Shown piece by piece: positions 1 to 64,000 of a stretch of 64,000 bases of DNA. Position 1 is the first letter of the stretch; every line of letters starts with the position of its first letter. The notes beneath the pieces are model-generated. The model made no database searches. It was not told the origin of the DNA and was given only the letters and a program-made list of their open reading frames with translations. The translations under genes were made by a program, and so were the position numbers. Source of the stretch: Mycoplasma sp. (GTDB lineage Bacteria > Bacillota_I > Bacilli_A > Mycoplasmatales > Metamycoplasmataceae); contig JAMPIX010000001.1 in NCBI GenBank assembly GCA_024721275.1, positions 186,001 through 250,000 on the forward strand. Direction: 5' to 3'.

Positions 1-1766
1 CCTAGATAAACAGCTTTTAATGAGTCTTTCAATGATGTTGTAAATTGATCTTTTTCATCTTGCGTTAATGTTTTTAATCCTGGATCAGCAATAGTATCTA
101 ATAGACTATAGTAATATCCTCTACCTTTATCAACTTGGTAGTATGAATTTAAAGCAGCAACTGCATCAATATAAACTGGTTTATTTTCATTTTCATTTAA
201 TAATTGTTGTGTTAATGCATTCATATAGTTTTGTGAAACTGTTCCAGCTTCATCATCTAATGAAGAATCATATTTCATAAAGTTAATTCCATCTTCTTGT
301 GAGAAAGTAACTAATGTCGGATTTGCACCTGTACCAATTTTGTAAATAAAGTGATCTCTTTTATTTAATGTTTTAAGTATATCTGCAATTTGAGATGTTA
401 TTAATGCACCTGAACCAGAAGCAACTTTAGTATCGATAGTATCAATGTTGTTTCCAAAATCTTCTGGAAGCATTGTACCTGAAGGATCTAATGCAGCTTT
501 TACAGAATCGAAAATTCTTTCAAATACACCTTTTCCACCAGGTCCTGTAGCAGCAAATGTAGATCAAGCTTCAGTAGTAGAAGCATCTCTAGCGTTTGTT
601 AAAATTCCTGTTGCTATTCCTTCATTTAATGATCCGATTGAATCTATTAAAGGACTAACACCTAAATAACCATCTTTTGTTTTTGTAGCTTGGTCAAGAT
701 CACTTTTATCAATAATTCTATTGAAGTTTACTTCTTCTGTTTTTCTATCAGGAATACCATTTTGAATTAATTCTCCAATTAATGTATTACTAAATTTAAG
801 ATCGGCAACTGTATTTCCTGTACCGATTTTAAAGGCAAATAAATTTTTAAGTTCATCTTTAGAGATTGATCATGCTTGATTATTTGTAGCACTTGAATCT
901 ATTTTGAATGTTACTTTTTGTAAAGTAGTTATTCTTTCATGATCAACAAAGTCTTCTATTTCAGTTTGAGGATTTTTTCATTTATCAACGAATGAATCTG
1001 TTACATATGCAGTTCATTGTTTGTTTTTGTTACCTGCACCACTTGGGTCAATACTTTTTGTTCCTCATGGTTTTGCAGTTGGACTAGTATCAGGTAATTG
1101 CTCTTTAGATACAGCATTGAAATCAGCAACATATACAGTTGGCTTATCTATAACATCTTGAGAAGTAATAGATACTTTCTTTGTTCTAAATCTTCTGAAT
1201 GCATCAGATTTCATTTTATCAACTATACCATTTGTAACAGCTGATTCTTTTAATTCATCTAATGTATCACCTGTAGCATTATATTTAGAAATTAATTCTT
1301 GTTGTAACGCTTCACCATAATGTTTAGGATCATTTTCTTTAGCTGCTTTTTCTAAATCATCTATTTCAGATCTAATAACATCTTCTAATTGAGCTTTTGT
1401 TTGAAGAACATTAATTATTTTTACTGAAGGATCAACAGCATGTCTTTTTTGAGACTCATCATGAGCCGCAATACTTGCTACTTGTTCCTGATCGTATAAG
1501 TAAGTAATTACTTCGTTTGTTGCTTTTGTAAACTCCTTAGTATGTAATGTTTCTAAATCTTTTATTTGACCTATAAAATCATCATATTTTTTGTCTATTT
1601 GTGAACCATCTGGACTTGATATGCTAAATGCATTACCACTTGCTCCTTCATCAGCAGGTGATGGTAATGTTGCGCTGCTACCACATGATGCAACTGTTGC
1701 TACAGTTCCACCAACAGCTAGTGAACCTATCCCTGCTAAAAAGCTTTTTTTCATTTTTGAATTCAT
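1..1766 (-). CDS. Large surface lipoprotein, C-terminus beyond window
   Basis: The protein begins with a lysine-rich n-region, a hydrophobic stretch and the lipobox VASC at about residues 25-28, so it should be a membrane-anchored lipoprotein. Reading TGA as Trp keeps the frame open from the ATG to the window edge, about 588 residues, so the C-terminus is missing. The N-terminal 200 residues are charged and helical and resemble in a general way the SurA/PrsA N-terminal type seen in mycoplasma P60-like lipoproteins; this is only a suggestion. An RBS-like AGGAGG precedes the ATG. The remainder has no motif I recognise. The signal peptide closely matches those of other lipoproteins in this window (GTVATVASCG). 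Confidence 0.8.
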
Positions 1767-1960
1767 ATTGAATCCTCCTAGTCTGAACTTATACTTATAT
1801 TTATATAATTACAATTATACTACTAAGCAAAATAGAAAAGTATATATGCTTATTTATGTATAAAAAGTGTCAAAAAGTGTCAAATTTTCCATATATTATT
1901 GAACTATTTCTATATTTATTTTTTTATTAAAATATAATTTCTTTATAATTAAAGACAAGT

Positions 1961-2758
1961 ATGGAAATGAAAAAAATAGTGGATATTGAAAATTTAAAAT
2001 GATTTGAATATTTTGCGAAAGTATGTGAAGAAAATAATATTTGATACACAGTAGATAATGGAACACTTTTAGGAACAATCAGACATAAAGGAGTTATTCC
2101 CTGAGATGATGATTTTGATGTTTCTATGACTATTGAATCATATGAAAAACTAAAGTCTCTTTTTCCAGAAAATTGTATTGATGGAACTATGACAAAAGAC
2201 TATCCTTTAGTAATACCTAAATTTGTTCCCGATAATAAAAAATTTTTAGAATCTGCAATTTTTGTAGACATATTTTTAATTGTTCCTACTAATATAAAGA
2301 AAATTAAAAAATATAGAAGTTTTAAAAATAAAAGTAAATTTTCTATTCAGTGTGTTCATAGTACTTGAAAACCATATGCTTGATATATTTATATACTAAC
2401 AATAATAAGTTGACCGATTAAGTTTTTCTTAAATAAAATAACTTATAAATCATCAATTAAGCAACTAATGGCGAAAAAAGATTTTACTTGTTTTTATACA
2501 ATAGACAACCCTGTTGATCCTATAAAACATAATAAAATAATTAATTTTAGTTATAAGAGAATGAAAATGCCTTTTGAAACATTTGAAGTTTTTGTTCCTA
2601 AAGAATACGAGGAAATACTTACTAATAAATATACAAAAAATTATATGACTCCAAAAGTTGACAGCAGACCATTCATACATTTAAATGCGGTTTCTGTAAG
2701 AAAAAAAACAAAAGAAGAAATTAAAGAATATAATCTTTACGAGGAAAAACATGTATAA
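1961..2758 (+). CDS. LicD-family phosphotransferase
   Basis: The 265-residue protein has the LicD hallmark near residues 27-50: a D-N-G-T-L-L-G segment, then R-H-K-G and I-P-W-D-D-D-x-D, the nucleotidyltransferase-like acidic cluster. LicD proteins transfer phosphocholine or related groups to surface glycolipids or glycans, so a role in decorating membrane glycolipid is likely; the substrate cannot be read from sequence. TGA codons lie inside conserved parts (the Trp of the IPWDDD motif). A TATAAT box at 1944-1949 lies 11 bases before the ATG and there is no RBS, so the transcript is probably leaderless. The 3' end overlaps the S1-domain gene by 8 bases, which suggests co-transcription. Confidence 0.85.
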
Positions 2759-3083
2759 AATCGATGATATTGTTAGCGGAAAGGTTCTTTTAATAAAAAA
2801 AACATATTTAAATGTTTCTATAAAAGATGACTGATTAGGAATTTTACATATTTCAGAAGTATCTGATTATTATATTTCATCACTATCTAATTTATTTAAA
2901 AAAGATCAGGAAATACATTGTTCTATAATAAAAGTAGATGAAAAGAAAAAAAATGTTGCATTGTCTTTTAAAAAGATAAATCCACAAAATATGAAAGCTC
3001 CTTTTAATTACTTAATAAAAGAAACAGAAAAAGGCTTTACAAATCTAAAGAAAAATACAATGAAAGAGGTAGAAAAATGGTAA
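2751..3083 (+). CDS. S1 RNA-binding domain protein (YugI/CvfD type)
   Basis: A 110-residue protein made of one S1 domain (about residues 3-75: D-I-V-S-G-K-V at the start, G-I-L-H-I-S-E-V in the middle, and the final strand K-K-N-V-A-L-S-F) plus a short basic helical tail. Single-S1 proteins of this size in Firmicutes (general stress protein 13, CvfD) bind RNA or ribosomes. Its position directly before pgi matches the neighbourhood of yugI and pgi in Bacillus, as I recall it. It overlaps licD by 8 bases and pgi by 7, so the three genes form one operon. It ends in a TGG tryptophan codon, which is rare in this window where TGA is the usual Trp codon. Confidence 0.8.
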
Positions 3084-4372
3084 ATATAGATTTAAAATAC
3101 GCATTGGATCCAAAGGCTCTAGATAAATATGCTGAAAAGGTTGAAACTATTCATAAATCAATGAAAAGTAAAACAGGTGTTGGAAATGCATTTCTTGGTT
3201 GATTAGACTGACCAGTAAACTTTAATAAAGATGAATTTAAAAGAATATTAAAGTTATCAAAAAAACTTAAAGAAGTTGATCAAATTGAGGTTTTAGTAGT
3301 TATAGGAATAGGTGGTTCTTATTTAGGAGCAAAATCTGCAATTGATTTTGTTAATGGAATGAGACCTATAGAAAAACATGTTGAAGTAATATTTTTAGGT
3401 ACTTCGCTTTCATCAATTGAAATGGGTCAAATTATGAATTATGTGAAAGATAAGAAATTCGCAATTAATGTTATTTCAAAATCTGGAACTACAACAGAAC
3501 CTGCTATAGCTTTTAGAATGCTTAAGAAACTTTTAATTGAAAAAGAAGGAAAAAATAACGCTAATGAATTAATAAGTGTTACAACAGATGCAAATAAAGG
3601 TATTTTATTAAAACAAGCTTTATTAAACAAATGAGAAGCATTTGTAATTCCTGATGATATAGGAGGAAGATATTCAGTATTTACTGCTGTCGGATTACTT
3701 CCTATGGCTGTTGCAGGGTTAGACATTAAGAGTTTAATGAAAGGCGCAAAAAATGCATATTCACTTTATTCTAAAAAAGATTTAAAAAACAATATTGCTT
3801 ATAAATATGCTGTTTCTAGATATATATTAGGTAAAAAATTCCCTGTAGAAATGTTTATATCTTATGAACCATCTTTTGCTAATATTCAAGAATGATTAAA
3901 ACAATTATTTGCTGAATCAGAAGGAAAACAATCAAGAGGTATATTACCAACTTCTGCAATTTTTACAAGAGATTTACATTCACTTGGACAATTTATTCAA
4001 GAAGGATCAAAAATTATGTTTGAAACATCAATAGATGTCGAACATCCAACAATGGATATAAAATTATTTAAAGATGATGAAAATCACGATGGTTTAAATT
4101 ATCTTTCAAAATATTCATTAAATGAAATTAATGAAATAGCTAAAATAGGAACAATCGAAGCTCATGCTCTTGTTGGTAAAGTTCCAAATATTCAAATTAA
4201 ATTACTAGAAAACAACGAAGCAAATTTAGGAAGTTTATTTTACTTCTTTATGAGAGCTGCAGCAATGTCATCATATCTACACGGAGTAAATCCATTTAAT
4301 CAACCTGGTGTTGAAGTTTATAAATCTAATATGTTTAAGTTATTAGGTAAAAACAAGGATAAAAAGAAATAA
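3077..4372 (+). CDS. pgi: Glucose-6-phosphate isomerase
   Basis: The 431-residue protein interconverts glucose-6-phosphate and fructose-6-phosphate in glycolysis in the cytoplasm. Length and motifs fit the Firmicutes Pgi group: G-I-G-G-S-Y-L-G-A near residue 77, the sugar-phosphate site S-K-S-G-T-T-T-E-P near 135, G-G-R-Y-S-V-F-T near 196, and the late segment H-G-V-N-P-F-N-Q-P-G-V-E. Several Trp positions use TGA. The ATG overlaps the end of the S1-domain gene, and the stop codon shares a base with the start of the following mini-Smr gene, so translation is probably coupled along the operon. Confidence 0.97.
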
Positions 4373-4593
4373 TGCCATCTTTAGATTTACATGGTTTAAT
4401 GGAGTATGAAGCAGTTTCTAGAATTAGAATGTTTGCATTAGATGTAAAAGATGATGGATATGGTCAATTTGAAGTTATAACTGGTTATAGAGGAAAAGAT
4501 ACTTTAAAAAGAGTTGTTGAAGACTTTTGCAATGATGAAGGCTACTCTTATACAATGAAAAATAGTGGTTCATATATCGTTACAATTTTCTAA
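4372..4593 (+). CDS. Stand-alone mini-Smr domain protein
   Basis: A 73-residue protein that is essentially one Smr domain. The signature L-D-L-H-G is at residues 4-8, and the usual downstream V-I-T-G-Y-R-G-K (in place of the common TGxG) is near residue 36. Smr domains nick branched DNA or cleave RNA on stalled ribosomes in larger proteins; whether this minimal form is catalytic is unknown. Its start shares a base with the pgi stop, so it depends on that operon. The altered TGxG loop may mean binding without cleavage. Confidence 0.75.
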   Translation: MPSLDLHGLMEYEAVSRIRMFALDVKDDGYGQFEVITGYRGKDTLKRVVEDFCNDEGYSYTMKNSGSYIVTIF

Positions 4594-4625
4594 TTAAATT
4601 TAACTTTCTTATTAAAAAACATAAT

Positions 4626-4661
4626 TAAAAATAACATTCTTTTGCAATGTTATTTTTTTAT
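4626..4661 (+). terminator. Rho-independent terminator after the pgi operon
   Basis: Inverted arms AATAACATT and AATGTTATT enclose a short loop and are followed by a T run. It lies between the mini-Smr gene and gltX. Confidence 0.75.
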
Positions 4662-4715
4662 AACATCCTTCCAAAAATTTTATTTAATTTAAAAAATGTT
4701 AAAATTAGTAATATT

Positions 4716-6121
<1,406 letters not shown>

Positions 6122-6134
<13 letters not shown>

Positions 6135-6508
6135 AATTTACATCAATTATGAAAAATGGAGATGATAAAAATAAAATATCATTTTCATCAAAATTAAATC
6201 AAAGTTTATTTGGAGAGTTTATAGTTTATGAATTTACTGAACCTTCTAATAACGTAATGAATAGAATAGAATACACAGACAAAGACGTAAATATTTTTGC
6301 TGGTCCTTCTACTATTAACTTATCTTTAAAAAAGAGAGTTGGAATTGAATACAATACCCCTCATGGTGTATTGATATTACATTCATATCTTGAAAAATTA
6401 GATAAATTAGAAAATGGAGTTTATTTTGAATATACACTTTCAAATAATGACGAAGAAATAGGTAAATATAAAATAACATTAGAGGTTTCAGATGAGAAAA
6501 ATAATTAA
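6122..6508 (+). CDS. YwiB-like protein (DUF1934)
   Basis: A 128-residue beta-rich protein of the YwiB/DUF1934 family, a calycin-like small barrel of unknown function. The call rests on size, the F-x-G-P-S-T-I and G-x-E-Y-x-T-P-x-G segments, and its position directly upstream of argS as in Bacillus (ywiB-argS). The best start is TTG at 6122, because the RBS-like AAAGAGG stands just upstream and no ATG is suitably placed. It overlaps gltX at its start and argS at its end, so translational coupling is likely. Confidence 0.7.
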
Positions 6509-8099
6509 ATCTAAAATTTCAGATTTTTTAATTTCAAAATACAATATTGAAGATCATAAAGTAGATATTAAAATTGATTATTTACGTGCAGATCTTTCTA
6601 CAAATGTTGCAATGGTTTATGCAAAAAGATTAAAATTAAATCCAATAGTATTAGCAGACGAAATATCAAATATTATTTCTGATCTAGAGGGAATTAAATT
6701 AGTTGATGTTATTAAACCTGGTTTTATTAATATTTCTTTAGAAAGTAGTCAATTAACAAAGTTTTTTAATAGAGTTATAGAACAAGGTGATAATTTTGGA
6801 AAAGGATCAAATACTGATAAAGTAAACGTTGAATTTGTTTCTGCAAATCCAACTGGATTACTACATGTAGGTCATGCAAGAAATGCAGCTGTTGGATCTA
6901 CTTTAATAAATATATTAAGATGATCTGGAACAAATGTAGATGCTGAATATTATATTAATGATGCAGGTAATCAAATAGATGTTTTAGGAAGAAGTGCATT
7001 TATTAGATATCAACAACTTTTAGGAAAAGATGTTTCTTTACCTGAAGAATCATATAAAGGTTTAGAAATACAAGATTTTGCTCAAAGTTTTGTTGATAAA
7101 GTTGGAAATAAATATGTTGACAATAACTATGAAGATGTTGCTACTGAATTTAAAAAAGAATCTAAAAAATATATGCTCGAAACTATTAAAAAAGATTTAA
7201 AAAGATTTAATGTTTCTTTTGATATCTGATTTTCAGAACAATCTCTTTACGACAATAAAGAAATTGAAATAACATTAGATAAATTAACTAAAACCGGATT
7301 TACATATGAAAAAGATGGTGCGGTCTGATTAAAAACTACTGAATTTGGTGATGACAAAGATAGAGTATTGAAAAAGAGTGATGGTACATATACTTATTTA
7401 ATGCCAGATATTGCATACCACAACGATAAATTAAGCAGAGGGTATGATCATATAATTAATGTTTGAGGAGCGGATCATTCAGGTTATGTTAAGAGAATGG
7501 AATCTGCATTAGAAATATTAGGTTATAAAGATAAACTAGATGTTTTATTTATGCAACTTGTACGTTTAATTAAAGATGGTAAAGAATGAAAAATGTCTAA
7601 AAGAGCAGGAACAACATTTTCAGTTAGAGATTTAATTGATTCAGTTGATACTTCAGCTGCTAGATATTTCTTAACAAATAGAAGCGAAAATTCTAAACTA
7701 GATTTTGATATTAATTTTGCTACAAAGAAATCAAATGATAATCCGGTTTTTTACATTCAATATGCTTATGCAAGAGCGAATCAAATATTAAATCATGAAA
7801 GCAACATTGATGTTAAATTAACCGAGGTTAAAAACCTTGATGATCCAACAGAAATAGTTTTAGCTAAAAATATAATTGAATTCCCTGATTTGATAATGGA
7901 TATTTCAAAAAACTACAAAATTAATTTATTAAATGAATATTTATTAAAATTAGCAAAAAACTTTCATTTGTTTTATAATAATAATAGAGTAATAAACTCT
8001 GAGTATCAATCAGAAAAATTAACATTAGTAAAATCTATTAAGCAATTGCTTAAGATATGTTTAAATTTGATTGGTGTAGAAGCACCAGAAAGGATGTAA
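6492..8099 (+). CDS. argS: Arginyl-tRNA synthetase
   Basis: The 535-residue class I enzyme charges tRNA-Arg. It has the N-terminal additional domain (residues 1-95), the HIGH-type motif [12 protein letters not shown] near residue 117, G-A-D-H-S-G-Y near 325, and K-M-S-K-R-A-G near 367, followed by the helical anticodon-binding domain with the usual Q-Y-A-Y-A-R segment near 423. Length is typical. RBS-like GAGG lies just upstream inside the preceding gene, which it overlaps by 17 bases. argS followed by rpoE is a common Firmicutes order. Confidence 0.97.
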
Positions 8100-8101
8100 T
8101 T

Positions 8102-8338
8102 TTGTTAGAAAAAGAAGCAATAGATTTATTTTTAGAAAACGATGAATGTTTAGCATTTAATGTTGTTTTTAATCACGTTTTTAAAAAAGTTAAGCCTGAG
8201 GCAAAAAAAAGATATAAAAAATTAACAGTAGCAGAAATAGAAATTAAATATAAAACTCAATTGTACATTGACTTATCAATGTCAGTTGATTTCAAAATTA
8301 ATGGAAATGACAAGTGATGTTATTTAAGAACTGAATAA
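8102..8338 (+). CDS. rpoE: RNA polymerase delta subunit, short form
   Basis: A 78-residue protein matching the N-terminal HARE-HTH domain of the RNA polymerase delta subunit (E-A-I-D-L-F-L at the start and the ending D-K-W-C-Y-L-R). Delta in Bacillus is about 170 residues with a long acidic tail; that tail is absent here. The delta subunit influences promoter complex stability and recycling. The start is TTG, two bases after the argS stop; the position between argS and fba matches the Firmicutes rpoE neighbourhood. The TGA near the end is Trp, so the protein runs to TAA at 8336-8338. Confidence 0.8.
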
Positions 8339-8356
8339 AAAAAGAAGAGGAAAAAA

Positions 8357-9223
8357 ATGAGTAGATTAGTAAATTTAAAAGAAATGACAAGAAAGGCTTT
8401 TGACGGTCACTATGCAGTAGCACATATAAATATAAATAATTTGGAGTGAACAAAAACAGTGTTGTTAACTTCACAAGCAAATAATTCACCAGTTATATTA
8501 GGTACATCAGAAGGTGCAGTTAAATATATGGGTGGTTATGTAACAATAGCAAACATGGTAGAAGGTTTAATGGAGTATTTAGACATAACTGTTCCAGTTG
8601 CTTTACATTTAGACCACGGATCATACGAAGGTGCTAAAGAAGCTTTAGCAGCAGGATATTCATCAGTAATGTTTGATGGTTCACACTTCCCATTAGAAGA
8701 AAACTTATCTAAAACAAAAGAGATAGTTGAATTAGCTAAAAAAACAAGAGCATCAGTAGAAGCTGAAATCGGAACTTTAGCAGGTGAAGAAGATGGTGTT
8801 GTTGGTGGAGGAGAACTTGCTACTCCAGAAGAAGCAAAATTATTAATGGCAACAGGTATTGATATTTTAGCAGCAGGAATTAACAACATTCACGGACCTT
8901 ACCCAGAAGGATGACAAGGATTAAGATTTGACGTTCTTGAAAGTATTAGAGAAGCAGTTAACATGCCTTTAGTTTTACATGGTGGTTCAGGAATTCCTAA
9001 AGACCAAATTAAAAGAGCAATTGGTGAAGGTGTTTCAAAAATCAATGTTAATACAGAATTACAACTTGCATTTGCAGCAGCAACAAGAAAATATATTGAA
9101 GAAGGAATGGATCAAAAAGGAAAAGGTTATGACCCAAGAAAACTTCTTTCATATGGTGTTAAAGCAATGGAAGACACAGTTACTGAAAAACAAAAAGAAT
9201 TTGGATGTTTCCAAAAAGCTTAA
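8357..9223 (+). CDS. fba: Fructose-bisphosphate aldolase, class II
   Basis: The 288-residue zinc enzyme splits fructose-1,6-bisphosphate into two triose phosphates. Motifs include A-L-H-L-D-H-G-S near residue 80 (catalytic Asp and first zinc His), E-A-E-I-G-T-L-A-G-E-E-D near 136, I-H-G-P-Y-P near 177 and V-L-H-G-G-S-G-I near 207. An AAGAGG sequence precedes the ATG, a clear RBS unlike many neighbours. Length is typical. Followed by a strong terminator. Confidence 0.97.
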
Positions 9224-9252
9224 TTATTAATTAAAGTAATAATCAATAATAG

Positions 9253-9289
9253 AAAATCTAGTCATTATTAAAGTGGTTAGATTTTTTTA
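9253..9289 (+). terminator. Terminator after fba
   Basis: Arms AAAATCTA and TAGATTTT with a longer loop, followed by Ts. Confidence 0.65.
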
Positions 9290-9324
9290 ATATATTTTTT
9301 ACAAATTATTATCTATAAATAAAT

Positions 9325-9903
9325 ATGAAGTTATTAAACATTAAAACTAAATTGATTTCTATTTTATCTTTATTAGTTGTAAATATTGTTTTTCTTGTTT
9401 CTAGTTGCTCTAAAGAAAGCAACATCACATCTAATTCAGTTTATATAACTAGTTGTCATGATGGAGATACACCAAGTGATTCAACTGGACAAGCTTATAG
9501 AATTTTAGGCATTGATACGGCAGAAATAAGCCATAATTATGAAAACTTTAAACAAAGTGTAGGATTAGAGCATTACTGAGCCTTAAAAGCTAAGGAATTT
9601 TGTGAAATTGAAATTAAAAATAAACATGTTAATTTAGAAAAACAAAAAGGTAATTCATACTCACGAATTGTTGCAAGAATAAAATATGAAAATAAAGACT
9701 ATGGATTAGAACTTATTAAAAAAGGATTAGCAAGAGTAGCATATATCTCTAATAGCTCTAAAAACAAATATTATTATAATGACAAAGATTATGTAAATAA
9801 ACTAATTAACGCTGAAAAGAAAGCAAAAGAATCTAAAAAAGGATTATGAGCATTTGATAACAAAATTATATTTCCTAAGCAAAAAGTCTATCATCCTAAA
9901 TAA
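9325..9903 (+). CDS. Membrane-anchored thermonuclease-like (SNase) lipoprotein
   Basis: A 192-residue protein with a hydrophobic N-terminus and lipobox VSSC at about residues 25-28, then a staphylococcal-nuclease fold. The calcium/active-site region is visible: H-D-G-D-T near residue 46, then Y-R-I-L-G-I-D-T-A-E near 59 (Arg and Glu of the catalytic set), and a further Arg in Y-S-R-I-V-A-R-I. It should degrade extracellular DNA and RNA at the cell surface, supplying nucleotide precursors that mollicutes cannot make; the same activity can destroy host neutrophil DNA traps, an inference from related nucleases. TGA at 9577-9579 and further TGAs are read as Trp. Confidence 0.88.
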
Positions 9904-9998
9904 TTTTAATTTAATTTTTAAGTAGCAATAATAAATATTTATACAATTTATATGTTATTATATATAATAATTAAATACATTAGAAAAGAAGGAATAAA

Positions 9999-10247
9999 AT
10001 GAAAAAAGAAATTCATCCAGAAAACTTTAGAGAAGTAGCTTTTAAAGACGTTTCAACAAATGAAATATATATTATTAAATCTACAGTAAATACAAAAGAA
10101 AAAATAACACACGAAGGTAAAGAATATCCTTTACTTACAGTTGATATTTCATCTTCTTCACACCCGTTTTACATTGGTAAAACAACTTCTTCTAAAGCAA
10201 AAGGTAGAGTTGAAAGATTTAACAAAATGTTTTCAAAAAAAGCATAA
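9999..10247 (+). CDS. rpmE: Ribosomal protein L31 type B
   Basis: An 82-residue protein with the type B L31 signature S-S-S-H-P-F-Y-I-G and the C-terminal K-G-R-V-E-R-F-N-K-M-F. It has no zinc-binding Cys set, as expected of the zinc-independent form. It is a component of the 50S subunit. An AAGGA RBS precedes the ATG. It stands alone between the nuclease gene and a terminator. Confidence 0.95.
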   Translation: MKKEIHPENFREVAFKDVSTNEIYIIKSTVNTKEKITHEGKEYPLLTVDISSSSHPFYIGKTTSSKAKGRVERFNKMFSKKA

Positions 10248-10268
10248 TAAATCAAAATTTAAAAATTT

Positions 10269-10298
10269 AAACTTCAACCTTTTTGTTGAAGTTTTTTT
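10269..10298 (+). terminator. Terminator after rpmE
   Basis: Arms AACTTCAAC and GTTGAAGTT with a TTTTT-containing loop, then seven Ts. Confidence 0.85.
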
Positions 10299-10368
10299 AT
10301 ATTTTTTATACAAATTATATTTTTTCCTTCATTTGTAAGAATTAACTTTTTTTGTGTATAATAAAAAA

Positions 10369-10392
10369 TTTTTTTTCTTTTAATAGTATAAT
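10369..10392 (+). promoter_or_regulatory. Lipoprotein promoter with T8 tract
   Basis: A run of eight Ts at 10369-10376 lies ten bases upstream of a TATAAT box at 10387-10392. The gene start follows about 55 bases downstream with an AGAGG RBS. Such homopolymers in promoter spacers are known phase-variation elements in mycoplasma lipoproteins; here this is only possible. Confidence 0.5.
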
Positions 10393-10446
10393 TTATATAT
10401 AGAGTTAGAAATGTATAGATAAAAAGTGCTCTAGAAAGAGGAAATT

Positions 10447-13400
10447 ATGAAAAAGAAACAAATAGCAAGTATTTTCGGGTCACTAGTAGTAGCTGGTACA
10501 GTAGCAACTGTAGCTTCATGTGGAACTGGTGGTTTAAGTGATACTGCAGAGGATGTTACAACTGATGCAACTACTGAAGATACAAGTAGTGCAATAAATG
10601 CTAATCAAGAAGCTATTAATAGAATAACACAAGTATCTATTAATGGAATTTCAAAAAAAATGGTTTTAGATGCTTTAGGATTAAGTCCGAATGGTGATCC
10701 AAGTAAATTAGCGAGTTCTGTTAATCAACCAGCTAATTTAAGTAATATACAATTAAATGATGTACCAGGTTTAGAATTGGTTATAACTAATTGAATAGTA
10801 GATGATATTCATGGAAATATAAGTTTACATGCTGAAGCTAAAAAGCCTTCATTTAACTCTAAACAAATGTACATTAAAATACCAGGGTGAGATTTAAAAG
10901 AACATCATAATAAAATTAATGAATTAAAAACTATAGATGCAAAAGCAATTAAAGCTGCAAAATTAGGAATTAATGTTAATCCATCATTATTGCCTTCTGA
11001 ATTTATTAAATCTTATAATCCTTTAAAAAGCATAACAATTGTAAAAAATAATGATGTATTTAATATAAAGTTAAGTGCCTTAACACCTAATGATGCTAAT
11101 GGTAGCATCTCATTTTCAGCTACAGTTTCATCTAGCGGTATTGATGACAAAGTGATTTCTGATATTTCAATTAGTGGATTTAATAAAAAAGATCAAAAAC
11201 TATTGAATGATATAAGTTTACATGATGTTTTAGGTAAATTAAACATTGTTCCGGAAAAGGATAAACTTCCAAATGAATTTACTTTACCAACTCCTATGAA
11301 AACAACATTAAATGGATTAAATGGTGTTACTATAACTGTTTCTGATTTAAAACCAGTGCCTGTTAATGGTTCATTAACTAGTACAATAACTGTTTCAAAA
11401 AATGGATTAATTTCTAAGACATTTACTGATGCTTCATTAGGTACTTGAGAAACTCAAGCACACCATGATACAAAAATACTTGAAATGGTTAAAAATGATG
11501 ATGCAGGAATCTTAAAATTATTTAATATATCAAATTCTGGTCATGAAAATACATTACCTACAACTGATTCATTAGGTATAACACCAAATGAATTTAAAAC
11601 TTTATCAAAAGAAGGTCTTGATTTTAAAGTTACAATAGATAGTATAAATCCCAATCAAGATCAAGGTACATTAACATTTGATGTTACAGTTTCAAAAGAT
11701 GGATTAACTTCTGTTACAAGAACAGTTGATACAGGTAAATGACTTACAACTTATGAAAAATTACACGCAGATGCTTTACAAGCAATTAAAAATTTAACAA
11801 GTGAAATTGTAAAACAAAAATTAAGCTTACCAATTGTTGATCAAAAAAACACACTTCCAACAGCTACTTCATTACCAGGAATTGATACAGGTACAACAAA
11901 AACAGTTGATTTTGTAGGACTTTTAGGAGCAACAATAACAGTTGATGCAATTAATCCAGATGCAACTAATGGTACATTAACACTTGATGTTACAGTTTCA
12001 AAAGATGCATTGCCTCCTTTTAAAACACAAATAAGTACAGGTAGCTGACTTAAAACTTCTGAAAAATTACGTGCAGATACTCAACTTGCAATTAATAATT
12101 TAACAAGTGAAATTGTAAAACAAAAATTAAACTTACCAACTGTTGATCATTCAAACACACTTCCAACAGCTACTTCATTACCAGGAATCACAACCGGTCC
12201 TTTGGATCACGCTGTTGATTTTACAGGGTTGTCAGGTACAACAGTAACAGTTGATGCAATTCATCCAAATGCAGATGCTGGTACATTAACACTTGATGTT
12301 ACAGTTTCAAAAGATACAGATAGAAAAGTATTTACTGGAATTTCAACTGGAACTTGAGAAACACAAGCACATCATGATACACAGGACAAAATCAATGCAG
12401 TAACAGCAGATCAAGTAAAATCGTTAATTGTTGCAACTAATAAAGGTCAAACTTTACCAAGTGATTTCTTAATAGCAAATCCAATAGGTACACTAACAAT
12501 ATCAATTGATGGACATAATTATACAATTAATAATAATTTAATTACTCCTAATAATGATGCTGGAACAATAACATTCACTCCCGCAATTGTTGGAGGACAA
12601 GGATATACTGATAAAGTATTCTCACCTATTACAATATCTGGATTTTTAACAAATAATCAAAATAAAATAAATATATTATCTAATGATGATATTTTATCAG
12701 CGTTAAATCTAAATCGTGATTATTCAAACACACTTCCAACAGCTACTTCATTACCAGGAATTACAACTAGCACAACAAAAACAGTTGATTTTAGACTGCT
12801 ATCAGCTGCAACAGTAACAATTGATGCAATTCATCCAGATGCAACTAATGGTGCATTAACTGTTGATGTTACAGTTTCAAAAGATGGTGCTAGAAAACAA
12901 TTTACCGGAATTCCAACTGGAATTTGAGAAACTCAAGATCACCATAATACACAAGCTGCAATTGATAGTTTTTCAGTAGAAAAAATAAAATCATTAAGCA
13001 TTTTTGCTAATAGAGACCGTTTTTATGCAGGTGAGTTCTTAACTGCAAATCCAATATTTACACTAACAATATCAATTGATGGACATAATTATACAATTAA
13101 TAATAATTTAATTTCTCATGATGATAACGCTAGAACAATAACATTCACTCCAACAATTGTTGGTGGACAAGGATTTACTGATAAAACATTACCATCTATT
13201 ACAATATCTGGATTTAGAGACCCAAGAATAGCAACCATGTTAAGTAATGTAAATTCTGGTGATATTATTAATGCATTGCACTTATCTCCCGATGATATTC
13301 AATCTTTAGACTATAGTATTCCTGGTTTAGTGTTTATTGATAAAGTGCCTAATAAAAACTTAATACCAATAGCACATCCGCGGGGATATTCAGAAGGTCA

Positions 13401-14010
13401 AACAATAGTGTATCATGAAGATATTTTACGTGGTAGAATTCCTAATATTGCAGGTGTTAGTCATGATGTATCAATAAGAATTGATGCAATTCATCCTGAT
13501 CAAAATCGTGGTACATTAACGCTTGATGTTACAGTTTCAAAAGGTCTTTCTACAAGAAAAATAAGTAATGTTACTGTTACTTGAAAAGCATTAACTGCTA
13601 TGCAAAAACTTCTTCTTTATAATGGTTTATTTCTTGATGATAAGGGTCGTTATCTTACAGATGTTCAACCAAATGGACAAGTAAATGAACACTCTTTCAT
13701 TCGTGAACATATGACAGGTATTCATCATCCAAGCATGGCAAATAAAAATACTTTCAAAAATATAGGTGGCAACGACAATGGTTGAAATCTTGAACTCCAA
13801 GATTTAAATGGTATTGCTTTTGATGGCAACAACATAACACCTGTTCCTCTTAAAGATGGTCGATATTCTTTAGAATTTAAAGATGGTCGATATTCTGAGG
13901 AATTTGGCCATAACCCTAACAGGGGTGTAATTTATGTTGATATTACACCTATATCAACCGACCCTGCAGTTAGCAATGATGTAGTTAGAGTTCTCTTATC
14001 ATTAACATAA
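10447..14010 (+). CDS. 1187-residue repeat lipoprotein (Lipoprotein_17-type modules)
   Basis: A surface lipoprotein with lipobox VASC at about residues 22-25 and a Thr/Asp/Ser-rich linker. The rest is a chain of about ten beta-rich modules, each ending in a pattern such as V-D-A-I-N-P-D-A-x-x-G-T-L-T-L-D-V-T-V-S-K, typical of the lipoprotein-associated domain expanded in ureaplasmas and related mollicutes. Two units share the segment L-T-S-E-I-V-K-Q-K-L, three share N-T-L-P-T-A-T-S-L-P-G-I, and two share I-S-I-D-G-H-N-Y-T-I-N-N-N-L-I. Most inter-module tryptophans are TGA. Function is unknown; size and internal repetition suggest antigenic or size variation. RBS AGAGG precedes the ATG. Confidence 0.88.
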
Positions 14011-14035
14011 TCTTTTTAAGTTAATAATAAAAATA

Positions 14036-14067
14036 AAAGCTATGATTTATCTTCATAGTTTTTTTAT
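14036..14067 (+). terminator. Terminator after the repeat lipoprotein
   Basis: Arms AAGCTATGA and TCATAGTTT around a short loop, followed by Ts. Confidence 0.7.
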
Positions 14068-14139
14068 TGATTAAAAGTAAAATAAAATATGTAATTATAA
14101 TTATCCTTTATTTAATATTAGTTATAATTAATATTAATT

Positions 14140-15224
14140 ATGGAAAAGAATGTAAGAGAATCACTAGAAGTTATATTATAAATAAGTTTAATAAGTTAAA
14201 TGAAGATTTACTTAAGCCTGAAATAATGGGTAATATTAAACAATATACAAAACTTTTAATAGAAACAAAGAAATATGAATCTATTGTTGAAAAATATAAA
14301 GAGTATTTAGAGAATGAAAATACTTTAAACGACTCTAAAGAAATATTATCTATAGAAAATGATGAAGAGATGATAGTTTTTGCAAAAGAAGAAATATTTA
14401 GAATAGAAAAAATATTACCTAAACTTGAAGCTGAATTAAAAATATTATTACTTCCTCAGGATGATAATGACTTTAGAAATGTTATTGTTGAAATCAGAGG
14501 TGGTGCTGGAGGAGAAGAAGCCAACATTTTTGCTGGAGATCTTTATCGAATGTATTCAAGATATGCAGACTCAATTGGATGAAAAATTGAATTAATAGAT
14601 ACACAAGTTACTGATTCTGGCGGTTATGCATTTATATCCTTTTTAGTAAAAGGTGAAAAAGTTTATTCAAAAATGAAATTTGAAACCGGATCTCATAGAG
14701 TTCAAAGAGTTCCTCAAACAGAAACTCAAGGTAGAGTACATACTTCGACAGCAGTTGTTACAGTTATGCCTGAAGCAGATGAAACTGTTGAAATAGAAAT
14801 AAGATCAGAAGATATTAAAATTGATACATATCGTGCTTCTGGTGCAGGTGGACAACATGTTAATAAAACTGAATCTGCAATACGTATAACTCACCTAGAA
14901 ACAGGAATAGTTGTTCAATCACAAGATGGTAAATCACAACACTCAAATAAAGCAACTGCTATGAAAGCTTTAAAAACAAAATTATATGAAAAGCAATTAT
15001 CTGAAAAAGCTGAAAAAGAAGGTAAATTCAGAAAGCTTGCTGGAACCGGTGCACGTTCTGAAAAAATTAGAACATACAATTATCCACAAAATAGACTTAC
15101 AGATCATAGAATAAGTTATTCTAATTCTTCTTTAGATAGAGTTTTAGATGGAAAACTAGAACTTATATTTGAAGCTTTATTAGCTGCTGAACAAGCTGAG
15201 AAAATTGAAGCTGCAGGATTATAA
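14140..15224 (+). CDS. prfA: Peptide chain release factor 1, with apparent frame change near its start
   Basis: Releases peptides at UAA and UAG; with UGA as Trp it is expected to be the only release factor. Domains are clear: helical N-domain, the PxT selectivity tripeptide (P-Q-T in [10 protein letters not shown]), and G-A-G-G-Q-H-V-N with the catalytic GGQ. The main frame is open to 15224. The N-terminus is odd. A TATAAT box at 14123-14128 and an ATG at 14140 give residues [13 protein letters not shown], which suit an RF1 start, but this frame hits TAA at 14179; the RF1 frame resumes at 14178-14181 with [11 protein letters not shown]. Alternatives are an upstream TTG at 14067 giving an implausible hydrophobic extension, an internal ATG at 14226, or a sequence error. 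Confidence 0.9.
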
Positions 15225-15225
15225 A

Positions 15226-16026
15226 ATGACTCTTAAAGAAATTTTTAAAGAAGCGATTGATAATAACGTTTCTCAATCTGATTTTTACTATTACTTAAAT
15301 AACAAATTAAATATATCAAAAAAGGACTCTATAAGCTCTTGAAATGATTATATGGATAATTCTAATGAAATATTAAAAGATCTTTTAAAAAGTAGAAAAG
15401 AACCAATTCAATACATTGTTGGACAATATAAATATAATGATTTAATTTTTAAATTAAATAAGAATGTATTAATACCAAGACAAGAAACAATTGATTTAAT
15501 TGAAGAATTTTCTTTTATCAAAAACAAAAAGCTATTAGATCTATGTTCTGGTTCAGGAATAATAGGTTTATCTTTTGCCAAACAAAATGATGTAGTTTTA
15601 TCTGACGTTTCAAAAAAAGCTTTACTCTTATCAAAAGAAAATATGAACATAAACAATTTAAGTGCAAAAATAATATCTTCTGATTTGTTTAAAAATATAA
15701 ATGAAAAATTTGATGTAATAATAACAAATCCTCCATATGTTCCAACAAAAGCAAATCTTGAACAAAAAGTTCTTAATTACGAACCACATTTAGCATTATT
15801 TGCTGGAGATGATGGATTAGATATTATTAAAATAATACTTAAAGAATTTATCAATTATATTAAAGATAAAGATAACTTTATTTTTATAATGGAAGTAGAT
15901 GAGACTCATAAGGAGTTTTTAGATTCATATTGTAAGAAGAATAAATATAACTATATATTAAAAAACGATTTAAATGATAAATTTAGATATCTTATAATTA
16001 AAGAAGGTAATTGAAATGAAAAGTAA
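15226..16026 (+). CDS. prmC: Release factor glutamine methyltransferase
   Basis: A 266-residue SAM-dependent enzyme that methylates the Gln of the GGQ motif in release factors. It has the N-terminal helical domain, then the Rossmann fold with L-D-L-C-S-G-S-G-I-I-G near residue 104 and the substrate-binding N-P-P-Y-V-P near 167. The ATG lies two bases after the prfA stop, the classic prfA-prmC pair. The TGA near the 3' end is Trp, so it runs to TAA at 16024 and overlaps tsaC by 11 bases. Confidence 0.93.
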
Positions 16027-16492
16027 TTTATTTATATCTCCAACAGATACAGTAATTGGAATTGGCGGTCCAGTTAGTGAAGAAACAAAAGATCAAATTT
16101 ATAAAATAAAAAAGAGACCAAAAAACAAGAAACTTGTAATCATGGTTTCTTCTTTAGAAGAAGCTAAAAAATATGAGGGATGAAATTCTACAGCAACTAA
16201 ACTTGCAAACGAATTTTGACCAGGAGCATTAACAATCGCTTTAACTGATGAATTATCTTTAAGAATGCCAGATCATGAAGAGTTATTAGAATTAATAAAA
16301 AAAATAGGACCAATTTATATGACTTCTGCAAATATATCTGGACAAAATGTTGTTTCTTCTTTAGAAGAAGCTAAAACTGTTTTTCCTAATATAAAAATAT
16401 ATGAATTTAAAATAAAAAAAGAATCGCTTCCATCAACTATAGTAGATACAAAGTTAAATATAATTCGTCAAGGCTCAATTAAAATTAAATAG
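16016..16492 (+). CDS. tsaC: L-threonylcarbamoyladenylate synthase (YrdC/Sua5 domain)
   Basis: A 158-residue single-domain YrdC protein that makes threonylcarbamoyl-AMP for t6A modification of ANN-decoding tRNAs. Visible motifs: S-P-T-D-T-V-I-G-I near residue 7, K-K-R-P near 30, W-P-G-A-L-T near 66, and Y-M-T-S-A-N-I-S-G near 101. The C-terminal Sua5 domain is absent, as in TsaC. The gene overlaps prmC and closes the prfA-prmC-tsaC operon. It is shorter than Bacillus YwlC but complete for the domain. Confidence 0.9.
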
Positions 16493-16524
16493 TTTAAAAG
16501 CTTAAAAACAATTATAATTTTATT

Positions 16525-17265
16525 ATGAAAAAAATTGAATCAGTAAAATTAAATAAAATTTGAGGATGAGAAAAATGAATTTATTCTCCTTTAAAAGCAA
16601 ATAGAACAAAATTTGAAAATGGAGAATTTACTCCGTTAGAAGGTCCATTAATAAAAATAATTAAGGCTACAGATAATCTTTCTTTACAAATACATCCTGA
16701 TGATAAAATGGCATTAGAACTAGAGAACGAACCAAATGGAAAATCTGAATGTTGATACGTTTTAGATTCTGAACCTGGTGCTAAATTAATAGTTGGTTTA
16801 AAAACCAATGATTTAAATGAAATTAAAAAAGCTATAGAAAATGATGAGTGAAATGACTTGATTAAAAAACAAGTAGTTAAAAAAGGTGATTTTATTAACA
16901 TACCATCTGGATTAGTCCATGGAATAGGTGCAGGTGTTAAAGTATTAGAAGTTCAACAACCATCTGATGTAACATATAGATTTTATGATTACAATAGACT
17001 TGAAAATGGAAAGCCAAGAGAATTACATATTGAAAAAGGATTAAAATCTTTAAAAGATGTAACATCGGTACTTGAACCAACAAAAACAAATCCATTAGAG
17101 TATAATGATATATATGGAACAATAACTTTTTGTAATGCTGATTTTACAACAAAAACAAAAGGTGTATTAGTAGATTTAGATACAGAAGAATCATTCTTTG
17201 TTGAAAAAGATGAAAAAATAAAAATAAAAAATAAAAATTTTGCTTTTATTAAATGAGGAGAGTAA
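16525..17265 (+). CDS. manA: Mannose-6-phosphate isomerase, class I short form
   Basis: A 246-residue cupin enzyme converting mannose-6-phosphate to fructose-6-phosphate. Motifs: I-W-G-W-E-K-W near the start, L-S-L-Q-I-H-P-D-D near residue 52 (zinc ligands), K-S-E-C-W-Y-V near 73, and I-P-S-G-L-V-H-G-I-G near 130. The length matches the short Firmicutes form. Promoter TATAAT at 16513-16518 ends six bases before the ATG with no RBS, so the start is probably leaderless. It is followed after one base by rpiB, forming a sugar-phosphate isomerase pair. Confidence 0.9.
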
Positions 17266-17266
17266 T

Positions 17267-17698
17267 ATGAAAATAGTAATAGCAAGTGATCATGCAGGAT
17301 TTAAATTAAAAACAAAAGTAAAAGAATATTTAGAAAATGAAAAAAAATTCGAAGTAGTAGATTTAGGTACAGATACACCTGAAAGAACATCATATGCAAA
17401 TTATGGAAAAAAACTTGGAAAAGCAATTCATAATAAAGAATATGGATGAGGAATAGTTGTTTGTGGAACAGGAATAGGAATTAGTATTGCTGCAAACAGA
17501 TTTAAAGGTGTTAGAGCTGCAATTTGTAGAAATAGAATTGATGCTAAATTAACTAGAAACCATAATAACGCAAATGTTCTTTCATTAGGAGAAAGACTTA
17601 CAACTTTTACAGTTGCAAAAGAAATTATTGATGAATTCTTTTCTGCTGAATTTGAGGGTGGAAGACATATTAAAAGAATCGAAGATTTAGATAATTAA
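17267..17698 (+). CDS. rpiB: Ribose-5-phosphate isomerase B
   Basis: A 143-residue RpiB/LacAB-type isomerase interconverting ribose-5-phosphate and ribulose-5-phosphate. Motifs: A-S-D-H-A-G-F near residue 6, V-D-L-G-T, C-G-T-G-I-G-I-S-I-A-A-N near 66 (active-site Cys and anion hole) and H-N-N-A-N-V-L-S-L-G-E-R near 103. A GAGGAG-type RBS lies inside the end of manA, one base away. It is convergent with ktrA, whose stop is five bases downstream. Confidence 0.93.
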
Positions 17699-17702
17699 TA
17701 AA

Positions 17703-18398
17703 TTATTTTTTATCTTTAACTTTTTTACTTTCATCACCTAAATATGATGCTGCATTTGATAAATCGTTTAATCTACCAACTAGGTTAACAATATCATTTT
17801 TTTGAATTTTAGAATTACCTTCAGGAAGGAAGATTTTTCCATTTCTTTTTAAAGAAACAATATTAACTTTTAATTTACGGAAATCAAGTTCCATTATTTT
17901 TCTATCATAAACATCAGAATTAAGTGCCTCTATTTGGGCAATAGCAAAACCTTCTCCAATTTCATTAACGTTTGAAGTATAATCTCTCATCTTTTCATTT
18001 GTAGCTAAGATAGCAGCTTTTGCACCTGCTTCTATTTCCGGTCTAATAATAACGTTAACTCCTATTTGTTTTAAAATTCTTGCATTTCTTGTACTAATAG
18101 CCTTAACTATTGTTTTATTTACACCAATTTCACCTAAAGCTGCAACAATATCAATATTATTTCCTGTTGCAACAATTACAACATCAAAATCAGGTACCCC
18201 TAATGCTAAAAGTGCATCAGGATCTGAAGCATCAATAACTGCTGTTTGACTTGCTATTTTTGAAATCTTATATAATGCATCGCTAGATATATCCATTACC
18301 AAAGTACTAACGTGTTTTTTAGCTAATTCTTCAGTAACTGAAATACCAAATCTTCCTGCACCGATTATTGCTATTTTATTCTTGTTTTTACTAAACAT
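17703..18398 (-). CDS. ktrA: Potassium uptake regulator KtrA (RCK protein)
   Basis: A 231-residue cytoplasmic gating subunit for the KtrB channel. The RCK_N Rossmann fold starts with I-I-G-A-G-R-F-G near residue 10 and ends its second strand in D (V-M-D-I-S-S-D), the adenine-nucleotide binding pattern. The RCK_C domain follows from about residue 150. Regulation of K+ flux by ATP/ADP or cyclic di-AMP is known for the family. It is divergent from ktrB across 75 bases, so the two could share regulation. Confidence 0.92.
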   Translation of the reverse strand: MFSKNKNKIAIIGAGRFGISVTEELAKKHVSTLVMDISSDALYKISKIASQTAVIDASDPDALLALGVPDFDVVIVATGNNIDIVAALGEIGVNKTIVKAISTRNARILKQIGVNVIIRPEIEAGAKAAILATNEKMRDYTSNVNEIGEGFAIAQIEALNSDVYDRKIMELDFRKLKVNIVSLKRNGKIFLPEGNSKIQKNDIVNLVGRLNDLSNAASYLGDESKKVKDKK

Positions 18399-18473
18399 TT
18401 TCCATCCTTAAAAGTTTTTTATTTAATATTATTATATTTATTGTATCTTATTATATAATAACTAAATATTATT
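18399..18473. promoter_or_regulatory. Divergent ktrA/ktrB promoter region
   Basis: For ktrB a TATAAT box lies at 18454-18459, 14 bases before its ATG and with no RBS. ktrA has an AAGGATGG-type RBS just upstream of its ATG on the minus strand. No operator motif is evident. Confidence 0.55.
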
Positions 18474-20072
18474 ATGAAATTAAAAATATCAAACTTTTGA
18501 AACAACATTATAAAAATATACCATTGATTTATAGGGCTTGGTATTGTTAAACATATTTTATTTATATATTTACTTATTACAATCGGTGGATCAGCCTTAT
18601 TAATGTTACCAATTTCAATACAAAGTGGCGCTCATCCTTCTTATCTTGATGCGCTATTTACATCTGCTTCTGCTTTTTCAGATACAGGACTTGTTACACA
18701 AACTACAGCATCAACATGGACAATGTTTGGACAAACGGTTGTTGCATTGCTAATTCTAGTTGGTGGAGTTGGATGATTTGCCTTAAAAGCATATTTATTT
18801 AACTTATTACTTGGAAGACCTATGTCAATGAATTTACTTCTTGCTTTGAATGCAGAACGTGGTTCATCAAAACAAGGATTTACAAGAAGATTGATTACTG
18901 TTTCTATAACTGTAATTTTAGTAATTACATTATTAATGGCTTTAGTTCTTACTTTCCTATTTTATTATCAAAAAGGTGATTTTTCTTCTGACCCTTTATT
19001 TGTAAATAATCATTTCCATTCAGCATTGTCTGAATACAATCCATACCATGATTGAAGTAAATCATTTAGATTTGGAATATTCCATTCTATTTCTGCAATA
19101 AATAATGCTGGATTTGATATTATGGGACAACATTCAGTCGGTCCATATTACGGTGTTTATTCAATTCAAATTATATTTGTATTCCTATTTGTTGTTGGAG
19201 GAATTGGATATCCAGTTATTTTTGATATATATTCATATTCTCTTTCAAGAACAAGATTTGAAAAAAAACATCCATTTAAATGATCCTTATTTACAAAAGT
19301 ATCCTGTTTAACATATTTATTAATAGTGGTAATGGGATTGACTTTGACATTCAGTTTAGAAATAAATGCAAAAGATACGGATTATGTAATTGGTGGAAAT
19401 AGATTCTTCCACTATAGTTTTTGAAGAGATCCAGATAATGGTTCAACAGCCCAAAAATCATTTGCGTTATTCTTTAATACCCTTTCAACAAGAAATGCCG
19501 GATTTGCCTCAACAGATATTTTCCAATTTTCATCACCAACTAAAATGGTTCATTCAATAATGATGTTTATTGGTTCAGCCCCTTCATCAACAGCAGGAGG
19601 TATAAGAACAACTACTTTTGCAATTTCTGTATTATCTATATTTAATTTAATTAGAGGTAAGAAAAATCTTTACATGTTTAAAAGAAAAATAGATCCAGAA
19701 TTAGTTAAACGTTCTTTCATTGTATTTGTGATTTCCTTCTTAGCTGTTTTAATTACAACAATAGTTGGAATGACATCTTTTGAATCATTTGGAGGTCCAT
19801 TAAAAGAGGAAGTAACAACCACAATTAATGGTAATCTTACATACTCCTTTAGATCATTTGCAGATGTCTGGTTTGAAGCAGCATCAGCCTTTGGTACAAC
19901 CGGTCTGTCTGTTGGACTTACATCTAATTTAAATGTAACAACAAAACTTATGTTTATTTTATTAATGTTCATTGGACAATTAGGTGTATCAAGTACATTA
20001 TTAGTGTGAAACAGAAAAATAGATCCAACCAGAAAAATAGATTATATTTCCGAAGATATTATTATTGGTTAA
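18474..20072 (+). CDS. ktrB: Potassium channel/transporter KtrB
   Basis: A 532-residue integral membrane protein that forms the K+ pathway of the Ktr system. The four pore-loop filters of the SKT superfamily can be read in order: S-D-T-G-L, N-N-A-G-F-D, R-N-A-G-F and G-T-T-G-L, each with the key Gly, between pairs of hydrophobic helices. It is somewhat longer than Bacillus KtrB because of polar stretches between transmembrane pairs. TGA Trp codons lie in several helices. The stop abuts that of the opposite-strand lipoprotein, whose stop begins at the next base. Confidence 0.93.
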
Positions 20073-23000
20073 TTAAGCAGAATAAATTGAAGCTGTAGTT
20101 GAAGTAGGAATATGGAAACCTTTTACAACAATAGTTTTTCTAACTTTTGTTTGTTTTGAAGAAATCGCTATATGAACTCTAACACTTCCATCATTGTCAT
20201 TAGCATTTTCTAAACTTTCGATTTCATATGTAACATCATCAGTATTAGAAGGAAGAACAAAATCAGCTTTAACTGCATGACTTGCTGTTTTAGAATCTTT
20301 ACCTGTTGCTATGGTTACTGTTGCACTATTTTCTAGATTAACAAGTTTATCAAAAGTAGCATATTTTTCTGATGGACTTGCAGCTTGTGTACTAATTGGA
20401 CCTACTCATTTATCTAAGGCTTTAGCTAAATTCATTATTTGTTGATCACTTACATGTCCATAAGTTTTAATTCTTGATTTATCTATTCCATTAAATCATT
20501 GTTGGAAAGTTCAATTTTCTGTCTTAGGTAATCCTAATTTAAATGCCATTGCAAGAACTCATGTATTTAAATTATGTACATTACCTCATCTATATGTTCT
20601 ATCTATTGTTCCACTTATTAAACCTTCTGTATCGCTTGGTATTTGTTTAATTAATGCATCTAATGCTTCGAAATGTGTAAAACGTGGTGAATATGATGAA
20701 GATCTAAATTTAATACTTTTAATTGCATTTGTTCATTTTGTTGATAGTCCTTTTACATATGTGTTGTAACTATCAATTACATTATTAATTTCACCAATTT
20801 GAGTAATAGCATCCTCTATTACAACAATATCATTTGATGTTTTGCTTAAACCTTTTAGTGTATTAAATTTTGTTTGTAATAATGGATAATCAACATTTTT
20901 AAAATTATCATCTAAAGTTGTACCTGTAGCAGGAGACAATGTTTTAATTTCTAATGAATTTAACTGACTTTTCTTTGCATCGATTAATGAAGCGAAGTTT
21001 AGATCAATTGTTGTTTTTTCATGTGTTTCAAATTTAGATAATGAAACTTCTACTCTAACACTTCCTGTTTCAGTATTTAAAGGTGTTACTTTTGTTATTG
21101 CAACTTTTACACCATTAACATTTGCATTGTTTATATTAAAATCACCAGTTAAAACATTGTGTATATCTTTATTAAAACTATCGGGTTTAATTGTAACAAC
21201 ATGAGCTATATTATTCTTAATTGTTTCTACATCTTGAGAAGCTCTTTGAACATCTGCTTGTGTAGCAAATCCACTTAAAGAAAACTCTCTTGTCATTTGT
21301 AAATGATCTGTTTTGAATAATAATGACATATTTACTGTTCCTGAAACATCATCATGACCTACAATTTGAAGATTACCAAAATGTACTGCACCATCATTTG
21401 TAGATGAAGTTGCTACATATTGAGAACCTATAGCGACATCTTTATTTAAATCACTAACATGTACATTACTTGAAAGTTTTTGTGCTTTAACTAATGCGGT
21501 TGCACTTACTAAGTCACTAGATACTTTTTGGTTTATTTGTTGTAATTCATTATTGTATTTTGTAATTAATGCATTTCTCTTATTTATTAAATTATTTGTT
21601 TTTACAAAGTCTTGATAAGCATTGTAAACACTCTCTATATTTGAATTAGCATTTAACACAATAGCTTTATCTTCGTTTGCTTTTGCAAGTAAACTACTAT
21701 ATGGTGTTTTTATTTTTGAATAAACATCATTAGCATTTAAAAGCTTAGTTTTTAATGTTTCAAATTGTGGATTTAATTGAACTTCATCAGCTATAGTTAC
21801 TTTATTTAAAGTATCAATAATTTTTGTTCTCTCTGAATTAATATCATTACTTCCAAATAGTAATCTCAATGATAATGATTCTGCTTCACTTATAGTTGAA
21901 CTTGAACTTGAAGGTGTAATTGTTGAAATAAGATCAAATAAATTAAAAGTTTTTTCAATGTTTATATTACTTAATCCACTACTTAATATTTCGCCTAAAC
22001 CTAAGTCTTCATGATTTGAATTTAATATAGAAACTAAACTATTTATTGAATCGTTATCAATATCTTTAATTCCAGAGTGTAATAATTCATAAATTGCATG
22101 TTTTTGTTCATTTGCTGAAATATTAGATATATATTTTTTAATATTTTCAGGTAAGAATGTAGAAATAATTGAACTTCCAGCTCCTTGTGCCACTGATAAT
22201 AATTTACCAATTTCGTTTTCATTTATTGAAAGCAATCCTGATGTCAATATTTTATGAATAATAGTTCTAACTTCATCATTGACTCCTACTGCACCAGCGG
22301 CTATATTTGTAAAGAATCCTAAACTTGTTCCACTATAAAGACTATCTAACATTGAGCCTAAATTTATTCCAAATAAACCTTTATTTAAAGTATCAGCAGG
22401 AATAATGTTTTTTAGTGAAGCAAAATCTGCTTTTGAGCTAAATCCATGTAATATACCATTTAAAAATTTATTTATATCAGCTGCGTCTTTTCCTTTAAAT
22501 GAGCTTATGCCACTTATTAACGATGTTGATAATTTTGTTAAATCATCATTAGTTAATGAATCTATTCCATCACTTATTAAATGTTCAACTGGTAATCTTA
22601 ATGTTGATAATAAATTAGTTCCATTTGCATCTGCTTTTATATAATGATTTGCAAATTTTACTATTGCATCAATATTTGCATTATTATCTCCTGATAAACC
22701 ATGATTCATAAAATTGTATATTGCATTTACAACTTCTTGTGTATTTAAAGGCTCTTTATTATTTTGAATAGGAAGAATAGATTCAATATCATTTACTAGT
22801 TTTGTTAAATCTTCTTTTGTAATTGTTGAAACACCATTTAATTTCAATCTATCAACTAATAATAATACTGACTTAACATTTTCTAAATCACCACTATCTT
22901 CATTTGATAAAATTGTTGCAATTTTATCTGATAAATCATCTAAATTAGTGTTAATGTAATTTTTAAATGAATCATTAATTTTTACAAAATTAGGTATGAA

Positions 23001-24641
23001 TGTTAAAACGCTTTTAACAAATTCTTTTAAATCATCTTTAGAACTATTTAATACAGAATTAGTTGATGTTAATAATTCTGCTTTTATATCATCAAATCTA
23101 TTTAATGCTGTATAAGCTAGGAAAACTCCAAGTTTTAATCCATCTCTTCCGTTGACATCTCCATTTTCATCAACTGTAAACAAGTTATTTACAGCTTCTG
23201 TCATTTCATTGTCATTTCATTTTTCTAACATGTTTGATAAACTTGTTATTGTTTTAAGAACAATATCTCTTTTTTCTTTTGTATCTCAAATAGAAAGTAG
23301 TGAATTTCTTTTATCTTCATCAGTGATAACTAATTTGATAATAGGATCAATACTATTTGCATCATCTAATAAAACCTCAAAAATTCTTGTTTCTTTTAAT
23401 AGTGAAAGCATTTTCTTAGTTTCTTCAGGATTTTCAGCAGCTGATCTTAACACTGCGCTAATTAAATGTGAACTATCAAGATTTTCAGCATTTGCATCGA
23501 TATGTGTTTTTAAATTAGTTAAGAAGTTAATTATATAACTTGTAAATACATCAGAAAAATCCATAGAATCTAATAATCCCTTAACATTATCAATTTGATT
23601 TATCATTGTTCTAATTAAAATAGTTTTTGCATCAGTAAATACATCTTTAGTTGATGATTTAACTTCAGTAGTTAATTGAGTTAAAAATCCAGCAATTCTT
23701 GGTTTATCGCCTTGAGGTAAAACGCTATCACCAATTTGATCATTTAAAATTTGTAGAATTCTTAACCCTATTAATGCACCATCTTTATCTAAAGCTTTTT
23801 GATTTTCTGGAACACCACCTACATTTATAAAATGACTTAAAAATGAATGTAAAATATCTGAAACATGTTGAGCAACATTAAGTAATTCTTCTGTATTCAA
23901 ATTATTAAGTGTAGTTGTTATACCTAGATCTTTTAATAATTCTGGATCATTATTTAATATAGGAATTAAATTTGAAATAGAATCTTTATCTATTTCTCCA
24001 ACTAATGTCTGAATTTCGTTTTCAATAGGAGTTAAATAATTTGAAAGATTACCCATATTTAAAAGTTTTCCTTCTAAATAACCACCAGCTAATGATAAAA
24101 GAGTGTTTTGTGAACCGTGTTCAAGTCCAAACATAAAACTTAATACTTCTCCAAGTGTTATACTGTCATAAGTAACGGAAACTAAACTTGTAATATTTCC
24201 AAGTGGTGAATTCGGCCCGTTAATATAGGTTAATCCATCTGTAACAATTTCATTAAGTAATTTTGCACCAAATGTTCCCATTAATTTTAAATCTCCATGA
24301 AAGACTGGATTAGCTAAAAAAGTTTTTAATTTTGTATCATCTTTATAATGCTCAGATAATCATTTCTTTAATGACGAATTTGATTGTGCAAATTCAGCTA
24401 ATGTGTTTTGAAAACTTAATGAATTCCTATTGTTATCTAGATCTCAAGTAACAATATCTAAATCACTACTATTTTTAATGTCAAAAGCAGGTGTATTTTC
24501 ATTATTTTCAATTGTATTAACATCATTACTTAACGAATCATTGTTTTGAGTAGTATGACCACAAGATGCAACTGTTGTAATTGCTCCTGCAGTACTTATT
24601 AAACCTAATGCAAACAAACTTTTTTTAGTATTTTTATTCAT
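20073..24641 (-). CDS. 1522-residue surface lipoprotein
   Basis: A very large lipoprotein with signal peptide and lipobox VASC at about residues 24-27. Residues 80-1000 are helical and rich in Leu, Asn and Ser with loosely repeating leucine-rich segments; residues 850-1000 look like coiled coil. The last 450 residues contain beta modules of the kind seen in the 10.4-kb lipoprotein, with the pattern G-x-V-x-V-x-(V/I)-x-(L/I)-S-K. Five or more TGA codons are read as Trp and keep the frame open. No catalytic motif is visible; a structural or adhesive role is an inference. The start has AGGAGTG-type RBS on the minus strand. Confidence 0.85.
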
Positions 24642-24813
24642 ATATTCACTCCTTTTTTATATAAAATAACTTTTGATTAAAATTATTAAATTTTGTTTAT
24701 ATACTTCTTTTTATTATATATTAAAAATAATTTCTTATGTTTTTGAAACATATATTATTAATTATTTATTAATAAAAAGAGCTTATTTATTAATACTATT
24801 TATCTTGTTTCTT

Positions 24814-25224
24814 TTAATTAAATTTTATTTCTTTTGATTTTAATTTATTGCCACTTTTATCTATTGGATTAACCATTAAATCATATAGCTTATTTGGTTG
24901 AATGTCTGCTAAAGCTGCATGAACTTTTCCATTAATAAATAACCCTGAAAAAAATATTTTATTTTTTCTATCTAGTTCAACTTTAAAAATTTTACGCTCT
25001 ACAACACTCTTTTTATTATTACCTAATTGAAATAGTGTTTTATTCATTATTTCAACCTGACTATAACTTTCTCTTTCAAGTGTATTTCTAATATCTTTTA
25101 ATACATTTAATCTATATTCTAATTCGTAATATCTATCTAGCATTTCTTTATTGCCTTTAATCAATTCCAATTCATCTCATGTAGTGAATATTTCAAATTC
25201 TAATTTCTCTAAACTTTTTCTCAT
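24814..25224 (-). CDS. Hypothetical cytoplasmic protein, 136 residues
   Basis: I do not recognise this protein. It begins M-R-K-S-L-E-K-L-E, has a helical charged first half, and a C-terminal beta-like half (K-I-F-K-V-E-L-D-R-K-N-K-I-F-F-S-G-L-F). One TGA (Trp) lies near residue 17, so the gene is longer than a standard-code reading shows. There is no signal peptide or membrane segment. An AGAGGAAT RBS precedes the ATG on the minus strand. It sits alone between two lipoprotein regions; codon use is like its neighbours. Confidence 0.65.
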
Positions 25225-25459
25225 TTTTTATTCCTCTTTCTTTTGTGTATATTTATAAGTGTAAAAAAAATATAAAAAGTGTCAATTTTTTTAAATCTTT
25301 TTAATTTTAGTTTTGTTGCTATTATTTAATAAGTAATTAAATTAAGCATCAATAAAACTATATTTTCTTTTAGATTTAATCTAATTTTTAATATTAGATA
25401 AAGGGCATAAATATCTTAAAATTCATAAGCGCATTTACACTTTGATTTCTAGTAATGAG

Positions 25460-25465
25460 TATAAT
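25460..25465 (+). promoter_or_regulatory. -10 box upstream of broken lipoprotein copy
   Basis: TATAAT lies about 40 bases before an AAAGAGG RBS and ATG at 25506. The region from 25225 to 25459 holds no gene that I can see. Confidence 0.5.
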
Positions 25466-25505
25466 ATATCTATATTAAAAATAACATAAAAAAAGAGGTA
25501 GAAAT

Positions 25506-26029
25506 ATGAAAAAGAAAATGAGAATTTAGCACTTATTACTGGTGATGAGATTAAACCTGATCATTATTGAGTAAGTCAATCATCTCAATCAAATACACCA
25601 GATGAAAGAAAACAATCTTGAGAAAATGACAAAATTAGAAATTTAAATAATTGAGTTTCTAAAAATCCAATAAATGATGAACCTTCAAAAGATCAAATTG
25701 ATAAGCTGATAGGTTTATTCCAAGATTATGAAGACCAAGTACTTGGAACACTTAGAAGGATAAGCTTAAGAGATGTTTTAACTCTGATGGACGCTTACTT
25801 TAGGGATCAAATGGATCAAGATAATATTCCAAGTAGAATTGTTATAATACCATTACCAATAGAATATCAAGAAGATGCAGAGCATCATAGAGTTAATATA
25901 AATGAAGGAATTAATATAGTTGTAGAAACAAGAAGCTCATTAGTTCATGGATACCTTATAGATACAGAAAGAGTTGTTAGTGTAGAAAAAGATTACGTAA
26001 AACGTCAATTAAGAATATTACCATATTAA
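25506..26029 (+). pseudogene. Truncated copy of the 26.2-kb lipoprotein joined out of frame to a lipoprotein start
   Basis: A normal RBS and ATG give M-K-K-K-M-R-I and then TAG at 25527. From about 25511 the DNA matches the internal part of the lipoprotein gene at 26734 onward almost base for base for some 200 bases, but in another frame. That frame stays open to TAA at 26029 and encodes the paralogue's C-terminal half, at first nearly identical, then alternating similar and divergent blocks. Signal peptide, linker and N-terminal third are missing. It is either a dead deletion product or an archived C-terminal variant that recombination could move into the intact gene. Confidence 0.75.
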
Positions 26030-26219
26030 TCACCAATTTTCCATACCTTAGTTTTAGGTACAAACTAAAAATAATAAATAAATAATAATTAAATAATAAT
26101 TAAATAAAACATTGTTAATAAATGTTTTAATTTGGTTAAAAGCATAAAAAATTATTTTTTTACTATATTTTATATATAATCATTACATAAGTAAATAAGT
26201 AAAAAGGTGTTTAACAAAT

Positions 26220-27275
26220 ATGAAAATGAAAATAATTACAGGATTTTTGGGTTCAGTTGTAATAACTGGAACAGTAGCAACAGTTGCTTCATGTGGATCT
26301 ACATCAATACAAAATGAAGATGAAAACACTTCTAGTACTTTGTCAACAAAAAGTGATACTTCTAATACTCAAACAGATGATGTTCAATCAAAACAACCAG
26401 TTACAACATCTTCAAGTAATAACCACGATCAAAAACAAACTATATCAACTCTTAGCAATAGTGAAAAAGAAATTGAAATAAATTTAGATAATTATGATAT
26501 TTCTCCAACATTAGAAGATATCAATAATTTTAAAAATGAAGAATCAAATTGAATTTATGAAGCTTCAAAAATAAGATTTGACACTCCGCTTTCAAATTGT
26601 GATATAAATTCAATTTTAGCTAATGTAAATCAAAACAATTATGAAAAATATGATCAGTATGCAACACAAAATGAAGAATTAAACTTTTTTATGAAATTTA
26701 GAAGAGGTTTTGCGATAAATAATGAATTTAAAAATGAAAATGAGAATTTAGCACTTATTACTGGTGATGAGATTAAACCTGATCATTATTGAGTAAGTCA
26801 ATCATCTCAATCAAATACACCAGATGAAAGAAAACAATCTTGAGAAAATGGCGATAATAGTATCAAAATTAGAAATTTAAATAATTGAGTTTCTAAAAAT
26901 CCAATAAATGATGAACCTTCAAAAGATCAAATTGATCAAATAATAAATTTAGTATATAAAAATGAAGACCAAGTACTTGGAACACTTAGAAGGATAAGCT
27001 TAAGAGATGTTTTTCCAATAATTTATAATTATTTTAAAGAGCATGAGAATGAAAATAAACCCTTAATTGTTACAATACCATTAATTAAAAATCAAATTCT
27101 TACATTAGGATTACCTGTAATTAATATAATTGTAGAGACAAGACAGCATTTAACTCAATATGGAATAAAAAATCTAGAAAGAGCAATTTATGTAACCGAA
27201 AACGGCGTAAAACGTTTATTAGGAATATTGCCATATAAATCACCAATTTTCTATAATCAAATTGCAGAAAATTAA
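26220..27275 (+). CDS. Surface lipoprotein with C-terminal domain shared with broken copy
   Basis: A 351-residue lipoprotein with lipobox VASC at about residues 23-26, a long Ser/Thr/Asn-rich linker to about residue 95, and a C-terminal domain containing L-G-T-L-R-R-I-S-L-R-D-V. I do not recognise the domain. The DNA from about 26734 to 26930 is almost identical to 25511-25700 upstream. TGA codons are read as Trp throughout. An AAAGGTG RBS lies about 13 bases before the ATG. Together with the preceding copy and the following lipoprotein it forms a surface-antigen cluster. Confidence 0.83.
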
Positions 27276-27387
27276 TAAAATACTGTTTTTTTAGCCAATG
27301 CTTTTCTATTGATTTATATATATAAAATGATTATTTTTCAAATATATAATATAATTTATATAAGTAATATTAAAAGAGGTATTTAAA

Positions 27388-30300
27388 ATGAAGAAAAAAA
27401 TGGTAGCAGGATTTTTAGGATCGATGGTGGTAGCAGGAACTGTAGCAACAGTTGCTTCTTGTGGTGTAGATGAAAATAATGCAGGGAATGTAGATAACTC
27501 AAATATTAAGGTCGGAAACAATATAGGCAAAAGACCAAATAATCCAAACGATTCATCAACAAATGTAGGAAAAACAACAAAACAAGTAGTTACGTCTCCT
27601 AGTGTTGATACATCTCATGATGTTGAAAAAACAAATCAAGTATCAAGTAATGAAAATTCTAATTACAAATCTGATGTTGATTCAAGTGCTATACAAACTA
27701 ATGTTAATGTGGTAAATAATTTAAATCAAACAAAGGAAGAATCTAATTTAATATCAAGATTAAACTCAGCATCAGTAGATGAAATTTTAAATGCAATTGG
27801 TTTAGTTCCTGATTCAAGCATAAATCCTGAATTAGTTTCTCCATCTTCATTAAAATTAAACGATTTAACAATTAATGGTGTAAATGGTGTATCTGCTAAA
27901 ATTTCGAGTTGATATGGACACTTTATACATGGTTCTATATCATTCCAAATAACATTAACAAAAGAAAACGAAAATTCTGATACTAAATTTATTATTGTTA
28001 ATGGTTATCAAACACCAATATTAGCTTCAACACAAGAATTAGTAACAGCAAATGAATTGATAAAAATGCAAGAATTAAATGAACCTTCTGCAAAAAATAT
28101 TGCTGAGTCACAAATGATAGTTCAACTATCAAAAGAAATTGAACTTGTAAAAGAAAAATCAAGATACCAAGAAGAGCAAATTTCATCTCTTAAATCATAT
28201 TTAGAAAATCCTTTAAATTCAGAAGCAATTCAAAATGAAATATTATTAGCATTACAAGTTAATTCTGATGCCAATAAATTACCATCAGAATTAAATTTAT
28301 CATCAAGAAATGTTGATACTACATTAAATCAAATTCCAGTTACATTAAAGGTGATCAAAGAAACACCAAACAATGAAGATGGAACTATTTTATTTGATGT
28401 AGCAATTCAAAACGGTTTATATCAAACACTTGTTCCTGTGTTGTCAAGTAATTGATTAACAATTGCAGATAAATTAAAAAACATTGATTCAAATGAGATT
28501 TTCAATGCATTAAAAATATATCCTTACAATAGTTTTTTACCTTCTTCAGTTCCAAACTTGGTTCCTGGATTAATAACATTATATGGTGAACAATTTATGA
28601 GAGATATTCAAAATTGAACTCCAAATGATAATGATGGATCAATTTCATTTGATTTTGCTTTACATAGTTTAAAAACTGGAAATCTTATATTCAATAGATC
28701 AATGACTTTAAGAGGTTATGAAACATCAGCTCAAGATATTATTGTAAAACATAATGCTGTTGAAAGAAAAAAATTAGCTACTGTTTCTAATGACCAAATT
28801 TTAAATGCAATTGGTTTAGTTCCTGATTCAAGCATAAATCCTAATCTAGTTTCTCAATCATCTTTAAAATTAACTGATTTAACAATCAATGGATTAAGTG
28901 GTGTAACTGCTGAAATAACAAATTGAAGTGGACATTTTGCTCAAGGTTCAATATCATTCCAAATAACATTATCAAAAGATGGAATAAATTCTAATATCAA
29001 ATTGATTATTGTTAATGGTTATCAAACACCAGAATTATTATCATCTCAAACAGCTATTCAGGAAGCAATCCAAGCTGAAAAAATAGCAAAAGCAACTGCT
29101 CAAGCAATGGCTCAAGAAGCAAGAACAATTGAAAATCAAATTGATGCAGATAGAATTGCAATTGATGACACAAAATTTGATTCATTAGCTTCAAGAGCAA
29201 ATGCAGAAGTAGAAAATAATGCTGATCAAGCAAGATATGAAGCAACACAAATTTCAAAGCTTAAATCATATTTAAATAATCCTTTAAATAATGAAGTAAT
29301 TCAAAACGGATTATTATCAGCATTACAAATTAATTCTAATGCTAATGAATTACCATCAGATTTTAATTTATCATCAAGAAGTGTTGATACTACATTAAAT
29401 AAAATACCAGCTACATTAAAAATAACTCGTGTAACACCAAACAATTTAGATGGAACAATTTTATTTGATGTGTCAATTGAAAAGTATTCATTTAAAATGA
29501 ATTTCCCATTATTGGTAAACAATTGATTATCAATTAAAGATAAACTAGCAAATAGTAATTCAAGAGATATTTTCACTCTTTTAAAACTATATTCTGATAG
29601 TCATGTTTTACCATCTTCAGTTCCAAACTTAACAAATGGAGTTATGACAATAGATGGAGAGCAATTCATGAGAGGTATTCAAAATTGAACTCCAAATGAT
29701 AATGATGGAACAATTTCTTTCGATCTTAAATTAATTAGTTTAAAAACTGGAAAACTTATATTTAGTAAATCAATGACTTTAAGAAATTATGAAACTTCTG
29801 CTCGTGATGTTATTGAAAAACACAATGCAGCTGAAAAAGATAAATTAGATAATGTTTCTAATGATCAAATTTTAAATGCAATTGGTTTAGTTCCTGATTC
29901 AAGCATAAATCCCAATCTAGTTTCTCAATCATCATTAAATTTAACTAATTTAACAATTAATGGAGAAAGAGATGTAACTGCTGAAATAACAAATTGAAGT
30001 GGACATTTTGCTCAAGGCTCAATATCATTCCAAATAACATTATCAAATGGAACAGTAAGTGCTAATAGATTTATGATTGTAAAAGGATTCCAAACAATAG
30101 AACAACTTGAAAATCAAAAAGCACAAGCACAAGCATTAGCACAAACAGATGTAACAACACAGGCAGATTCTACACAAACAGAAACACCAGTTTCTACAGA
30201 ATCTACAACAAAACCAACAACATCTTCAGTAGTTGATACATCTTCAAAAATAAATGATAATCATGAAGAATATATAACTAATTTAGATAAAGCATCTAAC

Positions 30301-30666
30301 GAACAAGTTTTAAATGCAATTGGTTTAGTTCCTGATTCAAGCATAAATCCTAAATCAGTTTCTCCATCTTTATTAAAATTAAGTGATTTAACAATTAATG
30401 GATTAAGTGGTGTAAATGTTAAAATAGAAAATTGAAAACCACATTTTGCCGAAGGATCAATATCATTCCTGATTACATTGACAAAAGGAAGAGAAACTTC
30501 TAAAACTAGATATGTTATTGTTAAAGGATATCACAAAGATCCAAGTCATGTAGAATCAGTAACTACAAAAACAAACACAGAAAGTACTGCTGGAACAGAA
30601 ATTTATGAAACTACAGATTCAGCACAACCAGCACCTTCTGATGATCAAACAAAATTAAATAAATAA
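27388..30666 (+). CDS. 1092-residue modular repeat lipoprotein
   Basis: A lipoprotein with lipobox VASC at about residues 22-25 and an Asn/Ser/Thr-rich linker. The body is built from three module types in the order A-B-C-A-B-C-A-A. Module A contains I-L-N-A-I-G-L-V-P-D-S-S-I-N-P; module B contains L-K-S-Y-L and F-N-L-S-S-R (or L-N-L-S-S-R); module C contains I-Q-N-W-T-P-N-D-N-D-G. The A copies are nearly identical at DNA level. Coiled-coil linkers rich in Gln, Ala and Glu separate some modules. Function unknown; the structure suits size and sequence variation by recombination. AGAGG RBS. Confidence 0.87.
27775..30545 (+). repeat. Four near-identical module A direct repeats inside lipoprotein gene
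   Basis: Copies of module A start near 27775, 28785, 29855 and 30295. Each holds an almost invariant core of about 45 bases coding for N-A-I-G-L-V-P-D-S-S-I-N-P. Modules B (near 28180 and 29260) and C (near 28460 and 29535) are each present twice between them. Confidence 0.85.
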
Positions 30667-30781
30667 TTTAAATCATAAGTTATTTTAGCTTATATTTTTT
30701 CTTTTTTGCGGTCTAAAAATGGGTAAATATTTATGAAACAAAAAAATATTCATATTTAGGTCACCTATTATAAAAAAAGTG

Positions 30782-30787
30782 TATAAT
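30782..30787 (+). promoter_or_regulatory. -10 box of the tRNA operon
   Basis: TATAAT stands 32 bases before the first tRNA; the six tRNAs follow with gaps of one to four bases and so are one transcript. Confidence 0.6.
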
Positions 30788-30819
30788 TATATAGCAATTT
30801 ATATTATTGTGATGTGTGT

Positions 30820-30895
30820 GCCTTCATAGCTCAGTTGGTAGAGCGCTCGGCTGTTAACCGATCGGTCACAGGTTCGAGTCCTGTTGAAGGCGCCA
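30820..30895 (+). tRNA. tRNA-Asn(GTT)
   Basis: The cloverleaf has acceptor stem GCCTTCA/TGAAGGC, D-loop AGTTGGTA, anticodon loop CTGTTAA, T-loop GGTTCGAGTCC and an encoded CCA end. Confidence 0.95.
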
Positions 30896-30896
30896 T

Positions 30897-30972
30897 GGCC
30901 CGTTGGTGAAGCGGTTAACACACATGGTTTTCATCCATGCATTCACGGGTTCAAGTCCCGTACGGGTCACCA
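30897..30972 (+). tRNA. tRNA-Glu(TTC)
   Basis: The acceptor stem GGCCCGT/ACGGGTC pairs, with anticodon loop TTTTCAT, T-arm GGGTTCAAGTCCC and encoded CCA. It is the substrate of gltX in this window. Confidence 0.95.
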
Positions 30973-30975
30973 TTT

Positions 30976-31051
30976 GGAACGTTAGCTCAGTTGGGAGAGC
31001 ATCGCCCTTACAAGGCGAGGGTCACAGGTTCGAGCCCTGTACGTTCCACCA
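30976..31051 (+). tRNA. tRNA-Val(TAC)
   Basis: Acceptor stem GGAACGT/ACGTTCC, anticodon loop CTTACAA, T-arm GGTTCGAGCC and encoded CCA. Confidence 0.95.
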
Positions 31052-31052
31052 C

Positions 31053-31128
31053 GCCGTCTTAGCTCAGCTGGTAGAGCAATCGACTTGTAATCGATAGGTC
31101 GTAGGTTCGACTCCTATAGACGGCACCA
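31053..31128 (+). tRNA. tRNA-Thr(TGT)
   Basis: Acceptor stem GCCGTCT/AGACGGC, anticodon loop CTTGTAA, T-arm AGGTTCGACTCCT and encoded CCA. Confidence 0.95.
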
Positions 31129-31132
31129 AGAT

Positions 31133-31208
31133 GCGCCCTTAGCTCAGCTGGTAGAGCACTCGGCTTTTAACCGATTGGTCAGAAGTTCAAATCTTCTAGG
31201 GCGTACCA
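31133..31208 (+). tRNA. tRNA-Lys(TTT)
   Basis: Acceptor stem GCGCCCT/AGGGCGT, anticodon loop CTTTTAA, T-arm GAAGTTCAAATCTTC and encoded CCA. Confidence 0.95.
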
Positions 31209-31211
31209 TGA

Positions 31212-31296
31212 GCGCGAGTGGTGAAATTGGCAGACACGCTAGATTTAGGCTCTAGTGCTTTACGGCGTAAGGGTTCAAGTCCCTTCTCGCGCACCA
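31212..31296 (+). tRNA. tRNA-Leu(TAG)
   Basis: An 85-base class II tRNA with long variable arm. Acceptor stem GCGCGAG/CTCGCGC, anticodon loop around TTTAGGC, encoded CCA. Confidence 0.95.
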
Positions 31297-31324
31297 TTTG
31301 GTCTGTTAATCAACCATCAATTAC

Positions 31325-31351
31325 AAACTATGCTAAGTCATAGTTTTTTTA
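31325..31351 (+). terminator. Terminator of the tRNA operon
   Basis: Arms AAACTATG and CATAGTTT around a six-base loop, followed by Ts. Confidence 0.8.
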
Positions 31352-31375
31352 TTATAAAATGTATATTTAAAAAAA

Positions 31376-31396
31376 TTTTTTTGACTTTTGTATAAT
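31376..31396 (+). promoter_or_regulatory. Promoter of first tandem lipoprotein
   Basis: T7 run at 31376-31382 followed by a TATAAT box at 31391-31396. The downstream leader is nearly identical to that of the next paralogue. Confidence 0.5.
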
Positions 31397-31459
31397 TGTT
31401 ATGTGTTCTTAAAGCACTAAAATACTAAAAATAAATAAATAAAAAGGAATTATAAAAAA

Positions 31460-32584
31460 ATGAAAAAAATAATATTAACAATGGGATCTCTTGCAATGGC
31501 AGCTACAGCTACTGTTGGAACAGTTCTTACAGTAGCATCTTGTGGAGAAACAGGATCAGTTACTGCAAAAGGGGAATATGATGCTAACTCAAAACGTTTA
31601 TCATTAAACGTAGTAGCAGATAATGTTTGAATAAGTACAATTACAGATGATTTCCCTACAATGGATGAAAATGGTGCATTATCAGGAATTTTTCCACCTC
31701 CATTTGTTGAAAAATTAGTGGAATTAATCCCTAATATTACAACAGAAATAAAATCATCAAAAACTTATGAAGAAGCTACAAACGTACAAATGTTTAAACA
31801 AGCTTCAAATAAACCATGATTAAACGCACCTGTTGATTTAACAAAATTAGGAGAAGTTGCACAAGCTCTACTTCCAGCATATTACAGCGCAAAAACAGCT
31901 ACAGATATAACTACTGGTTTAGCATCAGCTAAAAATTTAGGAGATGTTTTAAAATTATTTAATGATGCTAAATATGCAGATTCTCCAAAAATTTCTGATG
32001 ATAATCCTCAAGTTTTAGCTGACGCAGTAACAAGCGATCCAATAAATGCTGTTTCATATATGTTATTACTAGTTGGATTTACACAAGCAAAACCTGGAGA
32101 TGAGTATCATGTATTACCAGAATTATCAAAAAATAAAGCTATGCAAGTATATATAAATGATGATTCTATGTTATCTACAGAATCAACAGTTAAACAATTA
32201 GATGATTTATGAGGTGATTTAGGAAGTAAAATGATATCATCTATTGATGATCCATCACCTTGAGCAAGTGCAACAGGAATTTCATTCAAAGGCGATTCTC
32301 CAAAAACACTTAATAAACTTAAAACAACAATCGAAGGTTTCTTAAATCCACCTGTAGAAGGAGGACCTGTATTTCCACCTACAAATGCTACAACATTAAC
32401 AGGACTGTTTGATAATGTTGATGCAGTACTTTCAGGATCAAAAGCAAGAACTATTATAGAAACTCCAGCAGCGGGTACATTAACAAAATCTCAAATTGAT
32501 CTTTATAAAAAATTATCTGCCAATAATCCACAAGGAAAAGCAGCCTTCTTAATTTACGCAGCGCAAGAATTAACAAAAGCTTAA
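31460..32584 (+). CDS. Tandem lipoprotein paralogue 1
   Basis: A 374-residue lipoprotein with signal peptide and lipobox VASC at about residues 25-28. It is not recognised beyond its paralogues. Shared blocks are L-S-L-N-V-V-A-D-N, I-T-D-D-F-P, K-N-L-G-D, M-Q-V-Y-I-N-D-D and the C-terminal L-I-Y-A-A-Q-E-L-T-K-A. Ala, Thr and Leu dominate, suggesting a soluble mostly helical domain. AAGGAATT serves as RBS. Start and end of the gene are almost base-identical to the next copy, while the middle has diverged. No transporter or enzyme motif is visible. Confidence 0.87.
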
Positions 32585-32613
32585 TAAATTCATTGAATTA
32601 AAATTTTAATTAG

Positions 32614-32646
32614 ACAATAGACATATTAATGTTTATTGTTTTTTTA
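32614..32646 (+). terminator. Terminator after tandem lipoprotein 1
   Basis: Arms ACAATAGAC and GTTTATTGT (one G-U pair) with T run; repeated almost unchanged after the next gene. Confidence 0.75.
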
Positions 32647-32759
32647 TAATAATATATAGTCAAAAAAACTTATGAAACGTAAATAATATATGTACTTTAT
32701 GACTAATTAAAATTATTAAAACAAATATCTTGCAATTAAGGATTTGGTAATATAAGCTC

Positions 32760-32773
32760 TTTTTTTGTATAAT
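32760..32773 (+). promoter_or_regulatory. Promoter of second tandem lipoprotein
   Basis: T7 tract at 32760-32766 directly before a TATAAT box at 32768-32773, then a leader shared with the first paralogue. Confidence 0.5.
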
Positions 32774-32832
32774 TGTTATGTGTTTTTAAAGCACTAAAAT
32801 ACTAAAAATAAATAAAAAGGAATTATAAAAAA

Positions 32833-33963
32833 ATGAAAAAAATAATATTAACAATGGGATCTCTTGCAATGGCAGCTACAGCTACCGTTGGAACAGTTCT
32901 TACAGTAGCATCATGTGGCGAAGGTGGTGACACATCAGCAAAAGGTGAGTATGATGCAACATCAAAAACATTATCATTAAACGTTGTTGCTGATAATGCT
33001 TGATTAAGCACAATTACAGATGATTTCCCTGGCGAAGATGCTAATGGACATTTAACAGGAGAATTACCAGGAGCACTTGTTGAAAAATTAGTAGATCTAA
33101 TACCAAACATTACAACTGAGTTAAAATCATCAAATACATTTGAAGAAGCAACAAAAGTACAATTATTTAAACAAGTTGCAAATGAACCTTGATTAAATGC
33201 ACCAATCGATCTATCAACACCAGATAAAACAATACCTCTTGAAGTGTTGAACGAGTATTATGATGCAACTACAGCTCAGAAAATATCAACAGATTTAGCA
33301 GCAACAAAAAATTTAGGAGATATTATGAAAGTATTTAATGATGCTACATATACAGCTGCTCCTAAAGTTACGCCAAATTCTCCAAGAGATCTAAATAATG
33401 CAATAGTAAAGGATCCGTTAAATTTACTATCATATATACTTGTATTTAATTCTTTCCAACAAACATTACCTGGAAATGAATTCCATGTATTACCTTTAAT
33501 GAAAAATAAAACTATGCAAGTTTATATAAATAACGATGCTATGCTTAATCCTGTAGCTGGACAAAAAGCACTTAACGATTTATGAAGCGCTTTAGGTGCA
33601 GATATGTCTGATGCAAATGGCCAATGAGCTGGTGCAACAGGGGTAACATTTAAAGCTCATGAAAATGCAAAATCACTAAATACACTTGCTAAAAATATTA
33701 ATGGTTTCCTAAAAAATGAAAATGGAAAAAGCACAATAAATATTGATAAAGGACATTTTACAACATTAGGAGAATTAATGAATGCGTTAGGTAATGTTCT
33801 AACTGGACCTAATGCAAACGATATTATAGAAACTCCAGCAGCAGGTACATTAACAAAATCTCAAATTGATTTATATAAAGAAATATCTAAAGGTTCAGCT
33901 TTAAGTGGAATATCACATACAGCCTTATTAATTTACGCAGCGCAAGAATTAACAAAAGCTTAA
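32833..33963 (+). CDS. Tandem lipoprotein paralogue 2
   Basis: A 376-residue lipoprotein closely related to the preceding one: the first 29 residues are identical, and the last 30 share I-I-E-T-P-A-A-G-T-L-T-K-S-Q-I-D-L-Y-K and the same C-terminus. The central region keeps the same block order with many substitutions. Lipobox VASC at about residues 25-28. It has its own promoter, AAGGAATT RBS and terminator, so each copy is expressed separately. Function unknown. Confidence 0.87.
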
Positions 33964-33991
33964 TAAATTCATTGAATTAAAATTTAATTAG

Positions 33992-34023
33992 ACAATAGAC
34001 ATATTAATGTTTATTGTTTTTTT
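33992..34023 (+). terminator. Terminator after tandem lipoprotein 2
   Basis: Same hairpin as after paralogue 1, with T run. Confidence 0.75.
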
Positions 34024-34160
34024 ATTATAAATATAAATAATATATACTAGAAGAATAAGTAAATCTATTAAAAATATTTTTTTGTAATTATATTTGCTTA
34101 TAAATAGGTTAGTATCAACACTTTCTTTAAAAAAAAATAAAATAAAATTAATAAATTATG

Positions 34161-34175
34161 TTTTTTTTGTATAAT
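34161..34175 (+). promoter_or_regulatory. Promoter of third tandem lipoprotein
   Basis: T8 tract at 34161-34168 directly before TATAAT at 34170-34175; AAGGAG RBS follows near the gene. Confidence 0.5.
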
Positions 34176-34212
34176 GTATGTGTTGAAAAATAAACAACAA
34201 GGAGAAAAATAA

Positions 34213-35283
34213 ATGAAAAAAATTATATTAACAATGGGATCTCTTGCAATGGCAGCTACAGCTACCGTTGGAACAGTTCTTACAGTAGCATCATGTGGTT
34301 CATCTTCTGATGATAATTCAGCTGATGCTACATTCGATGATAAAACAAAACAATTATCATTAAACATTTCAACAACAGGTTGACCTTCACTTTTAGTTGA
34401 TAGTGTAGATGCAGAAAATCAAACAAAAGTTGATGCATTAACACCAAATGTTACTAGTGAACTTAAAGAAGGAACATTTAATGCTGCTACAAGTTTCCAA
34501 GTATTTAAACAAGATACAGACATGCCTTGATTAAATTACCCTGTAACAATGACAATGCTTAAATCAGCTTTAATAGCACCAAAAATACTTGATTTCTTAT
34601 ATTCAGCTGATGATTTTACAAAACTAACTAAAGCTATAAATGCTTCAAAAAATTTAGGAGATTTAGAAAAAGCTTTTGATGATGTTACTTTTGTAAACAA
34701 TCCTGTTAACAAACAAATGCCTGATGAAGCAATAAAAGCTATGACAGCAGATAAAATTGCACCACTTGCAGCAACAATAGTTGGTTATACTGCTACTTGA
34801 GTAAATCCTGGTTTTGAATTCCATAATGTTGTAGGTGATGACAAAATTGTACATACATACATAAGCGATAATTCAATGACAAAATCTGATACAGAAGCTG
34901 CATCATTAAACACATTATGAGATACTTTTGGGAAAAGCGTAGCTACACAAATAGCACCTGATCCAGCATTGAAAGGAATTACTTTTAGTAGAGCAAAACC
35001 AAAATCTCTTGGTGATCTAGCAACTTTATTAAATGCTATTGTTACTCCAAAAGCAACAACAGGTACACCTGCAGCAATTCCAGCTAATAAACAAGGAACA
35101 TTAAATGATATTGCTGCTTCTTTAAATACAGCTATAGCTGGAACAACTGGTGCTACTCCTACATATGTAATAACAAAAGGTGATAACGTTACAGCTGATC
35201 AAATGACTTTATTTGGTAAGCTTACTGATACACTTGCAAAAACAGGTTATTTATTATATGTAGCACAAATGAAAGCTGCTTAA
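34213..35283 (+). CDS. Tandem lipoprotein paralogue 3
   Basis: A 356-residue lipoprotein whose first 29 residues match the two upstream paralogues, while the mature part is more diverged. Still shared are the L-S-L-N start of the mature domain, the F-K-Q and P-W-L-N segments, K-N-L-G-D and the ending L-L-Y-V-A-Q-M-K-A-A. Lipobox VASC at about residues 25-28. AAGGAG RBS. It is probably the oldest or fastest-changing copy. Function unknown. Confidence 0.86.
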
Positions 35284-35316
35284 TATTTTTTAACAATAAT
35301 AAAATAATTAATTACA

Positions 35317-35353
35317 AAATAGTAAACTTTTCGAGGTTTACTATTTTTTTTTT
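35317..35353 (+). terminator. Terminator after tandem lipoprotein 3
   Basis: Arms AATAGTAAAC and GTTTACTATT around TTTTCGAG, then a long T run. Confidence 0.88.
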
Positions 35354-35369
35354 AAATATAATAATATAT

Positions 35370-36152
35370 ATGATAATTAAAAACAATAAACTTCTTGTTA
35401 AGGTAGAAAATAATTTAATATCATCAATTATTTTTGATAAAAAAGAAGTATTAAACAAAACAAAAATTTGACAAAAAAAATTTCCGATTTTATTTCCGGT
35501 AATAGGTATTTCAAATGGATGATTAAGAAATAATGAAATAATCGAATTAAAAAAGCATGGTTATTGAAATGACATTGATTTTGAAATATCTAAAATTTCA
35601 AATGAAAACATTTCTTTAGAAGGTATGTTAAATAATTCTATTTATCCTTATTCTTTTGATATTAATCAAGAAATACTATTAAATGACAATTCGATAATTA
35701 TTTCAACAAAAATAAAAAATACATCAAATGAAAAAGCATTTTTTCAATTTGGTTATCATCCTGCATTTAATATTGATGATTCATCAAAATTGAATATTAA
35801 AAGCTCTAAAGTTATAGAAACTCATTTGGATGGTTTAATAAAAGAAACAAAAATGGATTCTGATATTTCTATATCATCATTGGAGTTTCCAGATGTTGAT
35901 ACATATAGCTTTTTTGATTCAAATAAAATAAAATTAATTAATAAAGATATGATAATTGATGTTGAACATAATCACAAAATTATATCTATATGAAGAAAAG
36001 ATAAAGAAAAATTTATTTGTCTTGAACCTTGAAGTAATTTACCTGATATTGCTACAAAAGCAAAACCAGATCCAAACACAAAAGATTTAGATTATTTAGA
36101 ACCTAATGAATATAAAACATATGAAATGAAAATTTCTTTTATAAATAATTAA
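35370..36152 (+). CDS. Aldose 1-epimerase-like protein
   Basis: A 260-residue galactose mutarotase-fold protein. Signs are F-P-I-L-F-P-V-I-G near residue 32, the active-site region F-G-Y-H-P-A-F-N near 127 (catalytic His), and the late I-C-L-E-P-W-S-N-L-P-D near 220 with the catalytic Glu. It would interconvert sugar anomers in the cytoplasm; the exact sugar is unknown. TATAAT at 35357-35362 lies seven bases before the ATG without an RBS, a leaderless arrangement. It is convergent with the next lipoprotein. Confidence 0.82.
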
Positions 36153-36155
36153 TTA

Positions 36156-37247
36156 TTATCAATGATATAAAGCTGGAGAATCAGATGTTGGAACTGAATC
36201 AACATTAATTCCTTTTGTTTTAATATCTGCGTCTAAGAATGAAACTCTTGAAGTTATCATTAATTGTGAATTAACTTTTTTATCAACTAATTCAAATTCA
36301 ACAATCATGTGTTTACTTGTTTGAGCATTTGCTTTTGCTTTTAAAGCGGCTGCATTATAATATTGAATTTCTGGTGAACTATAACTTGCAAGATCTGATG
36401 AGTTCTTATTTAATAATCCTTCTATTAAATCTTCTTTTGCAGAACTACTTTCTAGACTGTTTGAATTTATAAAATCTTCTTTTGATGTTGATCTAGTTAT
36501 AAAACTTGCTTGTAATCACTGTGTACCTTTATGAAAAATAACATCAGCAATAGCTAAATTATTTTTAGCAAGAGCATCTGCAAACGCATTAGCATCAACA
36601 CCTATTTTTGTAGATGAATCAATAGTAGCAGGATTTTCTGTACTACCACTAACTCCAATAGGTGCAGGTGTTGTACCAGATGAATCTTTTACATTCTTAA
36701 TTAAAGTTCCTATTGTAGTTAAAGATTTATCTCATTGTTCTTTATCTTGTAAACCGTAAGTTGTATCATTTATATAAGCGGTTTTATCACCATCATCACT
36801 TAATTTAGAATCATTTAATATTTTATTAATAACTGGAAGACCTGTATCTGGAATTGGTTTTACTTGACCATTTTTTCAACCAACAGATGTAACTGCTATA
36901 TCTGCTGGATCAAGTCCATCTTTTGATAATATAACATTAAAATGTAATTCACCTAAAGAATTAATAGGTTTTCATGTATCTGCCTTTATTTCAATATTAA
37001 TCCCAGCGATTTCATTAATTATTACATTATTTAATAATGGATCATTAGGTTTTGGCTCTGGAACATCAGAAGCATTGACTTGACTATCTGAATGAATATT
37101 AAGAGCATTTAAAATTTGATCTGATGTTACTTCATATATTAACTGTTGATCTGATTTAGTCTTTCCACATGATGTTGTAGTAAGAACAGAACCAACTGTT
37201 ACTAATATAGATAAAGATCCCAATCCTAATAAAAATTTTCTTTTCAT
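36156..37247 (-). CDS. Surface lipoprotein with one module-A-like domain
   Basis: A 363-residue lipoprotein with lipobox TTSC at about residues 24-27. Its first mature domain (T-S-D-Q-I-L-N-A-L, then I-A-G-I-N-I-E-I and L-H-F-N-V-I-L-S-K-D-G-L) is the same kind of module as in the 27.4-kb lipoprotein. The C-terminal part (L-Q-A-S-F-I-T-R-S and H-M-I-V-E-F-E-L) is not recognised. TGA is Trp at the very end (L-Y-H-W). AGAGGAC RBS on the minus strand. Function unknown. Confidence 0.83.
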
Positions 37248-37333
37248 AATGTCCTCTTTTTGTAAATGTTTATATTTGACTAAATTATAGCATATAGAAA
37301 ATTTTGATATTTTATCAATTTGATATTAAATAA

Positions 37334-38599
37334 TTATTTTAAAGCTTTTACTATTTTGCTTCCGGTAAAAATATTTATTTTATTTAATAAATATTTCGTT
37401 CATACAAATGAATACTCTTTTGGTTTTGAATTAACTTCATGAATTAGATTGGCTTCAACAAGCTTTCTAAGTGATGTGGATACTTGTGCTGAATTTATTT
37501 CATCAACACCTAAAATAAATTCCTGTGTTTTATAAAATTTATCTTTATCTTTATTAATTAAACTAGTCAATATATCTATTTCAAAATCATTTAGTTTATT
37601 TTTTGTTTTTAATGAATATTCATAAGAAACTATAGAAGTAATTGCAATAGATATATTATTTGCAATAATAGATAATAATAGCGATCCTACAAAGTATGTT
37701 ACATCATTTTTAAATTTGACAGAATTACTTCTTTCAAATGCTTTATTGTATAGTTTTATCTTAAAAGCATTGATTGATTCAGATAATCTTCCAAGAAGAT
37801 GAAAAGTATTATTTTTTAAAGCTACTCATAATAAAAACAAGCGTCCTACACGACCATTCATATCATAATATGGATGTATAACTTCAAATACATAATGAGC
37901 TATAAAAGAATCTATTATTTTTTTAAAAACATCTTCTTCTTTTATTGTATTATTGACAAATTTAAATAATTCATCCATATTCTCTTTTATTAAATCTGGC
38001 GATATACCAGGAATTTTTTTAGTTCCTATATCTATATCTACATGATCTGAACGATATGGATATCCATCTAATTCATTATTTCCCATTTCTATATCTGTTG
38101 ATAAAATTGAATAGAGTGTATGTAAATTTTTTTCATTAATGTCCGGAACATTATCAATAATAAAGGTTAAAGCATTATTGTAATTTCTTATTATTTTTGT
38201 AGTGTAATCATTTTTTTTTGCTTCGTTCATTTTCAATGCCTGTTTTACAGTTTTTCTAGAAGATTTTACACCTTCTATTCAAATAGAATTTTGAATTTCG
38301 GATATTATTGATTTATTGTAATAATTACTATGATTATTAATATCATCAGTTGATGACTTAACTAACCTAAATAATACTCTTCATTTTTCAGATAGCAATG
38401 AATTATTTAAATATATTGGTTTACCATTAAATTTAAGACCATCAATTTTATCAAAAATCTTATTTTCTCCATTTGATAGTTCTTCATAACTTTTTTCTAT
38501 ATTATTAATATCTATATTTTTATCTTTGTATATAAAATCTTTTGTTGTTTTAATATCCTTTAAATAAAGTTTTTCAAGCAAATTTACTATATAACTCAT
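37334..38599 (-). CDS. Fic-domain protein with N-terminal inhibitory motif and C-terminal winged helix
   Basis: A 421-residue Fic protein. Fic enzymes usually transfer AMP from ATP to a target protein. The catalytic loop near residues 242-253 reads H-P-Y-Y-D-M-N-G-R-V-G-R; the His and Arg residues are kept, but the usual Gly after Asp is Met. Upstream at 105-110 is S-I-W-I-E-G, fitting the (S/T)xxxE(G/N) inhibitory helix of self-inhibited Fic proteins. The C-terminal 80 residues look like a winged helix (E-I-N-S-A-Q-V-S-T-S-L-R-K-L). TGA is Trp at several places. It opens the defence island; target unknown. Confidence 0.87.
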
Positions 38600-38810
38600 T
38601 TTATTCCTCCAATATTTACCTAATTTGATTATAGCATAATTTTAGTCTAATTTTACTTTTTGGAAAAATTAAAGTTATGGTAAATTTACACATAGAATTA
38701 TTAGAAATATTTATTTAATTAAATTATCGTAATTAAAATTATTAATCACTATATGTATTCATCTTAAAATAACCATCTAAAATAAAGGATTTGATGTAAT
38801 AATAGATGTT

Positions 38811-40414
38811 ATGAGCTATTATATTAGAAATGAGAATGCACTTAATTTTATTGAAGAGTTAAAAGAAAATAACATTTTAGTAGATGCAATAATTACTGAC
38901 CCTCCCTACAATATTTCAAGAGCTAATAATTTTAAAACAATAAATAGAGCAGGAATTGATTTTGGATCTTGAGATTATGATTTTGATCAAGTAACTTGAA
39001 TTAAAAAATCTAGTCCGATTGTTAGAACTGGTGGATCAATATTAATTTTTAATGATTGAAGAAATTTAGGAGAAATTGCCAACGCTCTTGAAGAGTCCGG
39101 TTATTTTGTTAAAGATGTTTTACGTTGAGTAAAAAATAATCCAATGCCAAGAAATACAAGTAGAAGATATGTAACTGATTTTGAATTTGCTATTTGAGCA
39201 GTAAAGGGAAAAGGAAAATGAACATTTAATTTTGATAAGTCTAAACAATTACCTTATTTAAGACCAGAATTTAAATATTCACTTGTTGCAAAAAGTGCAA
39301 ATAAAATTCATCCAACACAAAAGTCTCATGACTTATTATTAGATATTATTAAAATACATACAAATAAGAACGATACAATATTTGATCCCTTTATGGGAAG
39401 TGGTTCAACAGGTATTGCAGCATTAGAACTTAAAAGAAGTTTTATTGGTACAGAAATAAATAAAAAGTACTTTTCTAAAGTTCAAAAAAGATTATATATT
39501 TCTCATGCATCAAATATGAAGAATAAATATGTTGTAAGATCTCCTTTATATTATCTAGGAGATAAATATAAATTACTTTCACAAATTTTTACTTACTTTC
39601 CAGAAAAGATAAATACATTTTGAGATTTATTTGGCGGTGGCGGAACTTTAGCTGCAAATATCCAAGCTCAGAGTTATGTATATAACGATATATATATATA
39701 TATAGGCTTTTCAAGCTGTTTAAGAATAGTACATTCGGCTTCATTGACAAAGAAATTAATAAACTAACAAAAAAATACAATTTAACCAATCCAAATTTAA
39801 ATGATAGAAAAAATATAAATATTAATTCTCATAATAAACCTGGATACAACCAATTAAAGAAAGATTTTAATTCATTAAAAGATAAATCAACAAAAGAAGC
39901 AGAAATAATGCTTTTAGTATTAGTTATATATGGTTTTAATAGTCAAATTAGATTCAACTCAAAAAAAGAATTTAATATTCCTGTTGGTAAACAAGATTTT
40001 AATATTCAAAGAAGAGAAATTATGAAATCTTTTATGAGAAAAATCAAATCTAAAAAGATAGATATTTATAATAAAAATTACAAAGACTTTTTAAACAAAA
40101 TTAAAAAAGATGATTTTGTTTATTTAGATCCACCATACTTAATAACTGATGCAACATACAATGCTACTTGAAAACAAAAAGACGATTTAGAATTAATGGA
40201 ATTTCTAGATGAATTAAATTCTAGAGGAATATCATGAGCCATGAGTAATGTATTAAGTGCAAAAGGTATTGAAAATATTAAACTTAAAAATTGATCAAAA
40301 CAATACAATGTAATACCTCTAAAACATGATTATAAAAACTATCAAAGAAATTTTGATTACATTACTGAAGAAGTACTTATTCACAACATGATAATTGATA
40401 AGGATGGTAAATAA
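38811..40414 (+). pseudogene. Two-domain adenine DNA methyltransferase, frame broken at an (AT)n tract
   Basis: The N-terminal half is a beta-class N6-adenine methyltransferase: D-P-P-Y-N-I-S near residue 28 comes before the SAM motif F-D-P-F-M-G-S-G-S-T near 190. After P-L-Y-Y-L-G-D-K the second half is an alpha-class, Dam-like enzyme: D-L-F-G-G-G-G-T first, Y-L-D-P-P-Y later. Two domains fit a type II system with an asymmetric site. Between them at 39688-39704 an (AT)8A tract shifts the frame; as given, the first frame stops at 39766 after nonsense residues. Two bases fewer in the tract would join both halves. It may be phase-variable and now OFF for domain 2, so domain 1 may still be made. 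Confidence 0.85.
39688..39704 (+). repeat. (AT)8A dinucleotide tract in methyltransferase gene
   Basis: Seventeen bases of alternating A and T lie right after the codons for Y-N-D in the second domain. Frame 1 of the gene ends shortly after it; the conserved L-F-K-L-F-K-N segment continues in the frame reached by losing one AT unit. Confidence 0.9.
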
Positions 40415-40415
40415 A

Positions 40416-41963
40416 ATGCTTTTTGAAAAATTTAATAAATTTGGTGATACGACGTTTAGAACTAAAAATCAGTTATTAGCATATTCGAATTTTCTTCAAT
40501 TAATCATTGATAAAAATAATAATGAATTTTCAGCTAAAGAATTTGATAAACACTTTAAAGCCTGAGTAAAAAAAGAGAAACTTTATTCTTATAAAGAAGA
40601 TGATGAAAGAAATAGATTTTCATTTGTTAAAAAAGTTTTTTCTTATTCTGGTATTCTTGAAAATAGTAAAATCATTAAAGTAAAAAAAGAAGAAATAGAA
40701 ACTTTTAAAATCCTTAGAAAAGAAAAATATTTTTTTAGAATGTTAAATAATTATTCAAATAATAATTATAAAAATAATCATTCTAAACCTTTTAGAAAAG
40801 CTATGGAATTTCTATATAAAAATAGATTTAATAAAAATCTAAATGTAATTGATTTCGCTATTTCATTTGTTGTTTTTGATGGAAACGAAACATTCGAAAA
40901 ATTATATGAAATGGGAAATAATGAAATAATAATTAAAATTGTAAAAAATAAATATAAAAAACTTTATGATAATGATTTAGAAAATTTAGAGATAAAAAAT
41001 ATAGATGAATTTAAAAAAACCTTTGATTATAAAAAAATGTCTGATGAAGAAGGTAAACCATCATATAATGCATATGAATTAATGTTAATATTCAGCGATT
41101 TTTATAATTATGATTGAAATAATTTACCAATTAGACTTGAAAAAGCACTTAAGAAAATATTTAAAAATAATACTAAACTAAAAATTAAAAATATTAGAGA
41201 AGAAATAAAAAAATATAGTAAATCTGAATGTGTTGAATTACTTTTTATAGAAAAAGTAAGAGCATTGATAAAGAAAGATTATTACGATTTATTTAGCAGA
41301 TGATTATATGGTTTGACATTAACAAACACTTCTGGAGTAAAAGCGCAATTTAATGATTTAACTAAAATGAAATTAGATGAAAAAGAAGATTACTATTATA
41401 TGCCTCAGGAAAATGTGACAACATATAGATATCCATTCTCAAGAGAAGAGATAAAAGGGTTTATACAAAATATAAGTCAAAATAATTATGATGACAAGTT
41501 AAATAAAAAATTATCTAAAATTAAAATATTAAATTCTACTTGAGCTGAATATGTTGTAAATATGGGATTTTCATATTTATTAGAAATAAAACCTCACGAT
41601 TTTACAAAGTTCTCTAGAACACAAGTAACAAAAGATTTACTTCCTGTTTTTACAGCCCCTGGAAGAGGTGCAGATTTTCAATATTTTGGATCAGAAAAAA
41701 ATGCTGTTATTGTTGAGACAACAATTCATAAAACAACAACTGAAATCTTAAGTCATGAAACAGCAAGAGTAAAAAAACATTTTAGAGATTTTATAAGAGG
41801 TGTAAATTCAAACAAAAGTGAATTAAATTTTGTGAGTTATTTAAATGACAATGAAGAAAAAATATGATTCAAGAGAGCTGTTCTTGATTGAATAGATGAT
41901 GTACATAAACCTAATGCAAAAATAAATGTTTCAACTTTTGAAGAAATTTCAAATTTGCTTTAA
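40416..41963 (+). CDS. Putative type IIS restriction endonuclease (AlwI-like)
   Basis: A 515-residue protein starting one base after the methyltransferase stop. The last 150 residues hold a nuclease-like core: W-A-E-Y-V-V-N-M-G-F, then P-G-R-G-A-D-F-Q-Y-F and V-I-V-E-T-T-I. This D-x(n)-E-x-T arrangement resembles the AlwI family of PD-(D/E)XK-type enzymes that cut outside asymmetric sites. The N-terminal two thirds is helical and basic and may recognise DNA. Pairing with a dual methyltransferase supports the call. The recognition sequence cannot be read from this. The frame is intact with TGA as Trp. Confidence 0.62.
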
Positions 41964-42016
41964 ATATAAATATTTAATAAAACAATAATTGAAATATAAT
42001 GTTGTAAAATTATTAT

Positions 42017-45000
42017 ATGAACTTAAATGAATCTGAATATGAAAAAAGAATAATATCTTTTGCTGTTGATAATGGCTTTAAATATATTCCTTTTGATGAA
42101 CTTTTTTCATTAAGAAATGGTGATTTTAGTGAAGTAATAATAGAATCTCATTTTAAAGATTTTATATTGGATAATAACGATTTAACAAATGACATGTTGA
42201 ATGATGTAATTAGAAAAATAAAAGATTTAAAAGGAAGTGAATTAATTAATGCAAACATGCAATTCCAAAAATATTTAACAGAAGGAATAAAGGTTTGAGA
42301 TAAAAGAAAAGAAAGAAATGTAACAATTTTTTTATTTAAAAAGACGGGAAATAATTTTGTTGTAACAAATCAGTTTAAAATGAAAACAACTCACGTTGAA
42401 TATGACAATCAAATACCAGATGTTGTTCTTTATATGAATGGATTACCAATATCAGTTATTGAACTAAAAAGTCCTATAAATGAAGAAGACAATATTTTAG
42501 AAAAAGCATATCAACAAATAGAAAATTATAAGATTTATTTAAAGGATTTATTTATATACAATGTTTTTAATATTATTTCAGATGGAAATATTTCAAAGGT
42601 TGGTTCATTAACTTCTTCATATGCAAGATATCAAAATTGAAGAGGAGAAAAATTTGATTCTCCTGAAAGTTATTTATTCAAAGATTTATTAAAAGAAGAA
42701 GTGCTTATAGAAGTAATAACTAATTATTCATTTTATGAAGAAAGTGAAAAAATGACAAAAATAATTTCTGGATATCATCAATTTTACGGAGTAAAAAAAG
42801 CATTAATTAGTGTTGATAAAGCAATGCGCGGCAATAAAAAAGGTGGTATTTTTTGACATACTCAAGGTTCAGGTAAATCTTTTTCTATGATGTTCTTTGT
42901 TAAAAACTTTTCAAAGCTTCACTTAGGAACAACTTTTGTTGTTATAACTGATAGAAACAATTTAGATAATCAACTTTATAAAACTTTTAAAAAGAATTCT
43001 AATTTTATCGGACAAAAGTTAAAACAAATTGATTCTATAGAAACGCTAAGAAATGAATTAAAAAATATAAAGCAAGATGGAGTTTATTTTACCACTATTC
43101 AAAAATTTAATGATACAGTAGGAGAACTTATAAATAGAGATGATGTAATTATTATTTCAGATGAAGCACATCGGTCACATAATAATATAAATGGAAAATA
43201 TGTAGTAAATCTTAAGGAACAAAAAAGTAAACTGAAATATGGTAGTGCTAAAAGATTAAGAGATGCATTTCCAAAAGCTACTTTTATCGGATTTACTGGT
43301 ACACCCATAGAATCAATAGATAAATCTACAACAGCTATTTTTGGTGATATTATTACTGAATATAAAATGCCTGATGCTGAAAGAGATGGAGTTATTGTTC
43401 CAATAAATTATGAATCAAGAAAAGCTGTTTTAAAATTTGATTCTAGAGCTCTTTCATTATTAGATGAAATTGATGCAAACATAACTGATGAATTAAATTC
43501 TAGTTCTAATTTACCAACAGAAATGAAGAAAAAATTCAATAAGAGTTGAAAAAAATTAAAAAACTTTATTGGTGATCCGGATAGAATTAAGGGGGTTGTA
43601 AAAGATTTAATTCAACACTATAATTCTAGAAAAGATCTTGTTGCAGGTAAAGCTATGATAGTTGCACTAGATAGACATATTGCATTATCTTACTATAAAG
43701 AAATAATAAAACAAAAACCAGAATGAAAAAATATAGTGAAACTTATTGTTACTACAAATGCCCAAAATGATGATTCTGAATTAATTGAAGCTACCGGAAG
43801 TTCAAGCGACAGAAAAAAATTTGCAATTGAATTTAAAAAAGCTTCATCAAAATTTAAAATTGCAATTGTTGTAGATATGTGATTAACTGGCTTTGATGTA
43901 CCATCTCTTGATACATTATATTTAGATAAACCTATAAAAATGCATAATTTGATGCAAGCAATTGCTAGAACAAATAGAGTTTATAGTAATAAAAAAGAAA
44001 ATGTAGAAAAAGAAGCAGGATTAGTTGTTGATTATATCGGTATTTGAAGTAAATTAGGTGAAGCATTAGCTTTTTATTCTGGTGAAAAAAGTAGTGATAA
44101 TATTATTTCGCTACATGATTTAAATTCATTGAAAGAAGATTATTTAAAAAATATAAAAATAATTCAAAATAATTATGAAATTGATAATCTTAAAATTGAT
44201 TATAATCTAGCATCAACTAATGGTGAGTACGCTTTCAATGCTATTGATATAATAAGCGAAAATATTATTAAACAAAGAATACAAAGTGATTTTGTTAATG
44301 TCACTAAAACAGTTAGCAAAATGCTGAAAAAAATAATTTCTGTATTATCTCAATCAGAAATAATGGAATTTCAACTTTTGATTTCAGCAAGAATAAGATT
44401 AATAAAACTTGAAATGGATAATATTGATTTTGTTAATAAAAATAAAAAAGTGTTAGAAAAAATACAAGATACAATTAAATATGAAAAGACAGTTGTTGTA
44501 AACGAAGTCAATAATACACAAATTAGTCTTTCATCAATATTAAAATTTATTCAAAAAAAAGAAGATAAAAATATCGAGTTATCAGCAAAAGAAAAAGCAT
44601 CTGCTATAAGACTTTTAATAAAAGAAGTAAAAAAAATTAATTTGATAAAAGCAAGTAAATTAAGCAAAGATCTTAAAAGGCTTTTAGACAAATATGATTC
44701 ATCACACATTACACGTGAAGAACTTGAAGCTGGATTTAAATTACTTTCTGATAAAAGTAATGATATTCTAACGAAACAAGAACATGATGAGTTTACAAAT
44801 GAGGAAAGAGGTTTTTATGACATATTAAAAGATCCTATTAAACAAACAAACTTCGATAAAGATAAAATTGAATTAATTTTTAGAGATCTATTAAAAGTCA
44901 TAAATGATGATAATCTTGTAAATAAACAATGAGCCTTCAGCAATACGATGAGAAAAAAAACAAGAGGTCATTTAAAAATAATGTTGAGAAAATATAATTA

Positions 45001-45073
45001 TCCACCAAAAGAAGCTGATTATGCTAGAGAAAAAATAATAGATCAAATTGTAATTATGAAAGGATATAAATAA
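42017..45073 (+). CDS. hsdR: Type I restriction enzyme R subunit
   Basis: A 1018-residue translocating restriction subunit. The N-terminal nuclease shows P-D-V-V-L-Y near residue 133 and I-E-L-K near 150 (PD-ExK). The SF2 motor follows: Walker A H-T-Q-G-S-G-K-S near 278, S-D-E-A-H near 380, G-F-T-G-T-P near 425, and W-L-T-G-F-D-V-P and A-I-A-R-T-N-R further on. The C-terminal 300 residues are helical and bind the HsdM-HsdS core. Length is normal and the frame is intact with TGA as Trp. A TAAAAT box ends six bases before the ATG, so the operon may be leaderless. hsdM1 starts two bases after the stop. Confidence 0.95.
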
Positions 45074-45075
45074 AT

Positions 45076-46602
45076 ATGAAAAAAATGAATGATGAATTTG
45101 AAAGAAAATTATGAAAAGCAGCAGATGCTTTAAGAGGCAACCAATCAGCAGAAGAATATATGCATGTAGTGATTGGAATTATGTTTTTAAAACATTTTTC
45201 TGATAGCAATGATTTTTTACTAAATAAATATAAAGAAAAAAATGGAATAGAAATTACAGGAGATGATTTACTTGATAAAGATATTTTATCACTAGCAAAT
45301 ATATCTTTTGTTGTTCCCGAAAAAGCAAAATGAAATTATATTTCAAAATTTGCAACGCAGAAAAATATAGGCGAAATAATTGATAATGCTTTTTCAGAAA
45401 TTGAAAGAACTAATAATGAATTAATTGGATTGTTTGAAAAAAATTATAATCGAGAGGAATTAGATCAGGGAAGATTAGGAATGGTAGTCTCTGAATTTTC
45501 GAATTTGAATTTTAGTGAATTTGGTGAAGATATAATTGGAAGAACTTATGAATATTTTTTAGGAGAATTTTTTAAAAAGCAAGGTCAAAAAGGTGGTGAA
45601 TTTTATACACCATCTTCCATCGTTGAATTAATGGTAAATATAGTTGATCCTAAAGAAGGGAAAGTCTACGATCCTGCTGCAGGAACTGGCGGAATGCTTG
45701 TTCAAGCAAAAAAACATATAATGGCAAAAGGAGTAGATCCATCAAAATTAATTGCTTATGGACAAGAATTTCAAAATAAAACTTGAAAACTTTCTAGAAT
45801 AAATTTATTATTACATGGATTTCATGTGGATAATGTTAAATTAGGACATAAATCTGCAGATACATTCACTGAGGATTTACATCATAATGAAAGATTTGAA
45901 TATATTTTAGCAAATCCACCATTCAATGTAAAAAAATGAAACGCAGATAGATTATTGAATGAAAATGATAATAGATGAGAATGAGGTTATCCTCCAAAAG
46001 GAAATGCAAATTATGCTTGAATTTCTCATATGGTTCATAAGCTTACAAACAATGGTAGAGCAGCCACTGTTTTAGCTAATGGTTCGTTGTCATCTTCAAA
46101 AAAAGAAGAACTAACTATTAGAAAGAATTTAATTAAAGATAATTTAGTGGATGCAATAATTGCATTGCCTAGCAATCTATTTTATACAGTTACTATACCT
46201 GCTTGTATTTGAGTGTTTAACAAAAATAAAAAAACAGATAAAGTTCTTATGTTGGATGCATCAAATTTAGAAGGTAACATGATCTCTAAAAAACTTAGAG
46301 AGTTAACAAAAAATGATATTACAAAATTATCTAACATTTATAATGATTTTCAAGAGAATAAAAATATTGATGAAATAGGTTTAGCTAAAAGTGTGAGTTT
46401 AAGTGAACTAGAAGAAAATGAATACTCATTTGTACCAGGAAGATATGTTGGTTTTGTTGAAGAAGAAATAGATAGAGATAAAATAAAAAAAGAAATTTTT
46501 GAATCTTCATTAGAATTAGAAAAGTTATTAGTGGAATTAAATGAAATTACACCAAAAGTCAATGAATCAATTAAAAAGGTCTTAGAATTACAAAATGAAT
46601 AA
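45076..46602 (+). CDS. hsdM: Type I modification subunit HsdM, copy 1 (intact motifs)
   Basis: A 508-residue N6-adenine methyltransferase subunit. It has the N-terminal HsdM helical domain (R-G-N-Q-S-A-E-E-Y-M-H-V-V-I-G), G-G-E-F-Y-T-P near residue 176, SAM motif D-P-A-A-G-T-G-G-M near 196 and catalytic A-N-P-P-F-N near 279. The C-terminal helix should contact HsdS. Together with HsdS it modifies and recognises DNA; with HsdR it restricts. It overlaps hsdM2 by 8 bases. Long stretches match hsdM2 almost exactly at DNA level. Confidence 0.95.
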
Positions 46603-48109
46603 TAAAAGTAAAAATTTTTTCGAAACTTGATGAAGGGAAATAAAAAAATTTAGAGGAAGTATATCTGAAGAAGAATACATGCATATAGTAATTGGCATTA
46701 TGTTTTTAAAACATTTATCTGATAATAACATTTTTTTATTAAATAAATATAAAGAAAAAAATGGAATAGAAATTACAGGAGATGATTTACTTGATAAAGA
46801 CATTTTATCACTAGCAAATATATCTTTTGTTGTTCCCAAAAAAGCAAAGTGAAATTATATTTCAAAATTTGCAACGCAGAAAAATATAGGCGAAATAGTT
46901 GATAATGCTTTTTCAGAAATTGAGAGAACTAATAATGAATTAATTGGTTTGTTTGAAAAAAATTATAATCATGAAAAATTAGATCAAAATAAATTAGGAA
47001 TGGTAATCTCTAAATTTTCAAATTTGAATTTTAGTGAATTCGGTGAAGATATAATTGGAAGAACTTATGAATATTTTTTAGGAGAATTTTTTAAAGAACA
47101 AGGACAAACAGGTGGCAAATTTTATACACCATCTTCTATTGTTGAATTAATGATAAATATAGTTAATCCTAAAGAGGGAAAAGCTTATGATCCTGCTGCA
47201 GGAACTGGAGGAATGCTTGTTCAAGCAAGAAAATACATTATAGAAAAAGGGATTAATCCATCCAAACTAATCATTTACGGACAAGAAATAGAAAGAAAAA
47301 TGTGAAAATTAGCAAAAATTAATTTTTTAATTAATGGTTTTCATATCGATAACATAAAACTGGGTGGAAAACCTTCAGATACATTTGTTGATGATCTTCA
47401 TAAAAATAATAAATTTGATTATATTTTTTGTGATCCTGTTTTTAATGATGATTGAAATGCAGATAAAGTATTGAATGAAAATGATAATAGATGAGAATGA
47501 GGCTATCCTCCGAAAGGAAATGCAAATTATGCTTGAATTTCTCATATGGTTCATAAACTTACAAACAATGGTAAAGCAGCCACTGTTTTAGCTAATGGTT
47601 CGTTGTCATCTTCAAAAAAAGAAGAACTGACAATTAGAAAAAATTTGATTAAAGATAATTTAGTGGATGCAATAATTGCATTGCCTAGCAATCTATTTTA
47701 TACTGGCGTTATACCTGGATGCATCTGAGTGTTTAATAAAAATAAAAAAACAGATAAAATTCTTATGTTAGATGCATCAAATTTAGAAGGTAACATGATC
47801 TCTAAAAAACTTAGAGAGTTAACAAAAAATGATATTACAAAATTATCTAACATTTATAATGATTTCCAAGAGAATAAAAATATTGATGAAATAGGTTTAG
47901 CTAAAAGTGTAAGTTTAAATGAACTAGAAGAAAATGAATACTCATTTGTGCCAGGAAGATATGTTGGCTTTGTTGAAGAAGTAGTAGATAAAGATAAAAT
48001 AAAAGAAGAACTAAAAGAAATTAGTGTTGAATTAAAAAAATTGATTGAAGAATTTGAAGAATCAATTCCAGATGTTTATGATTCTATTGATAAAATTTTG
48101 AAAGATTAA
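46595..48109 (+). CDS. hsdM: Second HsdM paralogue with altered catalytic motif
   Basis: A 504-residue paralogue of the preceding HsdM, full length and in frame. The SAM motif D-P-A-A-G-T-G-G-M is kept, but the catalytic A-N-P-P-F-N at about residues 279-284 reads C-D-P-V-F-N, and G-G-E-F-Y-T-P reads G-G-K-F-Y-T-P. Loss of the second Pro and the Asn makes methylation activity doubtful. The family forms M2S complexes with two HsdM, so this copy might act as an inactive or regulatory partner. The ATG overlaps the end of hsdM1 (8 bases), so it is translated from the same mRNA. It is convergent with hsdS1, four bases away. Confidence 0.92.
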
Positions 48110-48658
48110 AATTTTATTTAATTAACAATTTTATAACTTTATTTTTAAGCTTTTCTAGAAACTCTAGTTTTGTTTTAGAAATGCTTTGTAATTTATAAAA
48201 AATGGATAATTCATTTTCTAGTTTTGAATCATACATTTTTATACTTTTAATATCATTTAATTTTATAAATTTTATTACTGCTCCATTTGATCTCTTTCTA
48301 AGTTTTTCTATTCCTTTATTAACTGAATAAAATGTTGTAAAAAAATTATTTTTTTCTTTGAGTGCATATACTCGTTGATACAAATCAAAATCTCCATCAA
48401 TTCATCATGTGTAAATTTCACCATTACCAGAAAGCAATATATATTTTCCAGAGAAATTTTTAGTATTTGTTCTAAGAATTTTTGAACCACAAGTGTAAAA
48501 TGGATATTTTCCATTTTTAATACTTGCATTTACATTTTTTTTACCTGTTCTTATTTCTGAAAAAATATTTTTCTCATCTGTTTCACTTAGATTTATTTTA
48601 TTTAGAATTTTATCTATTGTATTACTAATTTTATTTAAACTAGTCATCAATTTTTCAA

Positions 48659-48784
48659 TTGGTTCGATTATGTCTATAATTTTTTTAATATCATCTTTTG
48701 CAGAATTGAATGTAGATATATCAATTAGATTTAAATGCTTAATTAAAAAATCCTCTTTTGGTTCGATTATGTCTATAATTTTTT
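48659..48784 (-). repeat. 27-base direct repeat within hsdS1
   Basis: Positions 48659-48685 and 48758-48784 are identical and code for K-I-I-D-I-I-E-P in the same frame, 99 bases apart. Deletion between them would remove exactly 33 residues. Confidence 0.8.
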
Positions 48785-48794
48785 GTTGTTCTTC
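48765..48794 (-). repeat. Central inverted repeat, hsdS1 copy
   Basis: Thirty bases perfectly complementary in orientation to 50398-50427. They code for E-E-Q-Q-K-I-I-D-I-I between the two recognition domains of HsdS. Confidence 0.85.
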
Positions 48795-49139
48795 CAAAGA
48801 AGGTAAATCTATTTTTATTTTTTTTCAATCTGTTTTTTTGTTCCTGGTCTAGTTGATCCGGTTATTATTTTCTCTCAATTATTCTTATTTAATAAAAAAT
48901 AATATAAATACTTTTTATAACAAACGTTCTTATTAATATCACCAACCAAAAAAGCTGTATCTATATTTCAAACAGGAAAGTTATATCAAAAAATTTTCAT
49001 TGTGCCTTTTCTTGGCAGTGAAAATGTCTCTTTATTATATCTATATTCATTAGTATATGAAAATATTCCACCAGCCCCAATTACTGGTATATTACCGGAT
49101 TTTTCAAGAGATTTTTTACCATCGATTATTTCAGCTATA

Positions 49140-49170
49140 TCACCAAGTTTATATATTGCCATAATCAAAC
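49140..49170 (-). repeat. Left 31-bp inverted repeat of the hsdS switch
   Basis: Covers 8 bases before and the first 23 bases of hsdS1 on the minus strand. It matches 49943-49973 on the plus strand at every position. Confidence 0.9.
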
Positions 49171-49171
49171 A

Positions 49172-49199
49172 AAAAAACACTTTATTAAAAGTGCTTTTT
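49172..49199 (-). terminator. Terminator of the recombinase gene
   Basis: Hairpin with CACTT/AAGTG core and A/T-rich flanks, reading into a T run on the minus strand. It includes the recombinase stop and lies between the recombinase and hsdS1, so it should block read-through into hsdS1. Confidence 0.6.
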
Positions 49200-49889
49200 A
49201 TATATGTTTAGATTTTCTTTTTTTGATAATTGCAAATACCGATATGTTGTTTCAATTTTTACATGACCCAATTGCATAGAAACACTTTTAACAGTTGCGC
49301 CATTTAGGATCATATGAGTTGCATGACTTCTTCTTAATGAATGCGGTGTATATTTTTCACCTAATACTTCTTTAATTCACAGTCTTAATGTTTTAGTTGT
49401 CACATTGTATTTACCTAGTATTTGTTTAGTTGTTTCAAAATTATGAAATATTTCTCGCTTTTTATTTCCTTTTCCTAAAATTTTCAATGTATCAACATTA
49501 ACATCATGAATAGTTTCCAACTCTGATGCTCTTATTCCAGTTTCAAAAAGAAATCTAATAATTAAACACTTCAATTCTAGTTTTTTAGTTTTGTTATACA
49601 ATTCTTTTTTTGTAATTATTTCCCTATAAACCTGATCATATTTTGGTAATTTTAATTGTTTTAATAAAATTCACCTTTTATTACCAGATCATTTTAAAAA
49701 TGATAATATGACATTATATTTTGTGTGTGTTGTAGAAACAGCTTTTGAATACAAAATATATTTTCTAATAGATGTTATTTTATATAGATCTAATGTTTTA
49801 TTGCTTAGTATAGTTTTATATGATCTTATTGTGTTTTTTGAATAATTATTTTTTTTCAAAAATCTAATATATTTATTTATATCTTCCAT
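49185..49889 (-). CDS. Tyrosine recombinase (Xer/invertase type)
   Basis: A 234-residue recombinase, shorter than XerC/XerD of about 300 residues. The N-terminal SAM-like DNA-binding domain has Y-S-K-N-T-I-R-S-Y near residue 16. The catalytic set is complete: Arg near 120 (G-I-R-A-S-E-L), Lys near 139 (G-K-G-N-K-K-R), H-S-L-R-R at 183-187, L-G-H ending at 209, and nucleophile Tyr near 218 (T-T-Y-R-Y). It lies between two inverted hsdS genes, inside the predicted invertible segment, the usual position for an enzyme that shuffles type I specificity genes. GGAGGT RBS on the minus strand. Confidence 0.9.
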
Positions 49890-49918
49890 TTTACCTCCAA
49901 TATAAAGTAAAATATAAA

Positions 49919-49943
49919 TATGATTAAATTATTAATTTGGAGG
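49919..49943 (+). promoter_or_regulatory. Promoter-like box and RBS driving hsdS2
   Basis: TATGAT at 49919-49924 and GGAGG at 49939-49943, seven bases before the hsdS2 ATG. The RBS lies at the inner edge of the right inverted repeat; the left repeat has no equivalent. Confidence 0.6.
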
Positions 49944-49973
49944 TTTGATTATGGCAATATATAAACTTGGTGA
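49943..49973 (+). repeat. Right 31-bp inverted repeat of the hsdS switch
   Basis: Perfect inverted match to 49140-49170; it spans the hsdS2 start codon and the codons for M-A-I-Y-K-L-G. Confidence 0.9.
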
Positions 49974-51024
49974 AATTTGTGATTATGTTGAAGGATACGT
50001 TAATCCTGCAATAAATAATTCTAAATATTTTAATGGAAATGCAATAAATTGAATAAGAGTAAAAGATTTAAAACATGGTCAAATAATAAATGAAACTGAA
50101 TTAACTCTTTCTGAAGAAGGTTTTAATTTAAGAAAAAATGATAAACAAATTTTTTTAAAAAACTCAATAGTTTGGTCAAAATCTGGAACTGTTGGAAATG
50201 TTGGTATATTAGGAAAAAATGCTTGTGCTAATAGAGGTATTTTAAATATAATACCAAAAGATAAAATTAAAAAAAAGTATCTCTATTATTTTTTGTATAA
50301 AAATAAAAATTCTTTTATTAGAAAAGCTACAGGTGCTGTTTTATTACATTTTTATGGACCGCAATTAATGAATGAGAAAATAAACTTACCATCCTTAGAA
50401 GAACAACAAAAAATTATAGACATAATCAAACCAATAGAGGAGCAAATAAAAATATGTCAAAACATAATTGATAAATCTAAGTCATTATTAAAAAATAATT
50501 ATCATTTTAATGAAAAAACTGAAAAACAATCATTGGGTGATTACATTTCTTTTCAAAAAACAGATTATCAAAATCAAAGTAAATATTTTGCAACAAATGC
50601 AATAGGAGAATTTAATATTGATTTCACTAAAATAATAGATGTTTCTAAAAATGTTCCATCAAGAGCGAAAGTTTCACCAAATGAAAAAACATTAATTTTT
50701 TCAAAATTACAAAATGAAAATAAATATTTCTATTTTGTAAATAAACCAAATGAAGTTTTTTCTACTGGAATGTTTTGTGTAAATTCAAAATATATTGACC
50801 ATGTTATTGGTTTTTTTCAAACAAAAAGCTGAATGAAACAAAAAGACATTTTTTCTAACGGAACAACGATGAGAGGATTAAATAACTCTGCTATAAAACA
50901 AATAAAAATTAAGAGTCCAATTTTAGAAGGAGATAAAATATCTTCTCTTATTTCTAAAATTAGTTCAAAAATCGGAATACTAGAAAATTTAAAATTAAAA
51001 ATAATAAATTTATTAGTTAAATAA
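49951..51024 (+). CDS. hsdS: Type I specificity subunit HsdS, copy 2 (intact, with RBS)
   Basis: A 357-residue HsdS that selects the DNA target of the type I enzyme. The first recognition domain runs from M-A-I-Y-K-L-G-E-I to about residue 145, the central spacer contains L-P-S-L-E-E-Q-Q-K-I-I-D-I-I near 146-159, and the second domain begins with L-G-D-Y-I near 197. It ends in a helix rich in Ile and Lys. The gene is open throughout with TGA as Trp and has GGAGG before its ATG, so it is the expressed copy here. It stands outside the hsdRMM transcript and needs its own promoter. Confidence 0.92.
50398..50427 (+). repeat. Central inverted repeat, hsdS2 copy
   Basis: Thirty bases perfectly complementary in orientation to 48765-48794, located between the two recognition domains of hsdS2. 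Confidence 0.85.
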
Positions 51025-51114
51025 TCTTAAATATAAATATTTAATAATAATCAGTTGAAATAATATTAAAGTAAGTTTTAACAATTTCTAAAAATTTGTT
51101 GTAAACTTACATTA

Positions 51115-53079
51115 ATGTCTAAATTAATTATTGTTGAATCTCCCAAGAAGATAAAGTCTCTTGAAAATTATATTAACCAAATCAAAAAAGAGGATCCATC
51201 TCTTGAAGATGAATACTTTTTTGGTGCCTCTGTAGGTCATGTTGTAAAGATGACTTTAGGTGGAACTGAAAGATTAGGTATCGATATGGAAAATTGAGAA
51301 CCAATTTATAAACCTGATCCTGGAAAAAAGAAAGTTATTACAGAATTAAAGTCATTATCTAAAAAAGTTGATACTGTATATATTGCAACCGATTTAGATC
51401 GTGAAGGTGAAGCTATTGCAGGAAACTTAGTTGATATTCTTAAATTAGATAATAAATATAAAAGAATAGTTTTCAATGAAATTACAAAAGATGCTTTTCA
51501 TAAAGCATTATTAAATCCTCATGAAATAGATGAAAATCTTGTTAAAGCTCAAAAAACAAGAAGAATGCTAGATAGAATAATCGGATTTAAACTTTCTGGA
51601 TTAATGAAAAGAAAAATTACTGGTTTCCCAAGTAATCCATCTGCTGGAAGAGTTCAATCTGTTGCGTTAAAGTTAGTAGTTGATAAAGAAAGAGAAAGAG
51701 AAAAATTTGTTCCCACACAATATTTTGTTCTTGATCTTGAATTAGATAATGGTTTAAAAATTTCTTGAAAAAGAAAAGAACCTATTACAACCTTAAAAGA
51801 AACATGAAGTGATAAAGTAACAAAGTCATGAATACAACCTTCTGAAATAGAAGAAATAGTTTCTAATATAGAAACTGAGACTGCAACAATCATTGATAAG
51901 ACAACATCTATTAGAAGTAGTAGAAAAACTACTCCATTTAAGCAAGCTGCTTTATATAGAAGTGCTGATTCAATTGGTATTTCTTCTGGAAGAGTTCAAA
52001 TGGCTGCTCAAAAACTATATGAAGGTTTTGGTCAAGGTGGATTGATTTCATATCCAAGAACTGATTCAACAAGATTATCTAATCAATTTATTTCTAAAGT
52101 AAAATCTTTTATTAAAAATAATTATGGTGATGAATATGTTAACGAAGATATTAAAGGAATTGGTGGAGCACAAGATGCCCATGAAGCTATTAGACCTACT
52201 GATATCACATTAACTCCTGCAATGGCAAATGCTAAATATAATCTTGAAGGTGCAGAAAGTTCTGTTTATAGATTAATTTATAACAATACATTAAAAGCAA
52301 TAATGTCACCTCCAAAAAGCAAAATCATTTCATATTCATTTGATGTAAAAGATAACTTATTTTCAGCATCAGCTTCAAAAATAATATTTGATGGTTACTA
52401 TAAAGCTATAGGTTTTCCAAAAGAAAATGATGAAAATATAAAAAATCTTGAAACTGAATATGAAAAAGATGATCAATTTAAAATTGCTAATGTTCAAAGT
52501 GAAGAAAAATTTACTTCACCACCACCAAGATATTCTGAAGGTAATTTAATAGCAACCTTAGATGAAATAGGAGTTGGTAGACCTTCTACATTTGCAACAA
52601 CAATTAAAAAAATTAAAGAACGTTTATATGTAGAAAAAGAAGATTCAAGATTAAAACCTACTGAATTTGGTGAAATTGTATTGAAAAAATTAGTTACTTC
52701 ATTTAAAGAAATCATTAATGAAAAATATACAGCAGGTATTGAACTTAAGCTTGATGAAATATCTGAAGGAAAATTCGATTACAAGTTAGTAATGAGAAAT
52801 TTTTATAATAAATTTGATGAAACTTTAAATGTTGCATACGAAACATTAGAGCATACAAAAATAACACCTAAAGAAGTTGGAGAAAATTGTCCAGAATGTC
52901 AAAGTCCTCTAGTCTATAGATATAACAAAAGAAATGGTGATCGTTTTATTGGTTGCAGTAATTTTCCAAATTGTAAATTTATGAAACCAGATCCAGAATT
53001 CAAATCTAAAAGAATAACATTTAAAAAATGAACTAAAAAAACAACAAAAAAAGATACAAAAAAAACAACTAAAAAATAG
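51115..53079 (+). CDS. topA: DNA topoisomerase I
   Basis: A 654-residue type IA topoisomerase that relaxes negative supercoils. The TOPRIM domain opens with I-I-V-E-S-P-K-K and contains D-L-D-R-E-G-E-A near residue 95; the active-site Tyr is in G-G-L-I-S-Y-P-R-T-D-S near residue 305. One C4 zinc motif (C-P-E-C ... C-S-N-F-P-N-C) lies near 582-620, fewer than in E. coli. The tail is Lys/Thr-rich. It ends with TAG, a rare stop here. TGA is Trp at several positions. It marks the return from the defence island to housekeeping genes. Confidence 0.96.
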
Positions 53080-53134
53080 AAATGTAAAATATAACTTTTT
53101 TTAATTCTAATAAGTTTTTAATTATAATGAATTT

Positions 53135-54998
53135 ATGTTTCAGTTAAAAAATATAATAAATACAGACGTAAAAGATCAAAATCAAATATTTGATGAAATA
53201 ACATCTTTGGCTTTAAAAAATAACTTAATAAGTAAAGATGGAAAAGAAACATTAAAATCATTAGATGGAAAACCAACTGATTTAGTAGTATCGATAATTG
53301 TTCCGGAGGATGCTAGAAATATGCATCTAGATATATTAGCTAAGATAGCTGGAAAGTTTTCAAGTGAAGAAAATCTAGAAAAATTTAAAAAATTAACTCA
53401 TGAAGAACAATTGAAATTTTTAAATGATAGTAAAAATGATGAAATAGTTTCTGAGGTTAAAAGTGGCGACATAAGTGTTATTGCTGTTACATCTTGTCCA
53501 ACTGGAGTTGCCCATATATGGCGGCAGATTCATTAATTAAATATGCTTCAGAAAATAATATTAAATTAAAAGTTGAAAGACAAGCTGCACAATGAACTAT
53601 AAATGAATTAAATCAAGATGATATTAAGCAAACTGATTATGTAATAATAGCAACGGAAGACCAATAGATGGAAAAGAAAGATTTGAAAACAAAAAAGTTC
53701 TTGAAGTTGGAGTTGCAAAAGTTATAAAAGATCCTAAAAAATTATTTGATGATGTAATTATTGCTCCTGTCTTAAAGTGAAATGGAACATCTACTGAAAA
53801 AAGTAAGAAAAAAATGACTGGTCCATTAGCAGCACTTATGAATGGTGTTTCATACATGATACCATTTGTTGTTGTTGGCGGATTATTAATAGCTTTATCT
53901 CTTGGTATTGCAGGAAAACAAATAAATGGAAAATTACAAATTCCAGATCATACTTTTTGAAGCGCTGTAAATGATATTGGTGTTGTCGGTTTTGAATTAA
54001 TGATTCCTATTTTAGGCGGATTCATAGCATCAACCATAGCTGGTAGAGCCGCTGTTGCACCTGCTATGGTTCTTTCATTCTTGATAGGAAATCAAGATGG
54101 ACAATTATTCAATTGATCAAGATTCGAATTTGAAAATTTTGTCATTAATGGTAGTGGTCATCCAGCTAATGCAGGTTTCTTTGGATCAATTGCTGTTGGA
54201 TTTGCAGTAGGTTATGGTGTTAAATTATGATTAGACACAATTAGTTTAAAAATTCCTAAACAATTAAAACCAATTGAACCAATTTTAGTAATTCCTATAT
54301 TATTTACTTTTGTTGGTTGATTATTTTTTGCTTACTTTGGTTATGTTCCTTTATATTACATATCAGAAGGTTTAAATATAGGTATAACAAGTCTTGTTGA
54401 TGATAATTTATTCTTTATAGCTGGAATAGTTTTAGGAGCAATGGTTGGTTTTGATATGGGTGGACCAATTAATAAAATTGCATTCTTGTTAGGATCAGCA
54501 TTTATAGAGCAAGGAAAACCAGAAGTCATGGGAGCTGTAGCAGCAGCCATAGATATTCCTCCTTTAGGTTATGGACTAGGTGTATTAATAGGTAAATATG
54601 TATTTAGAAGTAAAGTATTTGATAAAGAAGATGTTTCAACTTCTTATACATCAATAATTATGTCATTTGTTGGAATTACAGAAGGAGCAATACCATTTGC
54701 TATTAAATATCCAAAAAGTGTAATTATTTCAAATATGGTTGGATCAGCAATCGATGCTGGATTAGTTGCGCTATTCCAAATTACTGATAGTGCTGCACAT
54801 GGAGGACCAATAGTTTGAATTCTTGGAGCGATTGGAAAAGATGGAGTTAGAAATTATTTATGAGGATTATTCTATTTAGTTGCAATAATAGCCGGAGCAC
54901 TTACAACTGCTACACTAATGATAATATTAGAAAGTATTTATAACAAAAAGAAAAAGAAAGATCATAGAGATATTAAAAAGACAGAAACAATAAAATAG
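53135..54998 (+). pseudogene. fruA: Fructose-type PTS enzyme IIABC, decaying
   Basis: The gene would encode a membrane permease that phosphorylates fructose during uptake. Three lesions are visible. First, the IIA domain goes from N-L-I-S-K-D-G-K directly to S-L-D-G-K-P-T-D, so the usual G-I-A-I-P-H active-site His region (about 40 residues) is missing. Second, the IIB domain reads C-P-T-G-V-A-H and then shifts frame near 53513 because about four bases of the T-Y-M-A-A codons are lost. Third, one base is missing near 53657 at the T-G-R-P-I-D-G-K segment. After that the IIC domain is open to 54998, with G-G-P-I-N-K. TATAAT lies six bases before the ATG. Confidence 0.85.
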
Positions 54999-55007
54999 AT
55001 ATAAAAT

Positions 55008-55038
55008 AAAACTTCGAAATAATCGAAGTTTTTTTTAT
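55008..55038. terminator. Bidirectional terminator between fruA and ppa
   Basis: Perfect arms AACTTCGA and TCGAAGTT around ATAA, flanked by A and T runs; both convergent genes end close by. Confidence 0.9.
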
Positions 55039-55049
55039 TTATTTTTAAA

Positions 55050-55601
55050 TTAAAATGTATATTTTTCAGGATGAGCTAATTTCATTTTTTCAATGAAATC
55101 ATCTTTATCCATGCTTCCATATTTTTCCATTAATTCTTTAGCTTCAAGATATTCTTTTTCAGCTCATTCTTTTCCTTCAAAACCAGGAACTTTTGTTATT
55201 CCTTCTCTTTTTCAATTTTTATATGTTGAAAAGAATGTTTGAACCTGATCTAAAAATTCTTTTGGTAAATCATCTAATTCGTTTACATTTTCATAACGAT
55301 AATCGTCAGCATGTACACAAATTAATTTTGTATCAGTTTCACCATCATCGATCATTTTCATAGCTCCAATTACTTTAACGTTAATTGAAACACCAGGAAC
55401 GAAATTGTTATCTGAGTATATTAATACATCTAATTCATCTCCGTCTCAATCTAATGCTTCAGGAATAAATCCATATGTTGCTGGATATTTAAAACCTTCT
55501 CTTAATATTCTATCTACTTGTATTTGTTTTGTTTTTCTATCGTATTCATATTTTATGTTTGAATCCTTAGGGATTTCTATTATTGCTTTTAAATTTTTCA
55601 T
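55050..55601 (-). CDS. ppa: Inorganic pyrophosphatase
   Basis: A 183-residue soluble family I pyrophosphatase that drives biosynthetic reactions by removing pyrophosphate. Metal-binding Asp residues are visible in [10 protein letters not shown] near residue 53, and Y-G-F-I-P lies before it. K-Y-E-Y-D near 18 fits the substrate pocket. Length is typical. Two TGA Trp codons lie in the C-terminal half. No RBS is evident. The start is divergent from hrcA across 67 bases. Confidence 0.95.
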
Positions 55602-55668
55602 AATTAAATTTTATCAATTTATACTTAATTTCAATTATTTAATTGTTATAATAAATAATGTAAAAATT

Positions 55669-56661
55669 ATGACAAATAGACAATCGAAAATTTTAAGACA
55701 TATTGTTGAAGAATTTATTTCAACTGGCCAACCAGTTTCATCAAAAAAGATACAAGAAAAGTATAAATTAGAAGTTTCAACTGCAACTATTAGAAATGAA
55801 ATGAATGTTTTGGTTCAAGAAAATTATTTGGAAAAATCTTATTTCTCTTCAGGTAGAATTCCTTCAGTAAAAGGCTATGATTATTTTGCTAATAATTTAA
55901 TAGATAGCAATTCAGATAAAGAATTAGAAAAAAAATTAAATAAAATATTTGCAAAAAGAATTGTTGACATCGATACAGTTTTAGACGAAGCTATTAGCAC
56001 GATTTCAAATTTCACAAACTTAACATTTTCATCAGCTAGTTTAGAAACAAATGAATTATTAAAATTTATACAACTTATTAAATTGGATGATGATAATGCA
56101 ACAATAATTGTTGTTACTTCAACAGGTAGAACAGAATCTAAATTATTTAAATTAGATCATAAAACAAATTTTGAAGATTTAAGAATTGCTGTTAGATTAT
56201 TTAAAGAAAGATTGATTGATACACCTTTAAATAATTTAAATAAGAAAATGGAAATCATTGCACCTTTATTAAAAGAAAAAATTAGTAGTCATGAATTTGT
56301 TATTCAACAATTTGTAAGTAAAATATTTAACTTTCATAAATTCCAAACACAAAAAGTATATGGTAGATCAAATATTGTTAAATATGATGACATTACAAGA
56401 AATCAAATTATAAAACTTACTGAAATACTTGAAAGAAATTCGATTTGATCAACAATTGAATCAAACACAAAAAATGAAGATGACACATTAAAAATTTCAA
56501 TTAGTGAAGATAATACCGCAATAATTTCTAAAAAGCTAAGTATAGATAATATAACTAGAGAGGTTTCAGTTGTAGGATCAACAAGATTAGAATATGATAA
56601 AGCATTAAATGCATTAAAATTATTAGAACAACACCTAAAAGGAGAAAATAAAAATGAGTAA
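55669..56661 (+). CDS. hrcA: Heat-inducible transcription repressor HrcA
   Basis: A 330-residue repressor that binds CIRCE operators. The N-terminal winged helix has I-L-R-H-I-V-E-E-F and V-S-S-K-K-I with T-A-T-I-R-N-E-M; the following dimer and inserted domains contain S-S-G-R-I-P-S near residue 62 and G-S-T-R-L-E-Y near the C-terminus. The long frame upstream of the ATG overlaps ppa antisense and is not part of the gene. TATAAT at 55647-55652 lies 16 bases before the ATG. No CIRCE is visible at its own promoter. hrcA overlaps grpE by 8 bases. Confidence 0.95.
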
Positions 56662-57394
56662 AAATCAAAAAAAAGATAATAAGAAAAAAGAAGAAGAGTT
56701 AAAGAAAAAAGAAAACGTTAATAAAAAAGCTGATGTTAATAAAAAAGCTGATGTTAATAAAAAAGCTGATGTTAATAAAAAAGAAAATGTTAATAAAAAA
56801 GCTGATGCTAATAAAGAAACAAAAAAAGATGTTAAACCTAAAAAAACTATAAAAGAATTAGAAACTCAAATTTCATTATTAGAAGAAATTAATAAGAAAA
56901 ATACTGAAGTAATTCAAAATCAAAGAAAAGAAATTCATGAATTAGATTTAATGAATAAAAAGAATATGAGTGATTTTCAAAACAAAGCAAAAGAATTTGC
57001 TTCTAATGCACAAAAACAAATTGAGGAATTTAAAGTTGATTTTAAAGCAAAACAACAACAAGAAATTGATGATATTAAAAAATACCGTTCTGAAAAATTA
57101 GCATTAAGCTTATTAGATCACTTACTTAATTTAAAAACTGTTGTAGAACATGGATCAACATCAGGAAGTACAGATGTACAAAATTATTTAAAAGGTTTCG
57201 AAATGATTTTAAATCAAATTAATGATTCACTTGAACTAGAAAATATATTTATAATCTCTCCTAAAGTAGGTGATGAATATGATCCTAAATTACATGAGGC
57301 ACTTTCTGGAAATGGTTCAAAAATTTCTAAAGTTAAAAAAGTTGGATTCAGATTACACGACAGAATTTTAAAGCCTGCAGTAGTAGAAATTTAA
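56654..57394 (+). CDS. grpE: Nucleotide exchange factor GrpE with repetitive N-terminus
   Basis: A 246-residue co-chaperone that releases ADP from DnaK. The first 60 residues are Lys/Asn-rich and contain about six tandem six-residue units such as N-K-K-A-D-V. Next comes a long coiled coil (residues 65-150), and the beta domain with G-D-E-Y-D-P-K-L-H-E-A-L near 212 and the final L-K-P-A-V-V-E. The AAAGGAG RBS lies at the end of hrcA. It forms the hrcA-grpE operon ahead of dnaK, which has its own promoter. Confidence 0.93.
   Translation: MSKNQKKDNKKKEEELKKKENVNKKADVNKKADVNKKADVNKKENVNKKADANKETKKDVKPKKTIKELETQISLLEEINKKNTEVIQNQRKEIHELDLMNKKNMSDFQNKAKEFASNAQKQIEEFKVDFKAKQQQEIDDIKKYRSEKLALSLLDHLLNLKTVVEHGSTSGSTDVQNYLKGFEMILNQINDSLELENIFIISPKVGDEYDPKLHEALSGNGSKISKVKKVGFRLHDRILKPAVVEI
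56702..56809 (+). repeat. 18-base tandem repeat in grpE
   Basis: Unit AATAAAAAAGCTGATGTT occurs three times unchanged (56720-56773), flanked by three variant units. Unit length is a multiple of three, so copy change keeps the frame. Confidence 0.9.
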
Positions 57395-57397
57395 AAA

Positions 57398-57438
57398 TTA
57401 GCAAACTAATGACTTAATTGCTAAAAATATGCTATAAT
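57398..57438 (+). promoter_or_regulatory. CIRCE-like operator and -10 box of dnaK
   Basis: Positions 57398-57424 have the CIRCE layout of 9-9-9: TTAGCAAAC, nine bases, AATTGCTAA. The outer seven bases of each arm are a perfect inverted repeat (TTAGCAA/TTGCTAA), while the inner CTC/GAG pair has degenerated. TATAAT follows at 57433-57438, so HrcA bound here would cover the -35 region. Confidence 0.8.
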
Positions 57439-57467
57439 CATTTTGTAAAACAACACAATTTATATAA

Positions 57468-59315
<1,848 letters not shown>

Positions 59316-59333
59316 TCGTTATTTAAATAAAAA

Positions 59334-59365
59334 AAATAAACTAGGTAAAACTAGTTTATTTTTTT
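59334..59365 (+). terminator. Terminator after dnaK
   Basis: Arms AAATAAACTAG and CTAGTTTATTT around GTAAAA, followed by a T run. Confidence 0.9.
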
Positions 59366-59377
59366 ATAATTAATATT

Positions 59378-60355
59378 ATGAATTTATATAAAACAACAAA
59401 ATTAAAAAAATTAGAATTAAAAAATCATTTCTTTGTTCCTCCGATGGTTTCATATTCATCAGATACAAATGGAGGTATTTCATTTTTACAGATTCATCAT
59501 TATAGTGCATTAGCGCAAGGTGGATTTGGAATGATAACAGTTGAGGCTACTGGTTTTGAAGTTGAAAATGTTGGTTTTAAAAGTGGAACTGTATTGAGTG
59601 AAGAAACTCTTGAATCACATAAAGAATTAATTAGAAATGTTAAAAATTATGATGCTAAGATTGGAATTCAATTATGTGATTCAATAAATACAAAATTAGC
59701 TACAGAAAATAAAACATCACCAGAATTTGAAGCAAAAAATTTAAGCAAAGAATATCTTGATAATGTTATTAAAAATTATGAAAGAGCAACTAAATTAGCT
59801 ATTGATGCTGGTTATGATTATATTGAAATTCATATGGCTCATAGTTATTTATTAGATTCGTATTTCACAAGAACAAATTCAGATTGAGATTTTGAAAAAA
59901 GAACTTGATTAGCAAGAAAAGTTTTGGATGTCGTTACTAAACAAAATATACATGTTGGAATAAGAGTTTCAGCTTATTGAAGAAAAGATAATGAATCAGA
60001 GATAATAGATCAAAGTCATGATTTAGTAAAATTATTAAATGAATATAAAAATAACCTAGAATATATTTCAGTAAGTACAAATGATAATGGAGATGTTGAT
60101 CAATTTTATAATCTTGAATCTGCTTATAAAATGAAACAATTAATAGATTTACCTATCATTTCTGCAAGTGGAGTTCAAACACTTGAAGATGCTTTGATGT
60201 TTAGAGAAAAAATTGACTTAGTTGGAATAGGATCGCTTGCTTTTAAAAATCCAAACATATTATTTAAACTTGCCCCAACAAGAGAAGATGCTATAAGAAT
60301 AACTGATTCAAATTTTAATGTTATAGCAAGATTATTTTTCACAAAAATAAAATAA
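59378..60355 (+). CDS. NADH:flavin oxidoreductase (Old Yellow Enzyme family)
   Basis: A 325-residue FMN-dependent TIM-barrel enzyme. Family signs are K-N-H-F-F-V-P-P-M near residue 15 (FMN-binding start), I-E-I-H-M-A-H-S-Y-L near 160 (the usual H-x-A-H with catalytic His pair), L-A-R-K-V-L near 186, I-S-A-S-G-V-Q-T near 262 and L-V-G-I-G-S-L-A-F-K-N-P near 282. It is close to the short YqjM-type subgroup. The natural substrate is unknown. TATAAT at 59365-59370 lies seven bases before the ATG, with no RBS. Confidence 0.85.
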
Positions 60356-60408
60356 AAAAAACGAACATAAGTCCGTCTTCTTTATTAAATTATTATAAAT
60401 CACAAATA

Positions 60409-61149
60409 TTACATACTTAATATTCCGTAACCCATTCCACCTAATGCAGCACCAATAGCCATAACACTAGCTACTGATGTTAATTCAGTTGCTATTTTTT
60501 TGCCTGTTACTGAACCTTTGTCACCAACGATAATAGCCATAACAACTTTACCAAATCAAATTTGTGGGTTTAAGTTTGCAGCTCCATGCTCTTCAGCAAC
60601 AAAAATTGCAACAACAATAGCAAATCCAGCAAATAATGCGATTTGGAAACCACCAAAATCAGGACCAAGTAACATTACTCCACCTAATACTGGTAATAAT
60701 CAAAATACATTTGCAAATAATTCCATACCAATTGCTTTTTTAACTGGTTGTTCTGATAAAACAAAAACTTCATTAGCTTTAATTTCACTATTAATCATTT
60801 TAATTGTAAATAAAGCAAACGCTCCTGCTAAAAGACCACCAAGCAATTCAAAACCAATTACAGATGGTAAGAAAAGATATTCTTTTTCTAATACTGCAAC
60901 AATCATAGCAATTGCAGGATTAATTAGACCATGTCCATTTCCAGCACCTAATCCAACTGCTGTTGTTATTCCTATTACAACTAATGCCATAATACCAACA
61001 GCCATAAGACCTTTAACTTTTAGTTTAGAATCTAAACCTAAAGCTTTTGATTTTGATGCAAAGATAAGCATAAATACACCAAAAGATAATATAAATGAAC
61101 CTATCATTTCAGAAATTGCAAATTTAGCATCTCATAATTCATTAAACAT
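60409..61149 (-). CDS. MIP-family channel (aquaporin/glycerol facilitator-like)
   Basis: A 246-residue membrane protein with six hydrophobic helices in two halves. The first half-helix motif reads G-H-G-L-I-N-P-A-I; the second reads H-G-A-A-N-L-N-P-Q-I-W. Thus NPA is intact in the first loop, but the second is NPQ and the usual selectivity Arg (NPAR) is absent. The conserved early Glu is present (S-E-M-I-G-S-F). It probably conducts water or small neutral solutes, but the pore differs from GlpF, so I give no symbol. GGAGG RBS on the minus strand. An unrelated long frame on the plus strand is antisense shadow. Confidence 0.8.
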
Positions 61150-61303
61150 TTAGAACCTCCATTCATTTTTTGTATCTACTATATATAAAATACTTATTAA
61201 TTATATTATATTTTCACATTTTTATTAATAGAAAAATTTTGCTATTTTAATAGACATTATCAATATAATTAAAATATAAAACATAAATATTAAAAAAGGG
61301 GAA

Positions 61304-62029
61304 ATGATGAATTTAATAATAGTAGAAACAAAAGAAGAATTAGCAAATAAAGCTTCAGAAATGATAGCAAACAGAATTAAAGTTAATCCTCAAATTGTTT
61401 TAGGTTTAGCAACAGGCGGAACACCAGAATCTACATATAGAAAACTTCGGGACAAAAACAAAAATGGTGAAATCACATTTAAAGATGTAAAAGTATTTAA
61501 TTTAGATGAATATATAGGATTAAATCCATCACATGAATTATCATATAGATATTATATGAACGAAAATCTATTTGATCATATTGATATAAAAAAAGAAAAT
61601 ACTTTTATTCCAAGCGGACTTGGAAATATTGAAGAAAATGCTAAAGAGTATGAACAAAAAATTTCAGAACTTGGCCCAATTAATTTTCAATTACTTGGAC
61701 TTGGTAGAAATGGGCACATAGGATTTAATGAACCCGGAAAAAAATTTGATTCAAGAACAACAATTGTTGATTTAACAGAAAGTACGATTGAAGCAAATTC
61801 TAGGTATTTTAAAAATAAAAACGATGTTCCAAAGCATGCTATTTCAATGGGAGTTGGGACAATTCTAGATTCAGAAGAAATTTTATTAATTGCATATGGA
61901 GAAGATAAAGCAAAAGCAATATATGAATTAATTAAAGGTGAATATTCAACAAATGTTCCTGCTACATCATTGCAAAAACACCCTAATGTAACAATAATTA
62001 TTGATAAAGAAGCTGCATCACTTTTATAA
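61304..62029 (+). CDS. nagB: Glucosamine-6-phosphate deaminase
   Basis: A 241-residue enzyme converting glucosamine-6-phosphate to fructose-6-phosphate and ammonia. Motifs: G-L-A-T-G-G-T-P near residue 34, F-N-L-D-E-Y near 65 (catalytic Asp), L-G-L-G-R-N-G-H-I-G-F-N-E-P-G near 127 and M-G-V-G-T-I-L near 178. Two in-frame ATGs stand next to each other at 61304 and 61307 after AAGGGGA; either could start. It feeds amino sugars into glycolysis together with pgi and fba elsewhere in the window. No nagA is nearby. Confidence 0.95.
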   Translation: MMNLIIVETKEELANKASEMIANRIKVNPQIVLGLATGGTPESTYRKLRDKNKNGEITFKDVKVFNLDEYIGLNPSHELSYRYYMNENLFDHIDIKKENTFIPSGLGNIEENAKEYEQKISELGPINFQLLGLGRNGHIGFNEPGKKFDSRTTIVDLTESTIEANSRYFKNKNDVPKHAISMGVGTILDSEEILLIAYGEDKAKAIYELIKGEYSTNVPATSLQKHPNVTIIIDKEAASLL

Positions 62030-62106
62030 AAAATAATTTTTGACTTTTTATTTTATAGGGTTAATTGATATAATTTAATCAATAATTTTAGAATAGAGGT
62101 GCCAAA

Positions 62107-63198
62107 ATGGCTGTTAACAAAAAAGAAACAAATAAACAAATTTTTAAATTTATGGAGCCGTTTTTGGATTCTGATGGAATTTCAGGATTTGAGCATGAAA
62201 TAGCAGATGTTTATATAAAACATGCAAAAAAAGCAAAAGCAAAATTAGAGAGAGATGGATTTGGTTCTGTTATAGCAAAAATGGGTACAAAAGGACCTAA
62301 AGTTATGTTTGCTGCTCACATGGATGAAGTAGGATTTGTAGTTAGAAGTATTGAAAAAGAAGGTCAATTAAGAGTTTCACCTGTAGGCGGACATTGAACT
62401 CATACAATTCTTGCTATGCCAGTTAAGGTAATTACATCAAAAGGAAAAGTTTTTAAAGGTGTGTTTGGTTCTACAGCGCCACACGTATTGACACAATCTC
62501 AAAGAACAAAAGTTATGGAAATGAGAGATGTTTACGTTGATGTTGGTGTAAAAGATAAAGAAGAAGCAGAAAAATTAGGAATTGCTCCTGGTGATCAAAT
62601 AATAAGAGAATCAAAATCATTCCAAATGGCAAATGACGAATTCTTCTGTGCAAAAGCAATAGATAATAGAATGTCTGTTGCAATTCTTGCAAAGATTATG
62701 GAAAAATTAGCTGGTAAGACATTAAAATGTCAAGCATATTTTGTAGCTACTGCTCAAGAAGAAGTTGGATTACGTGGTGGTAAAGCTTCAACACAACAAA
62801 TTCAACCAGATGTAGCTATTGCTATTGATACAACAACATCTCATGATACTCCAGGAATTATTCCAGGTGATAATAAAATTGGACTTGGTATGTCAATCAC
62901 AATGAAAGATAATAGTGCGATTGCAAATCCGGCTTTAGCTAATCATATATTTGATTTAGCAAAAAGTAAAAAAATACCAGTATACAAATATGTATCTCAA
63001 GGTGGAGGAAACGATTCTGGTGTTACACAATATTCACAAGGTGGAATTCCTGTTGTAACAATTTCAATACCAACAAGATATTTACATACACCACATGAAG
63101 TTGCTTCAATAAAAGACTTTAATGCGGTTGTTGATGGAATTGTTGAATTTGTTTCTAAATTTGATGATAAAACATATAAAACATTTTTATATAAATAA
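62107..63198 (+). CDS. M42-family metal-dependent aminopeptidase
   Basis: A 363-residue dinuclear metal peptidase of the glutamyl/deblocking aminopeptidase (PepA/FrvX/TET) group. Metal and catalytic residues can be read: A-H-M-D-E-V-G-F near residue 80, A-I-D-N-R near 184, A-Q-E-E-V-G-L-R-G near 217 (Glu pair), A-I-D-T-T near 240 and T-P-H-E near 336. It trims short peptides in the cytoplasm, which suits an amino-acid-scavenging organism. A TATAAT box at 62069-62074 and an AGAGGTG RBS precede the ATG. The next gene follows after nine bases. Confidence 0.92.
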
Positions 63199-63207
63199 AG
63201 TCTAAAT

Positions 63208-63894
63208 ATGGAAGATAAATTATTATATGTAATTCAAGGTAAACCTGTATATGTTTCCATTGTTAGAAAAAATATTAAAAATCTAAATTTTAAAATAAAT
63301 AAAAATAATGAACTAGAAGCTAGTGCGCCTTTTGGTGTACCTAAAGCGGATATAAAAAAATTTGTTGATAAACATATTAAAAAGTTTTATGAAATACTAA
63401 AAAAATCACCTAAAAAAATTCATTTATCTACAAAAGATGATTTTTTTTATTTGTTTGGAAATAAATATAAATTTCAAAGACTATCAGGCTTTGATGAATC
63501 TTCAATAAAAATAATCAAAAATAACTTTTATATAGAAACAAAACATAGTAGTGATGATGAAGTAGAAAAAACAATTTTTTCTTTCTTAATTAAAAAATTG
63601 TTTGACTTCTTAGAAAAAGAAATGATAAAGTGATCTAAAAAAATTGGAATTAATTTTTTAAAATTTGATATCAATTTAAAAGAAACTGCTTGAGCAACAA
63701 ATTATATTTCAAAGAAGAAGATTATCTTTTCTTCTAATTTGATTTATTACAAACAAGAAGGAATAACTTATGTTGTTGTTCATGAACTTTGTCATTACAT
63801 ACACCCTAATCATTCAAAGAATTTTTGAGCAGAAGTTGAAAAATATCTTCCTGATTATAAGGAATACAAAAAGATATTTAAAAACTATTACTAA
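63208..63894 (+). CDS. YgjP-like metallopeptidase-domain protein
   Basis: A 228-residue protein of the YgjP/DUF45 family. The C-terminal zinc motif reads V-H-E-L-C-H-Y-I near residue 190, with a further His in H-P-N-H-S-K-N-F-W, matching the H-E-x-x-H plus H pattern. TGA codons in the C-terminal half are Trp, including the one in the N-F-W segment. Family members are predicted soluble metalloproteases of unknown substrate. It has no clear RBS and lies directly downstream of the M42 aminopeptidase, so co-transcription is likely. Confidence 0.85.
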
Positions 63895-63916
63895 ATATAA
63901 TATAATTCAATCAATT

Positions 63917-64000
63917 ATGTCTCTAAAAAAGAAAAAAATAAAAAAATGACAAACTTTACCAATAATAAGATTTGCAAAATTTTATAAAGTCGCACCATGA
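63917..64000 (+). CDS. Start of an unidentified gene, cut by window end
   Basis: The first 28 residues are open to the window end: a basic start (M-S-L-K-K-K-K-I-K-K-W) followed by T-L-P-I-I-R-F-A-K-F-Y-K-V-A-P-W, with two TGA Trp codons. TATAAT at 63901-63906 lies ten bases before the ATG without an RBS, matching the leaderless pattern of other genes here. Too little remains to assign a function. Confidence 0.5.

Follow-up and report, generated by a model that had tools for sequence, protein, structure and literature searches.

The window (the whole stretch of 64,000 nucleotides that was analyzed) derives from a mollicute whose 613-kb assembly is divided into 2 contigs. Genes of this organism appear broken unless UGA is read as tryptophan, and genetic code table 4 is therefore required to read them correctly. 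Within the window, one locus carries hsdR, hsdM1 and hsdM2 on the forward strand, followed by hsdS1 and a recombinase gene (REC) on the reverse strand and by hsdS2 on the forward strand (Table 1). As in phase-variable type I restriction-modification (R-M) invertons, a single locus combines hsdR and hsdM with two or more hsdS genes. The second methyltransferase gene is a near-duplicate of the first, with the motif DPVF in place of NPPF. Among the loci compared, all other HsdM proteins in which the motif is covered have NPPF, and the hsdM2 product is probably enzymatically inactive.

Table 1. Features of the hsd locus, in window coordinates (strand "." = none assigned)
Feature	Position	Strand	Basis or remark
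hsdR, type I restriction subunit	42017-45073	+	Pfam HSDR_N, SWI2_SNF2; TIGR00348 above cut-off
hsdM1, methyltransferase, NPPF motif intact	45076-46602	+	PF02384, E=8e-98; motif
hsdM2, near-duplicate of hsdM1, DPVF replacing NPPF	46595-48109	+	PF02384; alignment, motif comparison
hsdS1, long-linker specificity gene, frameshifted	48114-49165	-	PF01420 on N part; frames
Middle site B in hsdS1, 24 bp (ATTAT-AGAC-ATAAT)	48662-48685	-	Site alignment
Middle site A in hsdS1, 24 bp	48761-48784	-	Site alignment
T8 on + strand (A8 in hsdS1), frame lost here	48818-48825	.	Frame analysis
Left arm of start inverted repeat	49140-49170	-	24-bp dyad site 49147-49170 across hsdS1 ATG
Invertible core, 772 bp	49171-49942	.	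Repeat coordinates; in-silico inversion
Intrinsic terminator, overlapping REC stop codon	49172-49199	-	Folding; position conserved
REC, tyrosine recombinase gene	49185-49889	-	PF00589, E=2e-15; alignment
Shine-Dalgarno sequence of REC	49894-49898	-	Sequence
-10-like box TAAAAT toward hsdS2 (probable promoter)	49908-49913	+	Begins 43 nt upstream of ATG; conservation
GGAGG, Shine-Dalgarno sequence of hsdS2	49939-49943	+	7 nt upstream of hsdS2 ATG
Right arm of start inverted repeat	49943-49973	+	24-bp dyad site 49943-49966 across hsdS2 ATG
hsdS2, short-linker specificity gene, intact, ON position	49951-51024	+	PF01420, E=2e-24
Middle site in hsdS2, 24 bp	50408-50431	+	Site alignment

A preliminary description of this DNA had placed a tyrosine recombinase between two divergent hsdS genes, and the Pfam match of REC bears this out. 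In an alignment with relatives, the residues R, K, H, R, H and Y of REC fall in invariant columns, which we take to be those of the catalytic residues. The locus, like an inverton, hence encodes its own site-specific recombinase with the catalytic residues present.

The frame of hsdS1 is lost at a run of eight A residues (A8 tract), close to where the first recognition domain ends, so that a frame of 115 residues remains; the second half of the gene is open. Because of this frameshift, a flip would now yield a truncated HsdS. The frameshift may reflect slippage, decay or sequencing error; the A8 tract and the presence of other frameshifts in the window, in a nearby methyltransferase gene and in a phosphotransferase system (PTS) gene, make slippage or sequencing error possible explanations.

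The starts of the two hsdS genes carry, as the preliminary description had it, a perfect inverted repeat, whose arms are identical over 31 nt. With as many as 3 mismatches allowed, the arms have no further copies in the window or in the 613-kb genome, and shuffled sequences contained 0 copies of the repeat. A chance repeat was considered as an explanation and rejected. The arms, an inverted repeat common to both hsdS genes as is typical of invertons, enclose a core of exactly the 772 bp that had been proposed as invertible. When this core was inverted in silico, the two leaders traded places and nothing else changed. Both start codons and both reading frames were kept, and GGAGG and the -10-like box were taken from hsdS2 to hsdS1. 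The two earlier predictions, that a flip would transfer the ribosome-binding site (RBS) and promoter signals and that it would leave the coding sequences unaltered, are thus reproduced.

Signals for expression are distributed unequally between the two edges of the core. GGAGG, the Shine-Dalgarno (SD) sequence of hsdS2, occurs beside this gene only, and none is found on the hsdS1 side, in agreement with what had been noted. A scan for sigma-70 consensus promoters returned a number of sites not above that in shuffled AT-rich sequence, and conservation was therefore used as the basis for recognizing a promoter. Most relatives have a similar -10-like box at the equivalent position, and the promoter in the core is probably this short AT-rich box. 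At the opposite edge, next to hsdS1, folding confirms the terminator that had been proposed there: a hairpin (-12.8 kcal/mol, z=-3.9) with a 12-pair stem and a U-run extends to the left arm. This hairpin was not listed by a G+C-based terminator scan, because its stem is AT-rich. At present, hsdS1 has no SD and is located behind this terminator. Translation in mollicutes does not always depend on an SD, and so the missing SD is no proof that hsdS1 is silent. As in invertible-promoter switches of the Hin or fim kind, the signals are contained in the invertible DNA and directed toward one of its sides.

A second inverted repeat, located inside the hsdS genes, had been overlooked. In an alignment, the start sites have a 10+4+10-bp layout, with the sequence GTTTGATTAT-GGCA-ATATATAAAC in the window and typically GTTNNNTAAT-GGCT-ATTTATAAAC in other loci, and their ATG bridges the left half-site and the center. 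Sites of the same form with a different 4-bp center (middle sites) are placed between the recognition domains; they read AAAAAATTAT-AGAC-ATAATCRAAC in the window and AAAAAATAAT-TGAC-ATTATTGAAC in other loci. One complication is that the middle sites encode I-I-D-I-I, a conserved protein motif that by itself tends toward such a dyad.

The pattern of variation among sites bears on this question. Within a locus, the center 4-mer is equal in both genes, and it differs among loci. This holds for the start sites in 15/15 loci (0 of 200,000 shuffles) and for the middle sites in 13/13 (1 of 200,000 shuffles). The inner ends of the half-sites are TAT/ATA at 10/10 half-sites in the window, compared with AAT/ATT at 120/122 in the other loci. 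This change is common to start and middle sites of the window, and in the middle sites it alters Ile codons synonymously, such that protein selection does not explain it. The 10-mer ATAATCRAAC occurs 5 times in the 64-kb window, always within the switch, where 0.77 occurrences are expected; a count of five was attained in 1 of 100 shuffles. Protein-level conservation alone was rejected as an explanation of the sites, given 8 noncoding bases in the start repeat and the synonymous Ile changes in the middle sites. Matched centers, window-specific half-sites and the confinement of ATAATCRAAC to the switch together argue for one DNA-binding protein acting on both classes of site, and the same recombinase probably serves both. 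Tyrosine recombinases require identical crossover regions. Because the start and middle centers differ in every case, recombination of a start site with a middle site is not expected.

Inversion at the middle sites was also performed in silico. It joined the first domain of hsdS2, which keeps its promoter and SD, to the second domain of hsdS1, with a 375-residue HsdS as the product via site A and a 342-residue HsdS via site B. With the frameshift as it stands today, the product of either combination that includes the first domain of hsdS1 is 115 residues long. The earlier view of a switch limited to choosing an hsdS gene is consequently too narrow, in that the locus also has REC-compatible middle sites, at which inversion would exchange domains as well as flip the core. 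Similarly, the statement that one or the other HsdS is made fits the two-gene anatomy, but hsdS1 is frameshifted and the middle sites add domain exchange.

Comparison of domains among loci is informative about past events. First and second recognition domains do not have their nearest relatives in the same gene. In hsdS2, for instance, the first domain matches L046R at 61%, and the second matches L045L and L047L at 42-46%. This distribution shows that recognition domains were re-paired in the past, which may have happened through REC sites or by another route. In at least 12/15 loci (11 found by a pattern search, and the window), one hsdS gene has an extra module of 33-38 residues, bounded by a second middle motif and positioned in the linker between the recognition domains. 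The module is apparently in both genes of locus L044 and in neither gene of L043. Our guess is that it changes the spacing that is recognized.

The comparisons above use loci that were found by searching relatives for REC and examining the neighborhoods of the best matches. In total, 15 loci (window included) have a recombinase gene between two divergent hsdS genes. They were picked on recombinase similarity and the presence of two hsdS genes, not on expression signals. The design is not peculiar to this genome; it recurs at 14 other mollicute loci, and at least 14 related species have it. In all 15 loci, an inverted repeat of 11-33 bp lies on both hsdS starts, and the core measures 772-925 bp. 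Most of these repeats exceed the maximum found in 150 shuffles (15), and the three shortest (11, 12 and 14) do not.

The signals seen in the window are placed consistently relative to REC. On the REC-5' side, the SD is the stronger one in 15/15 loci, with a mean duplex energy of -10.3 vs +0.4 kcal/mol. The more stable hairpin is on the REC-3' side in 13/15 (-11.6 vs -5.4 kcal/mol), and two distant loci (L097 and L104) have no clear terminator. A TAAAAT/TATAAT box is upstream of the gene on the REC-5' side in 14/15 loci and of the gene on the 3' side in 2/15. The core is oriented toward hsdRM in 10 species and away from it in 5, with one genome per species. On a tree of REC sequences, this corresponds to at least 3 changes of orientation, all differences being between species. 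The occurrence of both orientations, with signals that track REC, is what flipping of the whole core, expression signals included, would lead one to expect. Signal placement and orientation across the 15 loci are the main support for the switch idea.

In the same tree, 12 of the 15 recombinases belong to one well-supported clade of 17, within which the REC of the window is the first branch. A class-wide search gave a single weak relative outside the order, and the close REC family therefore seems, with the present sampling, to be restricted to this order. Close REC relatives without hsdS were also observed. Two of them (L040 and L048; one in M. testudineum, the other a second copy in G143) are near genes for lipoproteins or surface proteins, and one (L111) is on an IMG/VR contig, found when viral contigs were searched. 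These relatives may drive other phase-variable loci.

We consider it highly likely that the locus serves a type I R-M system as an invertible expression switch operated by a recombinase. The recurrence of the same design in at least 14 related species makes it very probable that this is a functional epigenetic switch rather than a chance feature of a single genome. Sites, signals, frames and their conservation are read directly from the sequences; from them we infer that inversion occurs, that REC catalyzes it, and that the hsdS gene without signals is silent. In the mechanism we propose, a dyad site with half-site GTTTGATTAT around GGCA crosses the start codon of each divergent hsdS gene, and REC, encoded between these genes, would invert the 772-bp core. 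On the REC-5' side of the core, a divergent promoter region and the SD would drive the adjoining hsdS gene. On the REC-3' side, the terminator abuts the other hsdS gene, which would stay without promoter or SD. Every flip would then shift the expression signals to the opposite gene.

REC is further proposed to act on the middle sites between the recognition domains, which have the same half-site and another center. Recombination would be confined to sites of one class, start with start and middle with middle. A middle inversion would carry the first recognition domain with its promoter onto the alternative second domain, so that start and middle inversions together could generate as many as four HsdS proteins, of which a single one would be made at any time. 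The doubled middle site of hsdS1 might allow gain or loss of a 33-residue linker. Because hsdS1 is frameshifted in the present assembly, truncated HsdS would result in two of the four states. A broader form of this proposal seems to us to have about an even chance of being right. It holds that one REC performs two incompatible inversions (hsdS choice and domain pairing) separated solely by the 4-bp center, that the 33-residue linker, which could alter half-site spacing, adds a third axis, and that sites within start and linker codons have been coevolving with REC across the order.

Other explanations of the locus were considered. It could be an ordinary hsdS shufflon that operates via the middle sites, in which case the start repeat would only reflect conservation of the sequence that encodes the N terminus (MAIYKLG). 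Related systems are known to work by domain shuffling (PMC4783014, PMC7394358), recognition domains are shuffled among the loci, and the middle inverted repeat is long and exact in many of them (up to 60 bp). This explanation does not account for the 8 noncoding bases of the start repeat or for its locus-specific center 4-mer, matched in 15/15 loci. Also, the half-site change specific to the window is common to start and middle sites, and the positions of SD and hairpin track the core exactly. We therefore regard a shufflon of this kind as improbable. Slightly less probable still is a frozen locus, in which one hsdS gene is always expressed, the other decays as a pseudogene, and occasional gene conversion homogenizes the repeats. 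The frameshift in hsdS1 fits such a history, as does a broken hsdS gene in the relative L043. However, both hsdS genes are open in 13/15 loci, core orientation varies between species, and the catalytic residues of REC are invariant; the frameshift itself, in an A8 tract and accompanied by others in the window, could be slippage or sequencing error.

A mobile element, consisting of a recombinase and attachment sites inserted between two hsdS genes, would explain why close REC relatives are also found where hsdS is absent, beside genes for lipoproteins or surface proteins and on a viral-database contig. Yet the core carries no other cargo, the hsdS start codons are within the sites, the SD is part of the core, and the arrangement is maintained in divergent species. 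Insertion of a mobile element was rejected on the basis of cargo, start codons and conservation, and we assign it only a very slight probability.

Our preferred interpretation, a switch that flips expression signals, can be compared with known systems. In the Hin switch, a serine recombinase controls one target operon, the site has no coding part, and the recombinase gene and promoter are within the invertible segment. The locus in the window likewise has a recombinase gene and a probable promoter inside invertible DNA; unlike Hin, it involves a tyrosine recombinase, two alternative genes and a site that includes coding sequence. The Hin-type switch of Salmonella flagella is mentioned in PMC11868660.

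In Listeria monocytogenes ST8, the locus LMR479A_0528-0532 is a phase-variable type I R-M system, of which four variants were found among strains (PMC4783014), and systems in S. suis are similar (PMC7394358). These loci have in common with ours hsdR, hsdM, two opposed hsdS genes, two pairs of repeats and a tyrosine recombinase (PMC4783014, PMC7394358). In Listeria, the 5'-end repeats bound the longer segment, 3.3 kb vs 2.3 kb (PMC4783014), and these lengths suggest that the promoter stays in place outside while the genes are inverted. In the window, by contrast, the start repeats are the inner pair, 772 bp apart, and the signals would flip while the genes stay fixed. Instead of 5' repeats around both genes with a promoter outside, as in the Listeria and S. 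suis type, we find that the 772 bp hold REC, the SD and the -10-like box. The second hsdS gene of P. gingivalis and of T. forsythia was described as having neither an ATG start codon nor a promoter (PMC7394358), whereas both hsdS genes here retain a start codon.

Single tyrosine recombinases that use several distinct hsdS repeats are known. At the cod (SpnIII) locus of S. pneumoniae, PsrA works at the hsdS repeats IR1, IR2 and IR3, and an IR1-like sequence is needed in each (PMC7096588, PMC4948785). REC would resemble PsrA in this respect; the cod locus differs in that it is expressed from the hsdRMS promoter, which is outside the inverting region, and there is no flipping expression cassette. 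Among mollicutes, hsd inversion by HvsR is established for M. pulmonis (cited in PMC2824730, PMC2268961 and PMC4948785), where HvsR is encoded elsewhere in the genome (PMC2824730). That system is similar in that type I hsdS genes are inverted site-specifically by a tyrosine recombinase with more than one kind of site, and different in that REC is encoded inside the hsd locus.

Mollicute hsd loci with a recombinase gene have been reported as well. In M. hominis, psrA is explicitly between the hsdS genes (PMC11096450), and in M. agalactiae, int is within the hsd locus, where rearrangement was looked for and none was found (PMC9465063, PMC2824730). In the parts of these papers available to us, domain shuffling is the sole proposal for both species (PMC11096450, PMC9465063, PMC2824730), and, unlike in our analysis, the passages describe no promoter, RBS, terminator or site structure. 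Because both are mollicute hsd loci with a recombinase, lying in M. hominis expressly between hsdS genes, they are probably members of the same design. What is known already is therefore the pairing of hsdS genes around a recombinase (M. hominis, Listeria) and an hsd locus with a recombinase (M. agalactiae). In our literature search, which covered papers outside subscription, no report of an hsdS system with a flipping RBS or promoter was encountered.

If the proposed mechanism is correct, the locus represents a compact mollicute R-M switch that moves expression signals between stationary genes. Its anatomy would allow one HsdS at a time, and the recombinase would flip along with its target. 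A vague suggestion in the literature, that an hsd-locus recombinase "may" shuffle hsdS, would be replaced by named sites and predicted products that can be tested by PCR in culturable species. The same half-site with different centers would also be a natural case of one tyrosine recombinase on orthogonal sites, an arrangement useful to builders of DNA switches.

Two loci found in the comparison have other layouts. In L044 (8088-13556), the number of hsdS genes is four. Two of them diverge and are accompanied by the recombinase, and the other two have middle sites, whereas no start sites were recognizable in them. In L092 (9021-13807), a REC relative is beside a convergent hsdS pair, one member of which is right after hsdM, with the same start sites. 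This Listeria-like layout with a mollicute site is perhaps an evolutionary link between the two designs.

Some observations concern other genes of the window. A PTS sugar-transporter gene (53135-54998) has apparent frameshifts away from homopolymers and appears to be a pseudogene or an assembly error. Adjoining the hsd locus, a gene for a two-domain DNA methyltransferase (38811-40414) is disrupted at a (TA)n dinucleotide tract (approximately 39690-39704); it could be phase-variable through slippage, or the disruption could be a sequencing error. Beside it is a gene for a 522-residue protein (40395-41963) that matches no Pfam, NCBIfam or PADLOC family and that, judged by its position, may be a restriction enzyme partnering the methyltransferase.
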